In this document: piece after piece, positions 1 through 48,206 of the stretch | Position numbering within the stretch: the stretch's first letter is position 1 | How the letters are laid out: the number at the start of each line of letters is the position of its first letter | Assembly (NCBI RefSeq): GCF_004339675.1 | Contig: NZ_SLVM01000026.1 | Coordinates: forward strand, 1-48,206 | Length of the DNA stretch: 48,206 nt | Reading direction: 5' to 3' | From: Rhodovulum steppense | Lineage (GTDB): Bacteria; Pseudomonadota; Alphaproteobacteria; Rhodobacterales; Rhodobacteraceae | Program-made: the position numbers and the translations under genes | The notes under the pieces: model-generated | The model's database searches: none | Seen by the model: the letters and a program-made list of their open reading frames with translations, nothing else | Told to the model about the DNA's origin: nothing

Positions 1-88
1 CCCCGACGAACTCCGTCAGGGGCAAGGTTCCACATGGGTCAAATCTCAATGACAATTCCGACTGCCGCTGGGTCAGTTCTCAGTGACA
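1..88. mobile_element. Probable end of an IS21-like insertion sequence
   Basis: Two imperfect 19-bp direct repeats lie 34 bp apart, at 36-54 and 70-88. They match at 16 of 19 positions and share the pattern GGGTCA..TCTCA.TGACA. Repeated motifs of this kind, ending in TG..CA, are typical of the termini of IS21-family elements. The outer repeat ends at about 88, exactly where the integrase reading frame to its right loses homology and reaches a stop. I infer that the element inserted into that integrase and extends leftward out of the window. The transposase itself is not visible, so the family assignment is tentative. Confidence 0.45.
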
Positions 89-423
89 TCCAACAGGGCC
101 TCGCGGATGCCAGCGAGGATGCGCGCATAGGCCTGGTCGTCGTCCGAAAGCTGCTTCGCGCGAGGATCGACGCCTCGACGGATTTCCGGCAGCAGCACGT
201 CACGGGCAACCGCGCGCGCCTCGTTCGCCTTCGTCACGTCGGCGCGGCCGATCTTCACGCGGATGAAGCGGTTCCCGTGCTCGCCTGCGGCGTAGTAGGT
301 TTTCGTGCGCTGGCCGATGGACAGGTTGAACCCGGCGAGTTCGGTATCGTGGACCCAGAGCGTTCCGGAGTCCTGGTAGGGCAGGCCGTCAACATAGGCC
401 TGCGTGATCTTGGTATGCGGCAT
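73..423 (-). pseudogene. Truncated tyrosine integrase (DUF4102 N-terminal domain only)
   Basis: The 116-residue product has the N-terminal arm-binding fold of phage/island integrases (DUF4102 type): a start like MPHTKITQAYVDGL, then WVHDTELAGFNLSIG and a beta-strand with IRVKIGRADV. Complete family members are about 400 aa and carry the R-H-R-Y catalytic domain, which is absent here. The frame stops inside the putative IS end at 70-88. The ATG at 423 is preferred to an upstream TTG. The gene reads away from the displaced tRNA-Asn fragment at 582-629, the usual position for the integrase of an element in that tRNA. It is therefore probably the relic of an older island at the same site, inactivated by the IS. 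Confidence 0.7.
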
Positions 424-581
424 GAGCAACCCCTGCGTTTGACCGATTTTTGACCGCTAAGTCAAACGTGTTGTCGGGTCTGCACGGGTGAATGCTCAAC
501 CGAGCATTTGAGGTGGGATGTTGATTTTATTGGGATCAGTCATGATCTTGCCCGCGTGCGTAGCGGTATGGGCAAGTTATA

Positions 582-629
582 TGGCTCCGGCGGTAGGGAT
601 CGAACCTACGACCAATTGATTAACAGTCA
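582..629. repeat. attL: displaced 3' half of tRNA-Asn (48-bp direct repeat)
   Basis: These 48 bp are identical to 12881-12928, the 3' half of the intact tRNA-Asn gene from the anticodon region through CCA. The copies diverge immediately outside on both sides. This is the signature of site-specific integration by a tyrosine recombinase into a tRNA 3' end, and this copy is the displaced fragment. The surrounding gene-free stretch 424-807 holds only this core, the arm-type repeats at 740-786 and the integrase leader. No terminator is visible on the far side of this old tRNA end. Confidence 0.92.
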
Positions 630-739
630 TGGAAATACCCTTTCATGGGGTTTCATGGAGCCGGACAGTCTTTCATCAAGCATCTGATATTGCTCTCATA
701 TTGCCTCACTCTGCCGGAACGTGTATCCTTCGGTTTCAA

Positions 740-786
740 GTCACGGTGGCGACTCGGTGGCGATTCATGCGGTTGAATCGCCACCG
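740..786. promoter_or_regulatory. Integrase arm-type sites / inverted repeat in front of int
   Basis: Positions 740-770 are a 31-bp sequence repeated perfectly and in the same orientation at 12787-12817 near the other end of the element. It contains two copies of CGGTGGCGA spaced 11 bp apart. Its right part also forms a perfect 13-bp inverted repeat, 755-767 against 774-786, with a 6-base loop, giving a third inverted copy of the motif. Placement just inside both att cores suggests arm-type binding sites for the integrase or its directionality factor. Placement 20-70 bp before the int start suggests autoregulation too. Confidence 0.65.
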
Positions 787-807
787 GCCACAAGAGGGAG
801 GCAGCGA

Positions 808-2169
808 ATGCCAATCATCAAGATCGGACGCCGGACGATAGCTGCAATCCCGACCCCTGAACGGCCGGTGATCTGGTATGACGAGGCGTTGAAGGGCTTC
901 GGCCTTCTGGTGCGCCCCACGGGCTCGCGCTCGTGGATCATCGAATATCGCCCGGGTGCGGGCGGGCGTGGCGTGGCAAAGCGGCGGATTGTGCTTGGCG
1001 ACCCGGAGACCATGACGCCAGAACAGGCCCGAGCGGCGGCAAAAGAGATGCTTGCCGGAGTTCACCTCGGCGCGGACCCTGCGGCCGCCCGGGCCGAGGA
1101 GCGAGCGGCGGACACGGTTGCCGAGTTGGCGGGCGAATGGCTTGCCCGTCATGTGGAGCCCAAGCGCAAGGCCGCAACGGCAACGCTCTATCGGGCGGTG
1201 CTGGATACGCACATCTTGCCCGCTATCGGCACCCGCAAGGCCGTTTCCCTGACCCGGCAAGACGTGGCGCGGCTGCACAGCGCCATTGCGAACAAGGCCA
1301 AAGGCCCGAAAAAGGCGGGGGCGAAGCGCACCGCGCCGCAGAAGGTCCGGGGCGGCCCGATCATCGCCAACCGCGCCCTTGCCGTGCTCAAGGCAATGCT
1401 CTCGTGGGCAATCGACCTCGGCCTTCTGCCGAAGGGAAGCGAGAATCCGGCCGTGGGTGTTGAGGCATTCAAGGAAAAGGGGCGCGAACGGTTCTTGTCA
1501 TCGGAAGAGATGGCCCGGCTCGGCGATGCCCTTTCTCTGGCCGAGGGCGAGGGGCTGCCTTGGCAGGTTGACGAGGCAGCCCCGGGTGCGAAGCATCTGC
1601 CCGCGCCCGAGCTTCGGCGCGTCAAGTTCGATGCCCACGCGGTTGCGGCAATCCGGCTCCTCCTTCTGACCGGCGCGCGCGTTCGGGAAATCCTTGATCT
1701 GGAATGGCGGCATGTGGATTGGGAACGGGGCATGTTGCGCCTGTCTGACAGCAAGACCGGGGCAAAGGTGATTGTGCTCGGCGGCGCGGCGCTGGCGGTT
1801 CTGGACGGGCTGCCCCGGATCGGCCGCTATGTGATCGCCAGCACCTCGGCAGGGACGAAGGAGGAGAAGCCCCGGGCCGACGTGAATCGCCTCTGGCGGG
1901 CGGTTTGCCGGGTGGCGGGGATCGAAGGCACGCGGTTGCATGACCTGCGGCATTCCAACGCCGCAGTAGGGGCCGGGGCCGGTCTTTCCTTGCACCAGAT
2001 CGGCGGGCTTCTCGGGCATTCGCAGGCCAGCACGACCCGCCGATACGCGCACCTTGCCGCCGATCCGCAACGGCGGGCGGCCGATCTGATCGGAAACGAG
2101 ATCGCGGCCGCTCTCGGGCTCGGCGGTGCCGAGGTGATCGACATGGCAGAACGGCGGGGCCGGGCATGA
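808..2169 (+). CDS. int: Tyrosine site-specific integrase
   Basis: This 453-aa protein is a full-length tyrosine recombinase of the P4/DUF4102 type. An N-terminal arm-binding domain (about 1-95, with YDEALKGFGLLVRPTGSRSW) is followed by a core-binding domain (about 100-225) and a catalytic domain (about 270-430). The expected catalytic residues are present: Arg291 in TGARVREIL, Lys316 in SKTG, His378/Arg381 in LHDLRHS, His404 in LLGHSQAS and Tyr413. An earlier in-frame start exists at 721, but the ATG at 808 follows a good GAGGGAG ribosome site and begins at the family's normal start. It should integrate and excise the element at tRNA-Asn. Upstream inverted repeats may control it. Confidence 0.96.
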   Translation: MPIIKIGRRTIAAIPTPERPVIWYDEALKGFGLLVRPTGSRSWIIEYRPGAGGRGVAKRRIVLGDPETMTPEQARAAAKEMLAGVHLGADPAAARAEERAADTVAELAGEWLARHVEPKRKAATATLYRAVLDTHILPAIGTRKAVSLTRQDVARLHSAIANKAKGPKKAGAKRTAPQKVRGGPIIANRALAVLKAMLSWAIDLGLLPKGSENPAVGVEAFKEKGRERFLSSEEMARLGDALSLAEGEGLPWQVDEAAPGAKHLPAPELRRVKFDAHAVAAIRLLLLTGARVREILDLEWRHVDWERGMLRLSDSKTGAKVIVLGGAALAVLDGLPRIGRYVIASTSAGTKEEKPRADVNRLWRAVCRVAGIEGTRLHDLRHSNAAVGAGAGLSLHQIGGLLGHSQASTTRRYAHLAADPQRRAADLIGNEIAAALGLGGAEVIDMAERRGRA

Positions 2170-2855
2170 CGGCGGCATTCACCGAAAGGTCACGGGAAGC
2201 CCGGCAGTCGGATAGCATTCTGGACTGGCTGCAAAAATCTGAATGGACCCCAAGACAGGCTGCCTGCCTTCTGGTTGGTGTGCTGCCACCAGAGCCCAGC
2301 TTTGGTATTGATGATCGGCCATTCGGCGCATGGCTTCCCGGTCAGGAGCCGTGGGAGCATGACCGGGAAATCTGGGAGAACTTGGTCGCGGCCGAAGTTG
2401 ACCAAATGGAAAGAAAACTGGCGACGATTCCCAACATCGGGATAATGAGTCCTGCGGAACTCCTCGCCTATCTATCAAGAAGAAATGGCAAACTTCTTCC
2501 TCCTTGGGCCGCTGCACTCTTGGACAGCAAATCGCACGCCGAGGCGCTCCCGGCGATGGTCCGTTCGTTGCTGCGTGATGCTCTTGGAAAGTCCAGAGAG
2601 GCAAACCCAAGTGCGAATGCAAGCTACGCTGCGAAGCTGAAAAAGGACCCCGATTGGGACTTGCAGGTTGCCGAGGCTGAACGCCGTTGGAGGGACGGGC
2701 AGACAAACAAGCAGATCGCCGATGCGCTGGCGGATCGTTTCCCCGCAAAAACTGAAGGCGGGATTGCGGTCTGGACGCGCAAATTCAGCAAGAACATTTC
2801 GGCCGAGGCACAGACGGCAGGTTTTCGGGCATACAAGGATCGCATGAATCGCTAA
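2166..2855 (+). CDS. Hypothetical protein, translationally coupled to int
   Basis: This 229-aa protein starts at an ATG overlapping the int stop codon by four bases, so the two are probably translated together. I do not recognise a family. The N-terminal third reads like a compact helical domain (LDWLQKSEWTPRQAACLLVG). The last third (about 165-205, ERRWRDGQTNKQIADALADRF) has the spacing of a helix-turn-helix and could bind DNA. Third-position GC is lower than in the genes that follow, hinting at a separate origin. A weak hairpin (2866-2881) follows the stop but has no T-run. A role in excision or control of the element is possible but unsupported. Confidence 0.7.
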   Translation: MTAAFTERSREARQSDSILDWLQKSEWTPRQAACLLVGVLPPEPSFGIDDRPFGAWLPGQEPWEHDREIWENLVAAEVDQMERKLATIPNIGIMSPAELLAYLSRRNGKLLPPWAAALLDSKSHAEALPAMVRSLLRDALGKSREANPSANASYAAKLKKDPDWDLQVAEAERRWRDGQTNKQIADALADRFPAKTEGGIAVWTRKFSKNISAEAQTAGFRAYKDRMNR

Positions 2856-2944
2856 GCGTTTAGGCGAACCGCTGGCGGTTCAGCGACTTCCAGTGCTGAC
2901 TTCGGCATCTTCGGGGCAATTGATCCACCCGAGGAGCCCCTTCG

Positions 2945-3136
2945 ATGCCCGCAGAACCGATTTTCGTTGACACGCAAGAGGCCGCGCGACGGCTCGGCCT
3001 TTCCCTTTCAACCCTCGAAAAATACCGCTTCTATCGCGCTGCCGATGCGCCGCCATATGTGCGGATCGGGCGGGCAGTGCGCTATCGCGTCTCCGATCTT
3101 GAGGCGTGGGCAGCGGCCCGGGAGGCCGAGCAATGA
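2945..3136 (+). CDS. AlpA/MerR-like helix-turn-helix regulator or excisionase
   Basis: This 63-aa protein is almost entirely one winged helix-turn-helix of the HTH_17/AlpA type: FVDTQEAARRLGLSLSTLEKYR, then YVRIGRAVRYRVSDLEAW. Proteins of this size and fold in P4-like elements act as excisionases (Xis) or as activators of the integrase promoter. Its position between int and the replication genes fits that role. The ATG at 2945 is the only sensible start. Its stop overlaps the start of the next gene in an ATGA junction, so it leads an apparent operon running through 4942 or beyond. Confidence 0.85.
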   Translation: MPAEPIFVDTQEAARRLGLSLSTLEKYRFYRAADAPPYVRIGRAVRYRVSDLEAWAAAREAEQ

Positions 3137-3768
3137 CCGGCCGCACCGAACTTCGGGCGAAGCTCGCCGAGCGGGATCGCATCGCCTCTGAGATCGCAGC
3201 GCGTCGCAAGCGCGCAACCGATCTGCAATCCCGCGCTGAGAACGCGGAAACCCGTGCCTCGGCCGAGCGGGCGAATGCTGCCGAAGCGGATGCGCTGGCG
3301 CTGGCCGAGGATCGGAAACCGGCATCGCGCAAGGTGGAACCGGGCACCGATGCTGACCGCGAGGCCGTTGCCGCGAGCCGGGCGGCGGAACTGGCCGAGG
3401 CAGAGATTCCGGCGCTTGAGCAAGCCCTTGAGGAGTGCGAGCGCGGGATTGTGGACTCGGCCTTGACCGCGTTCCGAGCCGAACGGGATGCGGCGCACCG
3501 CGAGGTGCTGGCGGCCGCCGAAGCACTCGGCCTTGCGCTCGCCCGCCTCCTCGCCGCCGACCTCGCGCGCGAAGCCATGACCGGGCGGCGGTTTGTATTC
3601 GATCCGGCGCGGCATCCGCCCGCCGACCTCTGGCAGCCGCGCCCGCTTGTGACGGCACTTGCCGCTGCGATGCCTCCCCGGTTCACGCCGGACGGATGGG
3701 CCGAGGGGATCGAACGGGGCGCACGGGCAATCGCTGCCAACATGAACGGAGATTCCAATGAGCTTTGA
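3133..3768 (+). CDS. Hypothetical coiled-coil protein
   Basis: The 211-aa product starts at the ATGA junction with the preceding HTH gene; an upstream ATG at 3106 would overlap more and lacks a ribosome site. The first 120 residues are rich in Ala, Glu and Arg in a heptad-like pattern (ELRAKLAERDRIASEIAARR, then many AEAE runs), so a long coiled coil is likely. The C-terminal 80 residues look globular (MTGRRFVFDPARHPPADLWQ). No enzyme motif is visible and I cannot assign a family. Such genes are common between alpA and the primase in proteobacterial satellites and remain uncharacterised. Confidence 0.7.
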   Translation: MTGRTELRAKLAERDRIASEIAARRKRATDLQSRAENAETRASAERANAAEADALALAEDRKPASRKVEPGTDADREAVAASRAAELAEAEIPALEQALEECERGIVDSALTAFRAERDAAHREVLAAAEALGLALARLLAADLAREAMTGRRFVFDPARHPPADLWQPRPLVTALAAAMPPRFTPDGWAEGIERGARAIAANMNGDSNEL

Positions 3769-4294
3769 AGTCCAGCAGGCGGTGCGGTTCACGGTGTATC
3801 GCGTGGGCGGCGCAGAAGTGTCGGGAGCGCGGCCCGATGGCTCGCCCGAGGTGAAGTTTGCGACAGTCGAACGCGAACGGGGCGAGTTCTTTGTTGCGCC
3901 CCCCGAGGTGGCGGCGCGACTGATCGCGGAAGGGCACGCGAAAAAGGCGTTGCTCGCCGAAAAGCTCGCTGCCCTCGCGGCCGCCGTTCTGGCGGTTGAA
4001 ACGCCGCTTGATGCCGTCTTGGCAGCCCTTGCGGTGCCGGGTGTGCGGCCGTGGCACGCAACCCGGCAGGGGGCGCACTGGTGCCCCGCTCCGGTAGCCT
4101 TGGGGCCCGGGCGCGGTGGATTTTCTGCCCGCTTCGCCGAAGCCGCCGAGGCGCGGGCGATCTGGGCCGAAAAGCCCGATGCCGTGCCCCTGTTCTCGTT
4201 CGCAACACCGCACGGCTTCGACCGGGCGTTCATCTGGCGGCAGCGCGGACTCCTCGAAATCGCAACCGAAACTCAACACCTTGGGAGAATCTGA
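3758..4294 (+). CDS. Hypothetical protein
   Basis: This 178-aa protein of unknown function overlaps the end of the previous gene by 11 bases and has a clear GGAG ribosome site before its ATG. It starts MSFEVQQAVRFTVYRVGG and has a strand-rich N-terminus, a helical Ala-rich middle (AEKLAALAAAVLAVE) and a Trp-containing C-terminal part (FIWRQRG). No signal peptide or membrane segment is seen. It belongs to the co-oriented early block between the HTH gene and the primase, and a replication or control role is only a guess. Confidence 0.65.
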   Translation: MSFEVQQAVRFTVYRVGGAEVSGARPDGSPEVKFATVERERGEFFVAPPEVAARLIAEGHAKKALLAEKLAALAAAVLAVETPLDAVLAALAVPGVRPWHATRQGAHWCPAPVALGPGRGGFSARFAEAAEARAIWAEKPDAVPLFSFATPHGFDRAFIWRQRGLLEIATETQHLGRI

Positions 4295-4295
4295 C

Positions 4296-4544
4296 ATGAC
4301 CATGAACTTGATCGCCCTGGCCGAAATCCTCGGCCAGCGGGGCGCGCGCCAGATCGCCACGGGCGAAACCGATGCCGAGGGAGCGCCGATCTTTCAAACG
4401 GTGGCCGCGCCGATCCTGCCGGGTGAATCCTTCACCTCCGATACCGCCACGGCCGCCGCGCTGATCCGGGCCAAGGCCGCCGCGCCTGCCGGATCGGAGG
4501 CGGCCGAAGAAGCAATCCGCAGGGCGAGGGAGGCCGAGGCGTGA
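4296..4544 (+). CDS. Small hypothetical protein
   Basis: This 82-aa protein is read from the ATG at 4296, which follows a GGGAGA ribosome site and the stop of the upstream gene by one base. Its N-terminal part resembles a short beta domain (LAEILGQRGARQIATGE, then IFQTVAAPILPGESF). Its C-terminus is an Ala/Arg/Glu-rich helix. The longer open frame beginning at 4116 is out of frame with the preceding gene and was not used. I do not recognise a family. Coupling to both neighbours suggests it is expressed. Confidence 0.6.
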   Translation: MTMNLIALAEILGQRGARQIATGETDAEGAPIFQTVAAPILPGESFTSDTATAAALIRAKAAAPAGSEAAEEAIRRAREAEA

Positions 4545-4942
4545 CCCGGAAGAAGAAACCGGCCGCCGATCCGGCCGAGGCAAGGGCGTTGCGAGATGCC
4601 GGGCTCTCGGCCGTCCGGGCACGGCGGCTCGCACTTCTGCGGGCGGTTGCGCGCGCGGGAGGAGTGGAAACCTCCCGGGTGCCGTTCTCTGCCTATGTCG
4701 CGGCCCGGCCGCACACCGATGACCCGCGCGGCGACTTCACAACGGACTTCCGCCTTGATCGTGGGAAACCGGACGTTCGGACGTTGGCCGATCTGCGGGC
4801 GTATCTGCGGAGAAGGCGCGCGTGCGCCGAGGCGATCACGGCGGGCGCGTCCGTCTGGCGCGAGTTTGAATCCGTGATCCGCGATGCGCTGGAATGCGAA
4901 ACGGCCCGGGAGATGGCATCCCGGGCCGTCACCGAAGACTAA
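4541..4942 (+). CDS. YozE/SAM-like small protein
   Basis: The 133-aa product begins at a GTG whose last bases overlap the previous stop (GTGA junction). Residues about 45-110 follow the pattern of the YozE SAM-like fold: FSAYVAARPHTDDPRGDF, a short DRGKPDV loop, then LADLRAYLRRRRACAEAI and a terminal VWREFE. Proteins with this fold are small three-helix bundles of unknown biochemical role that recur on plasmids and islands. The N-terminal 40 residues are basic. The fold call rests on pattern resemblance only. The gene ends about 40 bases before the primase start and probably shares its transcript. Confidence 0.6.
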   Translation: MTRKKKPAADPAEARALRDAGLSAVRARRLALLRAVARAGGVETSRVPFSAYVAARPHTDDPRGDFTTDFRLDRGKPDVRTLADLRAYLRRRRACAEAITAGASVWREFESVIRDALECETAREMASRAVTED

Positions 4943-4984
4943 CCGCTATCGCTTGTCCCGCCATTGAGACGCCTAGAGGATCGC

Positions 4985-7411
4985 ATGAAAACCACAGAAA
5001 AACAACAGATTGCGACCCTCCTCGGGTTTCATGGTGTTTCACTCCTCGAAGAAATCGCGTTCTCTCGCGGGCAATCTGAAACCTCGGCGCGTGTGCGGCG
5101 GCAGGTGTTGCCGCTGGCCGCTTTCAAGGCGCTTCTGCTTGACCATACCGAAGGCCCGAAGGCCGGGCCGTGCTGGATGCCTGCCACGTTCACCGGCAAC
5201 CGGCGATCTGGCGCGGCGGCAGAGGCGGTGCAGGTCGCGGTGCTGGACCTCGATTCCGGCCAGCCGGTTGACGAAATCGCCGAACTTGTCCGGGCGGCAG
5301 GTCTGGCGGCGATCCTGCACACTTCACACAGTCACCGGCCCGAGCATCCGAAGGTTCGGGTGATCCTGTTCCCGGCCCGGCCTTGGCGGGCGGCAGACTA
5401 TGCGAACACCGGCACGGCAGCGCGCGCATACCGGGCCGGGCTGGCCAATCTGGCCGAAGTGCTCGGGCTTGCCGCCGATCCGGCCGCGATGGACCCCGCG
5501 CGGCTTTTCTTCTTGCCTCGGCACGCGCCGGGCGCGGATTTCTCGGCCGAATGGATCGACGGGGGCGCAGCCGAGGTTTGGCCCGAGCCGGGCGCGGCCC
5601 CGGCTATCGGCGAGGTGCTTCCCGCACTGGCCGGTGAAGGCGAGGTGCCGCCCGAGGTGCTGTTCTCGGCCTTGGCGGCGATCCGAAATGACTCCCGGTT
5701 CGGGCGGCACGAATGGGTGAAAACAATCGCGGCCGTGCGCAATGCCCTCGGCGAGGAAGGGCGCGAGGCGGCCGAGGCGTGGTCTGCGGAATGGTCTGAG
5801 GGCGATCACGACCCGGACGAGTTCGCCCGGGTGTGGGAGTCGATCCATGACCCGCGCGCGAGTGCGGGCACAATCTTCATGTATGCCCGGCGCGACGGCT
5901 GGTCCGATCCCCGGGCCGAGGCCGAGCGCGAACGCCTTCTTGCCGCCTTCGATGACCTGCCCACTGACGAGGAAGAAGCCGAGCTTGCCGAGCGAGCGGC
6001 AGCGGATCGGCTGGCCGAGTTCGGGGATATTGCGAACGGTGCCGCGCACGCGGATCGCATCCGGGGCACGCGCCGCTATGTCTCGGCGACTCGGCAATGG
6101 CTCGTATGGACCGGCGCGCGATGGGCGGCACAGACGGCCGAGGAAACCATGCGCGATGCCAAGGCGACAAGCGCGGCAATGGTTTCCCGTGTCGCACGGG
6201 AGGCCCGGCGCGACCCGGGCGGGCTCGCCAAGGGGCGCATGGCGAAGGCGATGGCCTTGCATGGCAGCGCGGCCGCCCTCGCGCGCATGGTAGAGATGGC
6301 ACAATCCGAACGCGGGATGCACGGTGCCAGCCCGGCCGAATTTGACGCGAACCCGCTGGACCTGACTTGCCGGAACGGGATTCTTGATCTGCGAACCGGG
6401 CTCCTGCGGCAGGCGCGGCCGCACGACCTCGTGTCCAAGCTGGCCGGGGCCGCGTTCGAACCTGCCGCCCGCGCGCCGGTCTGGGAACGCTTCCTTGAAA
6501 CCGTGATCCCCGATTCCGAAGTGCGGGCATTTGTGCAGCGGGCGGTGGGCTACACCCTGACCGGCAGCGTTGACGAGGAGGTGTTCTTTCTCGCGCACGG
6601 CACCGGGGCGAACGGCAAAAGCGTCTTCGCCAACGTCATTGCGGCGATGCTCGGCGAGTTCTCGGGCAGCTTCGGTGCGGCGCTGGTGACTCGGCAAAAG
6701 CACGAGAACGAGGCACACCGCATGGTGGCCCGGCTGCCCGGCCTGCGGCTCGCCCTCGTGAACGAGACGGGAGTCGGCGATTTGTGGGATTCAGGCCGCA
6801 TGAAGGAGTTGGCTTCGCGCGAGCGCATGTCTGCCCGCCTCCTGCACAAAGAGGCGTTCGATTTCATGCCCACGGCGAAACTCTGGATTCGCACAAACCA
6901 TCTGCCCGGTTCGCTGGACGCGGGCGATGGATTCTGGCGGCGCTGCGTGCCGATCCCCTTCACGACACAGATTGCGGCGGAAAGCCGGGTGCCCGATCTG
7001 GACCGGCAGATAATCGCGGCCGAGCTTTCGGGCGTGCTCAATTGGGCCGTGGCGGGTGCCGTGGCATGGGCGCGCGGCGGGTTGCAGGTGCCGCGTTCGA
7101 TCCGGGGCGAGGTGGAAACCTACCGCGAGGAGACGGACCTTCTCGGCCAGTGGATTGCCGAGCGCACGCAGCGCGACCCGCAGAGCCGGGTGCCAGTGGC
7201 CGAGGCGTTCCGCGATTACGAGGAATTTTGCCGCTCGCTCGGCGCGAACGCGGGCACGGCAATGACGTTTTCCCGCGCAATGTCATCCCGAGGTGTGAAC
7301 CGTGATCCGAGCCGAAAACAGGGCCGCCGGTTCATGGGCTTCCGGCTCCGCGAACGTTTGCGGCAAGAAGATTTCGACGATGATGCGGACGATTTTTCCC
7401 GGTTGATCTGA
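4985..7411 (+). CDS. P4-type primase / SF3 helicase replication protein
   Basis: This 808-aa replication protein combines several activities. An archaeo-eukaryotic primase-like region (about 40-200) has a DLD acidic motif at 88-90 and a HTSHSH motif at 112-117. A PriCT-like helical domain (about 225-300) and a D5-N domain (about 350-500) follow. The superfamily-3 helicase core has Walker A GTGANGKS at 539-546, and a conserved LWIRTNHLPG segment follows downstream. Such proteins start and drive replication of P4 satellites, PICI islands and many plasmids. The ATG at 4985 with AGAGGA before it is preferred to a TTG at 4964. A candidate origin lies 33 bp past its stop, matching the gene-origin pairing in P4. 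Confidence 0.93.
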   Translation: MKTTEKQQIATLLGFHGVSLLEEIAFSRGQSETSARVRRQVLPLAAFKALLLDHTEGPKAGPCWMPATFTGNRRSGAAAEAVQVAVLDLDSGQPVDEIAELVRAAGLAAILHTSHSHRPEHPKVRVILFPARPWRAADYANTGTAARAYRAGLANLAEVLGLAADPAAMDPARLFFLPRHAPGADFSAEWIDGGAAEVWPEPGAAPAIGEVLPALAGEGEVPPEVLFSALAAIRNDSRFGRHEWVKTIAAVRNALGEEGREAAEAWSAEWSEGDHDPDEFARVWESIHDPRASAGTIFMYARRDGWSDPRAEAERERLLAAFDDLPTDEEEAELAERAAADRLAEFGDIANGAAHADRIRGTRRYVSATRQWLVWTGARWAAQTAEETMRDAKATSAAMVSRVAREARRDPGGLAKGRMAKAMALHGSAAALARMVEMAQSERGMHGASPAEFDANPLDLTCRNGILDLRTGLLRQARPHDLVSKLAGAAFEPAARAPVWERFLETVIPDSEVRAFVQRAVGYTLTGSVDEEVFFLAHGTGANGKSVFANVIAAMLGEFSGSFGAALVTRQKHENEAHRMVARLPGLRLALVNETGVGDLWDSGRMKELASRERMSARLLHKEAFDFMPTAKLWIRTNHLPGSLDAGDGFWRRCVPIPFTTQIAAESRVPDLDRQIIAAELSGVLNWAVAGAVAWARGGLQVPRSIRGEVETYREETDLLGQWIAERTQRDPQSRVPVAEAFRDYEEFCRSLGANAGTAMTFSRAMSSRGVNRDPSRKQGRRFMGFRLRERLRQEDFDDDADDFSRLI

Positions 7412-7443
7412 AACGCCATGAAACACAATCCGGCAGAAAAACA

Positions 7444-7559
7444 GGCTCGGGGACGCATGGGGACGCATTGGGAAGGTTTTTCCATAAATCCCCGCGAGGG
7501 ATATTTCCCTAGAGCCAATATATTTCCCGATCAAATGCGTCCCCATGCGTCCCCGAGCC
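7444..7559. other. Candidate replication origin: 26-bp inverted repeat with iterons
   Basis: Positions 7444-7469 and 7534-7559 form a perfect 26-bp inverted repeat. Each arm contains two tandem copies of the 10-mer GGGGACGCAT (or its complement), so there are four iterons in mirror arrangement. The 64-bp spacer is notably AT-rich for this genome, with TATATTT and TTTTTCC tracts and a small hairpin at ATCCCCGCGAGGGAT. The site begins 33 bp after the primase-helicase stop. Iterons flanking an AT-rich segment next to the replication gene are the classic layout of a P4-type origin. Function is inferred, not shown. Confidence 0.7.
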
Positions 7560-8009
7560 GGGGGCGGATTCCGAAAAGATGGGCCATAGCGCGCCCGGGA
7601 ATCGTCGAATACCGGGGCTCCGCGCACCCCCCGGCCGAGGCCCCCGACAGAAGGGAGCCGGAGCGACAATGTGCAGGAGGTTGCCGAGCGGACGGGCTAC
7701 CGGCAGCACGCTCGCCCGGCCGCCAGTGTCGCGGCGGCGCATCGGCTGCCCGCTGGCGGCCGTGCCCGTTCATCCGGCACCTGCAACGCCGGGGGATCAC
7801 CTCGCGCGCTTCCCGTCCTTGCCTCCTCTTTGACTGGCCGCCCCTCCTGCTATCCGGCACCGCGCCTGCCGTCCTTCGATCTAGTGCCGCTCAACCCTGC
7901 CCGGCCGATCCGCGCCAACGGATTCCGGCACAAGCGGGCCGCCCATGCCGCCCGCCCGATTCACGACCCGAAGCCGGTTTCCGGCGATCATGCTGCAAGG
8001 AGTGAGCCC
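7560..8009. other. Gene-poor stretch between candidate origin and next gene
   Basis: I see no convincing gene in these 450 bases. A 54-codon frame from the ATG at 7669 to 7833 has a purine-rich GGAG leader but no recognisable features. Longer frames crossing the area have unusual composition (Pro/Arg/Cys rich) and are probably chance readings of GC-rich DNA. The section could hold regulatory RNA or further replication sites, but no repeats or hairpins as strong as those at 7444-7559 were noticed. Confidence 0.4.
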
Positions 8010-8369
8010 ATGCACGACCCGACTCGCGTTTCCTCGTTTGACCTCGGCACCTTCGATCCCGTGGCGCGGCCAAGGCGGCAAGCGGCCGCGCAACCGGCAC
8101 CGCCTGCACCGCGCCGGAAGAAGGCGGCAGCCGCCGAACCGGAGCCCGTGGCGGCTTCCCCCGTGGCCGCCTCACCTGCGATTGATCCGGCCGAATTGGC
8201 GGCCGTGCAAGCCGAGCTTGCCGCCCTGCGTGCCGAGGTGGCAGCGATCAAGGATGCCCCGGCCGCCGAGGCCCGCCGCAAGGCTCTGGCCGAGGCATGG
8301 GCGGCCGATCTGGCATGGCGCACCGCCGAGGCCCGGCCGCCAGCGTCACGGCCGCCCGAGGACCGTTAA
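8010..8369 (+). CDS. Hypothetical Ala/Pro-rich protein with C-terminal coiled coil
   Basis: The 119-aa product starts at the ATG at 8010, behind an AAGGAG ribosome site; the in-frame extension to 7671 is not supported. After an ordered start (MHDPTRVSSFDLGTFDP) comes a Pro/Ala/Lys-rich linker (about 25-60), then a predicted coiled coil (AAVQAELAALRAEVAAIKDA) and a Trp-containing tail. No family is recognised. It sits between the candidate origin and the restriction-modification genes and is separated from the methylase by a probable operator, so it likely belongs to the replication side. Confidence 0.6.
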   Translation: MHDPTRVSSFDLGTFDPVARPRRQAAAQPAPPAPRRKKAAAAEPEPVAASPVAASPAIDPAELAAVQAELAALRAEVAAIKDAPAAEARRKALAEAWAADLAWRTAEARPPASRPPEDR

Positions 8370-8452
8370 CCCGATCCTAGGCAAAACGCGGCATCAAAGG
8401 CCGAGGTATTCCGTTTTTGTTCTTGTCGCCGCGTGTCAGATGCTGCAAGAAT

Positions 8453-8465
8453 GACAAAAATTGTC
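8453..8465. promoter_or_regulatory. Probable operator of the methylase gene
   Basis: GACAA-AAA-TTGTC is a perfect 13-bp palindrome ending 13 bp before the methylase ATG at 8479. The methylase carries its own N-terminal helix-turn-helix, and EcoRII/SsoII-type methylases are known to repress their own promoters through such domains. I infer that this is the autoregulatory site controlling methylase and, by transcription through, Vsr and nuclease levels. Confidence 0.55.
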
Positions 8466-8478
8466 CCAGAGGCGCACC

Positions 8479-9753
8479 ATGCTTGATGAATCCCGTTCCG
8501 ACTTCTCCCGGCTCCGTGAACGGGCAGGCATATCGGTAGAAGCCCTGGCACCCCTCGTTGGCTACTCGCCTGCAACGCTCTATCGTTGGGAACGCGGAGA
8601 GGCACTGCCCCGGCAGGCGGCGCTTTCGGTGCTGGAAGACCTCGCGCGCGGCCAAGGTGCGACAGAGGCCGGGCAACCCGCGTTCCGGTTCATCGACCTT
8701 TTCGCCGGAATCGGCGGGATTCGCCGGGGCTTTGAATCGCTCGGCGGCAAGTGTGTCTTCACCTCGGAATGGGATCGTTGGGCGAAGCTGACCTACAGCG
8801 CGAACTTCCCTCATGACGATCACGAGATTGACGGGGACATAACCAAGATCGACGCGAAGGACATTCCCGCGCACGACCTCCTGCTTGCCGGTTTCCCGTG
8901 CCAGCCTTTCAGCATCGCGGGCGTGTCCAAGAAGAACGCGCTCGGCCGGGCGCACGGCTTCGCGGACGAGACGCAAGGAACGCTGTTCTTCGATGTGGCC
9001 CGGATCATCGCCGAGCACCGGCCGAAGGCGTTCCTCCTTGAGAACGTGAAGAACCTCGTGAATCACGACAAGGGGCGCACCTTTGCCGTGATCCTGCGGA
9101 CCTTGCGCGAGCTTGGCTATCACGTCCCCGCGCCGCGCGTGATCAACGCGAAGGGCTATGTGCCGCAACACCGCGAACGCATCCTGATCGCCGGTTTCCG
9201 CGAAAAATGCGATTTCACCTTTGACGATCTGGACGTGCCCTCGCCCTTGAACGGGCCGAAGCTCAAGGCGATCCTGCACCCGGAAGACGGCAGCGAGAAG
9301 GGGCCGGACAAGCACTATACCGATGCAACGGGGCGGGTGAATCCGAAGTTCATCCTGACCGATCATCTGTGGCGCTATCTGCAAGACTATGCCGCCAAGC
9401 ACCGCGCGGCCGGGAACGGCTTCGGCTTCGGGCTTGTCGGGCCGGGAGACGTGGCCCGCACGCTCTCGGCCCGCTATTACAAGGACGGCTCCGAAATCCT
9501 GATTGACCGGGGGGACGGGCAGAACCCGCGCCGCCTGACCCCGCGCGAATGCGCCCGGCTTATGGGCTTCGACAAGCCCGGCGAGTCGGCCTTCAAAATC
9601 CCGGTTTCGGATACGCAGGCTTACAAGCAGTTCGGCAACTCGGTTGCGGTGCCGGTGATCGAAGCCGTTGCGCGGCACATGCTGCCCTATATCGCGGCCG
9701 AGGCGACACAAGACCCTGCGCACCTGCAAAGGCGGCTGCCGCTCGTTGGCTGA
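8479..9753 (+). CDS. dcm: Dcm/M.EcoRII-type DNA cytosine-5 methyltransferase
   Basis: The 424-aa enzyme should methylate cytosine at C5 in CCWGG, protecting host DNA from the EcoRII-like nuclease encoded two genes on. An N-terminal helix-turn-helix (about 8-45, LVGYSPATLYRWERGEALP) precedes the catalytic domain. Motif I is FIDLFAGIGG (71-80). Motif IV is GFPCQPFS with catalytic Cys141. Motif VI is ENVKNL, motif VIII is PQHRERI, and late motifs include RRLTPRECARLMGF and QFGNSVAVPV. The stretch around LLAGFPCQPFSIAGVSKKN is nearly identical to M.EcoRII as I recall it. ATG 8479 is chosen over TTG 8461. The start of vsr overlaps its stop. Confidence 0.96.
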   Translation: MLDESRSDFSRLRERAGISVEALAPLVGYSPATLYRWERGEALPRQAALSVLEDLARGQGATEAGQPAFRFIDLFAGIGGIRRGFESLGGKCVFTSEWDRWAKLTYSANFPHDDHEIDGDITKIDAKDIPAHDLLLAGFPCQPFSIAGVSKKNALGRAHGFADETQGTLFFDVARIIAEHRPKAFLLENVKNLVNHDKGRTFAVILRTLRELGYHVPAPRVINAKGYVPQHRERILIAGFREKCDFTFDDLDVPSPLNGPKLKAILHPEDGSEKGPDKHYTDATGRVNPKFILTDHLWRYLQDYAAKHRAAGNGFGFGLVGPGDVARTLSARYYKDGSEILIDRGDGQNPRRLTPRECARLMGFDKPGESAFKIPVSDTQAYKQFGNSVAVPVIEAVARHMLPYIAAEATQDPAHLQRRLPLVG

Positions 9754-10213
9754 CGTTGTGGACGCCGCAACCCGAAGCCGGATGATGGCGGGCATCCGGG
9801 GGAAGGACACGCGGCCGGAAATGATCCTGCGGCGGGGGCTTCACGCCCGGGGTTTCCGGTTCCGGCTGCATGACAGGCGCTTGCCGGGCTCGCCCGATCT
9901 GGTGTTCCCGGGCCGCCGCTCGGCGGTATTCGTTCACGGCTGTTTCTGGCACGGGCACGCCTGCCCGCTGTTCCGGCTGCCCGCCACGCGGCAAGAGTTC
10001 TGGCGCGCGAAGATCGAAGGCAACGCGGCCCGCGACAAGGCCGCAGAGGCGGCGCTTCTGGCCGATGGCTGGCGGGTGCTGACGATCTGGGAATGCGCCC
10101 TCAAAGGGCGCGGGCGGCTGCCTGCGGAGACGGTGCTTGACCGCGCGGCGGAATGGCTCGTGAATGGCCCGGCGCACGAGGAGATTGCAGGGGGAGCGTA
10201 TGGCGGTATCTGA
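9746..10213 (+). CDS. vsr: Vsr very-short-patch mismatch repair endonuclease
   Basis: This 155-aa protein nicks beside T:G mismatches produced when 5-methylcytosine deaminates in Dcm sites, starting very-short-patch repair. It aligns with E. coli Vsr over its whole length. It begins ADVVDAATRSRMM, has the catalytic aspartate in LPGSPD (Asp51) and the zinc/active-site stretch VHGCFWHGH (His64, His69), followed by PATRQEFW and VLTIWECALKGR. Numbering coincides with E. coli Vsr only if the TTG at 9746 is used, which also gives an 8-base overlap with the methylase gene; GTG 9758 is the alternative. It is encoded between methylase and nuclease and shares their transcript. Confidence 0.95.
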   Translation: MADVVDAATRSRMMAGIRGKDTRPEMILRRGLHARGFRFRLHDRRLPGSPDLVFPGRRSAVFVHGCFWHGHACPLFRLPATRQEFWRAKIEGNAARDKAAEAALLADGWRVLTIWECALKGRGRLPAETVLDRAAEWLVNGPAHEEIAGGAYGGI

Positions 10214-11438
10214 TCTGACGGATTGGCTCGGCGAGTTCTGCGCACCTGGCATCGCCCTTTGCGTGAAGCGGCTTTCGGGCAATGACACGCTCGCCAACCG
10301 GACGCATCAGGCAGGCCCCTATATCCCGAAAGAGTTCCTGTTCCGCATATTCCCGGCGATCAACCGGACGGACGAGAAAAACCCCGATCACTGGTTTGAA
10401 CTGGCGGTAGATTCGCACATGGACGTGCGGCAGGTCCGGGCGATCTATTACAACTCCAAGCGATCCGAGGGGCAGCCGAACGGCCGGGATGAAACCCGCC
10501 TGACCAATTTCGGCGGCGGTGCCTCGGCACTTCTGGACCCGGAGAGCACGGGCGCTCTGACGATCTTTGCCTTTCCGCTGGACGAGAACGGCGCGGCGAT
10601 CCGCTGCCATGTGTGGGTGTGCCGCCACGAGACAGAGGAAGACATTGCCGAGGAGCGGTTCGGGCCGGTGGAGCCCGGCCGATTTGTCATGTGGTCCCCC
10701 GATCAACCCGGGCTGTTCCCGCCCTTTGCGGCCCGGCCCGCCCGGTGCTGGCTGGAACCGGCCGAGATTCCGCCCGCATGGCTGGCACAATTCCCGACTG
10801 GCGCGGATATTGTGCGCAAGACGGTGGAGCTTCGGCCCGAGCATGGCACACCGCCCGACAAGCGGCTTCTGCGGCGGCGCGATTGTGAGTTTGAAATCTT
10901 CCGAAGCGTGGAAGAGGCGATTGAGCTTCCGGCGATCCGAGTGGGCTTCACGACGCTGGACGATTTCATTGCCCGCGCGCAAACCGTGCTGCAACGGCGC
11001 AAGGCGCGCTCGGGCCGCTCGCTGGAACTGCACACCCGGGAAATCCTGATAGAGGAGCGGTTCCGCGAAGGCGTGGATTTCCAACACGGGCCGCAATCGG
11101 AGCCCGGCAAGCGCCCCGATTTCCTTTTCCCCTCGCAGGCTGCCTATCGTGACCCGAGCTTTCCTGAGGCCCGGCTTCGGATGCTCGCCACCAAGACCAC
11201 ATGCCGCGACCGCTGGCGGCAGGTGATCAACGAGGCAGACCGGATTCCGGTCAAGCACCTCCTGACCTTGCAGGAGGGCGTGTCCGAGGCACAGTTCCGC
11301 GAGATGACGCAGGCCAATGTGCAGCTTGTGGTGCCCGAGCCCCTGATTGCCAAGTTCCCGGCCAGCATCCGAACGGACATTGTGACGCTTGAGAGCTTCT
11401 TGGGCGATCTGCGGCTTTTGGTGCCGGGCGCGGCCTAA
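10200..11438 (+). CDS. ecoRIIR: EcoRII-type restriction endonuclease (CCWGG)
   Basis: The 412-aa protein is a full-length homologue of EcoRII (about 404 aa), a type IIE enzyme that needs two CCWGG sites. The N-terminal effector-site domain (about 5-165) includes VKRLSGNDT, RAIYYNS and DPESTGALTIFAF. The C-terminal catalytic domain (about 225-410) has the PD-(D/E)xK-type core: RPDFLFPS with Asp307, then ATKTTCRDRWRQ with Lys332, and HLLTLQEGVS. The ATG at 10200 has a GGGGGAG site and overlaps vsr by 14 bases. With the upstream methylase and Vsr it makes a complete restriction-modification-repair set. Its end overlaps the convergent 70-aa gene by 4 bases. Confidence 0.96.
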   Translation: MAVSDLTDWLGEFCAPGIALCVKRLSGNDTLANRTHQAGPYIPKEFLFRIFPAINRTDEKNPDHWFELAVDSHMDVRQVRAIYYNSKRSEGQPNGRDETRLTNFGGGASALLDPESTGALTIFAFPLDENGAAIRCHVWVCRHETEEDIAEERFGPVEPGRFVMWSPDQPGLFPPFAARPARCWLEPAEIPPAWLAQFPTGADIVRKTVELRPEHGTPPDKRLLRRRDCEFEIFRSVEEAIELPAIRVGFTTLDDFIARAQTVLQRRKARSGRSLELHTREILIEERFREGVDFQHGPQSEPGKRPDFLFPSQAAYRDPSFPEARLRMLATKTTCRDRWRQVINEADRIPVKHLLTLQEGVSEAQFREMTQANVQLVVPEPLIAKFPASIRTDIVTLESFLGDLRLLVPGAA

Positions 11439-11647
11439 AGCCGAGAAACGGCCTCTATGTTCCCAACGGGGCTTTCGGGTATTTTCCCCTCTGACCTAAA
11501 CGCAGGCGCGCCAACGATCACGACTGAATCGCGCATGATTTGAAGCAGATTGCCGGTGTCGGCCGTGCGATCCATCCGTATCGTGCTGAAAGCGGTGGTA
11601 TCACGATAGATGTAAGTGGCGTCGGTGGTCTCTTGATAAGTGATCAT
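11435..11647 (-). CDS. 70-aa hypothetical protein coupled to SDH-type protease
   Basis: The product begins MITYQETTDATYIYRDTTAF and is mostly polar, with several Thr-rich strands (FSTIRMDRTADTG) and a hydrophobic SVVIVGAP segment. No signal peptide is seen and no family is recognised. Its ATG overlaps the stop of the upstream protease gene in an ATGA junction, so the two form a coupled operon. Base composition is lower in GC than the R-M genes it meets tail to tail. It could be a substrate, adaptor or inhibitor of the protease. That is inference from gene arrangement alone. Confidence 0.65.
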   Translation of the reverse strand: MITYQETTDATYIYRDTTAFSTIRMDRTADTGNLLQIMRDSVVIVGAPAFRSEGKIPESPVGNIEAVSRL

Positions 11648-12645
11648 AGCGCCTTCCATCCTTCAAAGGTTCGTTGTTCCTGAATCTGCTCTTGCGGCGG
11701 GTTCGGGGGCGGCAACTGGATTGTGGCACGGCTTATCAGCCCTTCGGTCACAAACCCGTAGGAACCACTGTCCACGCTTTCGATCACACCGCGAACCAAC
11801 TGGTATTGGGCGGTCTGGTCTGGCCCGACAACTGCCATCGGCGTGAAAGGTTCCGAGAGGCGCATTTGTCCGCTATAGCTCCTGTGAAGAGCCTTCAGCT
11901 TGTCGTAGAACTCTGCGCTAGGCTTCTCGACTGGAAGCCCGAGTGTTTCAGCCTCGCGGCGGTTGACAGTGTAATCATGGCTTCCTGAGTCCGCGCACAA
12001 GAAGTCCACGATAGCCTTTACCTTCTCTGCATCTTTCACATGCCCATTGAGCAACTTTTCAGCCAAGAACCGGATTTGCGCCCTAGACCTGAAAATCTCG
12101 CCCAAAACTAGCGGGTGCACCTTATTGGAAAGATCAGTGAGGAGATTGCCGAGAACCTTGTCATCTTTAATGCCAAGGTCCTGCGTTGCAGCGTCCATAT
12201 ACCCTCGGACGGCCTCAACACTGACCGGCAGGCGAGCCAACTGGTTTCCATTTGGCACCTGCGGACCAAGCGGGTGAACCAAGCTAGGGTCAATCGGCCC
12301 AAGGGCCGCTTGCTTTGACATCACAATCCGCTGCGCCCCCAACGAGATCAACGTGCCTGCGCTCATGGCCTTGTATGGAATCAGAACCTCAAATTCGTCG
12401 CAGAAGGTTTTGATGAGGTTAACAAGCCTCCACGCGGCGGCGGTGTTGCCCCCGTTTGTGTGCAGAAGAAGCGAAATGCGTTGCGTTGGTCCGATGGCGT
12501 CCAGCACATCAACAAAAATGTCGATGCAGTCTGCACCGATCTGCGTTTCCGCGTTCGGCCGGTCTCCGGTCACATACGAGATAATCTTGGTGCCGCGTTC
12601 CTGCTCTATTTGCTCGTAGAGCCGCTTGCGCGTCGCGAAATCCAT
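11644..12645 (-). CDS. SDH-type ClpP-fold serine protease
   Basis: This 333-aa cytoplasmic protein matches the serine dehydrogenase proteinase (SDH_sah) family, ClpP-fold relatives of SppA. Visible motifs are LLLHTNGGN with the oxyanion Gly-Gly (65-66), KAMSAGT with the likely nucleophile Ser95, and ALGPIDPSL with Asp119. The N-terminal 30 residues are helical (RKRLYEQIEQERG), and about 200 extra C-terminal residues without known motifs follow. No signal peptide or transmembrane helix is present, unlike most SppA/NfeD proteins. The ATG at 12645 is preferred to a GTG at 12696. GC content is clearly lower than in the rest of the element. Family members recur on mobile elements and near defence genes, but their role is unknown. 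Confidence 0.85.
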   Translation of the reverse strand: MDFATRKRLYEQIEQERGTKIISYVTGDRPNAETQIGADCIDIFVDVLDAIGPTQRISLLLHTNGGNTAAAWRLVNLIKTFCDEFEVLIPYKAMSAGTLISLGAQRIVMSKQAALGPIDPSLVHPLGPQVPNGNQLARLPVSVEAVRGYMDAATQDLGIKDDKVLGNLLTDLSNKVHPLVLGEIFRSRAQIRFLAEKLLNGHVKDAEKVKAIVDFLCADSGSHDYTVNRREAETLGLPVEKPSAEFYDKLKALHRSYSGQMRLSEPFTPMAVVGPDQTAQYQLVRGVIESVDSGSYGFVTEGLISRATIQLPPPNPPQEQIQEQRTFEGWKAL

Positions 12646-12786
12646 CTTTGGCCCTGTTCTCCCCGTGTTGCAGAGCTTTTCCACACAGTTCTGCACAAGT
12701 CAACTTTCCTGAGTTGGTGCGCGCAACGGCCGCAGCGTCAAGAAGACCGTAACTACCCGTCCAGCCGCACCACTTGGCCGATTTCC

Positions 12787-12817
12787 GTCACGGTGGCGAC
12801 TCGGTGGCGATTCATGC
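12787..12817. repeat. Right copy of 31-bp arm-type repeat
   Basis: This is a perfect direct copy of 740-770, with the same pair of CGGTGGCGA motifs 11 bp apart. It ends 63 bp before the att core at 12881, inside the element. Arm-type sites for tyrosine integrases occupy such positions on both sides of the core. This copy lacks the additional inverted motif present on the left. Confidence 0.65.
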
Positions 12818-12828
12818 TCGAACGAGAA

Positions 12829-12848
12829 AAGCCCCCTTGCGGGGGCTT
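12829..12848 (-). terminator. Rho-independent terminator downstream of tRNA-Asn
   Basis: On the minus strand AAGCCCCCGCAAGGGGGCTT forms a strong GC stem with a 4-base GCAA loop, followed by TTCTCG. It lies 33 bp past the 3' end of tRNA-Asn and so ends that transcript. Because it is inside the element (left of attR), the island seems to bring its own terminator for the tRNA it occupies, and it also shields the element from read-through. Confidence 0.75.
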
Positions 12849-12880
12849 GCTCGTAATCCGCTGATCTTGCGGGGGATTTC

Positions 12881-12928
12881 TGGCTCCGGCGGTAGGGATC
12901 GAACCTACGACCAATTGATTAACAGTCA
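12881..12928. repeat. attR: 48-bp direct repeat within tRNA-Asn
   Basis: The sequence is identical to 582-629. It comprises the CCA end, acceptor 3' strand, T-arm and part of the anticodon arm of the functional tRNA-Asn gene. The 5' part of the gene (12929-12955) is native chromosome, while this 3' part may derive from the incoming element, which restored an intact tRNA on integration. Confidence 0.92.
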
Positions 12929-12955
12929 ACTGCTCTACCGCTGAGCTACGCCGGA
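12881..12955 (-). tRNA. tRNA-Asn (anticodon GTT)
   Basis: A 75-nt cloverleaf with encoded CCA. The acceptor stem TCCGGCG pairs with CGCCGGA, the D-arm is AGCTCAGCGGTAGAGC, the anticodon loop is CTGTTAA with GTT, and the T-arm is GTAGGTTCGATCCCTAC. It reads charged asparagine codons AAC and AAU. Its 3' half is duplicated at 582-629 because the gene is the integration site of the element to its left. Confidence 0.96.
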
Positions 12956-13024
12956 ACACGGGGGCCGTATAACAAGACGGTTTCGCCCCGTCCAGAGGGT
13001 TTGCGCGAGAAAATTGCCTCTCGG

Positions 13025-13924
13025 TCAGAGCCGGTGCCAGAGTGCCGTGGCGGTGATCTGGCCTTCGGGTTCTGCCAGGGATTTGTCTGCCATCTCAATG
13101 AGATGGGCGAGGACGTTTCGGGTGGCGGCGGGCAGTAGGGCGGGGGGGGTGTCGGTATAGACCGCGCGGGCGAGGGCCTGGGCTGTTGCGGGGCCGGCGG
13201 CCAGCGCCTCGGATATGCGGGCCGCGCGCTTCCGTCGGTGGGCGGTCAGTTCGACGATCCGGGCAGGGCCATCCGCCACCGGCGCGCCATGGCCGGGAAA
13301 CAGCACCCGTTCGGGCCGCCCGGCCAGCAGATCGAGCGAGGCCATGAAGGCGGCAAGGTCGCCATCGGGGGGCGAGACCATGGAACTGGCCCAGCCCATC
13401 ACATGATCTCCGGTGAACAGCGCGTCCTGCCAGGCGAGGCAGATGTGGTTGCCCATATGGCCGGGCGTGTGCAGCGCCTCGATCTGCCAGCCTTCGCCGA
13501 CAAGACGGTCGCCATGGGCAAGACGGACATCCGGCGCGAACCCGGCGTCAATCCCTTCGCCGCCGCCAAGCCCCGCCAGCGCGGCCAGATCGACCCGGCG
13601 TCCGGCCGCGCTGTTCCCGAAGGCCAGCACCGGTGCTCCTGTCGCCTGTGCCAGAGGGCGGGCCAGCGCCGAGTGATCGAGATGGGAATGGGTGACGAAG
13701 ATATGGCTGATCGTCTCGCCGGGGCCGAGTGCGGCCATCAGCGCATCCAGATGCGCGGGATCCAGAGGGCCGGGGTCGATCACCGCGACATGGCCCTCGC
13801 CCAGCAGATAGGTGTTCGTTCCCCGAAAGGTCATAGGCGACGGATTGGGCGCAAGCACGCGGCGCAGCCCGGTGCGAAGCCAGTCGCAGGCGCCCGGCCT
13901 GGGGTCGAAATCCTCGTTGCTCAT
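13025..13924 (-). CDS. MBL-fold metallo-hydrolase (LACTB2-like)
   Basis: The 299-aa cytosolic protein has the metal-binding signature of the metallo-beta-lactamase fold: THSHLDHSA (HxHxDH) at about 98-106, HTPGH at about 150, FTGDHVMG and a final FPGHGAPV. A C-terminal winged-helix-like segment (ARISEALAAGPATAQALARAVY) places it in the LACTB2/glyoxalase-II-like branch, whose members are hydrolases or RNases of uncertain substrate. There is no signal peptide, so it is unlikely to be a resistance beta-lactamase. It is divergent from the histidine kinase gene, with 58 bp between starts. The exact reaction cannot be given. Confidence 0.85.
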   Translation of the reverse strand: MSNEDFDPRPGACDWLRTGLRRVLAPNPSPMTFRGTNTYLLGEGHVAVIDPGPLDPAHLDALMAALGPGETISHIFVTHSHLDHSALARPLAQATGAPVLAFGNSAAGRRVDLAALAGLGGGEGIDAGFAPDVRLAHGDRLVGEGWQIEALHTPGHMGNHICLAWQDALFTGDHVMGWASSMVSPPDGDLAAFMASLDLLAGRPERVLFPGHGAPVADGPARIVELTAHRRKRAARISEALAAGPATAQALARAVYTDTPPALLPAATRNVLAHLIEMADKSLAEPEGQITATALWHRL

Positions 13925-13982
13925 CGGTGGCGTCCCTCCGTGCAGTCTTCCTAAGCAGGCGCTGGGCGGCTAAGGCTTTAGC

Positions 13983-15302
13983 ATGTGGCGGGCCTCGATC
14001 AAACGGATGCTGCCGCGGGGGCTTTACGGCCGGGCCGCGCTGATCCTTCTGGTGCCTGTCGTCACGCTGCAACTGGTGGTCTCGGTCGTCTTCATCCAGC
14101 GCCAGTTCGAGGATCTGACCCGGCAGATGTCGCGCGCGATCGTGCTGGAACTGGTATTTTTGGCGGATCTGGTCGAGGAGGCTCCCGACCGGGAGGCGGC
14201 GCTGGCGCGCGCGCGCGCGGTGGGCGGGCCGCTGGCGCTGTCGGTGGCGTTTCCCGAGGCGGTGCCCCTGGGGGAGGCGAGGCTTTTCTACGATCTTTCG
14301 GGCAAGACGGTGACGGCGACCCTGGCCGAGGGGTTGCCGGACTTTCTTGGCATAGATCTTGCCACCAGCACGCGGCTGGTGCGGGTCGGGCTGGAAACGC
14401 CGCACGGCCCGATGGAAGTGGGGTTCGACCGACGTCGGGTCTCGGCTTCGAATCCGCATCAACTGTTGGTGCTTATGGTGGTCACGGGCGTGCTGATGAC
14501 GCTGATTGCCTATCTGTTCCTGCGCAACCAGCTTCGACCGATCACCCGGCTTGCCGCCGCTGCCGAGGCGTTCGGCAAGGGGCGGGCGATGCCCTACAAA
14601 CCCTCGGGCGCGGCCGAGGTGCGAGCGGCGGGTTGGGCCTTTTTGGACATGCGCGCGCGGATCGAGCGGCAGATCGAACAGCGCACACTGATGCTCTCGG
14701 GCGTCAGCCACGATTTGCGGACGCCGCTGACCCGGCTCAAGCTCGAATTGTCCATGGCCGAGCAGACGCCCGAGACAGAGGCGATGCTGCGCGATCTGGC
14801 CGATATGGAGCAGATGATCGACACATTTCTCGACTTCGCCCGGTCCGAGGCGCTGGACGATCTTCGGCCCTGCGACCCGGCCGATCTGCTGTTGCGCGTG
14901 GCCGAGCGGGCGCGTGGCATCGGAGGTCCGGTGGAGGTCGGTGATATGCCACCCGGGCAAGAGGTCTTGCTCCGCCCGCTGGCGGTCGAGCGGGCGCTTC
15001 AGAATCTCGTGAACAACGCGCTGCGCTACGGCAAAAGGGCGGCGCTGGGACTTTCGGTCAATCCGGGGCGGGTGATCTTCACGGTCGAGGATGACGGCCC
15101 CGGCATCCCCGCGGATCGACGCGAACAGGCGCTTCAGCCGTTCCAGCGGCTCGACGCGGCGCGCGGTCAGGAGAAGGGCGGCGGGGTTGGGCTTGGTCTG
15201 GCCATCGCTTCCGACATCGCGCGCGGGCATGGCGGGGAGTTACGCCTGGGTCAAAGCGCGCGGCTGGGCGGGCTGAGGGCAGAACTGGTTCTGGCGCGGT
15301 AG
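13983..15302 (+). CDS. EnvZ-like sensor histidine kinase
   Basis: This 439-aa inner-membrane kinase has two membrane helices (about 20-40 and 160-180) bracketing a periplasmic sensor of about 120 residues, then HAMP (about 185-235), a HisKA dimerisation domain with phospho-acceptor His243 in SGVSHDLRTPLTRLKLEL, and an ATPase domain with N box NLVNNALRYG, G1 box DDGPGIP and G2 box GVGLGLAI. The PLTRLKLEL form of the H box and the overall size are those of EnvZ/ActS-type osmosensor kinases. No response-regulator gene is adjacent, so the partner (probably OmpR-like) is encoded elsewhere. The ATG at 13983 follows no strong ribosome site. Confidence 0.88.
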   Translation: MWRASIKRMLPRGLYGRAALILLVPVVTLQLVVSVVFIQRQFEDLTRQMSRAIVLELVFLADLVEEAPDREAALARARAVGGPLALSVAFPEAVPLGEARLFYDLSGKTVTATLAEGLPDFLGIDLATSTRLVRVGLETPHGPMEVGFDRRRVSASNPHQLLVLMVVTGVLMTLIAYLFLRNQLRPITRLAAAAEAFGKGRAMPYKPSGAAEVRAAGWAFLDMRARIERQIEQRTLMLSGVSHDLRTPLTRLKLELSMAEQTPETEAMLRDLADMEQMIDTFLDFARSEALDDLRPCDPADLLLRVAERARGIGGPVEVGDMPPGQEVLLRPLAVERALQNLVNNALRYGKRAALGLSVNPGRVIFTVEDDGPGIPADRREQALQPFQRLDAARGQEKGGGVGLGLAIASDIARGHGGELRLGQSARLGGLRAELVLAR

Positions 15303-15380
15303 GGGCAGAACGCGCCGCCGCGGCGAGGCGGCGACGCGAGGGGGCAGGGCGATCATGCCCCGCCCGAAATCAGGCCCTGC

Positions 15381-16937
15381 TTACGCGGCGCGGGTGCGGC
15401 GGCGCAGACCGGCCAGCAGCAGCAGGCCCGAGCCGAACAGCCAAACGCCCGCGGGCAGCGGCACCGGCGCGAGGTCGTCGCCGCCCAGCCCGCTCGCCTG
15501 CGCGATCACGCGGTAAACGGCGGTGTTGTCGATATATTCACCGGTCTCGTTGTGGCCGGTGAAGGTCACAAGTCCCGGATCGGTGCCGATGATCTGGCTC
15601 AGGAACAGATCGGCGCCCGCGCCATGCGCCCACATCAGCGTGTTCTCGTTGGTGTGGGTGCCATAGTGCCAGCGAACCCCCGGCAGGTTGCCCTGGCCGT
15701 TGTTCTGGATCGGCTCGAACGCGATGGTGTTGGAGTTCGGGCCCATCGGCATGGCGTTGCCGTGGTCGGTCAGCACGATCATCAGGGTTTCTTCCCAGGA
15801 CGACCAGGTGTTCACCCAGTCGACCGCCGCCGCGACCGAGCGGTTGAAATCAACCTGTTCCTCGATGATGCGGGCGGTATGGTTGGCATGGGCCGCCCAG
15901 TCGACCGCACCGCCTTCGATCATCACGAAGAAGCCGTCTTCGTCCTTGCTGAGATGGTTGAGCGCGCCCAGCGTCATGGTTTCCAGCGTGGGCACATTGT
16001 CGTTCTGCGCCACCTCGAAGGCGTTGGCGCCGGCGAAATGACCGCTGCGGTTGTATTGCAGCGTGTCGCCGACCTGGGGCAGTCCGAAAAGCCTGCCGTC
16101 GATCACCAGATCGCCCGAGGCCAGCGCCTCGAACTGCTCTTTCGTCTGGATCAGGGACATCCCCGCGCTGCCATCGTTCAGCGCGTTCCAGACGCTTGCG
16201 GGCGTGTAGCCGCCGCCCGAGCCGGTCTCGTTGGCGAAGGACGGGTTGGCGCGCAGCTGGCCGTTCGAGTCGTAAAGCGGATGGCCGCCGCCCATGATAA
16301 GGTCCAGCGTGCCTTCGAACACCATCTGCTTGGCGATCTCGCCATAGCTGTTGCGGCTGATGTTCTGCGCGCCGAAGGTCGCGGGGGTGGCGTGCGAATA
16401 GGGCACGCTGGACACCACGCCCACGGCCTTGCCGAGTTCTTCCTTGATCTGCTGCGAGATGAAGCCCAGCGGCTGGCCGAAATCGTCGAAATCGACGGCG
16501 TTGTTGTAGGATTTCTCGCCGGTGGCAAGCGCCGTGCCCGCCGCTGCGCTGTCGGTGTAGTCGCGCTTGATGTAGTCGTAACCCGCGAAATGGCTGGTGC
16601 GGCCGCCATAGCTGCCGCTGACCGGGGTGGTGTCCCATGCCTTGTCGGGATCGTAGAACACCTTTTGCTCGCCCGAGTATTGCGGCGTGCTGGCGGTGTT
16701 CAGCGGCGTGGTGATCATGCCCAGCTTGACGTCGAAGCTGTCATAGGCCTGCTGGCCCTTTTCGCCGTATTCCCAGTAGCTTGCCATGTCCCAGGTGCCC
16801 CAGGAGGCGCCGTCGGAGATGAACAGGATCACGTTCTTGGCCGTGTCGAAGGTGGCGGCGGGCGCGGCGATCGGCGTTACGAGCGGAACACAGACCGAAG
16901 CCGCGAGCAGGGCGCGGCGGGAGATTTTGAACGACAT
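15381..16937 (-). CDS. Secreted alkaline phosphatase with VPLPA-CTERM anchor
   Basis: The 518-aa phosphomonoesterase has an alkaline-phosphatase fold: metal ligands in FISDGASW (Asp42), nucleophile Ser130 in YTDSAAAGTALATGEKS, MIEGGAVDWAAHANH and LTDHGNAMP. The N-terminus has SRRALLAA followed by a hydrophobic stretch and APAA, which fits a Tat signal (SRRxLL). The last 27 residues are VPLPAG, a hydrophobic helix and RRRTRAA, a PEP-CTERM-like sorting signal recognised by a dedicated exosortase. It should be exported and processed at the membrane. A gene for the sorting enzyme is not in the window. It is transcribed alone, convergent with the kinase gene. Confidence 0.93.
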   Translation of the reverse strand: MSFKISRRALLAASVCVPLVTPIAAPAATFDTAKNVILFISDGASWGTWDMASYWEYGEKGQQAYDSFDVKLGMITTPLNTASTPQYSGEQKVFYDPDKAWDTTPVSGSYGGRTSHFAGYDYIKRDYTDSAAAGTALATGEKSYNNAVDFDDFGQPLGFISQQIKEELGKAVGVVSSVPYSHATPATFGAQNISRNSYGEIAKQMVFEGTLDLIMGGGHPLYDSNGQLRANPSFANETGSGGGYTPASVWNALNDGSAGMSLIQTKEQFEALASGDLVIDGRLFGLPQVGDTLQYNRSGHFAGANAFEVAQNDNVPTLETMTLGALNHLSKDEDGFFVMIEGGAVDWAAHANHTARIIEEQVDFNRSVAAAVDWVNTWSSWEETLMIVLTDHGNAMPMGPNSNTIAFEPIQNNGQGNLPGVRWHYGTHTNENTLMWAHGAGADLFLSQIIGTDPGLVTFTGHNETGEYIDNTAVYRVIAQASGLGGDDLAPVPLPAGVWLFGSGLLLLAGLRRRTRAA

Positions 16938-17209
16938 TCTGTCCTCGTCGATGCATTTCGATGAATGGGCGGACGGTCAGGCCGAGCAGGACTCGCCCGA
17001 GACGCGAGAGGAAGATCGCCTTGGCGTGTTAAGGTTTATTGGCGTTCGGGTAACGTTTCCGCGACAATCGCGGTGGCCCCTGCGGTCGTGCGTCGCAGCG
17101 AGGATCGGTATCCGGGCCGATCACATCCGGGGCCGCAATAGCCGAACAGAATCAGTATGCTAGGAGAAGTGTCGCCGGGATCGTCGGCCGAAAGTGAAGG
17201 CGGAGGGGA

Positions 17210-17286
17210 TGGTAGGCCCGGAGGGACTCGAACCCCCAACCAAGGCGTTATGAGCGCCCTGCTCTGACCAATTGAGCTACAGGCCC
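17210..17286 (-). tRNA. tRNA with CAT anticodon (elongator Met or Ile2)
   Basis: A 77-nt cloverleaf with encoded CCA: acceptor GGGCCTG against CGGGCCT, D-arm AGCTCAATTGGTCAGAGC, anticodon loop CTCATAA with CAT, and T-arm GGGGGTTCGAGTCCCTC. It lacks initiator features (no three GC pairs below the anticodon). CAT may be read as Met, or as Ile2 after lysidine modification; sequence inspection alone does not settle which. Pair 1-72 is G-U, which is unusual. No element is inserted here. Confidence 0.85.
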
Positions 17287-17399
17287 GACCTGTGGCCCTG
17301 AGTAGCAGACCGGGGCCGCCCGTCAAGGTGGCCGTGAGGCGGCGCGGCGCGACTCGGGGTTAACGGGCTTGTCCGGCAGGGCCGGGACAATCGGAAACG

Positions 17400-17427
17400 C
17401 ATATGATTTCCATATGAATTCCATATG
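17400..17427. promoter_or_regulatory. Three phased CATATG motifs upstream of purM
   Basis: CATATG occurs at 17400-17405, 17411-17416 and 17422-17427, spaced exactly 11 bp, with ATTTC/AATTC between them. Helically phased short palindromes 100 bp before a purine-synthesis gene look like a multi-copy operator or a bent-DNA element. No known regulator with this site comes to mind. Confidence 0.4.
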
Positions 17428-17529
17428 ACCTTTTGCGGAGGGGCGGGCGGTTAACGGGGCGAGCGGCAGGCCCCGTGGACAGGCGGCGGGGGATCGGCTA
17501 ACGCTGCGCCGACCAGATGGAGGGCGTCG

Positions 17530-18576
17530 ATGAGCGAGCGCAAGAATGGCCTGACCTATGCCGCGGCGGGGGTCGATATCGACGCGGGCAATGCGCTGGT
17601 CGAGCGGATCAAGCCCGCCGCCAGACGCACCGCCCGGCCCGGCGTGATGTCGGGGCTGGGCGGGTTCGGCGCGCTGTTCGACCTCAAGGCGGCAGGCTAC
17701 ACCGATCCGGTGCTGGTGGCCGCGACCGACGGGGTGGGCACCAAGCTGCGGATCGCCATCGACACCGGCGAACTGGGCGGCGTGGGGATCGACCTTGTCG
17801 CGATGTGCGTGAACGATCTGGTCTGCCAGGGCGCGGAGCCGCTGTTCTTTCTCGACTATTTCGCGACCGGCAAGCTGTCGGTCGACGAGGCCGCAACCGT
17901 GATCGAGGGCATCGCCGAGGGCTGTGCCCGGGCGGGCTGTGCGCTGATCGGCGGCGAGACAGCGGAAATGCCGGGGATGTATCACGACGGCGATTTCGAC
18001 CTTGCGGGCTTTGCGGTGGGCGCGATGGAGCGGGGCGCCGATCTGCCCGCTGGCGTGGCCGAGGGCGACGTGCTGCTGGGGCTGGCCTCGGACGGGGTGC
18101 ATTCCAACGGCTATTCGCTGGTGCGCAAGGTGGTGGACCTGGCCGGGCTGGGCTGGGACGCGCCCGCGCCCTTTGCCGAGGGGCCGCTGGGGGCGGCGCT
18201 GCTGGTGCCGACGCGGCTTTATGTGCGCCCCGCGCTGGCGGCGATAAGGGCGGGGGGCGTGCATGCGCTGGCCCATATCACCGGGGGCGGGATCACCGAG
18301 AACCTGCCGCGTGTCCTGCCCGAGGGGCTGGGGGCCGAGATCGACCTGTCGTCCTGGGACCTGCCGCCGGTCTTTCGCTGGCTGGTCGGGACGGCCGGGA
18401 TGGATCAGGCGGAACTGCTCAAGACCTTCAATGCCGGGCTGGGCATGGTGCTGGCGGTGGCGCCCGAGCGGGCCGAGGCGCTGGCCGATCTGCTGGCGGC
18501 AGAAGGTGAAACAGTTCACCGGATCGGCCGGGTCGTGCCGGGGCAGGGGGTGGCCTATCGGGGTCGGCTGGTGTGA
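17530..18576 (+). CDS. purM: Phosphoribosylformylglycinamidine cyclo-ligase (AIR synthetase)
   Basis: The 348-aa enzyme closes FGAM to aminoimidazole ribotide with ATP, the fifth step of purine synthesis. It begins with the family start [15 protein letters not shown], then has [23 protein letters not shown] (ATP/Mg site), [41 protein letters not shown] and a C-terminal [14 protein letters not shown]. Length is normal. The ATG at 17530 gives the family N-terminus. The GTG start of purN overlaps its stop by 4 bases, so the two steps are co-translated. Phased CATATG motifs about 100 bp upstream may be regulatory. Confidence 0.97.
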
Positions 18577-19163
18577 AGCGGGTCGCGATCCTGATCTCGG
18601 GCGGCGGGTCGAACATGGTCGCGCTGGCCGAGAGCATGGTGGGCGATCATCCGGCGCGGCCCGTTCTGGTGCTGTCCAACGTGCCGGGCGCGGGCGGGCT
18701 GGCACGGGCGCAGGCGATGGGCATTCCGACCGCGGTGGTCGATCACCGCCCCTTCGGCAAGGACCGCGCCGCGTTCGAGACCGCATTGCAGGCCGCGCTT
18801 GAGCGTGCAGACCCCGACATCCTGTGCCTTGCGGGCTTCATGCGGGTGCTGACCGAGGGGTTCGTGACCGCCTGGGCGGGCCGGATGCTGAACATCCATC
18901 CCTCGCTTCTGCCGAAATATCGCGGGCTTGATACCCATGCCCGGGCGATTGCGGCGGGCGACACGCAGGCGGGTTGCAGCGTGCATGAGGTGACCGCGGA
19001 ACTGGATGGCGGGCCGATCCTTGGCCAGGCGCGGGTGCCGATCCTGCAGGGCGACACCGCCGAAACGCTGGCCGCGCGCGTGCTGCCGATGGAGCACCTT
19101 CTGTATCCGGCAGTCCTGCGCCGCTTTGCGGAGGGGGACAAAAGCCCCGTCCTGCTGCCCTGA
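18573..19163 (+). CDS. purN: Phosphoribosylglycinamide formyltransferase
   Basis: The 196-aa enzyme transfers the formyl group of 10-formyl-THF to GAR, the third purine step. Characteristic sequence is seen throughout: [12 protein letters not shown] at the N-terminus (phosphate site), the N-H-D catalytic set in [18 protein letters not shown] and [10 protein letters not shown], and CSVHEVT. It starts at GTG 18573, overlapping the purM stop. Size and motifs are standard, and nothing is missing. No terminator is obvious before rnd, which begins 150 bp downstream. Confidence 0.97.
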
Positions 19164-19312
19164 TCGGCCCCGCAATGGCCCGATTCTCGTAGGTTTTCCG
19201 ATCCTTGCGCGGACAGAAAGCACCCTTTCCAAGCCCCCCGGCATTCATTATCAGGGGGGGGGAGTGGTGCCGGAGCAGAGAGACGCATGAACACGGCAGG
19301 ACGCGGGCGCAG

Positions 19313-20476
19313 ATGAAGACAGTGACCACCACCGAGGCGCTGGCCGCCTTTTGCAAGGAGGCCGCGACCCGGCCCTATGTGACGGTCGATACCGAGTTCC
19401 TGCGCGAACGGACCTATTACGCCAAGCTCTGCCTGCTGCAACTGGCGATCCCCGGCCCGGATGGCCCCGAGGGGGCGGCGGTGCTGGTCGATCCGCTGGC
19501 CGAGGGTCTGTCGCTCGACCCGCTTTACGCGCTGTTCCGCAATACCGATGTCGTCAAGGTGTTCCACGCCGCGCGTCAGGACCTGGAGATCTTCTATACC
19601 GAGGGCAAGGTCTTTCCCGAGCCGCTGTTCGATACCCAGGTCGCGGCCATGGTCTGCGGGTTCGGCGAGCAGGTGGGATACGAGACGCTGGTGCGCAAGA
19701 TCGCGCGCGACAATCTCGACAAGACCTCGCGCTTTACCGACTGGTCGCGTCGGCCGCTGTCGGATGCGCAGAAGACCTATGCGCTGGCCGATGTCACGCA
19801 TCTGCGGGTGATCTACGAGCATCTGGCCGCCGAACTGGACCGCACCGGCCGGGCGAAATGGCTGCACGAGGAACTGGGGGTGCTGACCGACCCCGAAACC
19901 TATATCGTGCGCCCCTCGGAGGCGTGGCAGCGGATCAAGACGCGCACCAATTCGGGCAAGTTCCTGGCCGTGGTGCGGGAACTGGCGCGGTTCCGCGAGG
20001 GCTATGCCCAGTCGCGCAACATCCCGCGGACCCGCGTGTTCAAGGACGACGCGCTGCTGGAACTGGCCTCGACCCGGCCGCAGAATATCGAGGAACTGTC
20101 GCGCTCGCGGCTTTTGCTGCGCGAGGCGCGGCGGGGCGAGATCGCGGATGGCATCATCGCCGCCGTGCGCGTCGCCCAGGAGACCGCGCCCGAGGATTAT
20201 CCCAAGGTGCCGGGCACCAATTCGCGGCTTCAGGTGAACCCGGCGCTGGCCGATCTGTTGCGGGTGCTGCTGAAGGCCAAGTCCGAGGAGACGGGCGTGG
20301 CGCAGAAGCTGATCGCGACCTCGTCGGACCTGGACCTGATCGCGGCGGGCGAACGCGACGTGCCCGCGCTGCGGGGCTGGCGGCGCGAGGTGTTCGGCGA
20401 GGACGCGCTGCGGCTGTGCCGGGGCGAGATCGCGCTGACCGCGCGGGGCAGCAATGTGGAAGTTGTCGGGCTCTGA
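19313..20476 (+). CDS. rnd: Ribonuclease D
   Basis: The 387-aa 3'-5' exoribonuclease trims tRNA precursors. The DEDDy exonuclease domain (about 1-190) shows VDTEFLRERTYYAKLCLLQ, FHAARQDLEIFY and a late YALADVTHLRVIY with the conserved Tyr and Asp. An HRDC domain follows (about 205-285: AWQRIKTR...ELARFREGYAQSRNIPRTRVFKDDAL), then a second helical region. An upstream in-frame start at 19205 would add 36 residues of non-homologous sequence. The ATG at 19313 fits the family start (MKTVTTTEALAAFC). It is transcribed in the same direction as purMN but is probably separate. Confidence 0.94.
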   Translation: MKTVTTTEALAAFCKEAATRPYVTVDTEFLRERTYYAKLCLLQLAIPGPDGPEGAAVLVDPLAEGLSLDPLYALFRNTDVVKVFHAARQDLEIFYTEGKVFPEPLFDTQVAAMVCGFGEQVGYETLVRKIARDNLDKTSRFTDWSRRPLSDAQKTYALADVTHLRVIYEHLAAELDRTGRAKWLHEELGVLTDPETYIVRPSEAWQRIKTRTNSGKFLAVVRELARFREGYAQSRNIPRTRVFKDDALLELASTRPQNIEELSRSRLLLREARRGEIADGIIAAVRVAQETAPEDYPKVPGTNSRLQVNPALADLLRVLLKAKSEETGVAQKLIATSSDLDLIAAGERDVPALRGWRREVFGEDALRLCRGEIALTARGSNVEVVGL

Positions 20477-20612
20477 GCGCGGCGGGGACGGGGCGCACTT
20501 CACGTTTGCATGAGATTTCTGCGCTGCGGCGGTTTCCCGGCGCCCATGCCCTTGCCGTGACGGCGGCGGGCATCACCTTTGGGGCAGTATTGGGCGAACA
20601 CGGGAGTCTGCC

Positions 20613-21041
20613 ATGGCCGACAAGAAGAATGACCAGTTGATCGACGACCCCACCCCGCTGTCGAGCCGGTTCAACTGGCCGCTTCTGAGCAGTCGCAAAT
20701 CCGCGGTCAATCTGGCGGGGGTCGGCCCCACGCCGTTCTCGTCGGCGCTGGGCCTGTCCTTGCTGTCCAGCCGGTCGGGCGCGGGGGCGATGGAACTGCG
20801 CACCGGCGATCCGACGCCGTTTTCCAGCCGGTTCAACTGGCCGCTTCTCAGCGAGCGCCGCGGCAATGTCGAGCTGTCGACGGGGGATTCCACGCCGCTG
20901 TCCTCCAAGCTGAACCTTCCGCTGCTGAGCGACCGGGCGACCGTCGCGGGCGGCGAGGTGTCGGGCGGCGGCTCGGGCCTGCCGGATGGTGCGTTCGGGC
21001 GGTTCATCCGGCAGATCATCACGGGCGAGGTCCAGAAATAG
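20613..21041 (+). CDS. Four-repeat protein of unknown function
   Basis: The 142-aa product is built from four copies of a roughly 16-residue core, PTPxSSxxNxPLLSxR, starting near residues 13, 39, 67 and 93 with spacings of 26-28. Copies 1 and 3 (PTPLSSRFNWPLLSSR, PTPFSSRFNWPLLSER) share an identical 23-bp DNA stretch, suggesting duplication. A Gly-rich linker and a short amphipathic tail (FGRFIRQIITGEV) follow. There is no signal peptide or long hydrophobic segment. I know no family for it. The repeats could form a small solenoid or recruit a partner through each PLLSxR. The ATG at 20613 has a GGGAG site. Confidence 0.75.
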   Translation: MADKKNDQLIDDPTPLSSRFNWPLLSSRKSAVNLAGVGPTPFSSALGLSLLSSRSGAGAMELRTGDPTPFSSRFNWPLLSERRGNVELSTGDSTPLSSKLNLPLLSDRATVAGGEVSGGGSGLPDGAFGRFIRQIITGEVQK

Positions 21042-21130
21042 GCCGCACCCGGTCCGGACCGGGATGTGAAGATGGCCCGTCGGCTTCGGTCGGCGGGCTT
21101 TGCACTTGAAGCGGTGGCGGCTGCGGCCAT

Positions 21131-21598
21131 ATGGTTCGGATAGCGGGGGCGGTCATTCCGCCGCCCCGCCTTTTCGGGCGATCCGGCTTGGACCATTCCC
21201 GCATTCTGGGCATTGCTTCGGAAGAACCGGCTGCGGCGCATCGCGCGGCGGCCGTGACGCGTTTGCGCGGCTGGTTCGGTGCCGCTGTCGCGGTGCTTCT
21301 GGCGGTGAGTCTCGTTCTTGCGACGGGCGTGCGGCCGGGCGAGCGGGGCGGGGTGGCGGTGTTTCAGGCCGCGGCCCTGTCTGTCGCCCCGGCCCTTGCG
21401 GACCTGTCCGGGCGTGGGGTCGCCGGAGATGCCGGGCTTGCCACCGCCGGGGATGTGCCGCCGGGACTGACCCCGGGGGCCGCGACCTGCGGGGTCACCG
21501 GAGGCCGCGCAATCGCGGCGGTGACGGTCGCGGGGTATCTGCGGGGGGCGCGTGACGGGGCCAACGGGGCGCGTGCGCCGCCGGGCGTTCGGGGCTGA
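21131..21598 (+). CDS. Possible membrane-anchored hypothetical protein
   Basis: The 155-aa frame has high third-position GC as expected for this genome, and one membrane helix at about 48-66 (FGAAVAVLLAVSLVLATGV). The rest is Ala/Gly-rich low complexity, with a single TCGVTGG segment near the end. No ribosome site is evident at the ATG at 21131, and internal starts are possible. I recognise no family. It may be a real species-specific gene or a chance frame. Its only support is composition and co-orientation with the zinc-ribbon gene after it. Confidence 0.35.
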   Translation: MVRIAGAVIPPPRLFGRSGLDHSRILGIASEEPAAAHRAAAVTRLRGWFGAAVAVLLAVSLVLATGVRPGERGGVAVFQAAALSVAPALADLSGRGVAGDAGLATAGDVPPGLTPGAATCGVTGGRAIAAVTVAGYLRGARDGANGARAPPGVRG

Positions 21599-21659
21599 GT
21601 TTAGTCACCCGATCGACCCTGCCGCGCCACAGGCTGCGGCCCCTTTCACAGGACTGACC

Positions 21660-22031
21660 ATGACAACGACTTTTCCGGCTCTGACGAGCCTGTTTGCGGC
21701 TGCGGGCGCGCTGGCCCTCGTGGGCCGTGCGGCGTGGCGCTGGCGCGGGACGCGCGATGTCGCCCTTCCCGCGGCGCATGCCTCCTCCCCGCCGATGCCG
21801 CGGGAACTGCCGGTTGCCCCGGCCCCCGCCCGCCGCCACCGGGCGGAACTGCCCGACACGACCTGCGACGCCTGCGGGACCATGATTCCGGGTGGCGAAA
21901 GGATCTGTCCGATCTGCGCGCGCAAGCAGGCGGCCGCGAAGGGCGCGGGCTGGACCACGCTGTGGCACTGGCTGTTCACCATCGCGGTGCTGACGGTGCT
22001 GTATGGCGGGGCCTATCTGCTGGCGCCGTGA
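21660..22031 (+). CDS. Zinc-ribbon membrane protein
   Basis: The 123-aa product has an N-terminal hydrophobic helix (LTSLFAAAGALALVG), a Pro/Ala linker, a zinc ribbon with paired CxxC (CDACGTMIPGGERICPIC, about residues 70-87) and a C-terminal membrane helix (WHWLFTIAVLTVLYGGAYLL). The arrangement places the zinc knuckle between two membrane anchors. The ATG at 21660 is chosen because the earlier in-frame start at 21552 overlaps the previous frame and adds sequence without features. Family and function are unknown. Similar short zinc-ribbon membrane proteins are common hypotheticals in Rhodobacterales. Confidence 0.65.
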   Translation: MTTTFPALTSLFAAAGALALVGRAAWRWRGTRDVALPAAHASSPPMPRELPVAPAPARRHRAELPDTTCDACGTMIPGGERICPICARKQAAAKGAGWTTLWHWLFTIAVLTVLYGGAYLLAP

Positions 22032-22050
22032 GCGGGACGCGGCGCGCGGA

Positions 22051-22518
22051 TCAGCGGCTGACGCGCTGCTGGTTCTGCGCGCCGCGCACCACGATGGCGC
22101 GCACGCCGTCGAGATCCTGATCGGTCAGGAAGGTGCCCGCGGTCAGTTCGCGCGAGGGTTCGGTGCCGACGCGGGTGGCCCGGTCGGGCGGCGCGAGGCG
22201 GAAATCGAAGACCAGGACGCCGGTCTCGCCGGGCGTGGCGGGGTCGCGCACCAGTTCGGCGTCCCAGAACCCCTGCCGCGAGGGCCGGCCCGTCGCCTGC
22301 ACGATGGCGCCGCCGGGCGCGCGATCGACGCCCATCTCGACCACCAGATCGACCAGCGGGCGCGGATCGGCCATCTGGCGGCTGACCGGACCGGTGGTGC
22401 TGCCTTCCTCGGTGGCGCCGCCGAACCAGTTGAACGGGTTGAGGCGCGACTCGCTCACGGTGGAGCAGCCGCCAAGGATCAGCGCGGTCGACAGGATGAC
22501 CATGAAACGTGCGCGCAT
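22051..22518 (-). CDS. Putative lipoprotein
   Basis: The 155-aa protein has a lipoprotein signal: MRARFMVILSTALILGGC, with the lipobox LGGC and lipid-bearing cysteine at residue 18. The mature part begins with a polar NPFNWFGG segment and includes one probable beta-rich domain (GGAIVQATGRPSRQGFWDAEL, VLVFDFRLAPP). An upstream start at 22545 would place nine residues before the signal and is rejected. It is likely attached to the inner or outer membrane. It is divergent from sufE. No function can be assigned. Confidence 0.8.
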   Translation of the reverse strand: MRARFMVILSTALILGGCSTVSESRLNPFNWFGGATEEGSTTGPVSRQMADPRPLVDLVVEMGVDRAPGGAIVQATGRPSRQGFWDAELVRDPATPGETGVLVFDFRLAPPDRATRVGTEPSRELTAGTFLTDQDLDGVRAIVVRGAQNQQRVSR

Positions 22519-22651
22519 GCGTCCCCCAGGGTTGTCTCTGCCCACGGGTTAGCCGAAAGCCGGGCGGTTGAAAAGCCGCGACAGGCGCTGCGCTGGACCT
22601 TTCGCGCTGCCGGTCCTAAGTGGGAGGGGCAATGGCAAGGAGGCCCGGGTG

Positions 22652-23083
22652 GTGGCAAGCGCGGCATTCGAGGAGATCGTCGAGACCTTCGAGTTCCTGG
22701 AGGACTGGGAGGACCGGTATCGCCATGTGATCGAACTGGGCCGCGCGATGGACCCGCTGGAGGATGCCTTCAAGGTGCCCGCGACCAAGGTGGACGGCTG
22801 CGCCAGCCAGGTCTGGCTGATGCCCGAGATCGAGGGGCAGGGCGCGGGCGCGGTCTACCGTTTCAGGGGCGACAGCGACGCGATGATCGTGCGCGGGCTG
22901 ATCGCGGTGCTGCGGGCGCTGTATGACGGGCGGACGGTGGCCGAGGTTCTGGCCACCGATGCGGGCGCGCAGATGGCCCGGCTGGGTCTGGACGAGCATC
23001 TGTCCTCGCAACGCTCGAACGGGCTGCGCGCGATGGTGGAGCGCATCCGCAGCCAGGCCGCTTGCGTCGCCGAGGGCGTCTGA
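22652..23083 (+). CDS. sufE: SufE cysteine desulfuration protein
   Basis: The 143-aa protein accepts sulfur from the cysteine desulfurase SufS on a conserved cysteine and passes it to Fe-S assembly. Family features are the start FEEIVETFEFLEDWEDRYRH, the active Cys50 in KVDGCASQVW, and GLIAVLRALYDGRTVAEVLATD. Length agrees with SufE. No ATG lies near the family start. GTG 22652 sits 8 bp after AAGGAGG and is chosen over the adjoining GTG 22649 and an upstream ATG at 22568. It stands alone, away from other suf genes. Confidence 0.93.
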   Translation: MASAAFEEIVETFEFLEDWEDRYRHVIELGRAMDPLEDAFKVPATKVDGCASQVWLMPEIEGQGAGAVYRFRGDSDAMIVRGLIAVLRALYDGRTVAEVLATDAGAQMARLGLDEHLSSQRSNGLRAMVERIRSQAACVAEGV

Positions 23084-23101
23084 CGCGGCTGTCGCCCGGG
23101 T

Positions 23102-23734
23102 TCAGGCGCGCGGCGCGAGGAACCGCGCCAGATCGCCATAGCCCGTGACCCGCCGTTCATGGGCCAGCCCCAGCCGCGCGGCGCAGGCGCGCGCGGCCGC
23201 GTCCAGCGCGGGTTCGTCGGTCTGGGCAAGATGGATCAGCCGGTCGTAATTGCCGAAATAGCTGGCCACCAGCTCCGGGTGGCGGTCGAGGCCGAGCGGG
23301 CGCCAGACGAAGGCGTCGAACTGGCGGGCGAGGAAATCGGTCAGGTAGAAGGCGGTCGGTTCGGCCCGCGCGGCGAAGGCGTCGAGCCCGTCGAAGAAGG
23401 CGTAGCAATGCGGCCCCGCGATCATCTCGACGCCCAGTTCGGCGCAGAGCCGCGCCAGCCCGCCGCCGGTGCCGCAATCGGCATAGGCCACGAGGATCGT
23501 GGCATAATCGGCGCGATGCTGCGCCACGGCGGCGCGGATGCCCGGTTCGATCCGCTCGGGGTGGTTGTGCCAGATCGCGGGCAGGCAGGCGAGGTCGAGA
23601 TGGTCCCAGCCATTGGCCCGCTTCAGCGCAAGGATCTCGTGGGCCAGCGCGCCGCAGGCGATCACCAGCACCCGGCCCTTGCCCGACGGCGCAAGCCCGG
23701 TCTCGGTCAGCGCATGGTCGCCGGGCGGGATCAT
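23102..23734 (-). CDS. DUF1638 protein
   Basis: This 210-aa cytosolic protein belongs to DUF1638. It has VLVIACGALAHEILAL near the start, CLPAIWHNHPERI, the glycine-rich YADCGTGGGL, and MIAGPHCYAFFDG, with several conserved Cys and His that could bind metal. In Rhodobacterales and methylotrophs this family is found beside corrinoid methyl-transfer proteins, as here. It is last in a three-gene minus-strand run (corrinoid protein, small membrane protein, DUF1638). Its ATG overlaps the stop of the 52-aa gene. A role in corrinoid methyl transfer or its reactivation is inferred from position only. Confidence 0.8.
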   Translation of the reverse strand: MIPPGDHALTETGLAPSGKGRVLVIACGALAHEILALKRANGWDHLDLACLPAIWHNHPERIEPGIRAAVAQHRADYATILVAYADCGTGGGLARLCAELGVEMIAGPHCYAFFDGLDAFAARAEPTAFYLTDFLARQFDAFVWRPLGLDRHPELVASYFGNYDRLIHLAQTDEPALDAAARACAARLGLAHERRVTGYGDLARFLAPRA

Positions 23735-23889
23735 TTCCGCCGCAGCAAGCGCAGCGCCAGCGCCGCCACCAGCGCCAGCGGGATCAGCACCGCCATGCCG
23801 TGGCCAGGCAGGGCGGTCACCAGCGCGACGGTCAGCGCGGCGGCGGCGATCACGCCGGCCAGGATCAGGGCGAAGATGCGGAACGGCAT
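23731..23889 (-). CDS. 52-aa membrane protein
   Basis: This short gene lies between the corrinoid protein and DUF1638 genes. Its product starts MPFRIFALILAGVIAAAA and ends ALALRLLRRK, with two hydrophobic helices separated by PGHG and a basic end, giving a hairpin in the membrane. A good ribosome site (GAGGGGAG) precedes the ATG at 23889. The TGA overlaps the next ATG (ATGA). The translational coupling and consistent codon use argue that it is real. No family is known to me. Confidence 0.65.
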   Translation of the reverse strand: MPFRIFALILAGVIAAAALTVALVTALPGHGMAVLIPLALVAALALRLLRRK

Positions 23890-23949
23890 GGGCACTCCCC
23901 TCGGGTCATGGGGCCGATGTGGGGCCCCGACCCCGGCGCCCGCAAGGGG

Positions 23950-24654
<705 letters not shown>

Positions 24655-24791
24655 TCGCGTCACTCCGGTTCCCCGGGTCCGCCGGGCAAGGCGGACCCTT
24701 CGCGCGATCTATCGGCATTTCCGGCCGTCCGACTTGGCCGGTTGCGACATCGTCCGCACAACGCGCGACGTTTTCGCATGCGCCGGCCGGG

Positions 24792-25757
24792 TCAGGGCCG
24801 CCCGCGACGACGCAGAAGGACCAGCCCGCCCAGCCCGCCCAGCAGCAACACGCCCCCCGCGGGCAGCGGCACGGGGGCGATGGCGGCGAGGAACCGATCT
24901 GCGATCAGCGCATGCGCGGCCTGGGTCGGGTGGATGCTGTCGTGGAACAGGAAGCCGGTGCAATCCGGTGCCGCACCGGCCTGAAGCGCGACGAGGCAGG
25001 GCGTGGTGAGGTTCGTGAAGCCATAGGCGGCGCTGTCGGTCTGGACCAGGTCGAACAGCCCGAAGATGTCCACATAGCGCACATCGCCGCCGCCGAGGCC
25101 CGCAAGGGCGGTCTGGAGGGTGGCGTTGAAGGCCATCGTGGCCGCGGTTGCGGCGGCCGAGGCGTCGTTGCCCAGGGCCAGCGCTTCGGGGATCCGGCCC
25201 AGATCGGGCAGGCCGAAGACCGCGACGGTGCCGAGGCCGCCGCCGATCAGGGCCTGGACCCCGGTGACGATCTCGGTCACGGCGGCGCCGATGGCCACCG
25301 CTGCGGCGGTCGCGGGATCGTCGGCGCGGAACGCGTCGCGCAGGTCGTTGCCGCCGAACCAGACCGCGGCCAGCGGGTTCGCCCCCAGAACGGGCGCCGT
25401 TGCTTCGTAAAGCGCGCGCTGTTCGGCGAAATCGGGCAGGTCGACGCTATAGGGGCCGCCGGGCAGGTTGACGCTGATCGTGCCCTGGGTCACCGCGGTC
25501 GCGCCGCCGAAGGCGAAATTGGCGCCGGAGGCGAGATCGGCGCCGAGTTGCGCCGCCCATGTCGTGCCATCGGTGAACTGGCCCTGCGGATAGATCGCGG
25601 CGAGAACCGGGTTCGGTCCGGGCAGTTGCGAGAGCGTGTTGCCCGGATCGCTGAGGCTGTCGCCGAAGACGACGAAATCGGTGTAGGGCCCCAGCGATCC
25701 GGCGCAGGCGGGCAGCGGTGCGGCCAGAATCGCCGCGGCAAGTGCAAGATGTTTCAT
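24792..25757 (-). CDS. GDSL/SGNH esterase with VPLPA-CTERM anchor
   Basis: The 321-aa exported hydrolase has a Sec signal peptide (MKHLALAAAILAAPLPACA), then block I FVVFGDSLSDPGN with nucleophile Ser34, block III VWFGGNDLRD and block V DSIHPTQAAH with the catalytic Asp and His. These are the SGNH family hallmarks of esterases and lipases. The last 26 residues are VPLPAGG, a hydrophobic helix and RRRGRP, the same sorting signal as on the alkaline phosphatase at 15381. The upstream in-frame start at 25829 would precede the signal and is rejected. A short inverted repeat lies at 25764-25787, just before the ATG. Confidence 0.92.
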   Translation of the reverse strand: MKHLALAAAILAAPLPACAGSLGPYTDFVVFGDSLSDPGNTLSQLPGPNPVLAAIYPQGQFTDGTTWAAQLGADLASGANFAFGGATAVTQGTISVNLPGGPYSVDLPDFAEQRALYEATAPVLGANPLAAVWFGGNDLRDAFRADDPATAAAVAIGAAVTEIVTGVQALIGGGLGTVAVFGLPDLGRIPEALALGNDASAAATAATMAFNATLQTALAGLGGGDVRYVDIFGLFDLVQTDSAAYGFTNLTTPCLVALQAGAAPDCTGFLFHDSIHPTQAAHALIADRFLAAIAPVPLPAGGVLLLGGLGGLVLLRRRGRP

Positions 25758-25852
25758 CGGGGTCTCCCTCGTTCCCTGGTGCGAGGGATTAGAGCGCCGC
25801 GCGGGGAATCTGTCCATTCCCTTGCCCATGGCGCCGGACCGGCCCTTCGGGG

Positions 25853-26446
25853 TCAGATCGAGAGGTCGAACCGCGTCTCGCTGCGCGAGAGCGCGAGCGT
25901 GCGCCCGGCCGCGCGGGCGGCGACCGGCAAGAGCGCGAACTGGACCTCCGAGGCGGCGATCTCGCCCTCCGGGGCGCGGTTCTCGGCGATCGGAAGCCAG
26001 AGCCGCGGATCGAGCAGCAGGCGGGCGCCTTCCGCCGTCAGCGCCAGGTCCCTGCCGGATCCGCTGATCGCGATCCGCCCGCCGCGCCGCAGGGCGGTCT
26101 CGGCGCAGAGGACCGCCAGCAGCACGACCTTGGCCAGCGTCCGGGGCAGCGCGGCGGGCGGATCGGCGGCGATCTCGATCCGGCTGCCGCCGTAATAGTC
26201 GGACAGGATGTCGGCGATCTCGGCCCCGGCGACCTCGGTCCCTTCGCCGGCGGCGCCAAAGGCCAGGCGGAACAGCCTTATGCGGCCGTTCGCGCGGGCG
26301 ACGCTGTCGGCGATCAGCTCGAATTCCTCGCGTCCCAAGAGGCCCGGCGACATGGCCAGAAGCTCCATCCCGTTGCCGATCGCGCCGATCGGGCTGATAA
26401 GGTCGTGACAGATACGCGAGCCGACAAGGGCGGTCAGATCAGCCAT
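25853..26446 (-). CDS. chpT: Histidine phosphotransferase ChpT
   Basis: The 197-aa protein shuttles phosphate from the hybrid kinase CckA to CtrA and CpdR, the central cell-cycle relay of alphaproteobacteria (in Rhodobacteraceae it also controls motility and gene-transfer agents). The DHp-like N-terminus has the phospho-accepting His14 in GSRICHDLISPIGAIGNG. It is followed by a degenerate Bergerat-fold domain lacking ATP motifs, as in known ChpT. The ATG at 26446 gives the normal N-terminus; the longer frame to 26584 runs into the divergent gene. A full CtrA box is found nearby at 26700-26714. Confidence 0.93.
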   Translation of the reverse strand: MADLTALVGSRICHDLISPIGAIGNGMELLAMSPGLLGREEFELIADSVARANGRIRLFRLAFGAAGEGTEVAGAEIADILSDYYGGSRIEIAADPPAALPRTLAKVVLLAVLCAETALRRGGRIAISGSGRDLALTAEGARLLLDPRLWLPIAENRAPEGEIAASEVQFALLPVAARAAGRTLALSRSETRFDLSI

Positions 26447-26484
26447 GTCGCAACTCCGCGTGGCGGGCGATGGGGGAAAAGTCG

Positions 26485-26667
26485 ATGCAGCCAATGAATT
26501 CCATCCTCGAACCCGGCATGCTGGTGCGCCATCCGGGCCAGCCCGATTGGGGCATCGGGCAGGTGCAATCGGTGATCGGGGCACGGATCACGGTCAATTT
26601 CCGCGAGGCGGGCAAGGTGGTGATCGACGGGGCGCGGATCGAACTCATGCCTGTTTACGAATCCTAA
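26485..26667 (+). CDS. DUF3553 small protein
   Basis: The 60-aa protein has the DUF3553 pattern: LEPGMLVRHPGQPDWGIGQV, then ITVNFREAGKVVIDGARIEL, a small barrel fold related to the RNA-polymerase-interacting CarD/Tudor-like domains. Of the in-frame ATGs (26470, 26485, 26494), the one at 26485 is best placed behind GGGGGAA. It starts 38 bp from the divergent chpT, so both promoters overlap. Function is unproven. DNA or polymerase binding is suggested only by fold. Confidence 0.8.
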   Translation: MQPMNSILEPGMLVRHPGQPDWGIGQVQSVIGARITVNFREAGKVVIDGARIELMPVYES

Positions 26668-26699
26668 CATCTGGTTCGCGAAAGGCTGACCCAAGATGG

Positions 26700-26714
26700 T
26701 TAACGCGGCATTAA
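26700..26714. promoter_or_regulatory. CtrA-binding box TTAA-N7-TTAA
   Basis: TTAACGCGGCATTAA is a perfect full CtrA site, two TTAA halves separated by 7 bp and each followed by C. It lies 113 bp before olsB and 33 bp after the DUF3553 stop, close to chpT, whose product feeds phosphate to CtrA. It probably controls olsB-olsA. Chance occurrence of such a motif in this high-GC DNA is low. Confidence 0.65.
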
Positions 26715-26826
26715 CGGATGCGCCCGGCCGGGGGGGATGCGCGGCGGCACGCGCAGTTGCGCTTTGGTGCCCGGCCCCCTAGAACGCGCCCAGACCGCCC
26801 CGCCGGGGCCGCCGGAGCCCGCGCCG

Positions 26827-27603
26827 ATGCACCCGCCCGAGGACCATTTCGAGCTGCGCCTTGCCCAGACCGAGGCCGATCTGCGCGCCGCCCAGCGGTT
26901 GCGCTATGAGGTGTTCGTGGCGGAACTGGGCGGCGACGGGCCGCTGGTCGATCACGAAAACCGGCTGGAGCGGGATGCGTTCGATCCGCATTACGACCAC
27001 CTGATTCTGGTCGACACGCGCCGCGATGCGGGCGCGCTGGATCATGTGGTGGGGGTCTACCGGCTGTTGACCTCGGAACGGGCGGCGGCGCTGGGGCGGT
27101 TCTATACCGAGGACGAATACGACCTGACCCGGCTCGGGGAGAGCGGGCGGCGGTTGCTGGAACTGGGGCGGTCCTGCGTGCATGCCGATTATCGCGGCGG
27201 CACGGCGCTGTATCACCTGTGGAACGGGCTGGCCGACTATGTGCAGGAACGCGGGGTCGAGATCCTGTTCGGGGTGGCCAGTTTCCACGGCACCGATGTC
27301 GAGGCGCTGGCCGAGCCGCTGTCGCTGCTGCATCACCGGTTCCTTGCGCCCGAACCGCTGCGCGTGCGCGCGGTCGAGGGGCATTTCCAGCGGATGGACC
27401 TGCTGGCGGAGGCCGCGATCGACCGCAAGCGCGCGATGCTGGCGATGCCCGCGCTGATCAAGGCCTATCTGCGGCTTGGCGGCTTCGTGGGCGAGGGGGC
27501 CTATATCGACCGGGCGTTCAACACGATCGACGTCTGCCTGGTGATGGACACCGCGCAGATGAACGCGAAGAGCAGCGCGCGCTATGTGCGGGGGCGGGGG
27601 TGA
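26827..27603 (+). CDS. olsB: L-ornithine N-acyltransferase OlsB
   Basis: The 258-aa acyltransferase joins a 3-hydroxyacyl chain from ACP to ornithine, giving lyso-ornithine lipid. It shows the OlsB pattern: AAQRLRYEVFVAELGGDGP, DHLILVD, VVGVYRLLTSE, ELGRSCVHADYRGGTALYHLW, FGVASFHGTD and IDRAFNTIDVCLVMD. The ATG at 26827 is chosen because the extension to 26737 is Pro/Arg-rich and not part of the family. The olsA GTG overlaps its stop by four bases, so the two enzymes of the pathway are coupled. A CtrA box lies upstream. Confidence 0.94.
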   Translation: MHPPEDHFELRLAQTEADLRAAQRLRYEVFVAELGGDGPLVDHENRLERDAFDPHYDHLILVDTRRDAGALDHVVGVYRLLTSERAAALGRFYTEDEYDLTRLGESGRRLLELGRSCVHADYRGGTALYHLWNGLADYVQERGVEILFGVASFHGTDVEALAEPLSLLHHRFLAPEPLRVRAVEGHFQRMDLLAEAAIDRKRAMLAMPALIKAYLRLGGFVGEGAYIDRAFNTIDVCLVMDTAQMNAKSSARYVRGRG

Positions 27604-28418
27604 GCACCTGGCGTGGCGCCGAGCCGCCGCCCGCGCCGCCGATTTCGCTGGCGGGCTGGGTGCGCGTGGTCTGGCGCGGCGTGGCGCTGGGGGGCGTGAC
27701 CTTCGGTTGCCTGGGGCTTTTGCTGCTGGTGCGGCTGGTGGAGCGCCCGGTTTTCGGCTGGCACCGGCCGGTCACGCCCTTCATCACGCAATTCGTCTGC
27801 CGGATGGCCTTTGTCATCCTCGGGATCGGCTATGCCGTGCGCGGCCGACAGATGCGCGAACGGGGGGCGGTGGTGGCCAACCATGCGTCTTGGCTGGACA
27901 TCTTTGCGCTGAATGCGAGGAAGCGGATCTATTTCGTCTCGAAAGCCGAGGTGGCGGGCTGGCCCGGCATCGGCTGGCTGGCGCGGGCGACGGGGACGGT
28001 CTTCATCAATCGCGACCGGCGCGAGGCGAAGGCGCATAACCATGTCTTCGAGGATCGGTTGAAGGCGGGTCACAAGCTGCTGTTCTTCCCCGAGGGTACC
28101 TCGACCGACGGGCGGCGGGTTCTGCCTTTCAAGACAACGCTTTTCGCGGCGTTCCTGACGCAGGAGTTGAAGGATATCCTGCATATCCAGCCGGTGACGG
28201 TGATCTATGCCGCGCCGCCGGGCGCGCATCCGGCCTTTTATGGCTGGTGGGGCGACATGGGGTTCGGCGCGCATCTGCTGAACGTGCTGGCGGCCCGACC
28301 GCAGGGGGGGGTCGAACTGGTCTATCACGCGCCGCTGAGGGTGGCCGATTACCCCGACCGCAAGGCGCTGGCCCGGGCCTGCGAGGACGCGGTGCGCAGC
28401 GCCATGCCGCCGGCCTAG
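27600..28418 (+). CDS. olsA: Lyso-ornithine lipid O-acyltransferase OlsA (PlsC family)
   Basis: The 272-aa membrane-bound acyltransferase adds the second fatty acid to lyso-ornithine lipid; relatives can also acylate lysophosphatidate. A membrane helix occupies about 25-45 (VALGGVTFGCLGLLLLVRL). The PlsC motifs follow: NHASWLD (HX4D), INRDRREA, FFPEGTSTDGRRVLPFK and VTVIYAAPPGA. It starts at GTG 27600, which overlaps the olsB stop. Its last four bases overlap the convergent ThiE-like gene. Adjacency to olsB supports the ornithine-lipid role over plain phosphatidate synthesis. Confidence 0.93.
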   Translation: MSTWRGAEPPPAPPISLAGWVRVVWRGVALGGVTFGCLGLLLLVRLVERPVFGWHRPVTPFITQFVCRMAFVILGIGYAVRGRQMRERGAVVANHASWLDIFALNARKRIYFVSKAEVAGWPGIGWLARATGTVFINRDRREAKAHNHVFEDRLKAGHKLLFFPEGTSTDGRRVLPFKTTLFAAFLTQELKDILHIQPVTVIYAAPPGAHPAFYGWWGDMGFGAHLLNVLAARPQGGVELVYHAPLRVADYPDRKALARACEDAVRSAMPPA

Positions 28419-29035
28419 CCCATCGCGGCGATCAGGCGGGCGAGCGTCGCGCAGGCGTCGTCGGTGCGCCAGATTTCCTCGCCTATGGCGAAGAAATCCA
28501 CGACGGGGGAAAGGTTTGCGATCAGTTCCTCATCCAGTGCGCCCTCGGCCACCACGGGGATCTCGATCACTTCGGACCACCATTCGAACAGGTCGCGTTC
28601 GGCCAGCGTCCCGTCGCCCAGGGCCGTCGCGCCGATGGGGCCGAAGGCGATGTAATCCGCGCCCGCCTCGCCCGCGTTCAACCCGTCATGGCGCGAGGCG
28701 CCGCAATAGGCGCCGACGATCGCATCCGCGCCCAGTGCGGTGCGCACCTTGCGCACGTTGCGCGCGCCATCGGTCAGGTGGACGCCGTCAAGCCCCAGCC
28801 GCTCGACCAGGCCCAGATGCGCCTCGATCACCAGCGGCACGTCGCGGGCATGGGCGATCTCGCGCAGCTCGTCGGCGGCGCGCGCGACGCGGTCCTCGTC
28901 CCGCGTTGCCATTGTCAGCCGCAGGCAGGCCACCGGATGGGCATCCAGCACCGCCGCAAGGCGGGGGGCGAACGCCTCGGGCTCGAAGGCGGGGGGGGTG
29001 ATGAGGTAGATTTGCGGGCGCTCGATCTCGGCCAT
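28415..29035 (-). CDS. Thiamine-phosphate synthase-like protein (ThiE/TenI family)
   Basis: The 206-aa TIM-barrel protein has a TMP-synthase outline: IYLITPPAFEPEAF, a LRLTMA strand, DGVHLTDGARNVRKVRTALG, IVGAYCGASRHDGLNAGEAGADYIAFGPIG and IPVVAEGALDEELI. It could couple the pyrimidine and thiazole halves of thiamine, but several ThiE substrate-binding positions are unclear by eye, and a paralogue (TenI-like) is possible. No other thi genes are near. It overlaps olsA tail to tail by four bases and is transcribed alone. Confidence 0.75.
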   Translation of the reverse strand: MAEIERPQIYLITPPAFEPEAFAPRLAAVLDAHPVACLRLTMATRDEDRVARAADELREIAHARDVPLVIEAHLGLVERLGLDGVHLTDGARNVRKVRTALGADAIVGAYCGASRHDGLNAGEAGADYIAFGPIGATALGDGTLAERDLFEWWSEVIEIPVVAEGALDEELIANLSPVVDFFAIGEEIWRTDDACATLARLIAAMG

Positions 29036-29152
29036 TTCGGGGCTCCTGGGAGGTTCGCGCCCCTATAGCGGGGTTTGCGGGGCTTGACCATCGCTTGAAC
29101 CATCGGGCGCCTGCGCGTAAGAGGCGGGCGCCTCTGGCTTCAGGAACCGCGC

Positions 29153-29890
29153 ATGGCCGATCAACCCGTCTTTGTCCTTGTCCGCCCGCAGATGGGCGAG
29201 AATATCGGCGCGGCGGCGCGGGCGATGTGGAATTTCGGGCTGACCGGCATGCGGATGGTGGACCCGCGCGATGGCTGGCCGAACCCGCGCGCGGTGGCGC
29301 TGGCCTCGGGGGCGGGTCGGCTGCTGGATCATGCGGGCGTCTTTGCCGACACCGCCGAGGCGCTGGCCGATTGCGACTATGTCTATGCCACCACCTCGCG
29401 CGCACGGGGGCTGACCAAGCCGGTCGTCACCCCCGAACGCGCGATGGCGGAGGCGCGCGGGATGATCGCGCAGGGCCGCCGGGTCGCGGTGCTGTTCGGC
29501 CCCGAGCGCGCGGGGCTGGAAAACGAGGACATCGCGCGGGCCAATGCGATTGTCGAGGTGCCCGCGAACCCGGAATTCCCCTCGCTCAACCTGGCGCAAT
29601 GCGTGTTGCTGACGGCCTATGAATGGCGCCGCGAGGGCCCCGGGATCGTGGCCGAACGGCTGGAGATGGCCGGGGCCGCGCCCGCCACGGGGCTGGAGGT
29701 CGAGAAACTGGCCGAGCATTTCGAGGAACGGCTTGAGGCGGCGGGGTTCTTCTTTCCCGAAACCAAGGCCGCGAACATGAAGCTGAACCTGCGCAACATG
29801 TGGAGCCGGATGCCGCTGACGCGGGCCGATGTGCAGACGCTGCACGGGATGCTGCGGCAATTGATGCGGGGGCGCGGCGACGGGCTCTGA
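29153..29890 (+). CDS. trmJ: tRNA (cytidine/uridine-2'-O)-methyltransferase TrmJ
   Basis: The 245-aa SPOUT (trefoil-knot) enzyme methylates the ribose of residue 32 in tRNA. Visible family motifs are VLVRPQMGENIGAAARAMWNFG, MRMVDPRDGWPN, VYATTSRARG, AVLFGPERAGLENED and the knot end EFPSLNLAQCVLLTAYEW. The C-terminal helical extension includes FFPETKAANMKLNLRNMWSR. Length is typical. The ATG at 29153 fits the family start. The ctaA homologue begins about 80 bp downstream in the same direction. Confidence 0.94.
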   Translation: MADQPVFVLVRPQMGENIGAAARAMWNFGLTGMRMVDPRDGWPNPRAVALASGAGRLLDHAGVFADTAEALADCDYVYATTSRARGLTKPVVTPERAMAEARGMIAQGRRVAVLFGPERAGLENEDIARANAIVEVPANPEFPSLNLAQCVLLTAYEWRREGPGIVAERLEMAGAAPATGLEVEKLAEHFEERLEAAGFFFPETKAANMKLNLRNMWSRMPLTRADVQTLHGMLRQLMRGRGDGL

Positions 29891-29972
29891 CTTGAAGGCA
29901 CCCCTTGGCGGAACTACTGTTCGCCGCAGGCCTCAGACGCGCGGCAGGGACGGGCCGCCGAAAGGGACATCC

Positions 29973-31121
29973 ATGAGCAAGAAGCGCAACATCTTCGAGG
30001 AGGTCGGCACCGAGGCCCCGCGCGAGCGGCCCGTGGTGCAGCCCGGCGCGATCGACCGTGCGGCCCGCCGGGGCGCGCGCAGCGCGGTGCGGCTGTGGCT
30101 GATGATGCTGTTCCTGATCGTCGCCGCGATGCTGGTGATCGGCGCCTTTGCCCGGCTGACCGAGATGCTGGTGCCGATGCCGAACTGGAACCCGCTGTTC
30201 GGGGCGCTGCCGCCCTTGGACCCCGGCGACTGGCTGGCGGCGTTCGACCGCTTTCGCCAGAGCCCGGTCTATCGCGGCGAGGCGCATGGGCTGGGGATCG
30301 ACGAGTTCCAGCTTGCCTTCTGGTGGGGCTGGGGCTCGCGCCAGCTGGCGCCCACGGCGCTGGTGCTCTGGGCGGTGGGCTTTGTCGGATTTCTGGCGGC
30401 GGGCAAGATGCCCAAGGGCTGGACGCTGCGCCTGCTGGGGCTGGGCGTGCTGATCGCGTTCCTGGGCGCGGCCGACTGGCTGGTGGGCGGGGGCGGGATC
30501 GCGCCGCCGCCCTTCGATTTCCTGTCCTACCGGATGGCGCTGCATATCGGCTTCGGCTTCACGCTGATCGGGGTGACGGCCTGGTTCATCTTCAAGCTGT
30601 CGCGGACCGAGGCCGACCTGTTGCAGGCCCGCCGGGTGCGCGATCCGGCGGGCTACGGGATGGCGACGGCGCTGATGCTGCTGGTCTTCCTCCAGATCCT
30701 GCTGGGCTCGCAGGTGGCGGGGCTGTATGCGGGGCGGGCCTATACCGACTGGCCGATGATGGCGGGCGGCTTCCTGCCGCCGAACCCGTTCTATATCGAA
30801 CCCGTCTGGCGCAATTTCTTCGAGAATCACGGGCTGGTGCAGTTCCTGCACCGGATGAACGGCTATCTGGTGGCCGTGCTGGGCATCGTGACTTGGGTTG
30901 TCGGGCGCAAGAGCGTGCATCGGCGCACGCGCCGGGCCTTTGACCTGGTGGCGCTGATGGTGCTGACGCAGGCGACGCTGGGGATCGGGACGATCCTGTT
31001 CGCCTCGCAATGGCCGATCGCGGTGGCCCACCAGATCGGGGCGATCACGCTCTGGACGCTGGTGCTGCATGCGCGGTTCCTGGCGCAATACCCTGTGCAG
31101 CAATCGACGATCCGGGGGTAA
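29973..31121 (+). CDS. ctaA: Divergent CtaA/COX15 haem A synthase homologue
   Basis: The 382-aa eight-helix membrane protein aligns with CtaA, which oxidises haem O to haem A for cytochrome oxidase. It has the Rhodobacter-type start (KKRNIFEEVG) and conserved late parts (TDWPMMAGGFLPPNP, PVWRNFFENHGLVQFLHRMNGYL, AVAHQIGA), keeping His191, His293 and His353. The first-half signature is altered. The usual WWEWGHR is WWGWGSR, so the catalytic Glu is Gly119 and the haem-ligand His is Ser122, and RLTDSGLS reads RLTEMLVP. It may be a specialised or inactive paralogue. The ATG at 29973 is chosen over an upstream start at 29892. The M32 peptidase follows by 3 bp. Confidence 0.85.
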   Translation: MSKKRNIFEEVGTEAPRERPVVQPGAIDRAARRGARSAVRLWLMMLFLIVAAMLVIGAFARLTEMLVPMPNWNPLFGALPPLDPGDWLAAFDRFRQSPVYRGEAHGLGIDEFQLAFWWGWGSRQLAPTALVLWAVGFVGFLAAGKMPKGWTLRLLGLGVLIAFLGAADWLVGGGGIAPPPFDFLSYRMALHIGFGFTLIGVTAWFIFKLSRTEADLLQARRVRDPAGYGMATALMLLVFLQILLGSQVAGLYAGRAYTDWPMMAGGFLPPNPFYIEPVWRNFFENHGLVQFLHRMNGYLVAVLGIVTWVVGRKSVHRRTRRAFDLVALMVLTQATLGIGTILFASQWPIAVAHQIGAITLWTLVLHARFLAQYPVQQSTIRG

Positions 31122-31124
31122 CGG

Positions 31125-32603
31125 ATGGGTGCGTTCGACGATCTGATGGCGTTCCAGCGCGAGACCGAGGCGCTGGCGCAGGTGATGGGGCGGCTGGGCT
31201 GGGACCAGGAAACGGTGATGCCCAAGGGGGCGGCCCAGCAGCGTGCCGACGAGATGGGCGCGCTGGAATCGGTGCTGCATGCGCGCCGGACCGATCCCAG
31301 GGTCGGCGCGTGGCTGGCGGCGGTGGAGGAGGGGGCGCTGGACCCGGCGGGCCGGGCGCAATTGCGCCATATCCGGCGCAGTCACGCCCGCGCGACCAAG
31401 CTGCCCGACCGGCTGTCGGCCGAGATCGCCCGGGTGACAAGCCGTGCGCAGGGCATCTGGGCCGAGGCGCGGGCGGCTGACGATGTCGCGCATTTCCTGC
31501 CCATCCTGACCGAGGTCGTGCGGCTGAAGCGCGAGGAAGCCTCGGCGCTGGCCGAGGGCGGCAGTCTTTACGACGCGCTGCTGGACGATTACGAGCCGGG
31601 CGCCACCGCCGCGGGGCTGGCAGCCATGTTCGACCGGATGCGGCCGCGGCTGGTGGAGTTGCGCGAGCGGATCATGGGATCGGGCCGCGCCCCCGCCGCG
31701 CTGTCGGGGCATTTCCCGACCGAGGGGCAGATGGTGCTGGCGCGCGAGGTGGCCAGCCATTTCGGCTATGACTGGCGGCATGGGCGGCTGGACCGGTCGG
31801 TGCATCCCTTCACCAGCGGGTCGGGGACGGATGTGCGCATCACGACGCGCGTGGACGAGGCCGAGCCGCTGGGCTGTCTTTACTCCACGCTGCACGAGGT
31901 CGGCCATGGCGCCTATGAACAGGGGATCGAGCCCTCCTATCGGCTGACGCCGCTGGGGGCGGGCGTGTCGATGGGCGTGCATGAAAGCCAGAGCCGGATC
32001 TACGAGAACCAGTTGGGGCGGTCCCGCGCGTTCTGCGGCTGGCTGCATGGGCGGATGACCGAAATCTTCGGGTCCTCGGGCGCCCCCGATCCGGACGCCT
32101 TTTATGCCGCGGTCAACCGGGTGCATTCCGGCTTCATCCGCACCGAGGCGGACGAGGTGCATTACAACCTGCATATCATGCTGCGCTTCGACCTGGAGCG
32201 CGACCTGATCGCCGGGCGGCTGGAGGTGGCCGATCTGGAAGAGGCCTGGAACGCGCGGTTTCTGGCGGATTTCGGTCTGGCGGTCGACCGGCCGTCGAAC
32301 GGGGTCCTGCAGGATGTGCACTGGTCGGTCGGGCTGTTCGGCTATTTCCCGACCTACACGCTGGGCAATGTCTATGCCGGGTGCCTGTATACCGCGCTGC
32401 GCGCCGCGGTGCCCGCGCTGGACGACGATCTGGCGCGCGGTCATGCCGAACCGGCGACCGCCTGGCTTGCGGCCCAGGTCCAGCGCCATGGCGGGCTGTA
32501 TCTGCCGGCCGAGACGATCGAGCGCGCCTGCGGATTTGCGCCGCATGAGGGTCCGCTGATGGATTATCTCGACGCGAAGTTCGGCGCACTCTACGATCTG
32601 TAA
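31125..32603 (+). CDS. M32 family carboxypeptidase (Taq type)
   Basis: The 492-aa cytosolic zinc metallocarboxypeptidase releases C-terminal residues from peptides. The zinc motif is STLHEVGHGAYEQG (HExxH, around residue 255), followed by the third ligand in MGVHESQSRIYENQLGRS and the conserved DVRITTRVDEAE and VHYNLHIMLRFDLE segments. Family members are about 490-500 aa, so it is complete. It begins three bases after the ctaA homologue's stop, pointing to a joint transcript, although no functional link is known. Confidence 0.94.
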   Translation: MGAFDDLMAFQRETEALAQVMGRLGWDQETVMPKGAAQQRADEMGALESVLHARRTDPRVGAWLAAVEEGALDPAGRAQLRHIRRSHARATKLPDRLSAEIARVTSRAQGIWAEARAADDVAHFLPILTEVVRLKREEASALAEGGSLYDALLDDYEPGATAAGLAAMFDRMRPRLVELRERIMGSGRAPAALSGHFPTEGQMVLAREVASHFGYDWRHGRLDRSVHPFTSGSGTDVRITTRVDEAEPLGCLYSTLHEVGHGAYEQGIEPSYRLTPLGAGVSMGVHESQSRIYENQLGRSRAFCGWLHGRMTEIFGSSGAPDPDAFYAAVNRVHSGFIRTEADEVHYNLHIMLRFDLERDLIAGRLEVADLEEAWNARFLADFGLAVDRPSNGVLQDVHWSVGLFGYFPTYTLGNVYAGCLYTALRAAVPALDDDLARGHAEPATAWLAAQVQRHGGLYLPAETIERACGFAPHEGPLMDYLDAKFGALYDL

Positions 32604-32654
32604 GTGCCCGGACAGCGGGCTGGAAACGATGTCGGGGCGCTGGTAGAAGGCGGA

Positions 32655-32912
32655 ATGATGCGGCGCGGGACAGTCTTGGGTGAGCTGTGGCAAAGCGCAC
32701 GGCGGGTCGCCTTTGCCATTCTCGGCGGGGTGATCCGGCGCTATTCGCCCGAGGAGATCGAGGAACGGGTCTCGCGCCGGCCCATCCACGAACAGGTCTT
32801 CATCGTGCTCGCGGTGCTGCTGGCACTGCTGTTCACGAGCCTGCTGTTCGCCAATGCCGGTGTCATCGGGCTTCTGGTCTATTTCCTGATCATCATCATC
32901 CTGGTGCGCTGA
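32655..32912 (+). CDS. Small membrane protein
   Basis: The 85-aa product has an amphipathic N-terminal half containing a PEEIEERVSRRPIHEQVF segment and two close hydrophobic helices at the C-terminus (VLAVLLALLFTSLLFANAGV, LLVYFLIIIILVR). The ATG at 32655 or the next codon (32658) follows a GAAGGCGG leader; a GTG at 32604 is less likely. No family is recognised. It lies directly after the M32 peptidase gene and might share its transcript. Confidence 0.6.
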   Translation: MMRRGTVLGELWQSARRVAFAILGGVIRRYSPEEIEERVSRRPIHEQVFIVLAVLLALLFTSLLFANAGVIGLLVYFLIIIILVR

Positions 32913-33106
32913 TCGGCAGTCATGGGCCGATCACGCAGCCGTGACCGGCCGGGCGGATTGCCGTTTTTCCATTGGTTTTCAACTGTCTGAAATTCACCCC
33001 ACCGAAGCCTGCCGATCTATTGCCACATTTTTTCCATCGGCGGTGATCCGGTTCGCGACAGCCCCCGTATCCCTTGCACAACCACACAAAACAAAGGGAA
33101 CTGGAA

Positions 33107-33271
33107 ATGGACATCATCGGCCCCCTCGCGCTTGGCACCATCGGTTTCGTCGTGGCCTTCGCCTATATCAACATGCGTCAGACCGAAGAGCAGCTTGCCG
33201 AGACCCGCCGCCGCAAGGCTGAAAAAGCCGCTGCGGAGCAGGCGTCGGCCATGCGGATCGCCGCCGAGTGA
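33107..33271 (+). CDS. 54-aa single-pass membrane protein
   Basis: The short protein starts MDIIGPLALGTIGFVVAFAY, an N-terminal membrane helix, and continues as a charged helix rich in Glu, Arg and Ala (TEEQLAETRRRKAEKAAAEQ) that may form a coiled coil in the cytoplasm. A purine-rich GGGAACTGGAA leader precedes the ATG at 33107. A strong hairpin follows at 33300. Family unknown. The clean promoter-gene-hairpin layout suggests an independent transcription unit. Confidence 0.6.
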   Translation: MDIIGPLALGTIGFVVAFAYINMRQTEEQLAETRRRKAEKAAAEQASAMRIAAE

Positions 33272-33299
33272 TCGCTGCGCCCTGCGCATGAAACGATCA

Positions 33300-33325
33300 G
33301 GGCCGGGCGCGCTCCCGCCCGGCCC
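33300..33325. terminator. Hairpin between convergent genes
   Basis: GGGCCGGGCG (33300-33309) pairs perfectly with CGCCCGGCCC (33316-33325) around a 6-base loop. It sits between the small membrane gene and the convergent enoyl-CoA hydratase gene, where a bidirectional terminator is expected. There is no T-run on either side. Confidence 0.5.
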
Positions 33326-33337
33326 GGATCCACCAGT

Positions 33338-34126
33338 TCACGCCTGCCAGTCCGGCGGGCGTTTTTCGAGAAAGGCGCTGATTCCCTCGTTCGTATCGCG
33401 CCAGAGCATGTTCTCGACCATCACGGCGCCCGCATGGGCATAGGCGTCGGACATTCCCATCTCGATCTGTTCGTAGAATGTGCGCTTGCCGATGCGCACG
33501 GCGGGGTTGAGCTTGCCTGCGACGGTTTCGGCAAGGGCGCGGGTTTCCGGATCGAGACTGTCATGGGGAACGGCGCGGTTGATGAGGCCCAGCGCGGTCG
33601 CCCTGTCGGTGTCGATGAAGGCGCCGGTGGTCAGCATCTCGAACGCCTGCTTGCGCGGGATGTTGCGGGTCAGTGCGACCATGGGCGTCGAACAGAACAG
33701 CCCGATATTGACCCCGTTCACCCCGAAGCGCGTGCCCTCGGCGGCGATGGCCATGTCGCAGGAGGCGACAAGCTGGCAGCCCGCGGCGGTGGCAATCCCG
33801 TGCGGCGCGGCGATCACCGGCTGGGGCAGGCGCATCAGCCCGGTCATCACCGAGGCGCAGCGGGCGAAGAGATCGGCGAAATAGGCGCGCCCGCCATCCT
33901 CGGCCTGGCGGCCCTGCTGCATCTCCTTCAGGTCATGGCCCGCGCAGAACGCCTTGCCATTGCCTTGCAGGATCACCACCCGCGTCTCGCGGTCCCCGGA
34001 AAGCGCGTCGATCTGCGCCTGAAGGGCGGCCAGCATCGCATCCGACAGCGCGTTCAGCCGTTCGGGCGCGTTCAGGGTCAGCGTGGCAATGCCGTTCGTG
34101 TCGTCGCGTAACAGGATATCGGTCAT
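33338..34126 (-). CDS. Enoyl-CoA hydratase/isomerase family protein
   Basis: The 262-aa crotonase-fold enzyme shows NAPERLNALSDAMLAAL, the oxyanion segment FCAGHDLKEM, and the second CoA-thioester segment VIAAPHGIATAAGCQLVASCDMAIA. The position of the usual first catalytic Glu is replaced by Ala-Gly context, and the later acidic residue is not evident by eye, so hydratase activity is not certain. The C-terminal FEMLTTGAFIDTDRATALGLINRAV is standard. It is a single gene divergent from the thioesterase; the two may act on related acyl-CoAs. Confidence 0.85.
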   Translation of the reverse strand: MTDILLRDDTNGIATLTLNAPERLNALSDAMLAALQAQIDALSGDRETRVVILQGNGKAFCAGHDLKEMQQGRQAEDGGRAYFADLFARCASVMTGLMRLPQPVIAAPHGIATAAGCQLVASCDMAIAAEGTRFGVNGVNIGLFCSTPMVALTRNIPRKQAFEMLTTGAFIDTDRATALGLINRAVPHDSLDPETRALAETVAGKLNPAVRIGKRTFYEQIEMGMSDAYAHAGAVMVENMLWRDTNEGISAFLEKRPPDWQA

Positions 34127-34185
34127 CTTGTTTCTCCTCCCGTTTGCCCGGCAGACTACGCGGCAAACAGGGAAGGGAAAAGGGC

Positions 34186-34608
34186 ATGGTGCCAGTGATG
34201 GACAAGGCCGCGCTGGAGGCGTTCCTTGCGCGGGAATTTCCGCAGGTCTGCGACGATTTCGTGATCGAGGCGGTCGCGCCGATGGCCGTGCGGGTGCGCA
34301 TGGCGGTGGCCGGGCGGCATCTGCGGCCGGGCGGCACGGTGTCGGGGCCGTCGATGTTCGCGCTGGCCGATGTCGGGATCTACCTGGCGATCCTTGCGAT
34401 GATCGGGCCGAAGGCGCTGGCCGTGACGACGAATTGTTCCATCGACTTCATGCGCAAGCCCGCCGCGGGACGCGACCTGATCTGCGAGGCGCGCCTGCTG
34501 AAGCTGGGCCGCGTGCTGGCGGTGGGGGACGCGCTGATCTTTTCGGAAGGAATGGAGGGCGCGGTGGCGCGCGCCGGGCTGACCTATTCGATTCCGCCCA
34601 AGGGGTAG
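34186..34608 (+). CDS. PaaI-like hotdog thioesterase
   Basis: The 140-aa product has a single hotdog fold of the PaaI/YdiI type: a start helix AALEAFLAREF, VRVRMAVAGRHLRPGGTVSGPSMFALADVGIYLA, TTNCSIDFMRKPAAGRDLICEARLLKLGR and a final GLTYSIPP. It should hydrolyse acyl-CoA thioesters. The ATG at 34186 follows GGGAAAAGGG; another ATG 12 bases on is possible. It is divergent from the crotonase gene, 60 bp away, and ends in a hairpin shared with speE. Confidence 0.82.
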   Translation: MVPVMDKAALEAFLAREFPQVCDDFVIEAVAPMAVRVRMAVAGRHLRPGGTVSGPSMFALADVGIYLAILAMIGPKALAVTTNCSIDFMRKPAAGRDLICEARLLKLGRVLAVGDALIFSEGMEGAVARAGLTYSIPPKG

Positions 34609-34626
34609 GGGGGCCTTCTGCCCCCC
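34608..34626. terminator. Bidirectional hairpin followed by a Rhodobacter-type intergenic motif
   Basis: GGGGGGC (34608-34614) pairs with GCCCCCC (34620-34626) around CTTCT, at the end of the thioesterase gene and facing speE. Just beyond lies CCCCGAGGATATTTCCGGCC (34647-34666), a sequence type that I recall recurring after terminators in Rhodobacteraceae genomes. Confidence 0.6.
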
Positions 34627-34681
34627 GTCCGCGGACGCGGACTCCCCCCGAGGATATTTCCGGCCAGAAGAAGGCAGGGTG

Positions 34682-35527
34682 TCAGGGCATCAGGCGCGCG
34701 ACATATCCCGGCAGCGCGAAGGCGGCCTTGTGCACCTGGGGCGTGTAATAGCCCGTGTCGATGCCGGACGCGGCGAAACGCTGGTCCAGCACCTCGGGCG
34801 GGGTCTGGCGCGCGTCGCCATCGGTGCCCCAGCCGAAGGCCATCGGCCCGCCGGCATAGGTGGGGATCGAGGCGAGGTAGCAGCCCCAGTCGGCAAACAG
34901 CGCCTTGAAGGCGCGCATCGTGTTGGTCAGTTCCCCGCCCTGCATGAAGGGCACGCCGTTCTGGGTGACGAGGATGCCGCCCGGGGTCAGCGCGCGTTTC
35001 GCATGGCCATAGAACGTGTCGGTGAACAGCACCTCGCCGGGGCCGATCGGATCGGTCGAATCGACCACGATCACGTCGAATTTCTCGGCCGTGTTGCGGA
35101 TGAAGGCCGCGCCGTCGTCGATGACGAGATTCAGGCGCGGATCGTCGAACGCGCCCTGGCTGAGCATCGGCAGGTATTGCTTCGAGAAATCGACCACGCC
35201 CGCGTCGATCTCGACCATGGTGACATGCTCGACCGATTTGTGGCGCAGCGCCTCGCGGGCCATGCCGCCATCGCCGCCGCCGATGATGAGCACGCGGCGC
35301 GCGGCCCCATGTGCGAGGATCGGCACATGGGTCATCATCTCGTGATAGATGAAATTGTCGCCTTCGGTGGTCTGCACCACGTCATCCAGCGTGAGGACGC
35401 GGCCGAAGGTGGCGTTCTCGAACACCTTCAGCCGCTGATGCTCCGTCTCGCTGTCATAGAGCAGGCGATCCACGCGCAGGGACTGCGCGTAGTCGGGATG
35501 CAGGCTTTCGCGGACCCAGTCGGTCAT
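34682..35527 (-). CDS. speE: Spermidine synthase-type aminopropyltransferase
   Basis: The 281-aa enzyme transfers the aminopropyl group from decarboxylated SAM to putrescine. Key segments are DRLLYDSETEHQRLKVFEN, RVLTLDDVVQTTEGDNFIYHEMM, the nucleotide loop VLIIGGGDGGMAREALRH, VEIDAGVVDFSKQYLP, VIVVDSTDPIGP and PTYAGGPMAFGWGT. The ATG at 35527 overlaps the speD stop by four bases. With speD, which makes the aminopropyl donor, it forms a complete two-gene spermidine operon. Confidence 0.96.
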   Translation of the reverse strand: MTDWVRESLHPDYAQSLRVDRLLYDSETEHQRLKVFENATFGRVLTLDDVVQTTEGDNFIYHEMMTHVPILAHGAARRVLIIGGGDGGMAREALRHKSVEHVTMVEIDAGVVDFSKQYLPMLSQGAFDDPRLNLVIDDGAAFIRNTAEKFDVIVVDSTDPIGPGEVLFTDTFYGHAKRALTPGGILVTQNGVPFMQGGELTNTMRAFKALFADWGCYLASIPTYAGGPMAFGWGTDGDARQTPPEVLDQRFAASGIDTGYYTPQVHKAAFALPGYVARLMP

Positions 35528-36030
35528 GCCGCTTGGACGTCCGTCACCAGACCGTCGCCGCGCAGCAGTTCCTTGACGCGGACATCCTGGGTGCCGAAGG
35601 CGCGCGACAGCACGTCGACGGCGCGCCAGGGTTGCGCATCGCCGCACATGAACACGTCGAAGGCGCCATAGCCGATCTCGGGCCAGGTGTGCACCGAGAT
35701 ATGGCTTTCGGCCAGCACGGCCACGCCGCTCACGCCCTGGGGGCTGAACTTGTGGGTGTGGATATGCAGCAGGGTCGCGCCGCATTCGTCCACGCAGTCG
35801 CGGAACGCCTGCTGGATGCGGGCCTCGTCGTCGAGACCGTGGCCGTTCACCACCTCGATGATGAGATGGGTTCCGGCAAATACCCGACCGTCGCGGCGGA
35901 TGAAATGGTCATCGCGCGAATCGTCGAACACGTCACGGGTTACGTTTGCAGCCGATTGGCCGCGGTGATCTTCCGCATGGGCGCCTGTCTCCAGACCGAT
36001 CCCCAGTTGGAAGAGGTTGGCGTCGCTCAT
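35524..36030 (-). CDS. speD: S-adenosylmethionine decarboxylase proenzyme
   Basis: The 168-aa proenzyme cleaves itself to create a pyruvoyl cofactor and decarboxylates SAM. The processing site is LAESHISVHTWPE, with Ser109 becoming the pyruvoyl group, preceded by THLIIEVVNGHGLDDE and LLHIHTHKFSPQGVSG. The core is that of prokaryotic SpeH-type enzymes (about 120-130 aa), with an additional N-terminal 45 residues (DVFDDSRDDHFIRRDGRVFA) of no evident function. It is the first gene of the speDE operon. The region upstream to 36384 has no gene. Confidence 0.95.
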   Translation of the reverse strand: MSDANLFQLGIGLETGAHAEDHRGQSAANVTRDVFDDSRDDHFIRRDGRVFAGTHLIIEVVNGHGLDDEARIQQAFRDCVDECGATLLHIHTHKFSPQGVSGVAVLAESHISVHTWPEIGYGAFDVFMCGDAQPWRAVDVLSRAFGTQDVRVKELLRGDGLVTDVQAA

Positions 36031-36384
36031 GGCGCTCCCCTTCTGACCAGTAGATTGAATCCAGTCGGTCCCTTAGCGCCCCCCCGGTGCTCCGAAGTTG
36101 GGATCGGTTCCGATCATGTGGAGTGGCACCTAAGGGTTCGGGTCGAGTCGATCAAGGGGTTTCTGCTGCGGGCGCGAAATTCATCCGCTGGCCGGGGGGC
36201 GATCCATGGCTCATGCAGGATGGCATCGCGCTGCCCCTGACATCCGGGACGCCGGGGGTGGAACGGGCGGATTTCATGCGAAAACCGGTATCCCGAACCG
36301 CCCGGGCCCGACGCTTGCGCCAGTAGCGGGCCGCACGGGGTCGGGGCTGCCGTTCCCGGGGCTTTGCGACGCGGCGCGGTGTGA
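36031..36384. other. Gene-free stretch at the edge of the defence locus
   Basis: No convincing gene is seen. The first 40 bases are the leader of speD. After that, all frames are short and lack ribosome sites. The sequence probably includes worn-down DNA from the methyltransferase relic that follows, but I could not recognise its protein parts here. Confidence 0.4.
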
Positions 36385-36834
36385 CCTGGCGTTGCGGTTG
36401 CCCGGGGCGACATCCTGAACGTCCGCGGGTTCCGGCTCTCGCCCGATATCGAGGAAAGCCGTTTGAACTTTGGCCGGTTGACGGTAATGAAGGCGCGGAT
36501 GAACAAGGGCATCCGCATGGGCGACAGGCTGAAGACCGCCGGGGCGGGCAATCTGTTCGTGATGTCCGGCGCGCCCGGCATCGCGACCCTGCCGCGCAAG
36601 GACGGCGGTTTGCGGGGCGGGATCAGGGGCATGGACATCCTCGATCCGGTGCCGGGCGAGGGGAAGGCCCCGGCCACCCCCCGCGCGGACATCGCCTGCC
36701 GGGTCGCCGAGGATGTCCGGGGGGTGCGGCGCGGGACGGTCTCGGTGCCGTGCCCCGGGCCGACAGGCGGGGCGATCCGCGTCGAGGCGATCAGCCGGTT
36801 CGGGCATGAGGTCCAGAAGGCGTTCCGGGTGTAG
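36385..36834 (+). pseudogene. Decayed C-terminus of a DNA methyltransferase
   Basis: The frame encodes about 149 residues resembling the C-terminal tail of large site-specific DNA methyltransferases of type III-like systems: ARMNKGIRMGDRLKTAGAGN, then NLFVMSGAPGI, GMDILDPVPGE, DIACRV and a closing AIRVEAISRFGHEVQKAFRV. I recall the tail as GxIAVKVINHxGDEVxKVF in intact proteins. The catalytic domains (SAM-binding and DPPY) are missing, stops occur just upstream (TGA at 36382), and several normally conserved positions are altered. It ends at TAG, two codons before the helicase-nuclease gene, in the same frame. I take it as the remnant of a modification gene in the same defence locus. Confidence 0.5.
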
Positions 36835-36840
36835 ATCGAC

Positions 36841-39800
36841 GTGGACGACGCGCTGACGAATACGCTCCGCTACTGGCGCACATCGCTTGCCGATGGTGCG
36901 CTGGGCGAAGGCAAGTTCACGCAAGGCGACCGCAAGCGGTTTCTCGACATGCCTGCCGAGGCGCTGAAGACCGGTATCCTGCCGGGCGATGTCGTTGACC
37001 GCGTGTTCCGGGGCCAGGCCTCGGTCAGGACGATGGGCATTCGGTTCTGGCCCCTGGTGACGGCGCGCAAGTCGTCGCACGGGGCGGCCCGTGCGGGCGG
37101 CCTGCCGGAGATCGTGGCGCCCGTGGTGACCGAGGCGACGGTCGATCGGGCGGGGCGGATCAGCCCGACCCGGAATGCCCTGGCGCGCGATCTGCTGACC
37201 CCCTTGCCGTCGGGCGAGTTTGCCATCGGGTCGGTTGACGCGCTGGATTCGTTTCTCACGGAGAGCCCGCTGCCGGATATGACCGGCGAGGGCGCCTGGC
37301 AGGCATATCTCGGCCATTGCCGCAGGATGGTCGATGCGGTTTCCGAAGGCTGGCCGCGGGGGGATGCGGACTACCAGCCGATCGGGACCGGGTTTCTTGA
37401 ACCGGCCGAGGATGCCAACGCCACGGTACGCGGCATCCTCGATCTCTACGACAAGCTCCTGTCCGAAAGGCCCGATACGTCGCTGCTTGCGCAGATCGCA
37501 CGGCCGCGAAGCGGCGCCGCCAGCCCGGATCACCGGATCGAGCAGGACTTTGCACGGCGCCTTGGCCATTCGAACGCGAGTTTTCCGCTGGCGGAGCACC
37601 AGAGGCAGGTTCTGGCCTGGCTGGATGCGTCCGCGCCCGGGCAGGTGATCGCCGTCAACGGTCCGCCGGGCACCGGCAAGACCACCATGTTGCTGTCGGC
37701 TGTCGCGGGGCTATGGGTGCGGGCGGCGCTTCGGGGCGAAGACCCGCCGGTGATCGTGGCCGCATCCTCGAACAACCAGGCGGTGACGAACATCATCGAC
37801 GCCTTCGGGAAGGATTTCGGCAAGGGGGAGGGGCCGTTCGCCGGGCGCTGGCTGCCGGAGGTCGAGAGCTTCGGAATGTTCCTTGCGTCGCATTCGCGGC
37901 GCCTGGAAGCCGCCCGCCGCTACCAGACCGAGGAGTTCCAGGCCGCGCGGGAAACGGTCGCCTATGTCCAGCGCGCGAAGGACGCCTATCTGCTGGCGGC
38001 CCGGGAGGCATTGCCTGAACTCGCGAATCCGGACGTGGCATCGGTGGTGTCGGCCCTGCAAGAGCGGATTGCATCGGAGGTCGGGAAACTGTCGCGGATC
38101 GACCGCGCGGCCGGTGCGCGGCGGGCGGCCCGTGCCGCCCTTGAGGCACAGCTTGGCCCCGATCCCGAGGCCATGGAGGCCCGGCTGGCCGCGGAGGTCG
38201 CAGAGCGAACGGCGGCCGCCGGGAAGCTGCGCGCAGCCCGGGCGGCGCTCGACCGGCATTTGGCGTCCGAGTCCTCGCTCACGGCGGTCGTGGGTTTCCT
38301 GTCATCGGTCAAGGAGAAGCGCGCCCTGCGCGCCCGGTTGGCAATCGGCGATCTGCTTCCGGGGCTGGAGACCGCAAGATGCGTCGGCGAGGTCGAGGAC
38401 CGGGTCGGAACCGAACTCCGGTCGGCCGAGGACGCGCTGAAATCGGCGGAACAGGCCCTTGCGCGGGCGAGGGCCGTGCGTCGCGATTTCGTCGAGGCGG
38501 AAAGAGGCTGGCAAGAGGCGGCGACAGCATTGGGCGGCGGCGACGATCTTGCCGAACTGGATCGCCGGGCCGATGTCGGAACGCGGTTCGCGCTGTTCCT
38601 TCTGGCGACGCATTACTGGGAAGGGCGCTGGCTTCTGGCGATGGAGGCCGACCTTGCCGCGATCGTCGCCGCGAAAGGGAAAAACGGCAAGGCGACCGTC
38701 ATTCCCCGGTGGCATCGCCGCATGATGCTGACGCCCTGCGCCGTGGCCACCTTTGCCAGCCTGCCCGGCAAGATGACCTATACCCGGCGCGACGGCGGGA
38801 AATGGGCGACCGAATATCTCCTGGATTTCATTGACCTGCTGATCGTCGATGAGGCTGGTCAGGTTCTTCCCGAGGTTGCCGGGGCGTCCTTTGCCCTGGC
38901 GAAACGCGCCCTTGTGATCGGCGATACGCAACAGATCGAACCGATCTCGTCGGTGCCGCGTCCGGTGGACATCGGCAATCTGCGGAATTGCGGCCTGCTG
39001 GGCGGAGACGCGGACATGGATACGCTTGTCGCAAGGGGGATTTGCAGCACCGTCGGCAGTGCCATGCGTCTTGCGCAGGAGGCGTGCCATGTGTCGCCCT
39101 ATCCCGATCTGGAGAAGGGGCTCTATCTTTTCGAGCATCGGCGGTGCTATGACGAGATCATCGGTTTCAGCAATGCCTTGTGCTACAAGGGAAAGCTCCG
39201 GCCATTGAGGGGAAGTGCCCCTTCGGAGGCAGATCTTCCGGCGCTTGGGTATCTTCATGTCGATGGCCGGGCGGTGACCTCGGGCGGCAGTCGGGCAAAT
39301 CTGCTCGAAGCCCGGACAATCGCCGCCTGGCTCGATGCCAACCGCGCCGGGCTGGAAGGCCGCTACCGCAGCCCCCTCGAACGGATCGTCGGGATCGTCA
39401 CGCCCTTTGGCCGACAGGTGCGCGAAATCCGCGATGCCTGTGCCGACCGGGGGATTTCCGTCGATGGGCGCGACGGCATGACCATCGGCACGGTCCACGC
39501 CCTTCAGGGTGCCGAGCGGCCGGTGGTGATCTTCTCTCCCGTCTATTCGAAGCATGCCGATGGCGGCTTCATAGATGCGTCGTCCAGCATGCTGAATGTG
39601 ACGGTCTCGCGGGCCAGGGACAGTTGCCTTGTGTTCGGCGACATGGATGTGATGGCGGCGGCCCGGGCCGGGTCACCCCGTTCGATCCTGGCCGGGTTCC
39701 TGTTTGCGTCGGATGCGAATGCGCTTCAGTTCGCGGCCGAGCCCCGGATGGATCTGAAGCAGGGCAGCGGCCAGATCCAGATGCTGCGGGATGCCGCCGG

Positions 39801-40254
39801 GCACGACGCCTTCCTGCTGGACGCGCTTTCCGCGGGCGGGCGCCGCTACATGATCGTCAGCCCCTGGGTGATCGCGGGAACGATGGAGCGCGTCGGGCTG
39901 GTTGCCGCCTTCGAGGCGGCGATCCGCCGTGGTGCCGAGGTCGATGTCTTCGCCGATCCATTGCTCAACCAGGGTCCGGCCGCCGGTGGCCTGACCCAGA
40001 TGGAAGCGGTCGAGAAGACGTTCGCCCGGATCGGTGTCCGTCTTCACAAGCTGCCGAAGCTGCACAGCAAGATCGTGGCGATCGACGACGACCTTTTGTG
40101 CATCGGGTCCTACAACTGGCTCAGCGCCGACCGGCAGGGCCAGTACGCGCGGCACGAGACGTCCTTCGTCTATCGCGGGCAACATCTCGAGGACGAGATT
40201 CGCACGATCAAGGACAGCCTGAAGCACCGGGAACAGAGTGCGAAACCGGGGTGA
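36841..40254 (+). CDS. mkoC: Upf1-like helicase fused to PLD nuclease (Mokosh type II candidate)
   Basis: The 1137-aa protein has an N-terminal domain of unknown fold (1-250), an SF1 (AAA_11/AAA_12, Upf1-like) helicase and a phospholipase-D nuclease domain. Helicase motifs are Walker A GPPGTGKT (274-281), Walker B DEAGQ (670-674), GDTQQIEP, and TVHALQGAE with NVTVSRAR near 900. A long Ala/Arg-rich coiled coil is inserted at about 390-560. The nuclease has one HKD motif, HSKIVAIDDD (His1075, Lys1077, Asp1082), then GSYNW. This fusion defines Mokosh type II anti-phage systems, so it probably senses phage nucleic acid and cuts it. Its start is GTG 36841, immediately after a stop. No partner gene is present. 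Confidence 0.85.
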   Translation: MDDALTNTLRYWRTSLADGALGEGKFTQGDRKRFLDMPAEALKTGILPGDVVDRVFRGQASVRTMGIRFWPLVTARKSSHGAARAGGLPEIVAPVVTEATVDRAGRISPTRNALARDLLTPLPSGEFAIGSVDALDSFLTESPLPDMTGEGAWQAYLGHCRRMVDAVSEGWPRGDADYQPIGTGFLEPAEDANATVRGILDLYDKLLSERPDTSLLAQIARPRSGAASPDHRIEQDFARRLGHSNASFPLAEHQRQVLAWLDASAPGQVIAVNGPPGTGKTTMLLSAVAGLWVRAALRGEDPPVIVAASSNNQAVTNIIDAFGKDFGKGEGPFAGRWLPEVESFGMFLASHSRRLEAARRYQTEEFQAARETVAYVQRAKDAYLLAAREALPELANPDVASVVSALQERIASEVGKLSRIDRAAGARRAARAALEAQLGPDPEAMEARLAAEVAERTAAAGKLRAARAALDRHLASESSLTAVVGFLSSVKEKRALRARLAIGDLLPGLETARCVGEVEDRVGTELRSAEDALKSAEQALARARAVRRDFVEAERGWQEAATALGGGDDLAELDRRADVGTRFALFLLATHYWEGRWLLAMEADLAAIVAAKGKNGKATVIPRWHRRMMLTPCAVATFASLPGKMTYTRRDGGKWATEYLLDFIDLLIVDEAGQVLPEVAGASFALAKRALVIGDTQQIEPISSVPRPVDIGNLRNCGLLGGDADMDTLVARGICSTVGSAMRLAQEACHVSPYPDLEKGLYLFEHRRCYDEIIGFSNALCYKGKLRPLRGSAPSEADLPALGYLHVDGRAVTSGGSRANLLEARTIAAWLDANRAGLEGRYRSPLERIVGIVTPFGRQVREIRDACADRGISVDGRDGMTIGTVHALQGAERPVVIFSPVYSKHADGGFIDASSSMLNVTVSRARDSCLVFGDMDVMAAARAGSPRSILAGFLFASDANALQFAAEPRMDLKQGSGQIQMLRDAAGHDAFLLDALSAGGRRYMIVSPWVIAGTMERVGLVAAFEAAIRRGAEVDVFADPLLNQGPAAGGLTQMEAVEKTFARIGVRLHKLPKLHSKIVAIDDDLLCIGSYNWLSADRQGQYARHETSFVYRGQHLEDEIRTIKDSLKHREQSAKPG

Positions 40255-40699
40255 GCATCTGTCCTGCGCTGCCGGACCGGGTAATATGGGGAAGAAGCCG
40301 GTCACCGGATATGTGCAGGCGGGCCATGGACGATCTGTCGGGCGGCCGCCCCTGACCGACCGCCCCCCGACCCGACGCGCCCGGTTCCGGGCGTTGTCGC
40401 GGCACAGGGGCAAATCGGGTCAACGGATTGAAGAAAGCGAAAAATGATGAAAAAACAATCATACAGGCTGTCCGTCGCCCCGATGATGGATGGTGGCGAT
40501 TCCGGCTATATTTCAGAGAGTTGCCTGGTGCCGTGTGCGGCGTGTGTTCACGTTCTGATCGCGTGGAATGTCGCAGTTTGGTGCGATCGGCGGAGGTCCG
40601 ATCAAAAGCTGTAAGAGATATTTCGCTGAGTTGCTTCTCGTGCGGCAAGCGAGCCCGTGATACCGATACTCATTCCGCGGCGATCTCGGGCCCGGCCTT
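40255..40699. other. Intergenic region with lower GC after the helicase-nuclease gene
   Basis: I see no gene in these 445 bases. GC content falls in 40430-40680 (AT-rich patches such as AAAAATGATGAAAAAACAAT), unlike the flanking core, which suggests imported DNA marking the right edge of the defence locus. No terminator hairpin with a T-run, tRNA or repeat was found. Confidence 0.45.
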
Positions 40700-41398
40700 T
40701 TATCTGCCGCTTGCCGCGCGGTCCGACAGAAGAAAGGACCAGATCGCGGCGCCGAGCGCAGCGCCCGCAAGCGGCGCGACCCAGAACAGCCAGAGCTGCC
40801 CAAGGGCCGCAGTGTCGGCGAAAGGCGCCACCGCGGTCGAGCGGGCCGGGTTCACCGAGGTGTTGGTCACGGGGATCGAGACCAGGTGGATCAGCGTCAG
40901 CGCGAGGCCGATGGCGATGGGCGCGAAGCCGGCGGGCGCCCTGTCGGACGTCGCGCCGAGGATGACCAGAAGGAAACCGGCGGTCAGGACCACCTCGATC
41001 AGCAGGGCGGCCGTCATGCCGTAGCCGCCGGGCGACAGGGTCCCGTAGCCGTTCGTCGCGAAGCCGCCCGCGGTCCACTCCGGTGCGCCCGAGGCGATCG
41101 CGTAGAGCAGCAGGGCCGCCAGGAGGCCGCCCGCGACCTGCGCGATCCAGTAGCCGGGCAGTTCGGCCCATGCGAAGCGCCGCGCCACCACAAGCCCAAG
41201 CGTGACGGCGGGGTTGAAATGACCGCCCGAGATGTGGCCCACCGCATACGCCATCGTCAGGACCGTGAGGCCGAAGGCAAGGGACACGCCAACGAACCCG
41301 ATGCCAAGATCCGGGAAACCGGCGGCCAGCACGGCGCTGCCGCAGCCTCCGAAGACCAGCCAGAAGGTTCCCAGAAATTCTGCAGAGAGCTTTTTCAT
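40700..41398 (-). CDS. aqpZ: Aquaporin Z-type water channel
   Basis: The 232-aa inner-membrane protein has six helices and the two half-helix NPA motifs, GHFNPAVT (about 60-66) and SVNPARS (about 185-190). The first helix is [26 protein letters not shown]. Selectivity-filter residues near the second motif (TSVNPARS) and the short loops favour a water channel rather than a glycerol facilitator. It is a monocistronic gene. A 17-bp palindrome at 41521-41537, shared with another promoter in this window, lies about 120 bp before the ATG and may regulate it. Confidence 0.95.
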
Positions 41399-41520
41399 CG
41401 CAAGACTCCGACATTACTCGTTCGGACGCGAAAGCCACAATTGCCAGGGCCTCGCGAGCCGCAACCCGATAGGTGATCGTGGCTGGCTTACCCCATTCCA
41501 AACCATTCCTAAGAGCCAAG

Positions 41521-41537
41521 TGACCCGAAACGGGTCA
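41521..41537. promoter_or_regulatory. Palindromic operator upstream of aqpZ
   Basis: TGACCCGAAACGGGTCA is a perfect palindrome (7-bp arms, 3-base centre). Its reverse complement differs by one base from the site at 43168-43184. It lies 123 bp before the aqpZ start and 55 bp after the end of the YbaY-NlpE-META gene. Repeated occurrence at two promoters suggests one regulator. Confidence 0.6.
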
Positions 41538-41591
41538 TGGCGTGGCGGTCCGTCTGAAGCCGGTCGCGCGACGGTCCGGAGCGCGGTCACG

Positions 41592-43043
41592 TCAGCGCAG
41601 GTAGACCGCGCGAAGCTCTGCCAGCACGGCGCCGTCGTCACCGAGCAGGTCCAGCCGCTCCCCCTCTAGCCGGATCCGCCGGGTCGCCTTCAGAACCTCT
41701 GACAGCTGCCGTTCCAGCGCATCAAGCGGCGGCGGACAGGCCATCATCGTGCTCGCACCTGCAGCGAAGGTCAGGCGGTCGCCCGCCCTCTCGTATCGGC
41801 CGATCAACTGGTTGCAGCCCACCGTCGCGCGAAATCGCGCCTCCGGCGCATCGAGAAGAACGAGATGCGGCTCGCGCCGGCCGTCTACCGGCGGCAAATC
41901 CTCGCCCATCAGGCTGTCGATCCGCCAGTAGGTGTTCGCCAGTTCGGCGGTCGGCTCTGGCCGGGTGCAGGACTCGCCAGGAAACGCCCTGACGAAACGC
42001 AGGACCGTCAAGCGCGGGAATTGCGGGGCGAGGCCCGGGTGCGGCTGGGTGATGCGGGCCTCGAGACTGACGAGGAGCGGGGTCGCTTCGCTTTCGCGCT
42101 GCGCTTCTACCGCCGCGGCGAGATCGGCGAAGGCGCCCTCGGTTTCGACGGGATAGACGCGCCCCGTCAGACATTCGCGCAGCGCGGGACCCTCGGGGCC
42201 GATGAGCACCTCGCCCGAAAGGAACAGGGTGTCCAGATCGGTCGGCGAAAGCGTGCCATCGCTCGTCAGTTCGTAGGGCAGATCGGACGTGATGGGGTTC
42301 CCCGCCATGTCCATCTGGCGCAGCCGGCCGGGGCGACGGACCTCCCAGAAGAGGGGCATCTCCGACGCGCCGTAAAGGACGATGGCTCCGCGGGCCGGGT
42401 CGGCGTACCAGCGTCCGACCTCGTCCCGGCGCAGTGGTCCCTCGGGGCGGCCCAGCCACTCGCGGCGCATGTGGTAGACTTGGTCGGGCCAGAGATCGAG
42501 GTGATGGCGGATGCCCTCGCAATCGGCGCAAGGCAGAATGCCTGTGAAACTGGCGGGCAGGCTCAGACCATGTGCGCCGACCGGGGCCGGGCTCGCGCCC
42601 GAAGACCGGGCCACGGGCCGCAGCCGGACCTCGACCGGGCCTGTCGCGCCATCGGTCAGAACGCGCGTGATGGTGTCGGTGGTGAACATGAGCGCATCGC
42701 CCCGCCGGATCGTCGCGCGCAGGGAATAGATGGCCTGTGGGCGCAGGTCGGCGGGATCGTAGTCGATGGCGAAGTCGATCGGCGGCTGGCCCGGGTTCTC
42801 GATCACGGTGCGGCCGATCACGGTCGCCGGCGCGTCGGCGCGCGAGATGTCTTCGATCACGGCCTCGAAGGTCAGGCCGGTCGGCAGCGCCATCCGCGTG
42901 TCGATCATCGCCCGCCCGGTCAGGGTGTCGGCCATTGCGGGGCCTCCGATCATGATCGCGATGGCGCCAAACCACAGCGCGATGACGTGGCGAAATCGTG
43001 TGGGGAGGCCGCTCCCGGCCAGGATAGAGCAAGGCAAGGTCAT
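41592..43043 (-). CDS. Exported YbaY-NlpE-META fusion protein
   Basis: The 483-aa envelope protein joins three domains usually found apart. After a signal peptide (to AMA-DTL, about residue 38) comes a YbaY/YscW-like beta domain (about 40-145, ALPTGLTFEAVIEDISRAD). An NlpE-like domain follows (about 160-300, ILPCADCEGIRHHLDLW with its CxxC). A C-terminal META/HslJ domain comes last (about 385-480, NTYWRIDSLMGEDLPP, GCNQLIGRYE, MMACPPPLDALE). These domains are linked to envelope stress and novobiocin resistance in E. coli. There is no lipobox, so it is periplasmic. ATG 43043 is chosen. A palindromic operator lies 125 bp upstream. Confidence 0.85.
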   Translation of the reverse strand: MTLPCSILAGSGLPTRFRHVIALWFGAIAIMIGGPAMADTLTGRAMIDTRMALPTGLTFEAVIEDISRADAPATVIGRTVIENPGQPPIDFAIDYDPADLRPQAIYSLRATIRRGDALMFTTDTITRVLTDGATGPVEVRLRPVARSSGASPAPVGAHGLSLPASFTGILPCADCEGIRHHLDLWPDQVYHMRREWLGRPEGPLRRDEVGRWYADPARGAIVLYGASEMPLFWEVRRPGRLRQMDMAGNPITSDLPYELTSDGTLSPTDLDTLFLSGEVLIGPEGPALRECLTGRVYPVETEGAFADLAAAVEAQRESEATPLLVSLEARITQPHPGLAPQFPRLTVLRFVRAFPGESCTRPEPTAELANTYWRIDSLMGEDLPPVDGRREPHLVLLDAPEARFRATVGCNQLIGRYERAGDRLTFAAGASTMMACPPPLDALERQLSEVLKATRRIRLEGERLDLLGDDGAVLAELRAVYLR

Positions 43044-43167
43044 GTCTCCCTTTGCTGTCCTGCCGACGCCGTTAAGACGAGACTGGCGATCCCATATCCG
43101 CCCGACGCCAGGACACTTCCTTATGATGCGGCTTCTACAGCTGCACAGGTGCGGGCGGAAACGAAGA

Positions 43168-43184
43168 TGACCCATTTCGGGTCA
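43168..43184. promoter_or_regulatory. Palindromic operator in divergent promoter region
   Basis: TGACCCATTTCGGGTCA has 6-bp inverted arms (7 with the flanking A and T). It matches the reverse complement of 41521-41537 at 16 of 17 positions. It lies between the divergent fusion-protein gene (start 43043) and the Gly-rich lipoprotein gene (start 43252) and could control both. Confidence 0.6.
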
Positions 43185-43251
43185 TGCTGGAGAAATCCCG
43201 GAGACCTCCCCGGGTATCTTCCCGGAAAATTCTGATTCGGGGGAATCCTGC

Positions 43252-43650
43252 ATGAAGATCAAATCGGTTCTGGTCACGCTCGTTGCCGGCATCGCGCTTG
43301 CGGGCTGTGTCGAGACGGCCGAATTCGGCGGCTCAGGCGGCAGCTTCGGAGGATCAGGCGGCTTCGGCGGCTCGGGTGGATCGGGCGGCGGCTTCGGCGG
43401 CTCGGGCGGTTCCTCGGGTGCCGGGGAGCGGCTCGCGCGGCAGGTCTGCGAACAGGCAATCCGGGACGAAGGACAGCGGGTCGTGGACATCTACCGGACA
43501 AGTGCCGTGAACTATCCGTTCAGCGGCGCGGGCGTGGACCTCTATTTCAGCACCCGCCGCGATCCGATGACGGTCAGCCTGTCCTACACCCGGTGCAGGT
43601 TCATGTACGACACCGGCCGCGCGACGCTCAATCCGATGAAGCGGCCCTGA
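43252..43650 (+). CDS. Gly/Ser-rich lipoprotein
   Basis: The 132-aa protein has a lipoprotein signal (MKIKSVLVTLVAGIALAGC; lipobox LAGC, Cys19). The mature protein opens with a run of GGSGG and GGFGG units (about 26-57), a flexible tether. A small C-terminal domain follows with RLARQVCEQAIRDEGQRV, VDLYFSTRRDPMTVSLSYTRCRF and two cysteines. A GGGG-rich leader precedes the ATG at 43252. It probably sits in the outer membrane. It is first in a co-oriented set of three exported-protein genes, 68 bp after the palindromic operator. Confidence 0.8.
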   Translation: MKIKSVLVTLVAGIALAGCVETAEFGGSGGSFGGSGGFGGSGGSGGGFGGSGGSSGAGERLARQVCEQAIRDEGQRVVDIYRTSAVNYPFSGAGVDLYFSTRRDPMTVSLSYTRCRFMYDTGRATLNPMKRP

Positions 43651-43769
43651 CCGGGACCAATACGAACATCGTGCCGGGACGGGCGCACGACCTCGACCCG
43701 GCCGCAGGACATCACGTCGCAACCGCGACGCCGGGCATCGCACCCCGACCAAGTGAAGGAGATCACAGG

Positions 43770-44072
43770 ATGACTGGACGAACCCTGACCGCTGGCGTTC
43801 TGGCCGCCACGCTGGCGCTTGGATCGCTCGCGCCGCATCAAGCGGCGGCGGATTCGACCAACAAGGACCTCGAAAAGGCGCTGGCCGCGCTGGTGGCGAT
43901 CGGCATCGTTGCCGCCGCCGCAAAGCACAACAAGGACGACGACGGCTGGGACGAGGACCGCTATGGCGAACCCTTCTCGCCAAGCCCGAACGTGGTCTGC
44001 CTGCCCATCCCCAGGCGCTGCTACAAGAACGGGCATCTGTCCATGAAATGGACCGAGCGCATCTTCGGGTGA
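43770..44072 (+). CDS. Small exported hypothetical protein
   Basis: The 100-aa product has a signal peptide (MTGRTLTAGVLAATLALGSL, cleavage likely at AAA-DST, about 28). A short helix with ALAALVAIGIVAAAAKH, an acidic KDDDGWDEDRYGEPF and a C-terminal CLPIPRRCYKNG with two cysteines that may form a disulfide follow. A strong GAAGGAG ribosome site precedes the ATG at 43770. It lies between the Gly-rich lipoprotein and another exported protein gene. Family unknown. Confidence 0.7.
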   Translation: MTGRTLTAGVLAATLALGSLAPHQAAADSTNKDLEKALAALVAIGIVAAAAKHNKDDDGWDEDRYGEPFSPSPNVVCLPIPRRCYKNGHLSMKWTERIFG

Positions 44073-44121
44073 GGATGGCCCCGCCGACCCGCCTCAGGAC
44101 CCAACGACGCAGGAGACCGAC

Positions 44122-44607
44122 ATGAAGACCGCATTCCGCATTTCCGCCCTGGCCTGCGCGATGGCCTTGGCCGCACCCGCCTTTGCCGAGGAAAACACGC
44201 CCGTCGATCCCGCGCAGATCGACCCCGTCACGCGCATGAACAACGCCGTCTTCGAACTGGCGATCGAGCGCGTCGAGAAACTGCTGAAGCCCGGAGACAT
44301 CCTGCGCCTGATGCTGGTGGCCCAGCAAAAGGGCCTGGCGATCAACTGCGCGGGCTACGAGGTGGACGACAAGCGGTTCGGGGCGGTCATGCAGGACATC
44401 GTCAAGGACATCACGGCGCTCACCGAACAGGGACAGGAAAATCTGGCCTTCGACATCGTGATCGGGTCCTACCAGATGGCGCTGGGCGGTCAAATGGCCG
44501 TGGCGGCCTACGACCCCGCAGCCTATTGCGCGCATGGCGAGGAACTCCGCACCGAGCTGGCCGAGGACACCGAGGGGCGTGTCTGGGTGCTTGCCCCGGC
44601 GCAGTGA
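44122..44607 (+). CDS. Periplasmic hypothetical protein
   Basis: The 161-aa protein has a standard signal peptide (MKTAFRISALACAMALAAPA, cleaved after FA at about 22). The mature part is helical (NNAVFELAIERVEKLLKPGD, RLMLVAQQKGLAINCAGYEVD), with two cysteines far apart (about Cys80 and Cys137) that may bond. No family is recognised. It ends the run of three exported proteins and is followed by a strong hairpin at 44625-44660. Joint transcription with 43770-44072 is likely given the 49-bp gap. Confidence 0.75.
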   Translation: MKTAFRISALACAMALAAPAFAEENTPVDPAQIDPVTRMNNAVFELAIERVEKLLKPGDILRLMLVAQQKGLAINCAGYEVDDKRFGAVMQDIVKDITALTEQGQENLAFDIVIGSYQMALGGQMAVAAYDPAAYCAHGEELRTELAEDTEGRVWVLAPAQ

Positions 44608-44624
44608 CCTGCGCCACCAGCGGC

Positions 44625-44660
44625 GGCGCGGCGGGCCCCTTCCCTCGGGCCCGCCGCGCC
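44625..44660. terminator. Strong 14-bp stem terminator between convergent genes
   Basis: GGCGCGGCGGGCCC (44625-44638) pairs perfectly with GGGCCCGCCGCGCC (44647-44660) around an 8-base loop. It separates the exported-protein gene from the convergent transporter gene. There is no T-run on either strand, but stability alone would favour termination. Confidence 0.65.
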
Positions 44661-44682
44661 GGCACAGGCGTCCCTCCGTCGT

Positions 44683-46062
44683 TCAGAAGACCACCGCTGC
44701 AAGAAGCCGACACAGCCCGACGGCCAGCAGCAACCCGATCACGTCCAGCAGCGCGCCAGCCCGCAACATCGCCTGTCGCGTCACCGCCGGGTTTTCCATC
44801 ACGATCGCGTTCGGCGGGGTCGCCACCGGCAGCATGAAGCCGACCGAGGCCGCCAGCGCGATCGGCAGAAGAAAGCTCACAGGCTCGGCCCCGACCGCCA
44901 GCGCAGCCGCCCCCGCCACCGGCAGGAACACCGCGGCCATGGCCGTGTTGCTGGCCAACTCGCCGACATAGACGATGGCCGCTGCCATGGCCAGGATCAG
45001 AAGCCAGAGCGGCAAACCCCCGGCCAGCACCATGTGCGATCCGATCCAGCCGGCAAGCCCCGACCGGTCGATCAGCCCGGCAAGCGCCAGCCCGCCGCCG
45101 AACAGCACCAGAATGTCCCATCGCAGGCCCTTGATCGCTGAAAAATCCAGAAGCCGCCCGTTCGCGCCCGATGGCAGCAGGAACAGCGCCGCGCCGCCCG
45201 CCATGGCGATCATGGCGTCGTTGACCTCCAGCCAGGGCAGCAGGCGCCCGGCGAAGGGCCGCGCGATCCAGGCGGTCGCGGTCAACCCTGCCACGACGGC
45301 GACGCGCCGTTCCGCGGCCGTCCACGCGCCTGGGCGCTCGACCCCCGCGTCGGCCGCCCGCACATTCCCCACGCCCGGACTCAGACGCACCAGCACCAGC
45401 CATGCCGCCCCAAGCAGCAGCCCCGCCACCGGCAGGCCCACCGCGGCCCATTGCGCGAAGCCAATCTCGCGCCCGTAGGTCTGGCTGACATACGCGGCGA
45501 AGAGCGCGTTCGGTGGCGTGCCGATCAGAGATCCCATGCCACCGATGGTGGCCGCATAGGCCACGCCCAGCATCAGCGCGGTGGAGAAACGGTCGCCCTT
45601 GGGCCGCGCAAGCGTCAGCGAGGCGGCGATGGGCAGCATTACCATCGCCGCGGCGGTGTTGCTGATCCACAGACTCAGGAACGCCGTGGCCAGCATCACG
45701 CCGCCGATCAGGCGCGTGGGCGCATCGCCCGCGATCCCGAGGATCCAGAGCGCGATGCGCCGGTGCAGGCCCCAGCGCTCGATCGCGCGCCCGATCAGGA
45801 ACCCGCCAAGGAAAAGGAACAGGAGCGGGTGGACGTAAGAGCGGGCTACGGCATCGAACGGCCCGAGATCGAAGGCCGGTGCGAGAACGAGCGGCGCCAC
45901 CGCCGTCACCGCCAGCGGCAGCGCGCCCGTCATCCACCACACCGCCATCATGAAGGCGATCCCGGCGGTGTTCCACGCCTCGGCAGTCAACCCGCCGGGC
46001 GGCGGAAGCAGCGCCGCTGCGCATGGGCCGATCGGCCCTATCAGGAGAGGTAGGGAGCGCAT
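44683..46062 (-). CDS. DASS/SLC13-type sodium:anion symporter
   Basis: The 459-aa inner-membrane protein has 11-12 hydrophobic helices and the paired Ser-Asn-Thr motifs of the divalent anion:sodium symporters: WISNTAAAMVMLP (about 135) and ELASNTAMAAVFLP (about 370). Other conserved parts are GGFLIGRAIERWGLHRRIAL, GGMGSLIGTPPNALFAAY and PVATPPNAIVM. Likely substrates are C4-dicarboxylates or sulfate; the sequence does not decide. It is divergent from the winged-helix regulator at 46197, which may control it through the operator at 46166-46179. Confidence 0.92.
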   Translation of the reverse strand: MRSLPLLIGPIGPCAAALLPPPGGLTAEAWNTAGIAFMMAVWWMTGALPLAVTAVAPLVLAPAFDLGPFDAVARSYVHPLLFLFLGGFLIGRAIERWGLHRRIALWILGIAGDAPTRLIGGVMLATAFLSLWISNTAAAMVMLPIAASLTLARPKGDRFSTALMLGVAYAATIGGMGSLIGTPPNALFAAYVSQTYGREIGFAQWAAVGLPVAGLLLGAAWLVLVRLSPGVGNVRAADAGVERPGAWTAAERRVAVVAGLTATAWIARPFAGRLLPWLEVNDAMIAMAGGAALFLLPSGANGRLLDFSAIKGLRWDILVLFGGGLALAGLIDRSGLAGWIGSHMVLAGGLPLWLLILAMAAAIVYVGELASNTAMAAVFLPVAGAAALAVGAEPVSFLLPIALAASVGFMLPVATPPNAIVMENPAVTRQAMLRAGALLDVIGLLLAVGLCRLLAAVVF

Positions 46063-46165
46063 CTCGCGACATCTCGTGGATCAGGCCCAGCCCTCACCGT
46101 GCGCGCGGCAAGCCCGTCCAGCATGCTGAAAATCCCTGTGCTTCCAATCACTCCGGATCATGATA

Positions 46166-46179
46166 TGTCAAGAATGACA
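46166..46179. promoter_or_regulatory. Inverted repeat between transporter and regulator genes
   Basis: TGTCA-AGAA-TGACA lies 18 bp before the regulator's ATG (46197) and about 100 bp before the divergent transporter gene. Its size and place suit an autoregulatory operator for the winged-helix protein. Confidence 0.45.
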
Positions 46180-46196
46180 ACATGGGAGCAACATTG

Positions 46197-46778
46197 ATGC
46201 GCGACTTTGGCGAGAAGGGCAGTAAGCGATTGATGCTGGACCCGGAAGGCTACGCCGCGCGGGAACGCCTTGTCGCCTACGAAATCGGCAACACGCTTCT
46301 GATGCTAAACCTTGAACTGCAAAGGACGTTCGGGCTGCGCGCCGAAGAGTTCCAGGTTTTCATGCTGATCGTCATGTCTACCGTCCAGCGCTTCGCGCGC
46401 GACCGTAACCCAAACGAAAGCTGGCTTGGTCGTACGCCCCTTCCGCCAGAGGCGGCCGGTTCAATCTCCCGACGAAGGATCTCGGAGACGCTCGACATTC
46501 CCCTCGAAACCGTGCGCCGCACGGTCGCCGGTTTGCTCGCGCGCGGCATGATCGTGGAAAGAAGCCGCGGCTGCCTGTTGACGTCAGGCGGCACGCTCGC
46601 CCGACTCGGCCAAGACGAACTTCCCGAGCGCATGGCGCACCGTTTCCTGACCGTAAGCAACACCATGCTGAGGCTAGGCGCAGCGCACCTCGCCGATTCC
46701 GAACGAACGGCTGCTTCCAAACGCGAACACGCCGGTTCCGACAGGGCATCCGATGTCGAAAGGCAGGTCTCCCGTTAG
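46197..46778 (+). CDS. Winged-helix transcriptional regulator
   Basis: The 193-aa protein has an N-terminal helical region (VAYEIGNTLLMLNLELQRTF) followed by a winged helix at about 80-130 with a clear recognition pair (ISRRRISETLDIPLETVRRTVAGLLARGMIVER). A Ser/Arg-rich tail (SKREHAGSDRASDVERQ) ends it. I cannot place it in a named family; the DNA-binding part is MarR/GntR-like in spacing. ATG 46197 is chosen over 46182 because GGGAG lies before it. The region just after it is foreign, so it may be the last core gene before the ICE remnant, or part of it. Confidence 0.75.
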   Translation: MRDFGEKGSKRLMLDPEGYAARERLVAYEIGNTLLMLNLELQRTFGLRAEEFQVFMLIVMSTVQRFARDRNPNESWLGRTPLPPEAAGSISRRRISETLDIPLETVRRTVAGLLARGMIVERSRGCLLTSGGTLARLGQDELPERMAHRFLTVSNTMLRLGAAHLADSERTAASKREHAGSDRASDVERQVSR

Positions 46779-46937
46779 CTCCATGCCGTTTCGTGTTCTC
46801 CGACCAGGTTTGACATGGAGAACGTTCGCTCCCGGTCCCGACCCATCCAGAACTTGCAAGGGCGTCGATGCCTTTCCTGAGGCCATGGAGGATCGGAGCG
46901 AAAGAGCCGCATCTGGAAACGGATAGGTGGGTCAGAT

Positions 46938-47345
46938 GTGCGATACATGTGCATCCGTTTGAAAAACCAACAGTTTCGGTGCAGCTTTGATCTCTGGACC
47001 CGTCTGATCTTCCTCGATGTGCGATCTCTTGTCCTCGAACGCCAGCCGGGGGCGGATACGGCGGGCTATGCCGGTCTCGAGGACCGCGTCGACAATCACT
47101 TGGGCAGCATCCTGCGCGCAGCAGGGCTTTCGACCCTGCTCGCCGTCGGCGCGGAGCTTTCTCTCGACGAGAAGGATCGCCTCGCAACTGCCCTCCGCGA
47201 CGGGGCCCTCGACACGATCAACGAGGCCGGGCAGCGCATCGTTCAACGCCAGCTCGAAGTCCTGCCAACGCTCACCATCCGCCCGGGCTTCCCCGTCCGC
47301 GTGATCGTCACGCGCGACCTCGTCTTCGCGCCACTCGGAGGCTGA
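46938..47345 (+). pseudogene. trbI: C-terminal fragment of conjugal transfer protein TrbI/VirB10
   Basis: From about 46992 the frame matches the C-terminus of TrbI, the VirB10-like component of P-type conjugation pores: LWTRLIFLDVRSLVLERQPG, ADTAGYAGLEDRVDNH, STLLAVGAEL, INEAGQRIVQRQLEVLPTLT and IRPGFPVRVIVTRDLVFAP. The full protein is about 400 aa, so the N-terminal two thirds (membrane anchor, Pro-rich linker, most of the barrel) are gone. Sequence before 46992 is not TrbI-like. The downstream DUF2274 gene keeps its normal order after trbI. This is a relic of an integrative conjugative element. Confidence 0.8.
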
Positions 47346-47346
47346 C

Positions 47347-47604
47347 ATGACCAAGCTGAAACTCGGACCGATCCCGGACGACAAGCCTGTGAAACTGACC
47401 GTGGACGTGCCCGCAGAGCTCCATCGTGACCTGATCGCCTATGGGGAACTCCTCGGCCGGGAATCAGGGCGTGGGCCAATCGAACCGAAGAAGCTGGTGG
47501 GTCCCATGCTCGAGCGGTTCATCGCAACGGATCGCGGCTTCGCCAAGGCGCGGCGTGGGCCGCGCGGGGCGGCAAAGGCGCCATCTGGGCGCGGGGAGGC
47601 CTGA
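47347..47604 (+). CDS. DUF2274 protein (trb-type ICE accessory)
   Basis: The 85-aa protein has the DUF2274 pattern: KLKLGPIPDDKPVKLTVDVP, then AELHRDLIAYGELLGRESG, and PIEPKKLVGPMLERFIATDR, with a basic tail. Genes of this family regularly follow trbI in proteobacterial conjugative elements, as here, where its ATG begins two bases after the trbI stop. Its role is unknown. With trbI truncated it is probably non-functional debris, although its own frame is intact. Confidence 0.85.
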   Translation: MTKLKLGPIPDDKPVKLTVDVPAELHRDLIAYGELLGRESGRGPIEPKKLVGPMLERFIATDRGFAKARRGPRGAAKAPSGRGEA

Positions 47605-47667
47605 TTGGCGCCGCGGCTCTTATCGAATACGGTAATAGCGGGTTGGCTTCGGCTAAAATCGGCACCG

Positions 47668-47731
47668 TTTTACCGATAAAGATAAGTCGATTTGAAATCC
47701 TGGACCCCCAGTCGCCAATTTTACCGAAAAA
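47668..47731. promoter_or_regulatory. Repeated TTTTACCG motifs upstream of the hipBA-like remnant
   Basis: TTTTACCGATAAA (47668-47680) and TTTTACCGAAAAA (47719-47731) match at 12 of 13 positions, 51 bp apart, and an inverted ACGGTAATA is at 47629-47637. The stretch is AT-rich against its surroundings. The motifs lie before the small antitoxin-like frame and could be its operator set. Confidence 0.45.
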
Positions 47732-47747
47732 GGCAATCTGTATCGCG

Positions 47748-47906
47748 ATGGCCATGGAAATCGAACCAAACCTGCTCGCCCATGTCGGGCGACGCCTCCG
47801 GGCGCTGCGCGTACCGGTCGCGGCCCTGCTCGAAGATCAAACTGACGACGCCAGCACCGGTGGCAATGCCCCCGCTGAAGGCTATGGTCTCGGAGACTAC
47901 CTGTGA
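47748..47906 (+). pseudogene. Remnant of a HipB-like antitoxin
   Basis: The 52-residue frame starts MAMEIEPNLLAHVGRRLRAL, like the first helix of an XRE-type HTH antitoxin, but the helix-turn-helix itself is absent and the sequence passes straight to ALLEDQTDDASTGGNAPAEG and a stop. An internal deletion is likely. Its end overlaps the GTG start of the HipA-like frame, the normal hipBA coupling. The call depends on that neighbour. Confidence 0.4.
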
Positions 47907-48120
47907 CGCGATCCGTGCCGATCTGGTTCGATGCGCTGCATGTCGCGGATGTCGAGATCGCCGCGGATGGCGCGCTTTCAATGCGCTACGCGGACCGCTT
48001 GCGACAGACCGCAGCGGTGTTCCCCTGTCGGTCACGATGCCCCTGCGGGTATGGCCCAGGACGTTCTGCGCCAGCAGCCCGCGAGCGGCGCGGTCTTTGC
48101 GTTCCGGGTGCCTAGGCTCC
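47903..48120 (+). pseudogene. hipA: Frameshifted N-terminus of a HipA-like toxin kinase
   Basis: The frame from GTG 47903 (SVPIWFDALHVADVEIAADG, then ALSMRYADRLRQTAAVFP) looks like the N-terminal domain of HipA-type Ser/Thr kinases. After VFP the usual continuation SLSLPL is found in the next frame (LSVTMPLRV), so there is a shift within the CCCC run near 48021-48024. Sequence degenerates soon after, and an IS5-type element begins within 100 bp. The kinase core is missing from the window. No toxin activity is expected. Confidence 0.5.
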
Positions 48121-48143
48121 AGACCCATTGATTTCAGGTCTTT

Positions 48144-48206
48144 GGCGTGATTCAGGCTCCGCGAGGAGACCTGATCTATGAGCAATCTTTACTGGCTGAC
48201 CGAGGC
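48144..48206 (+). mobile_element. Start of an IS5-family insertion sequence (runs off window)
   Basis: An ATG at 48178 opens a frame reading MSNLYWLTEA, the characteristic beginning of IS5-family (IS427-group) transposases, behind a GAGGAG ribosome site. The sequence GGCGTGATTCAGGCTCC at 48144-48160 looks like the left terminal repeat, although the exact end could lie further left near 48110. Only ten residues are inside the window, so the rest is unseen. It interrupts the hipA-like remnant. Confidence 0.65.
48178..48206 (+). CDS. IS5-family transposase, N-terminus only
   Basis: The partial frame encodes MSNLYWLTEA and then leaves the window. The start motif LYWLTEA (or LFWLTDEQ) is common to transposases of this group, and the GGAGAC eight bases upstream serves as ribosome site. 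Whether the gene is intact cannot be seen. Confidence 0.65.

Follow-up and report, generated by a model that had tools for sequence, protein, structure and literature searches.

A conserved pair of an SDH-type serine protease gene and an overlapping small gene on temperate phages and integrative elements, a candidate prophage exclusion operon

What is a protease gene with a tiny overlapping companion doing at the edge of an integrative element that also brings restriction-modification (R-M) genes? The question is raised by a 48,206-nt stretch of DNA from Rhodovulum steppense (contig NZ_SLVM01000026.1, hereafter the window), in which the element is bounded by a 48-nt tRNA-Asn copy (582-629) and the tRNA-Asn itself (12881-12955). 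The framework of the element consists of the following features:

582..629, no strand: attL, a 48-nt exact match to the 3' part of tRNA-Asn (sequence repeat)
721..2169, + strand: tyrosine integrase of the element (PF00589, E 8.6e-20)
4964..7411, + strand: P4-family primase-helicase of the element (TIGR01613, 205.3 bits, cut-off 108.7)
8461..11438, + strand: EcoRII-type R-M set of C5 methylase, Vsr and EcoRII endonuclease (Pfam and PADLOC matches)
12881..12955, - strand: tRNA-Asn(gtt), attR side (ARAGORN)

The R-M set makes up the right half of the element, and the protease/partner pair sits between it and the tRNA-Asn, convergent with the EcoRII gene, whose end it overlaps by 4 nt. The GC content of the pair is 0.552, against 0.648 in the R-M stretch (8461-11438) and 0.677 in the stretch around the primase (4964-8400). 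A first-pass annotation had described the pair as cargo of an element next to attR, lower in GC than its surroundings and pointing toward the R-M genes, and on each of these points it was right: attL copy, integrase and P4-family primase were all found, the GC difference is seen in both named stretches and the two gene ends do converge and overlap. No head genes were recognised on the element of the window, which is plausibly a satellite. In this family the tRNA-Asn site seems to be a hotspot of repeated integration, with extra partial copies on the same contig in several of the 61 genomes searched (for example G1133, G1108 and G1137).

The larger gene of the pair encodes a protein of 333 aa, with these features:

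11644..12645, - strand: SDH-type (ClpP-fold) serine protease gene, 333 aa (PF01972, 70.6 bits; phrog_11747, E 1.9e-54; AlphaFold/Foldseek)
12361..12363, - strand: codon of Ser95, predicted nucleophile, in MSAGT (invariant, 47/47)
12289..12291, - strand: codon of Asp119, in GPIDPS, with a putative role as catalytic or structural acid (invariant, 47/47)
11977..11979, - strand: codon of His223, predicted catalytic base, in SGSHD (invariant, 47/47)
11656..11658, - strand: codon of Trp330, in the C-terminal EGW motif (invariant, 47/47; last beta strand of the model)

The protein passes the Pfam cut-off of the SDH family (31.3 bits) and misses that of the SDH equivalog NF047768 (89.9 bits, cut-off 250). 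It has in common with SDH proteinases (PF01972, NF047768) the fold, the serine in MSAGT and the GPIDP and SHD-type motifs, and its E. coli relatives are named 'SDH family Clp fold serine proteinase' by RefSeq; unlike SDH proteinases, it has an extra beta region of three strands at the C terminus, with EGW at its end, as well as the coupled small gene. Ser95, Asp119, His223, Asp224 and Trp330 are invariant in all 47 distinct full-length pair-type proteases (a set that leaves out exact copies and the truncated L063), and the active site is predicted to be intact. His177, considered as another catalytic base, is not favoured; it is kept in 46 of the 47 and, by eye, missing in several distant SDH proteins. 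The AlphaFold model (pLDDT 78.2, pTM 0.76) has ClpP and SppA as its nearest solved folds in Foldseek (E 1.7e-5, with a TM by query of only 0.3-0.4); its nearest viral models are giant-virus proteins named 'serine dehydrogenase proteinases'. A sequence search of the PDB gave no matches. The C-terminal strands (277-332) are modelled confidently, with the EGW motif at their end; pLDDT falls below 50 at 123-147, 172-184 and 220-223, and because His223 lies inside the last-named segment the catalytic geometry is a prediction only. The highest 19-residue Kyte-Doolittle means are 1.22 for the protease and 1.02 for its partner, with a membrane-like stretch in neither, which fits a cytosolic protease. 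The coordinates of the first-pass annotation, its SDH-type ClpP-fold assignment with Ser95 in MSAGT and its label 'cytosolic' all agree with what we found.

A protease of this fold on phages might act in virion maturation, with the small protein as scaffold or substrate, and there are indeed weak head-maturation matches (NF045542, phrog_53 and phrog_94). However, the NF045542 score (29.9 bits) is far under its cut-off of 120, the E. coli record that we read encodes a separate HK97 prohead protease, and in the regions examined the pair is not part of the head cluster, or sits on the window element with no recognised head gene. We give this explanation hardly any credence.

The second gene overlaps the end of the first:

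11435..11647, - strand: small coupled partner gene, 70 aa, or 74 aa from 11659 (purifying selection; junction kept in relatives; model)
11644..11647, - strand: 4-nt ATGA shared by the protease stop and the start of the small gene (sequence)

A GGAAGG is located 4 nt ahead of the partner ATG. The alternative in-frame ATG at 11659, which has no spaced ribosome site, was kept as second choice; it is formed by the codons for the conserved Gly-Trp. A start offset of -4 is common in alphaproteobacterial-type relatives, with -8 to -14 in enteric-type ones. The scan for a sigma-70-like promoter upstream of the window pair returned no sites.

Chance overlap in GC-rich DNA could have produced such a frame, and it was ruled out by substitution patterns and shuffle tests. 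Between the window and its relative L003, the small ORF has pN 0.047 and pS 0.318 (protease of the same pair of sequences, 0.014 and 0.336), and the 59-aa version of enteric phages gives pN 0.014-0.036 and pS 0.23-0.41 in three comparisons. It is evident that both genes are under purifying selection and that the small gene is real. Four protease relatives in genome contigs (75-97% identical) all have a small ORF at the same junction. For a wider test, 52 loci were reduced to 49 by removing exact copies (compared over the final 300 protease nucleotides). Of these 49, 48 have an ORF of 53 aa or longer that begins between -41 and +30 relative to the protease stop, where dinucleotide shuffles give 12.4, and restricting starts to ATG at -20 to +5 leaves 43 (6.2 expected from shuffles). 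Within AT-rich loci the junction ORF is found in 26 of 30 (shuffles, 2.4). Since near-copies persisted among the 49, loci were also merged at 90% protease identity, leaving out the truncated L063, and the junction ORF is then present in 38/38 clusters (10.6 expected), or 34/38 when starts are limited to an ATG at -20 to +5 (5.4 expected). The sole miss is L063, in which the protease frame is interrupted early; past the break, at the expected place of the junction, there is an ORF of 67 aa. The two genes do form a conserved operon, and the coupled 70-aa gene claimed at the outset can be retained (here 11647 to 11435, - strand, with a 4-nt ATGA overlap).

The protein that this gene encodes was also said to be of unknown family, and indeed the window protein has no matches in Pfam, NCBIfam or PADLOC, and one in PHROG at E 0.3; nor was it matched in plasmids. 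Across pairs the partners have sizes of 55-118 aa with no nuclease features, and they are rich in Ser (13.7%), Thr (10.1%) and Asn (8.0%; 44 distinct sequences). Their dN is 2.0-3.6 times that of the protease (window against six relatives). The window partner models as disordered (pLDDT 48.9, alignment of 7 sequences). With an HMM built from 8 close partners, 6 of the other 36 rank above all 1800 shuffled controls, which suggests by sequence that part of the partners form one family; the remaining ones, those of enteric phages included, could not be linked to that of the window with this HMM. A viral scan with the small-protein alignment, whose short patterns reach only close relatives, returned two loci, both of them in the protease-based set already, and none with the small protein by itself. 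In E. coli the small gene has no listed feature in any of the four regions read, nor under the match in any of the 30 listed records (of 49 matching).

The pair was found in 46 IMG/VR loci by alignment scan, and most of the relatives sit on viral contigs. The E. coli-type protease gene is present in 47 of 5426 genomes, and whole-genome samples gave protease matches in 3/390 (order, limit 1e-20), 3/398 (phylum, 1e-25) and 5/385 (class, 1e-25), the source genome being counted in each; four of these matches (G479, G769, G840 and G867) are remoter relatives that lack the pair arrangement or show it unclearly. With such rarity a housekeeping protease is rejected for the pair clade, and the housekeeping setting with no small gene that the first-pass annotation named as contrary evidence was not encountered there; it does apply to some more distant SDH proteases, which lie amid metabolic genes. 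A tree of the 49 pair proteases and 14 other, hand-picked proteins places all pair members on the same side of one branch (support 89/98, found in 92% of bootstraps), to be read with care given the long outgroup branches. Within it, L071 and L092 cluster with L072, L078 and L080 although phage types and loci differ, a pattern that moving cargo would give. Temperate phages and other integrative elements carry the pair as mobile cargo.

Eleven further SDH relatives were inspected, none with an overlapping small ORF of comparable consistency. One (L042, 3146-4987) encodes a distant SDH protease just downstream of a LexA/CI-type repressor in a lambda-like prophage, followed by a 56-aa gene abutting its stop; in lambda, rexAB holds this same position just downstream of the CI repressor. 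Matches to the L042 protease occur in 19 of 5426 E. coli genomes, with a cover of at least 80% in 17. On a Methylocystis plasmid (L039, 1490-4789) a distant SDH protease comes last in a row of multiubiquitin, E2, ThiF-type E1, DUF6527 and SDH genes, and on a Chlorohelix plasmid (L009, 6001-11445) an SDH relative (32.7%) with a C-terminal QGW is followed 37-43 nt downstream by a 76-aa ORF (annotated with 74 aa) and then by a 1326-aa AAA-domain protein. The Rhizobium plasmid pRCCGE532b (L008, 6001-6806) has a degenerate protease relative annotated as a 219-aa protein.

The places in which the pair is found are very diverse. In Roseobacter insulae (L004) the adjoining tRNA-Asn and host genes are those seen in the window (neighbour proteins 57% and 53% identical), with type I R-M where the window has EcoRII; in L003, whose protease is 97% identical to that of the window, the pair adjoins a VapE/Toprim primase and a helicase, and in L014 and L061 it adjoins integrases. 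P2-like phages (L072 and L078) have it between gpA (phrog_91) and the portal gpQ (phrog_68), and L091, with an adjoining portal 97% identical, was assigned to the same interval, which is the old/tin antiviral hotspot of P2 in the available text of Rousset et al. (2022, PMC9122126). In L092 a CI-type repressor gene (phrog_4) precedes the pair by 246 nt on the same strand. In these four cases, then, loci of exclusion genes are occupied, and the other pairs lie elsewhere. In E. coli lambdoid prophages the pair is between Q and holin, antisense to the late genes, in all four regions read. Where two flanks were called (36 loci by heuristic gene calls, with 11 others also left out), both are opposite to the pair in 13 and both in the same orientation in 10; because of this mixture, lysogenic expression may not hold at every locus.

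A counter-defence function, with the protease degrading host defence proteins upon entry of the element, would agree with the many phages that carry the pair and with the R-M set beside it in the window, for which an anti-restriction role is thinkable. But in E. coli prophages the pair stands alone, antisense to the late genes and at a distance from the early region, and the window element brings its own R-M rather than fighting one, so that we see little chance for this explanation.

The neighbour set comprised 112 proteins, two per side, from a heuristic gene caller, leaving out proteins under 80 aa and 11 near-copy or repeated loci. The commonest PHROG matches (among the best 25 of 190 families) are Q-like antiterminators (7), HNH endonucleases (4) and integrases (4), then holins, portals and phrog_4 repressors (3 each). 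PADLOC families appear one protein at a time (each of the best 25 of 91), that is, defence genes among the neighbours are few and scattered. Just upstream of the pair on a viral contig (L060, 1-3886) there is a 922-aa protein, likely the source of the PADLOC helicase matches (such as HmaA, DrmD and BrxH). The term 'module on a defence island' is hence too narrow, with most relatives on viral contigs.

The repressors and antiterminators in this set call to mind control of the phage life cycle, in which the protease would cleave the repressor of its own prophage or another regulator and so govern induction, tuned by the small protein. ImmA peptidases act so on ImmR, and L092 has the pair beside a CI-type repressor. 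At most loci, however, there is no adjoining repressor, location varies widely, and R-M cargo adjoins the pair in two tRNA-Asn islands, making such a role rather improbable in our judgement.

The protease is a member of the Pfam SDH family, and its membership of any defence family is unsupported: PADLOC-DB 2.0.0 has no families for protease or partner at E up to 1, and the literature searched (mostly without subscription papers) gave no description of an SDH protease pair in defence. Brenes and Laub are said to have reported a prophage defence screen in 2025, which may have included this pair. Several known systems are nonetheless alike in form. RexAB, in the accessible part of PMC12894663, is a two-gene prophage exclusion unit just downstream of CI, made up of a DNA-binding sensor (RexA) and a membrane effector (RexB). 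The pair is likewise a two-gene unit, and in L092 it too follows a CI-type repressor, but it consists of a soluble protease and a predicted disordered partner, with no homology found and, judging by hydropathy, no RexB-type membrane effector. Old/Tin and other gpA-gpQ systems, in the available text of PMC9122126, share the P2-like locus and use other proteins; the word 'protease' is absent from its main text. PD-T4-10, as described in the accessible part of PMC9519451, is an abortive-infection defence with two overlapping ORFs, toxin-antitoxin-like, the toxin being the second gene and neither protein having a known fold; the ORFs of the pair also overlap, with no demonstrated homology, and unlike there its first gene has a known fold (SDH/ClpP). 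In nuclease-protease pairs of antiviral immunity, as far as presented in the accessible part of PMC12799240, a trypsin-like protease activates a nuclease; there too a protease goes with one partner gene, whereas here the protease is ClpP-fold and the partner small and with no nuclease features. On this reading the pair may work like RexAB, PD-T4-10 or the protease-partner pairs, by analogy and with no demonstrated homology.

One likely explanation, to which we assign a probability of roughly 0.5, is that the pair is a prophage exclusion operon with a protease effector and a disordered partner as regulator, in which infection releases proteolysis, probably leading to abortive infection. This two-gene cargo operon would exclude other phages and so shield its carrier. 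Its first gene would provide the SDH-type (ClpP-fold) serine protease, a likely effector because its catalytic-type residues are kept, and the second, by coupled translation, a small disordered Ser/Thr-rich protein that would bind and regulate it, a likely regulator because it is coupled, predicted to be disordered and evolving faster than the enzyme by the factor given above. The partner would most likely be an inhibitor, or a cleavable substrate or bait, with an activator also conceivable. Infection would disturb the balance of protease and partner, releasing proteolysis and stopping phage growth, probably by abortive infection; complex formation, the direction of inhibition, trigger, target and antiviral outcome are all parts of this model that we infer. 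It leads because the unit is conserved and several contexts fit exclusion, namely the P2 old/tin interval, the repressor-adjacent site, the lambdoid Q-holin interval and the two R-M-bearing tRNA-Asn islands. The early suggestion of a new abortive-infection system is partly supported: it gains from the conserved unit and these contexts, and loses from the lack of a PADLOC match and the few defence neighbours. Its scope widens from one defence island to a mobile family of two-gene phage cargo.

Two small overlapping genes on mobile elements, here phages and an element with a P4 primase, could also be no more than a stability (addiction) module, with the protease as toxin and its partner as antitoxin, serving maintenance of the prophage or element and not defence. 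A disordered partner is typical of antitoxins. This seems unlikely to us: the effector is far larger than the partner and is encoded first, the old/tin and repressor-adjacent exclusion loci fit defence better, and toxin-antitoxin and defence functions can coincide, as in the accessible account of PD-T4-10 (PMC9519451). Beyond exclusion, stability, life-cycle control, counter-defence and virion maturation, the rest of the probability goes to something else.

If the exclusion operon is extended to all carriers, it could be a widespread temperate-phage immunity family, in which a ClpP/SDH protease would be held in check by a coupled, disordered, fast-evolving sensor or bait and would have spread across lambdoid, P2-like and other temperate phages and R-M-bearing integrative elements, a broader claim that we put forward tentatively, at somewhat less than even odds. 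What had been an uncharacterised protease is now a defined, conserved two-gene unit, located partly at known anti-phage loci and occurring in E. coli prophages and in an alphaproteobacterial element alike. The analysis also exposes a selected small gene that has no listed feature in the E. coli records examined. If the proposal is true, prophage immunity that works through a protease and includes a disordered, translationally coupled partner would be mechanistically new, and it is directly testable in laboratory E. coli.
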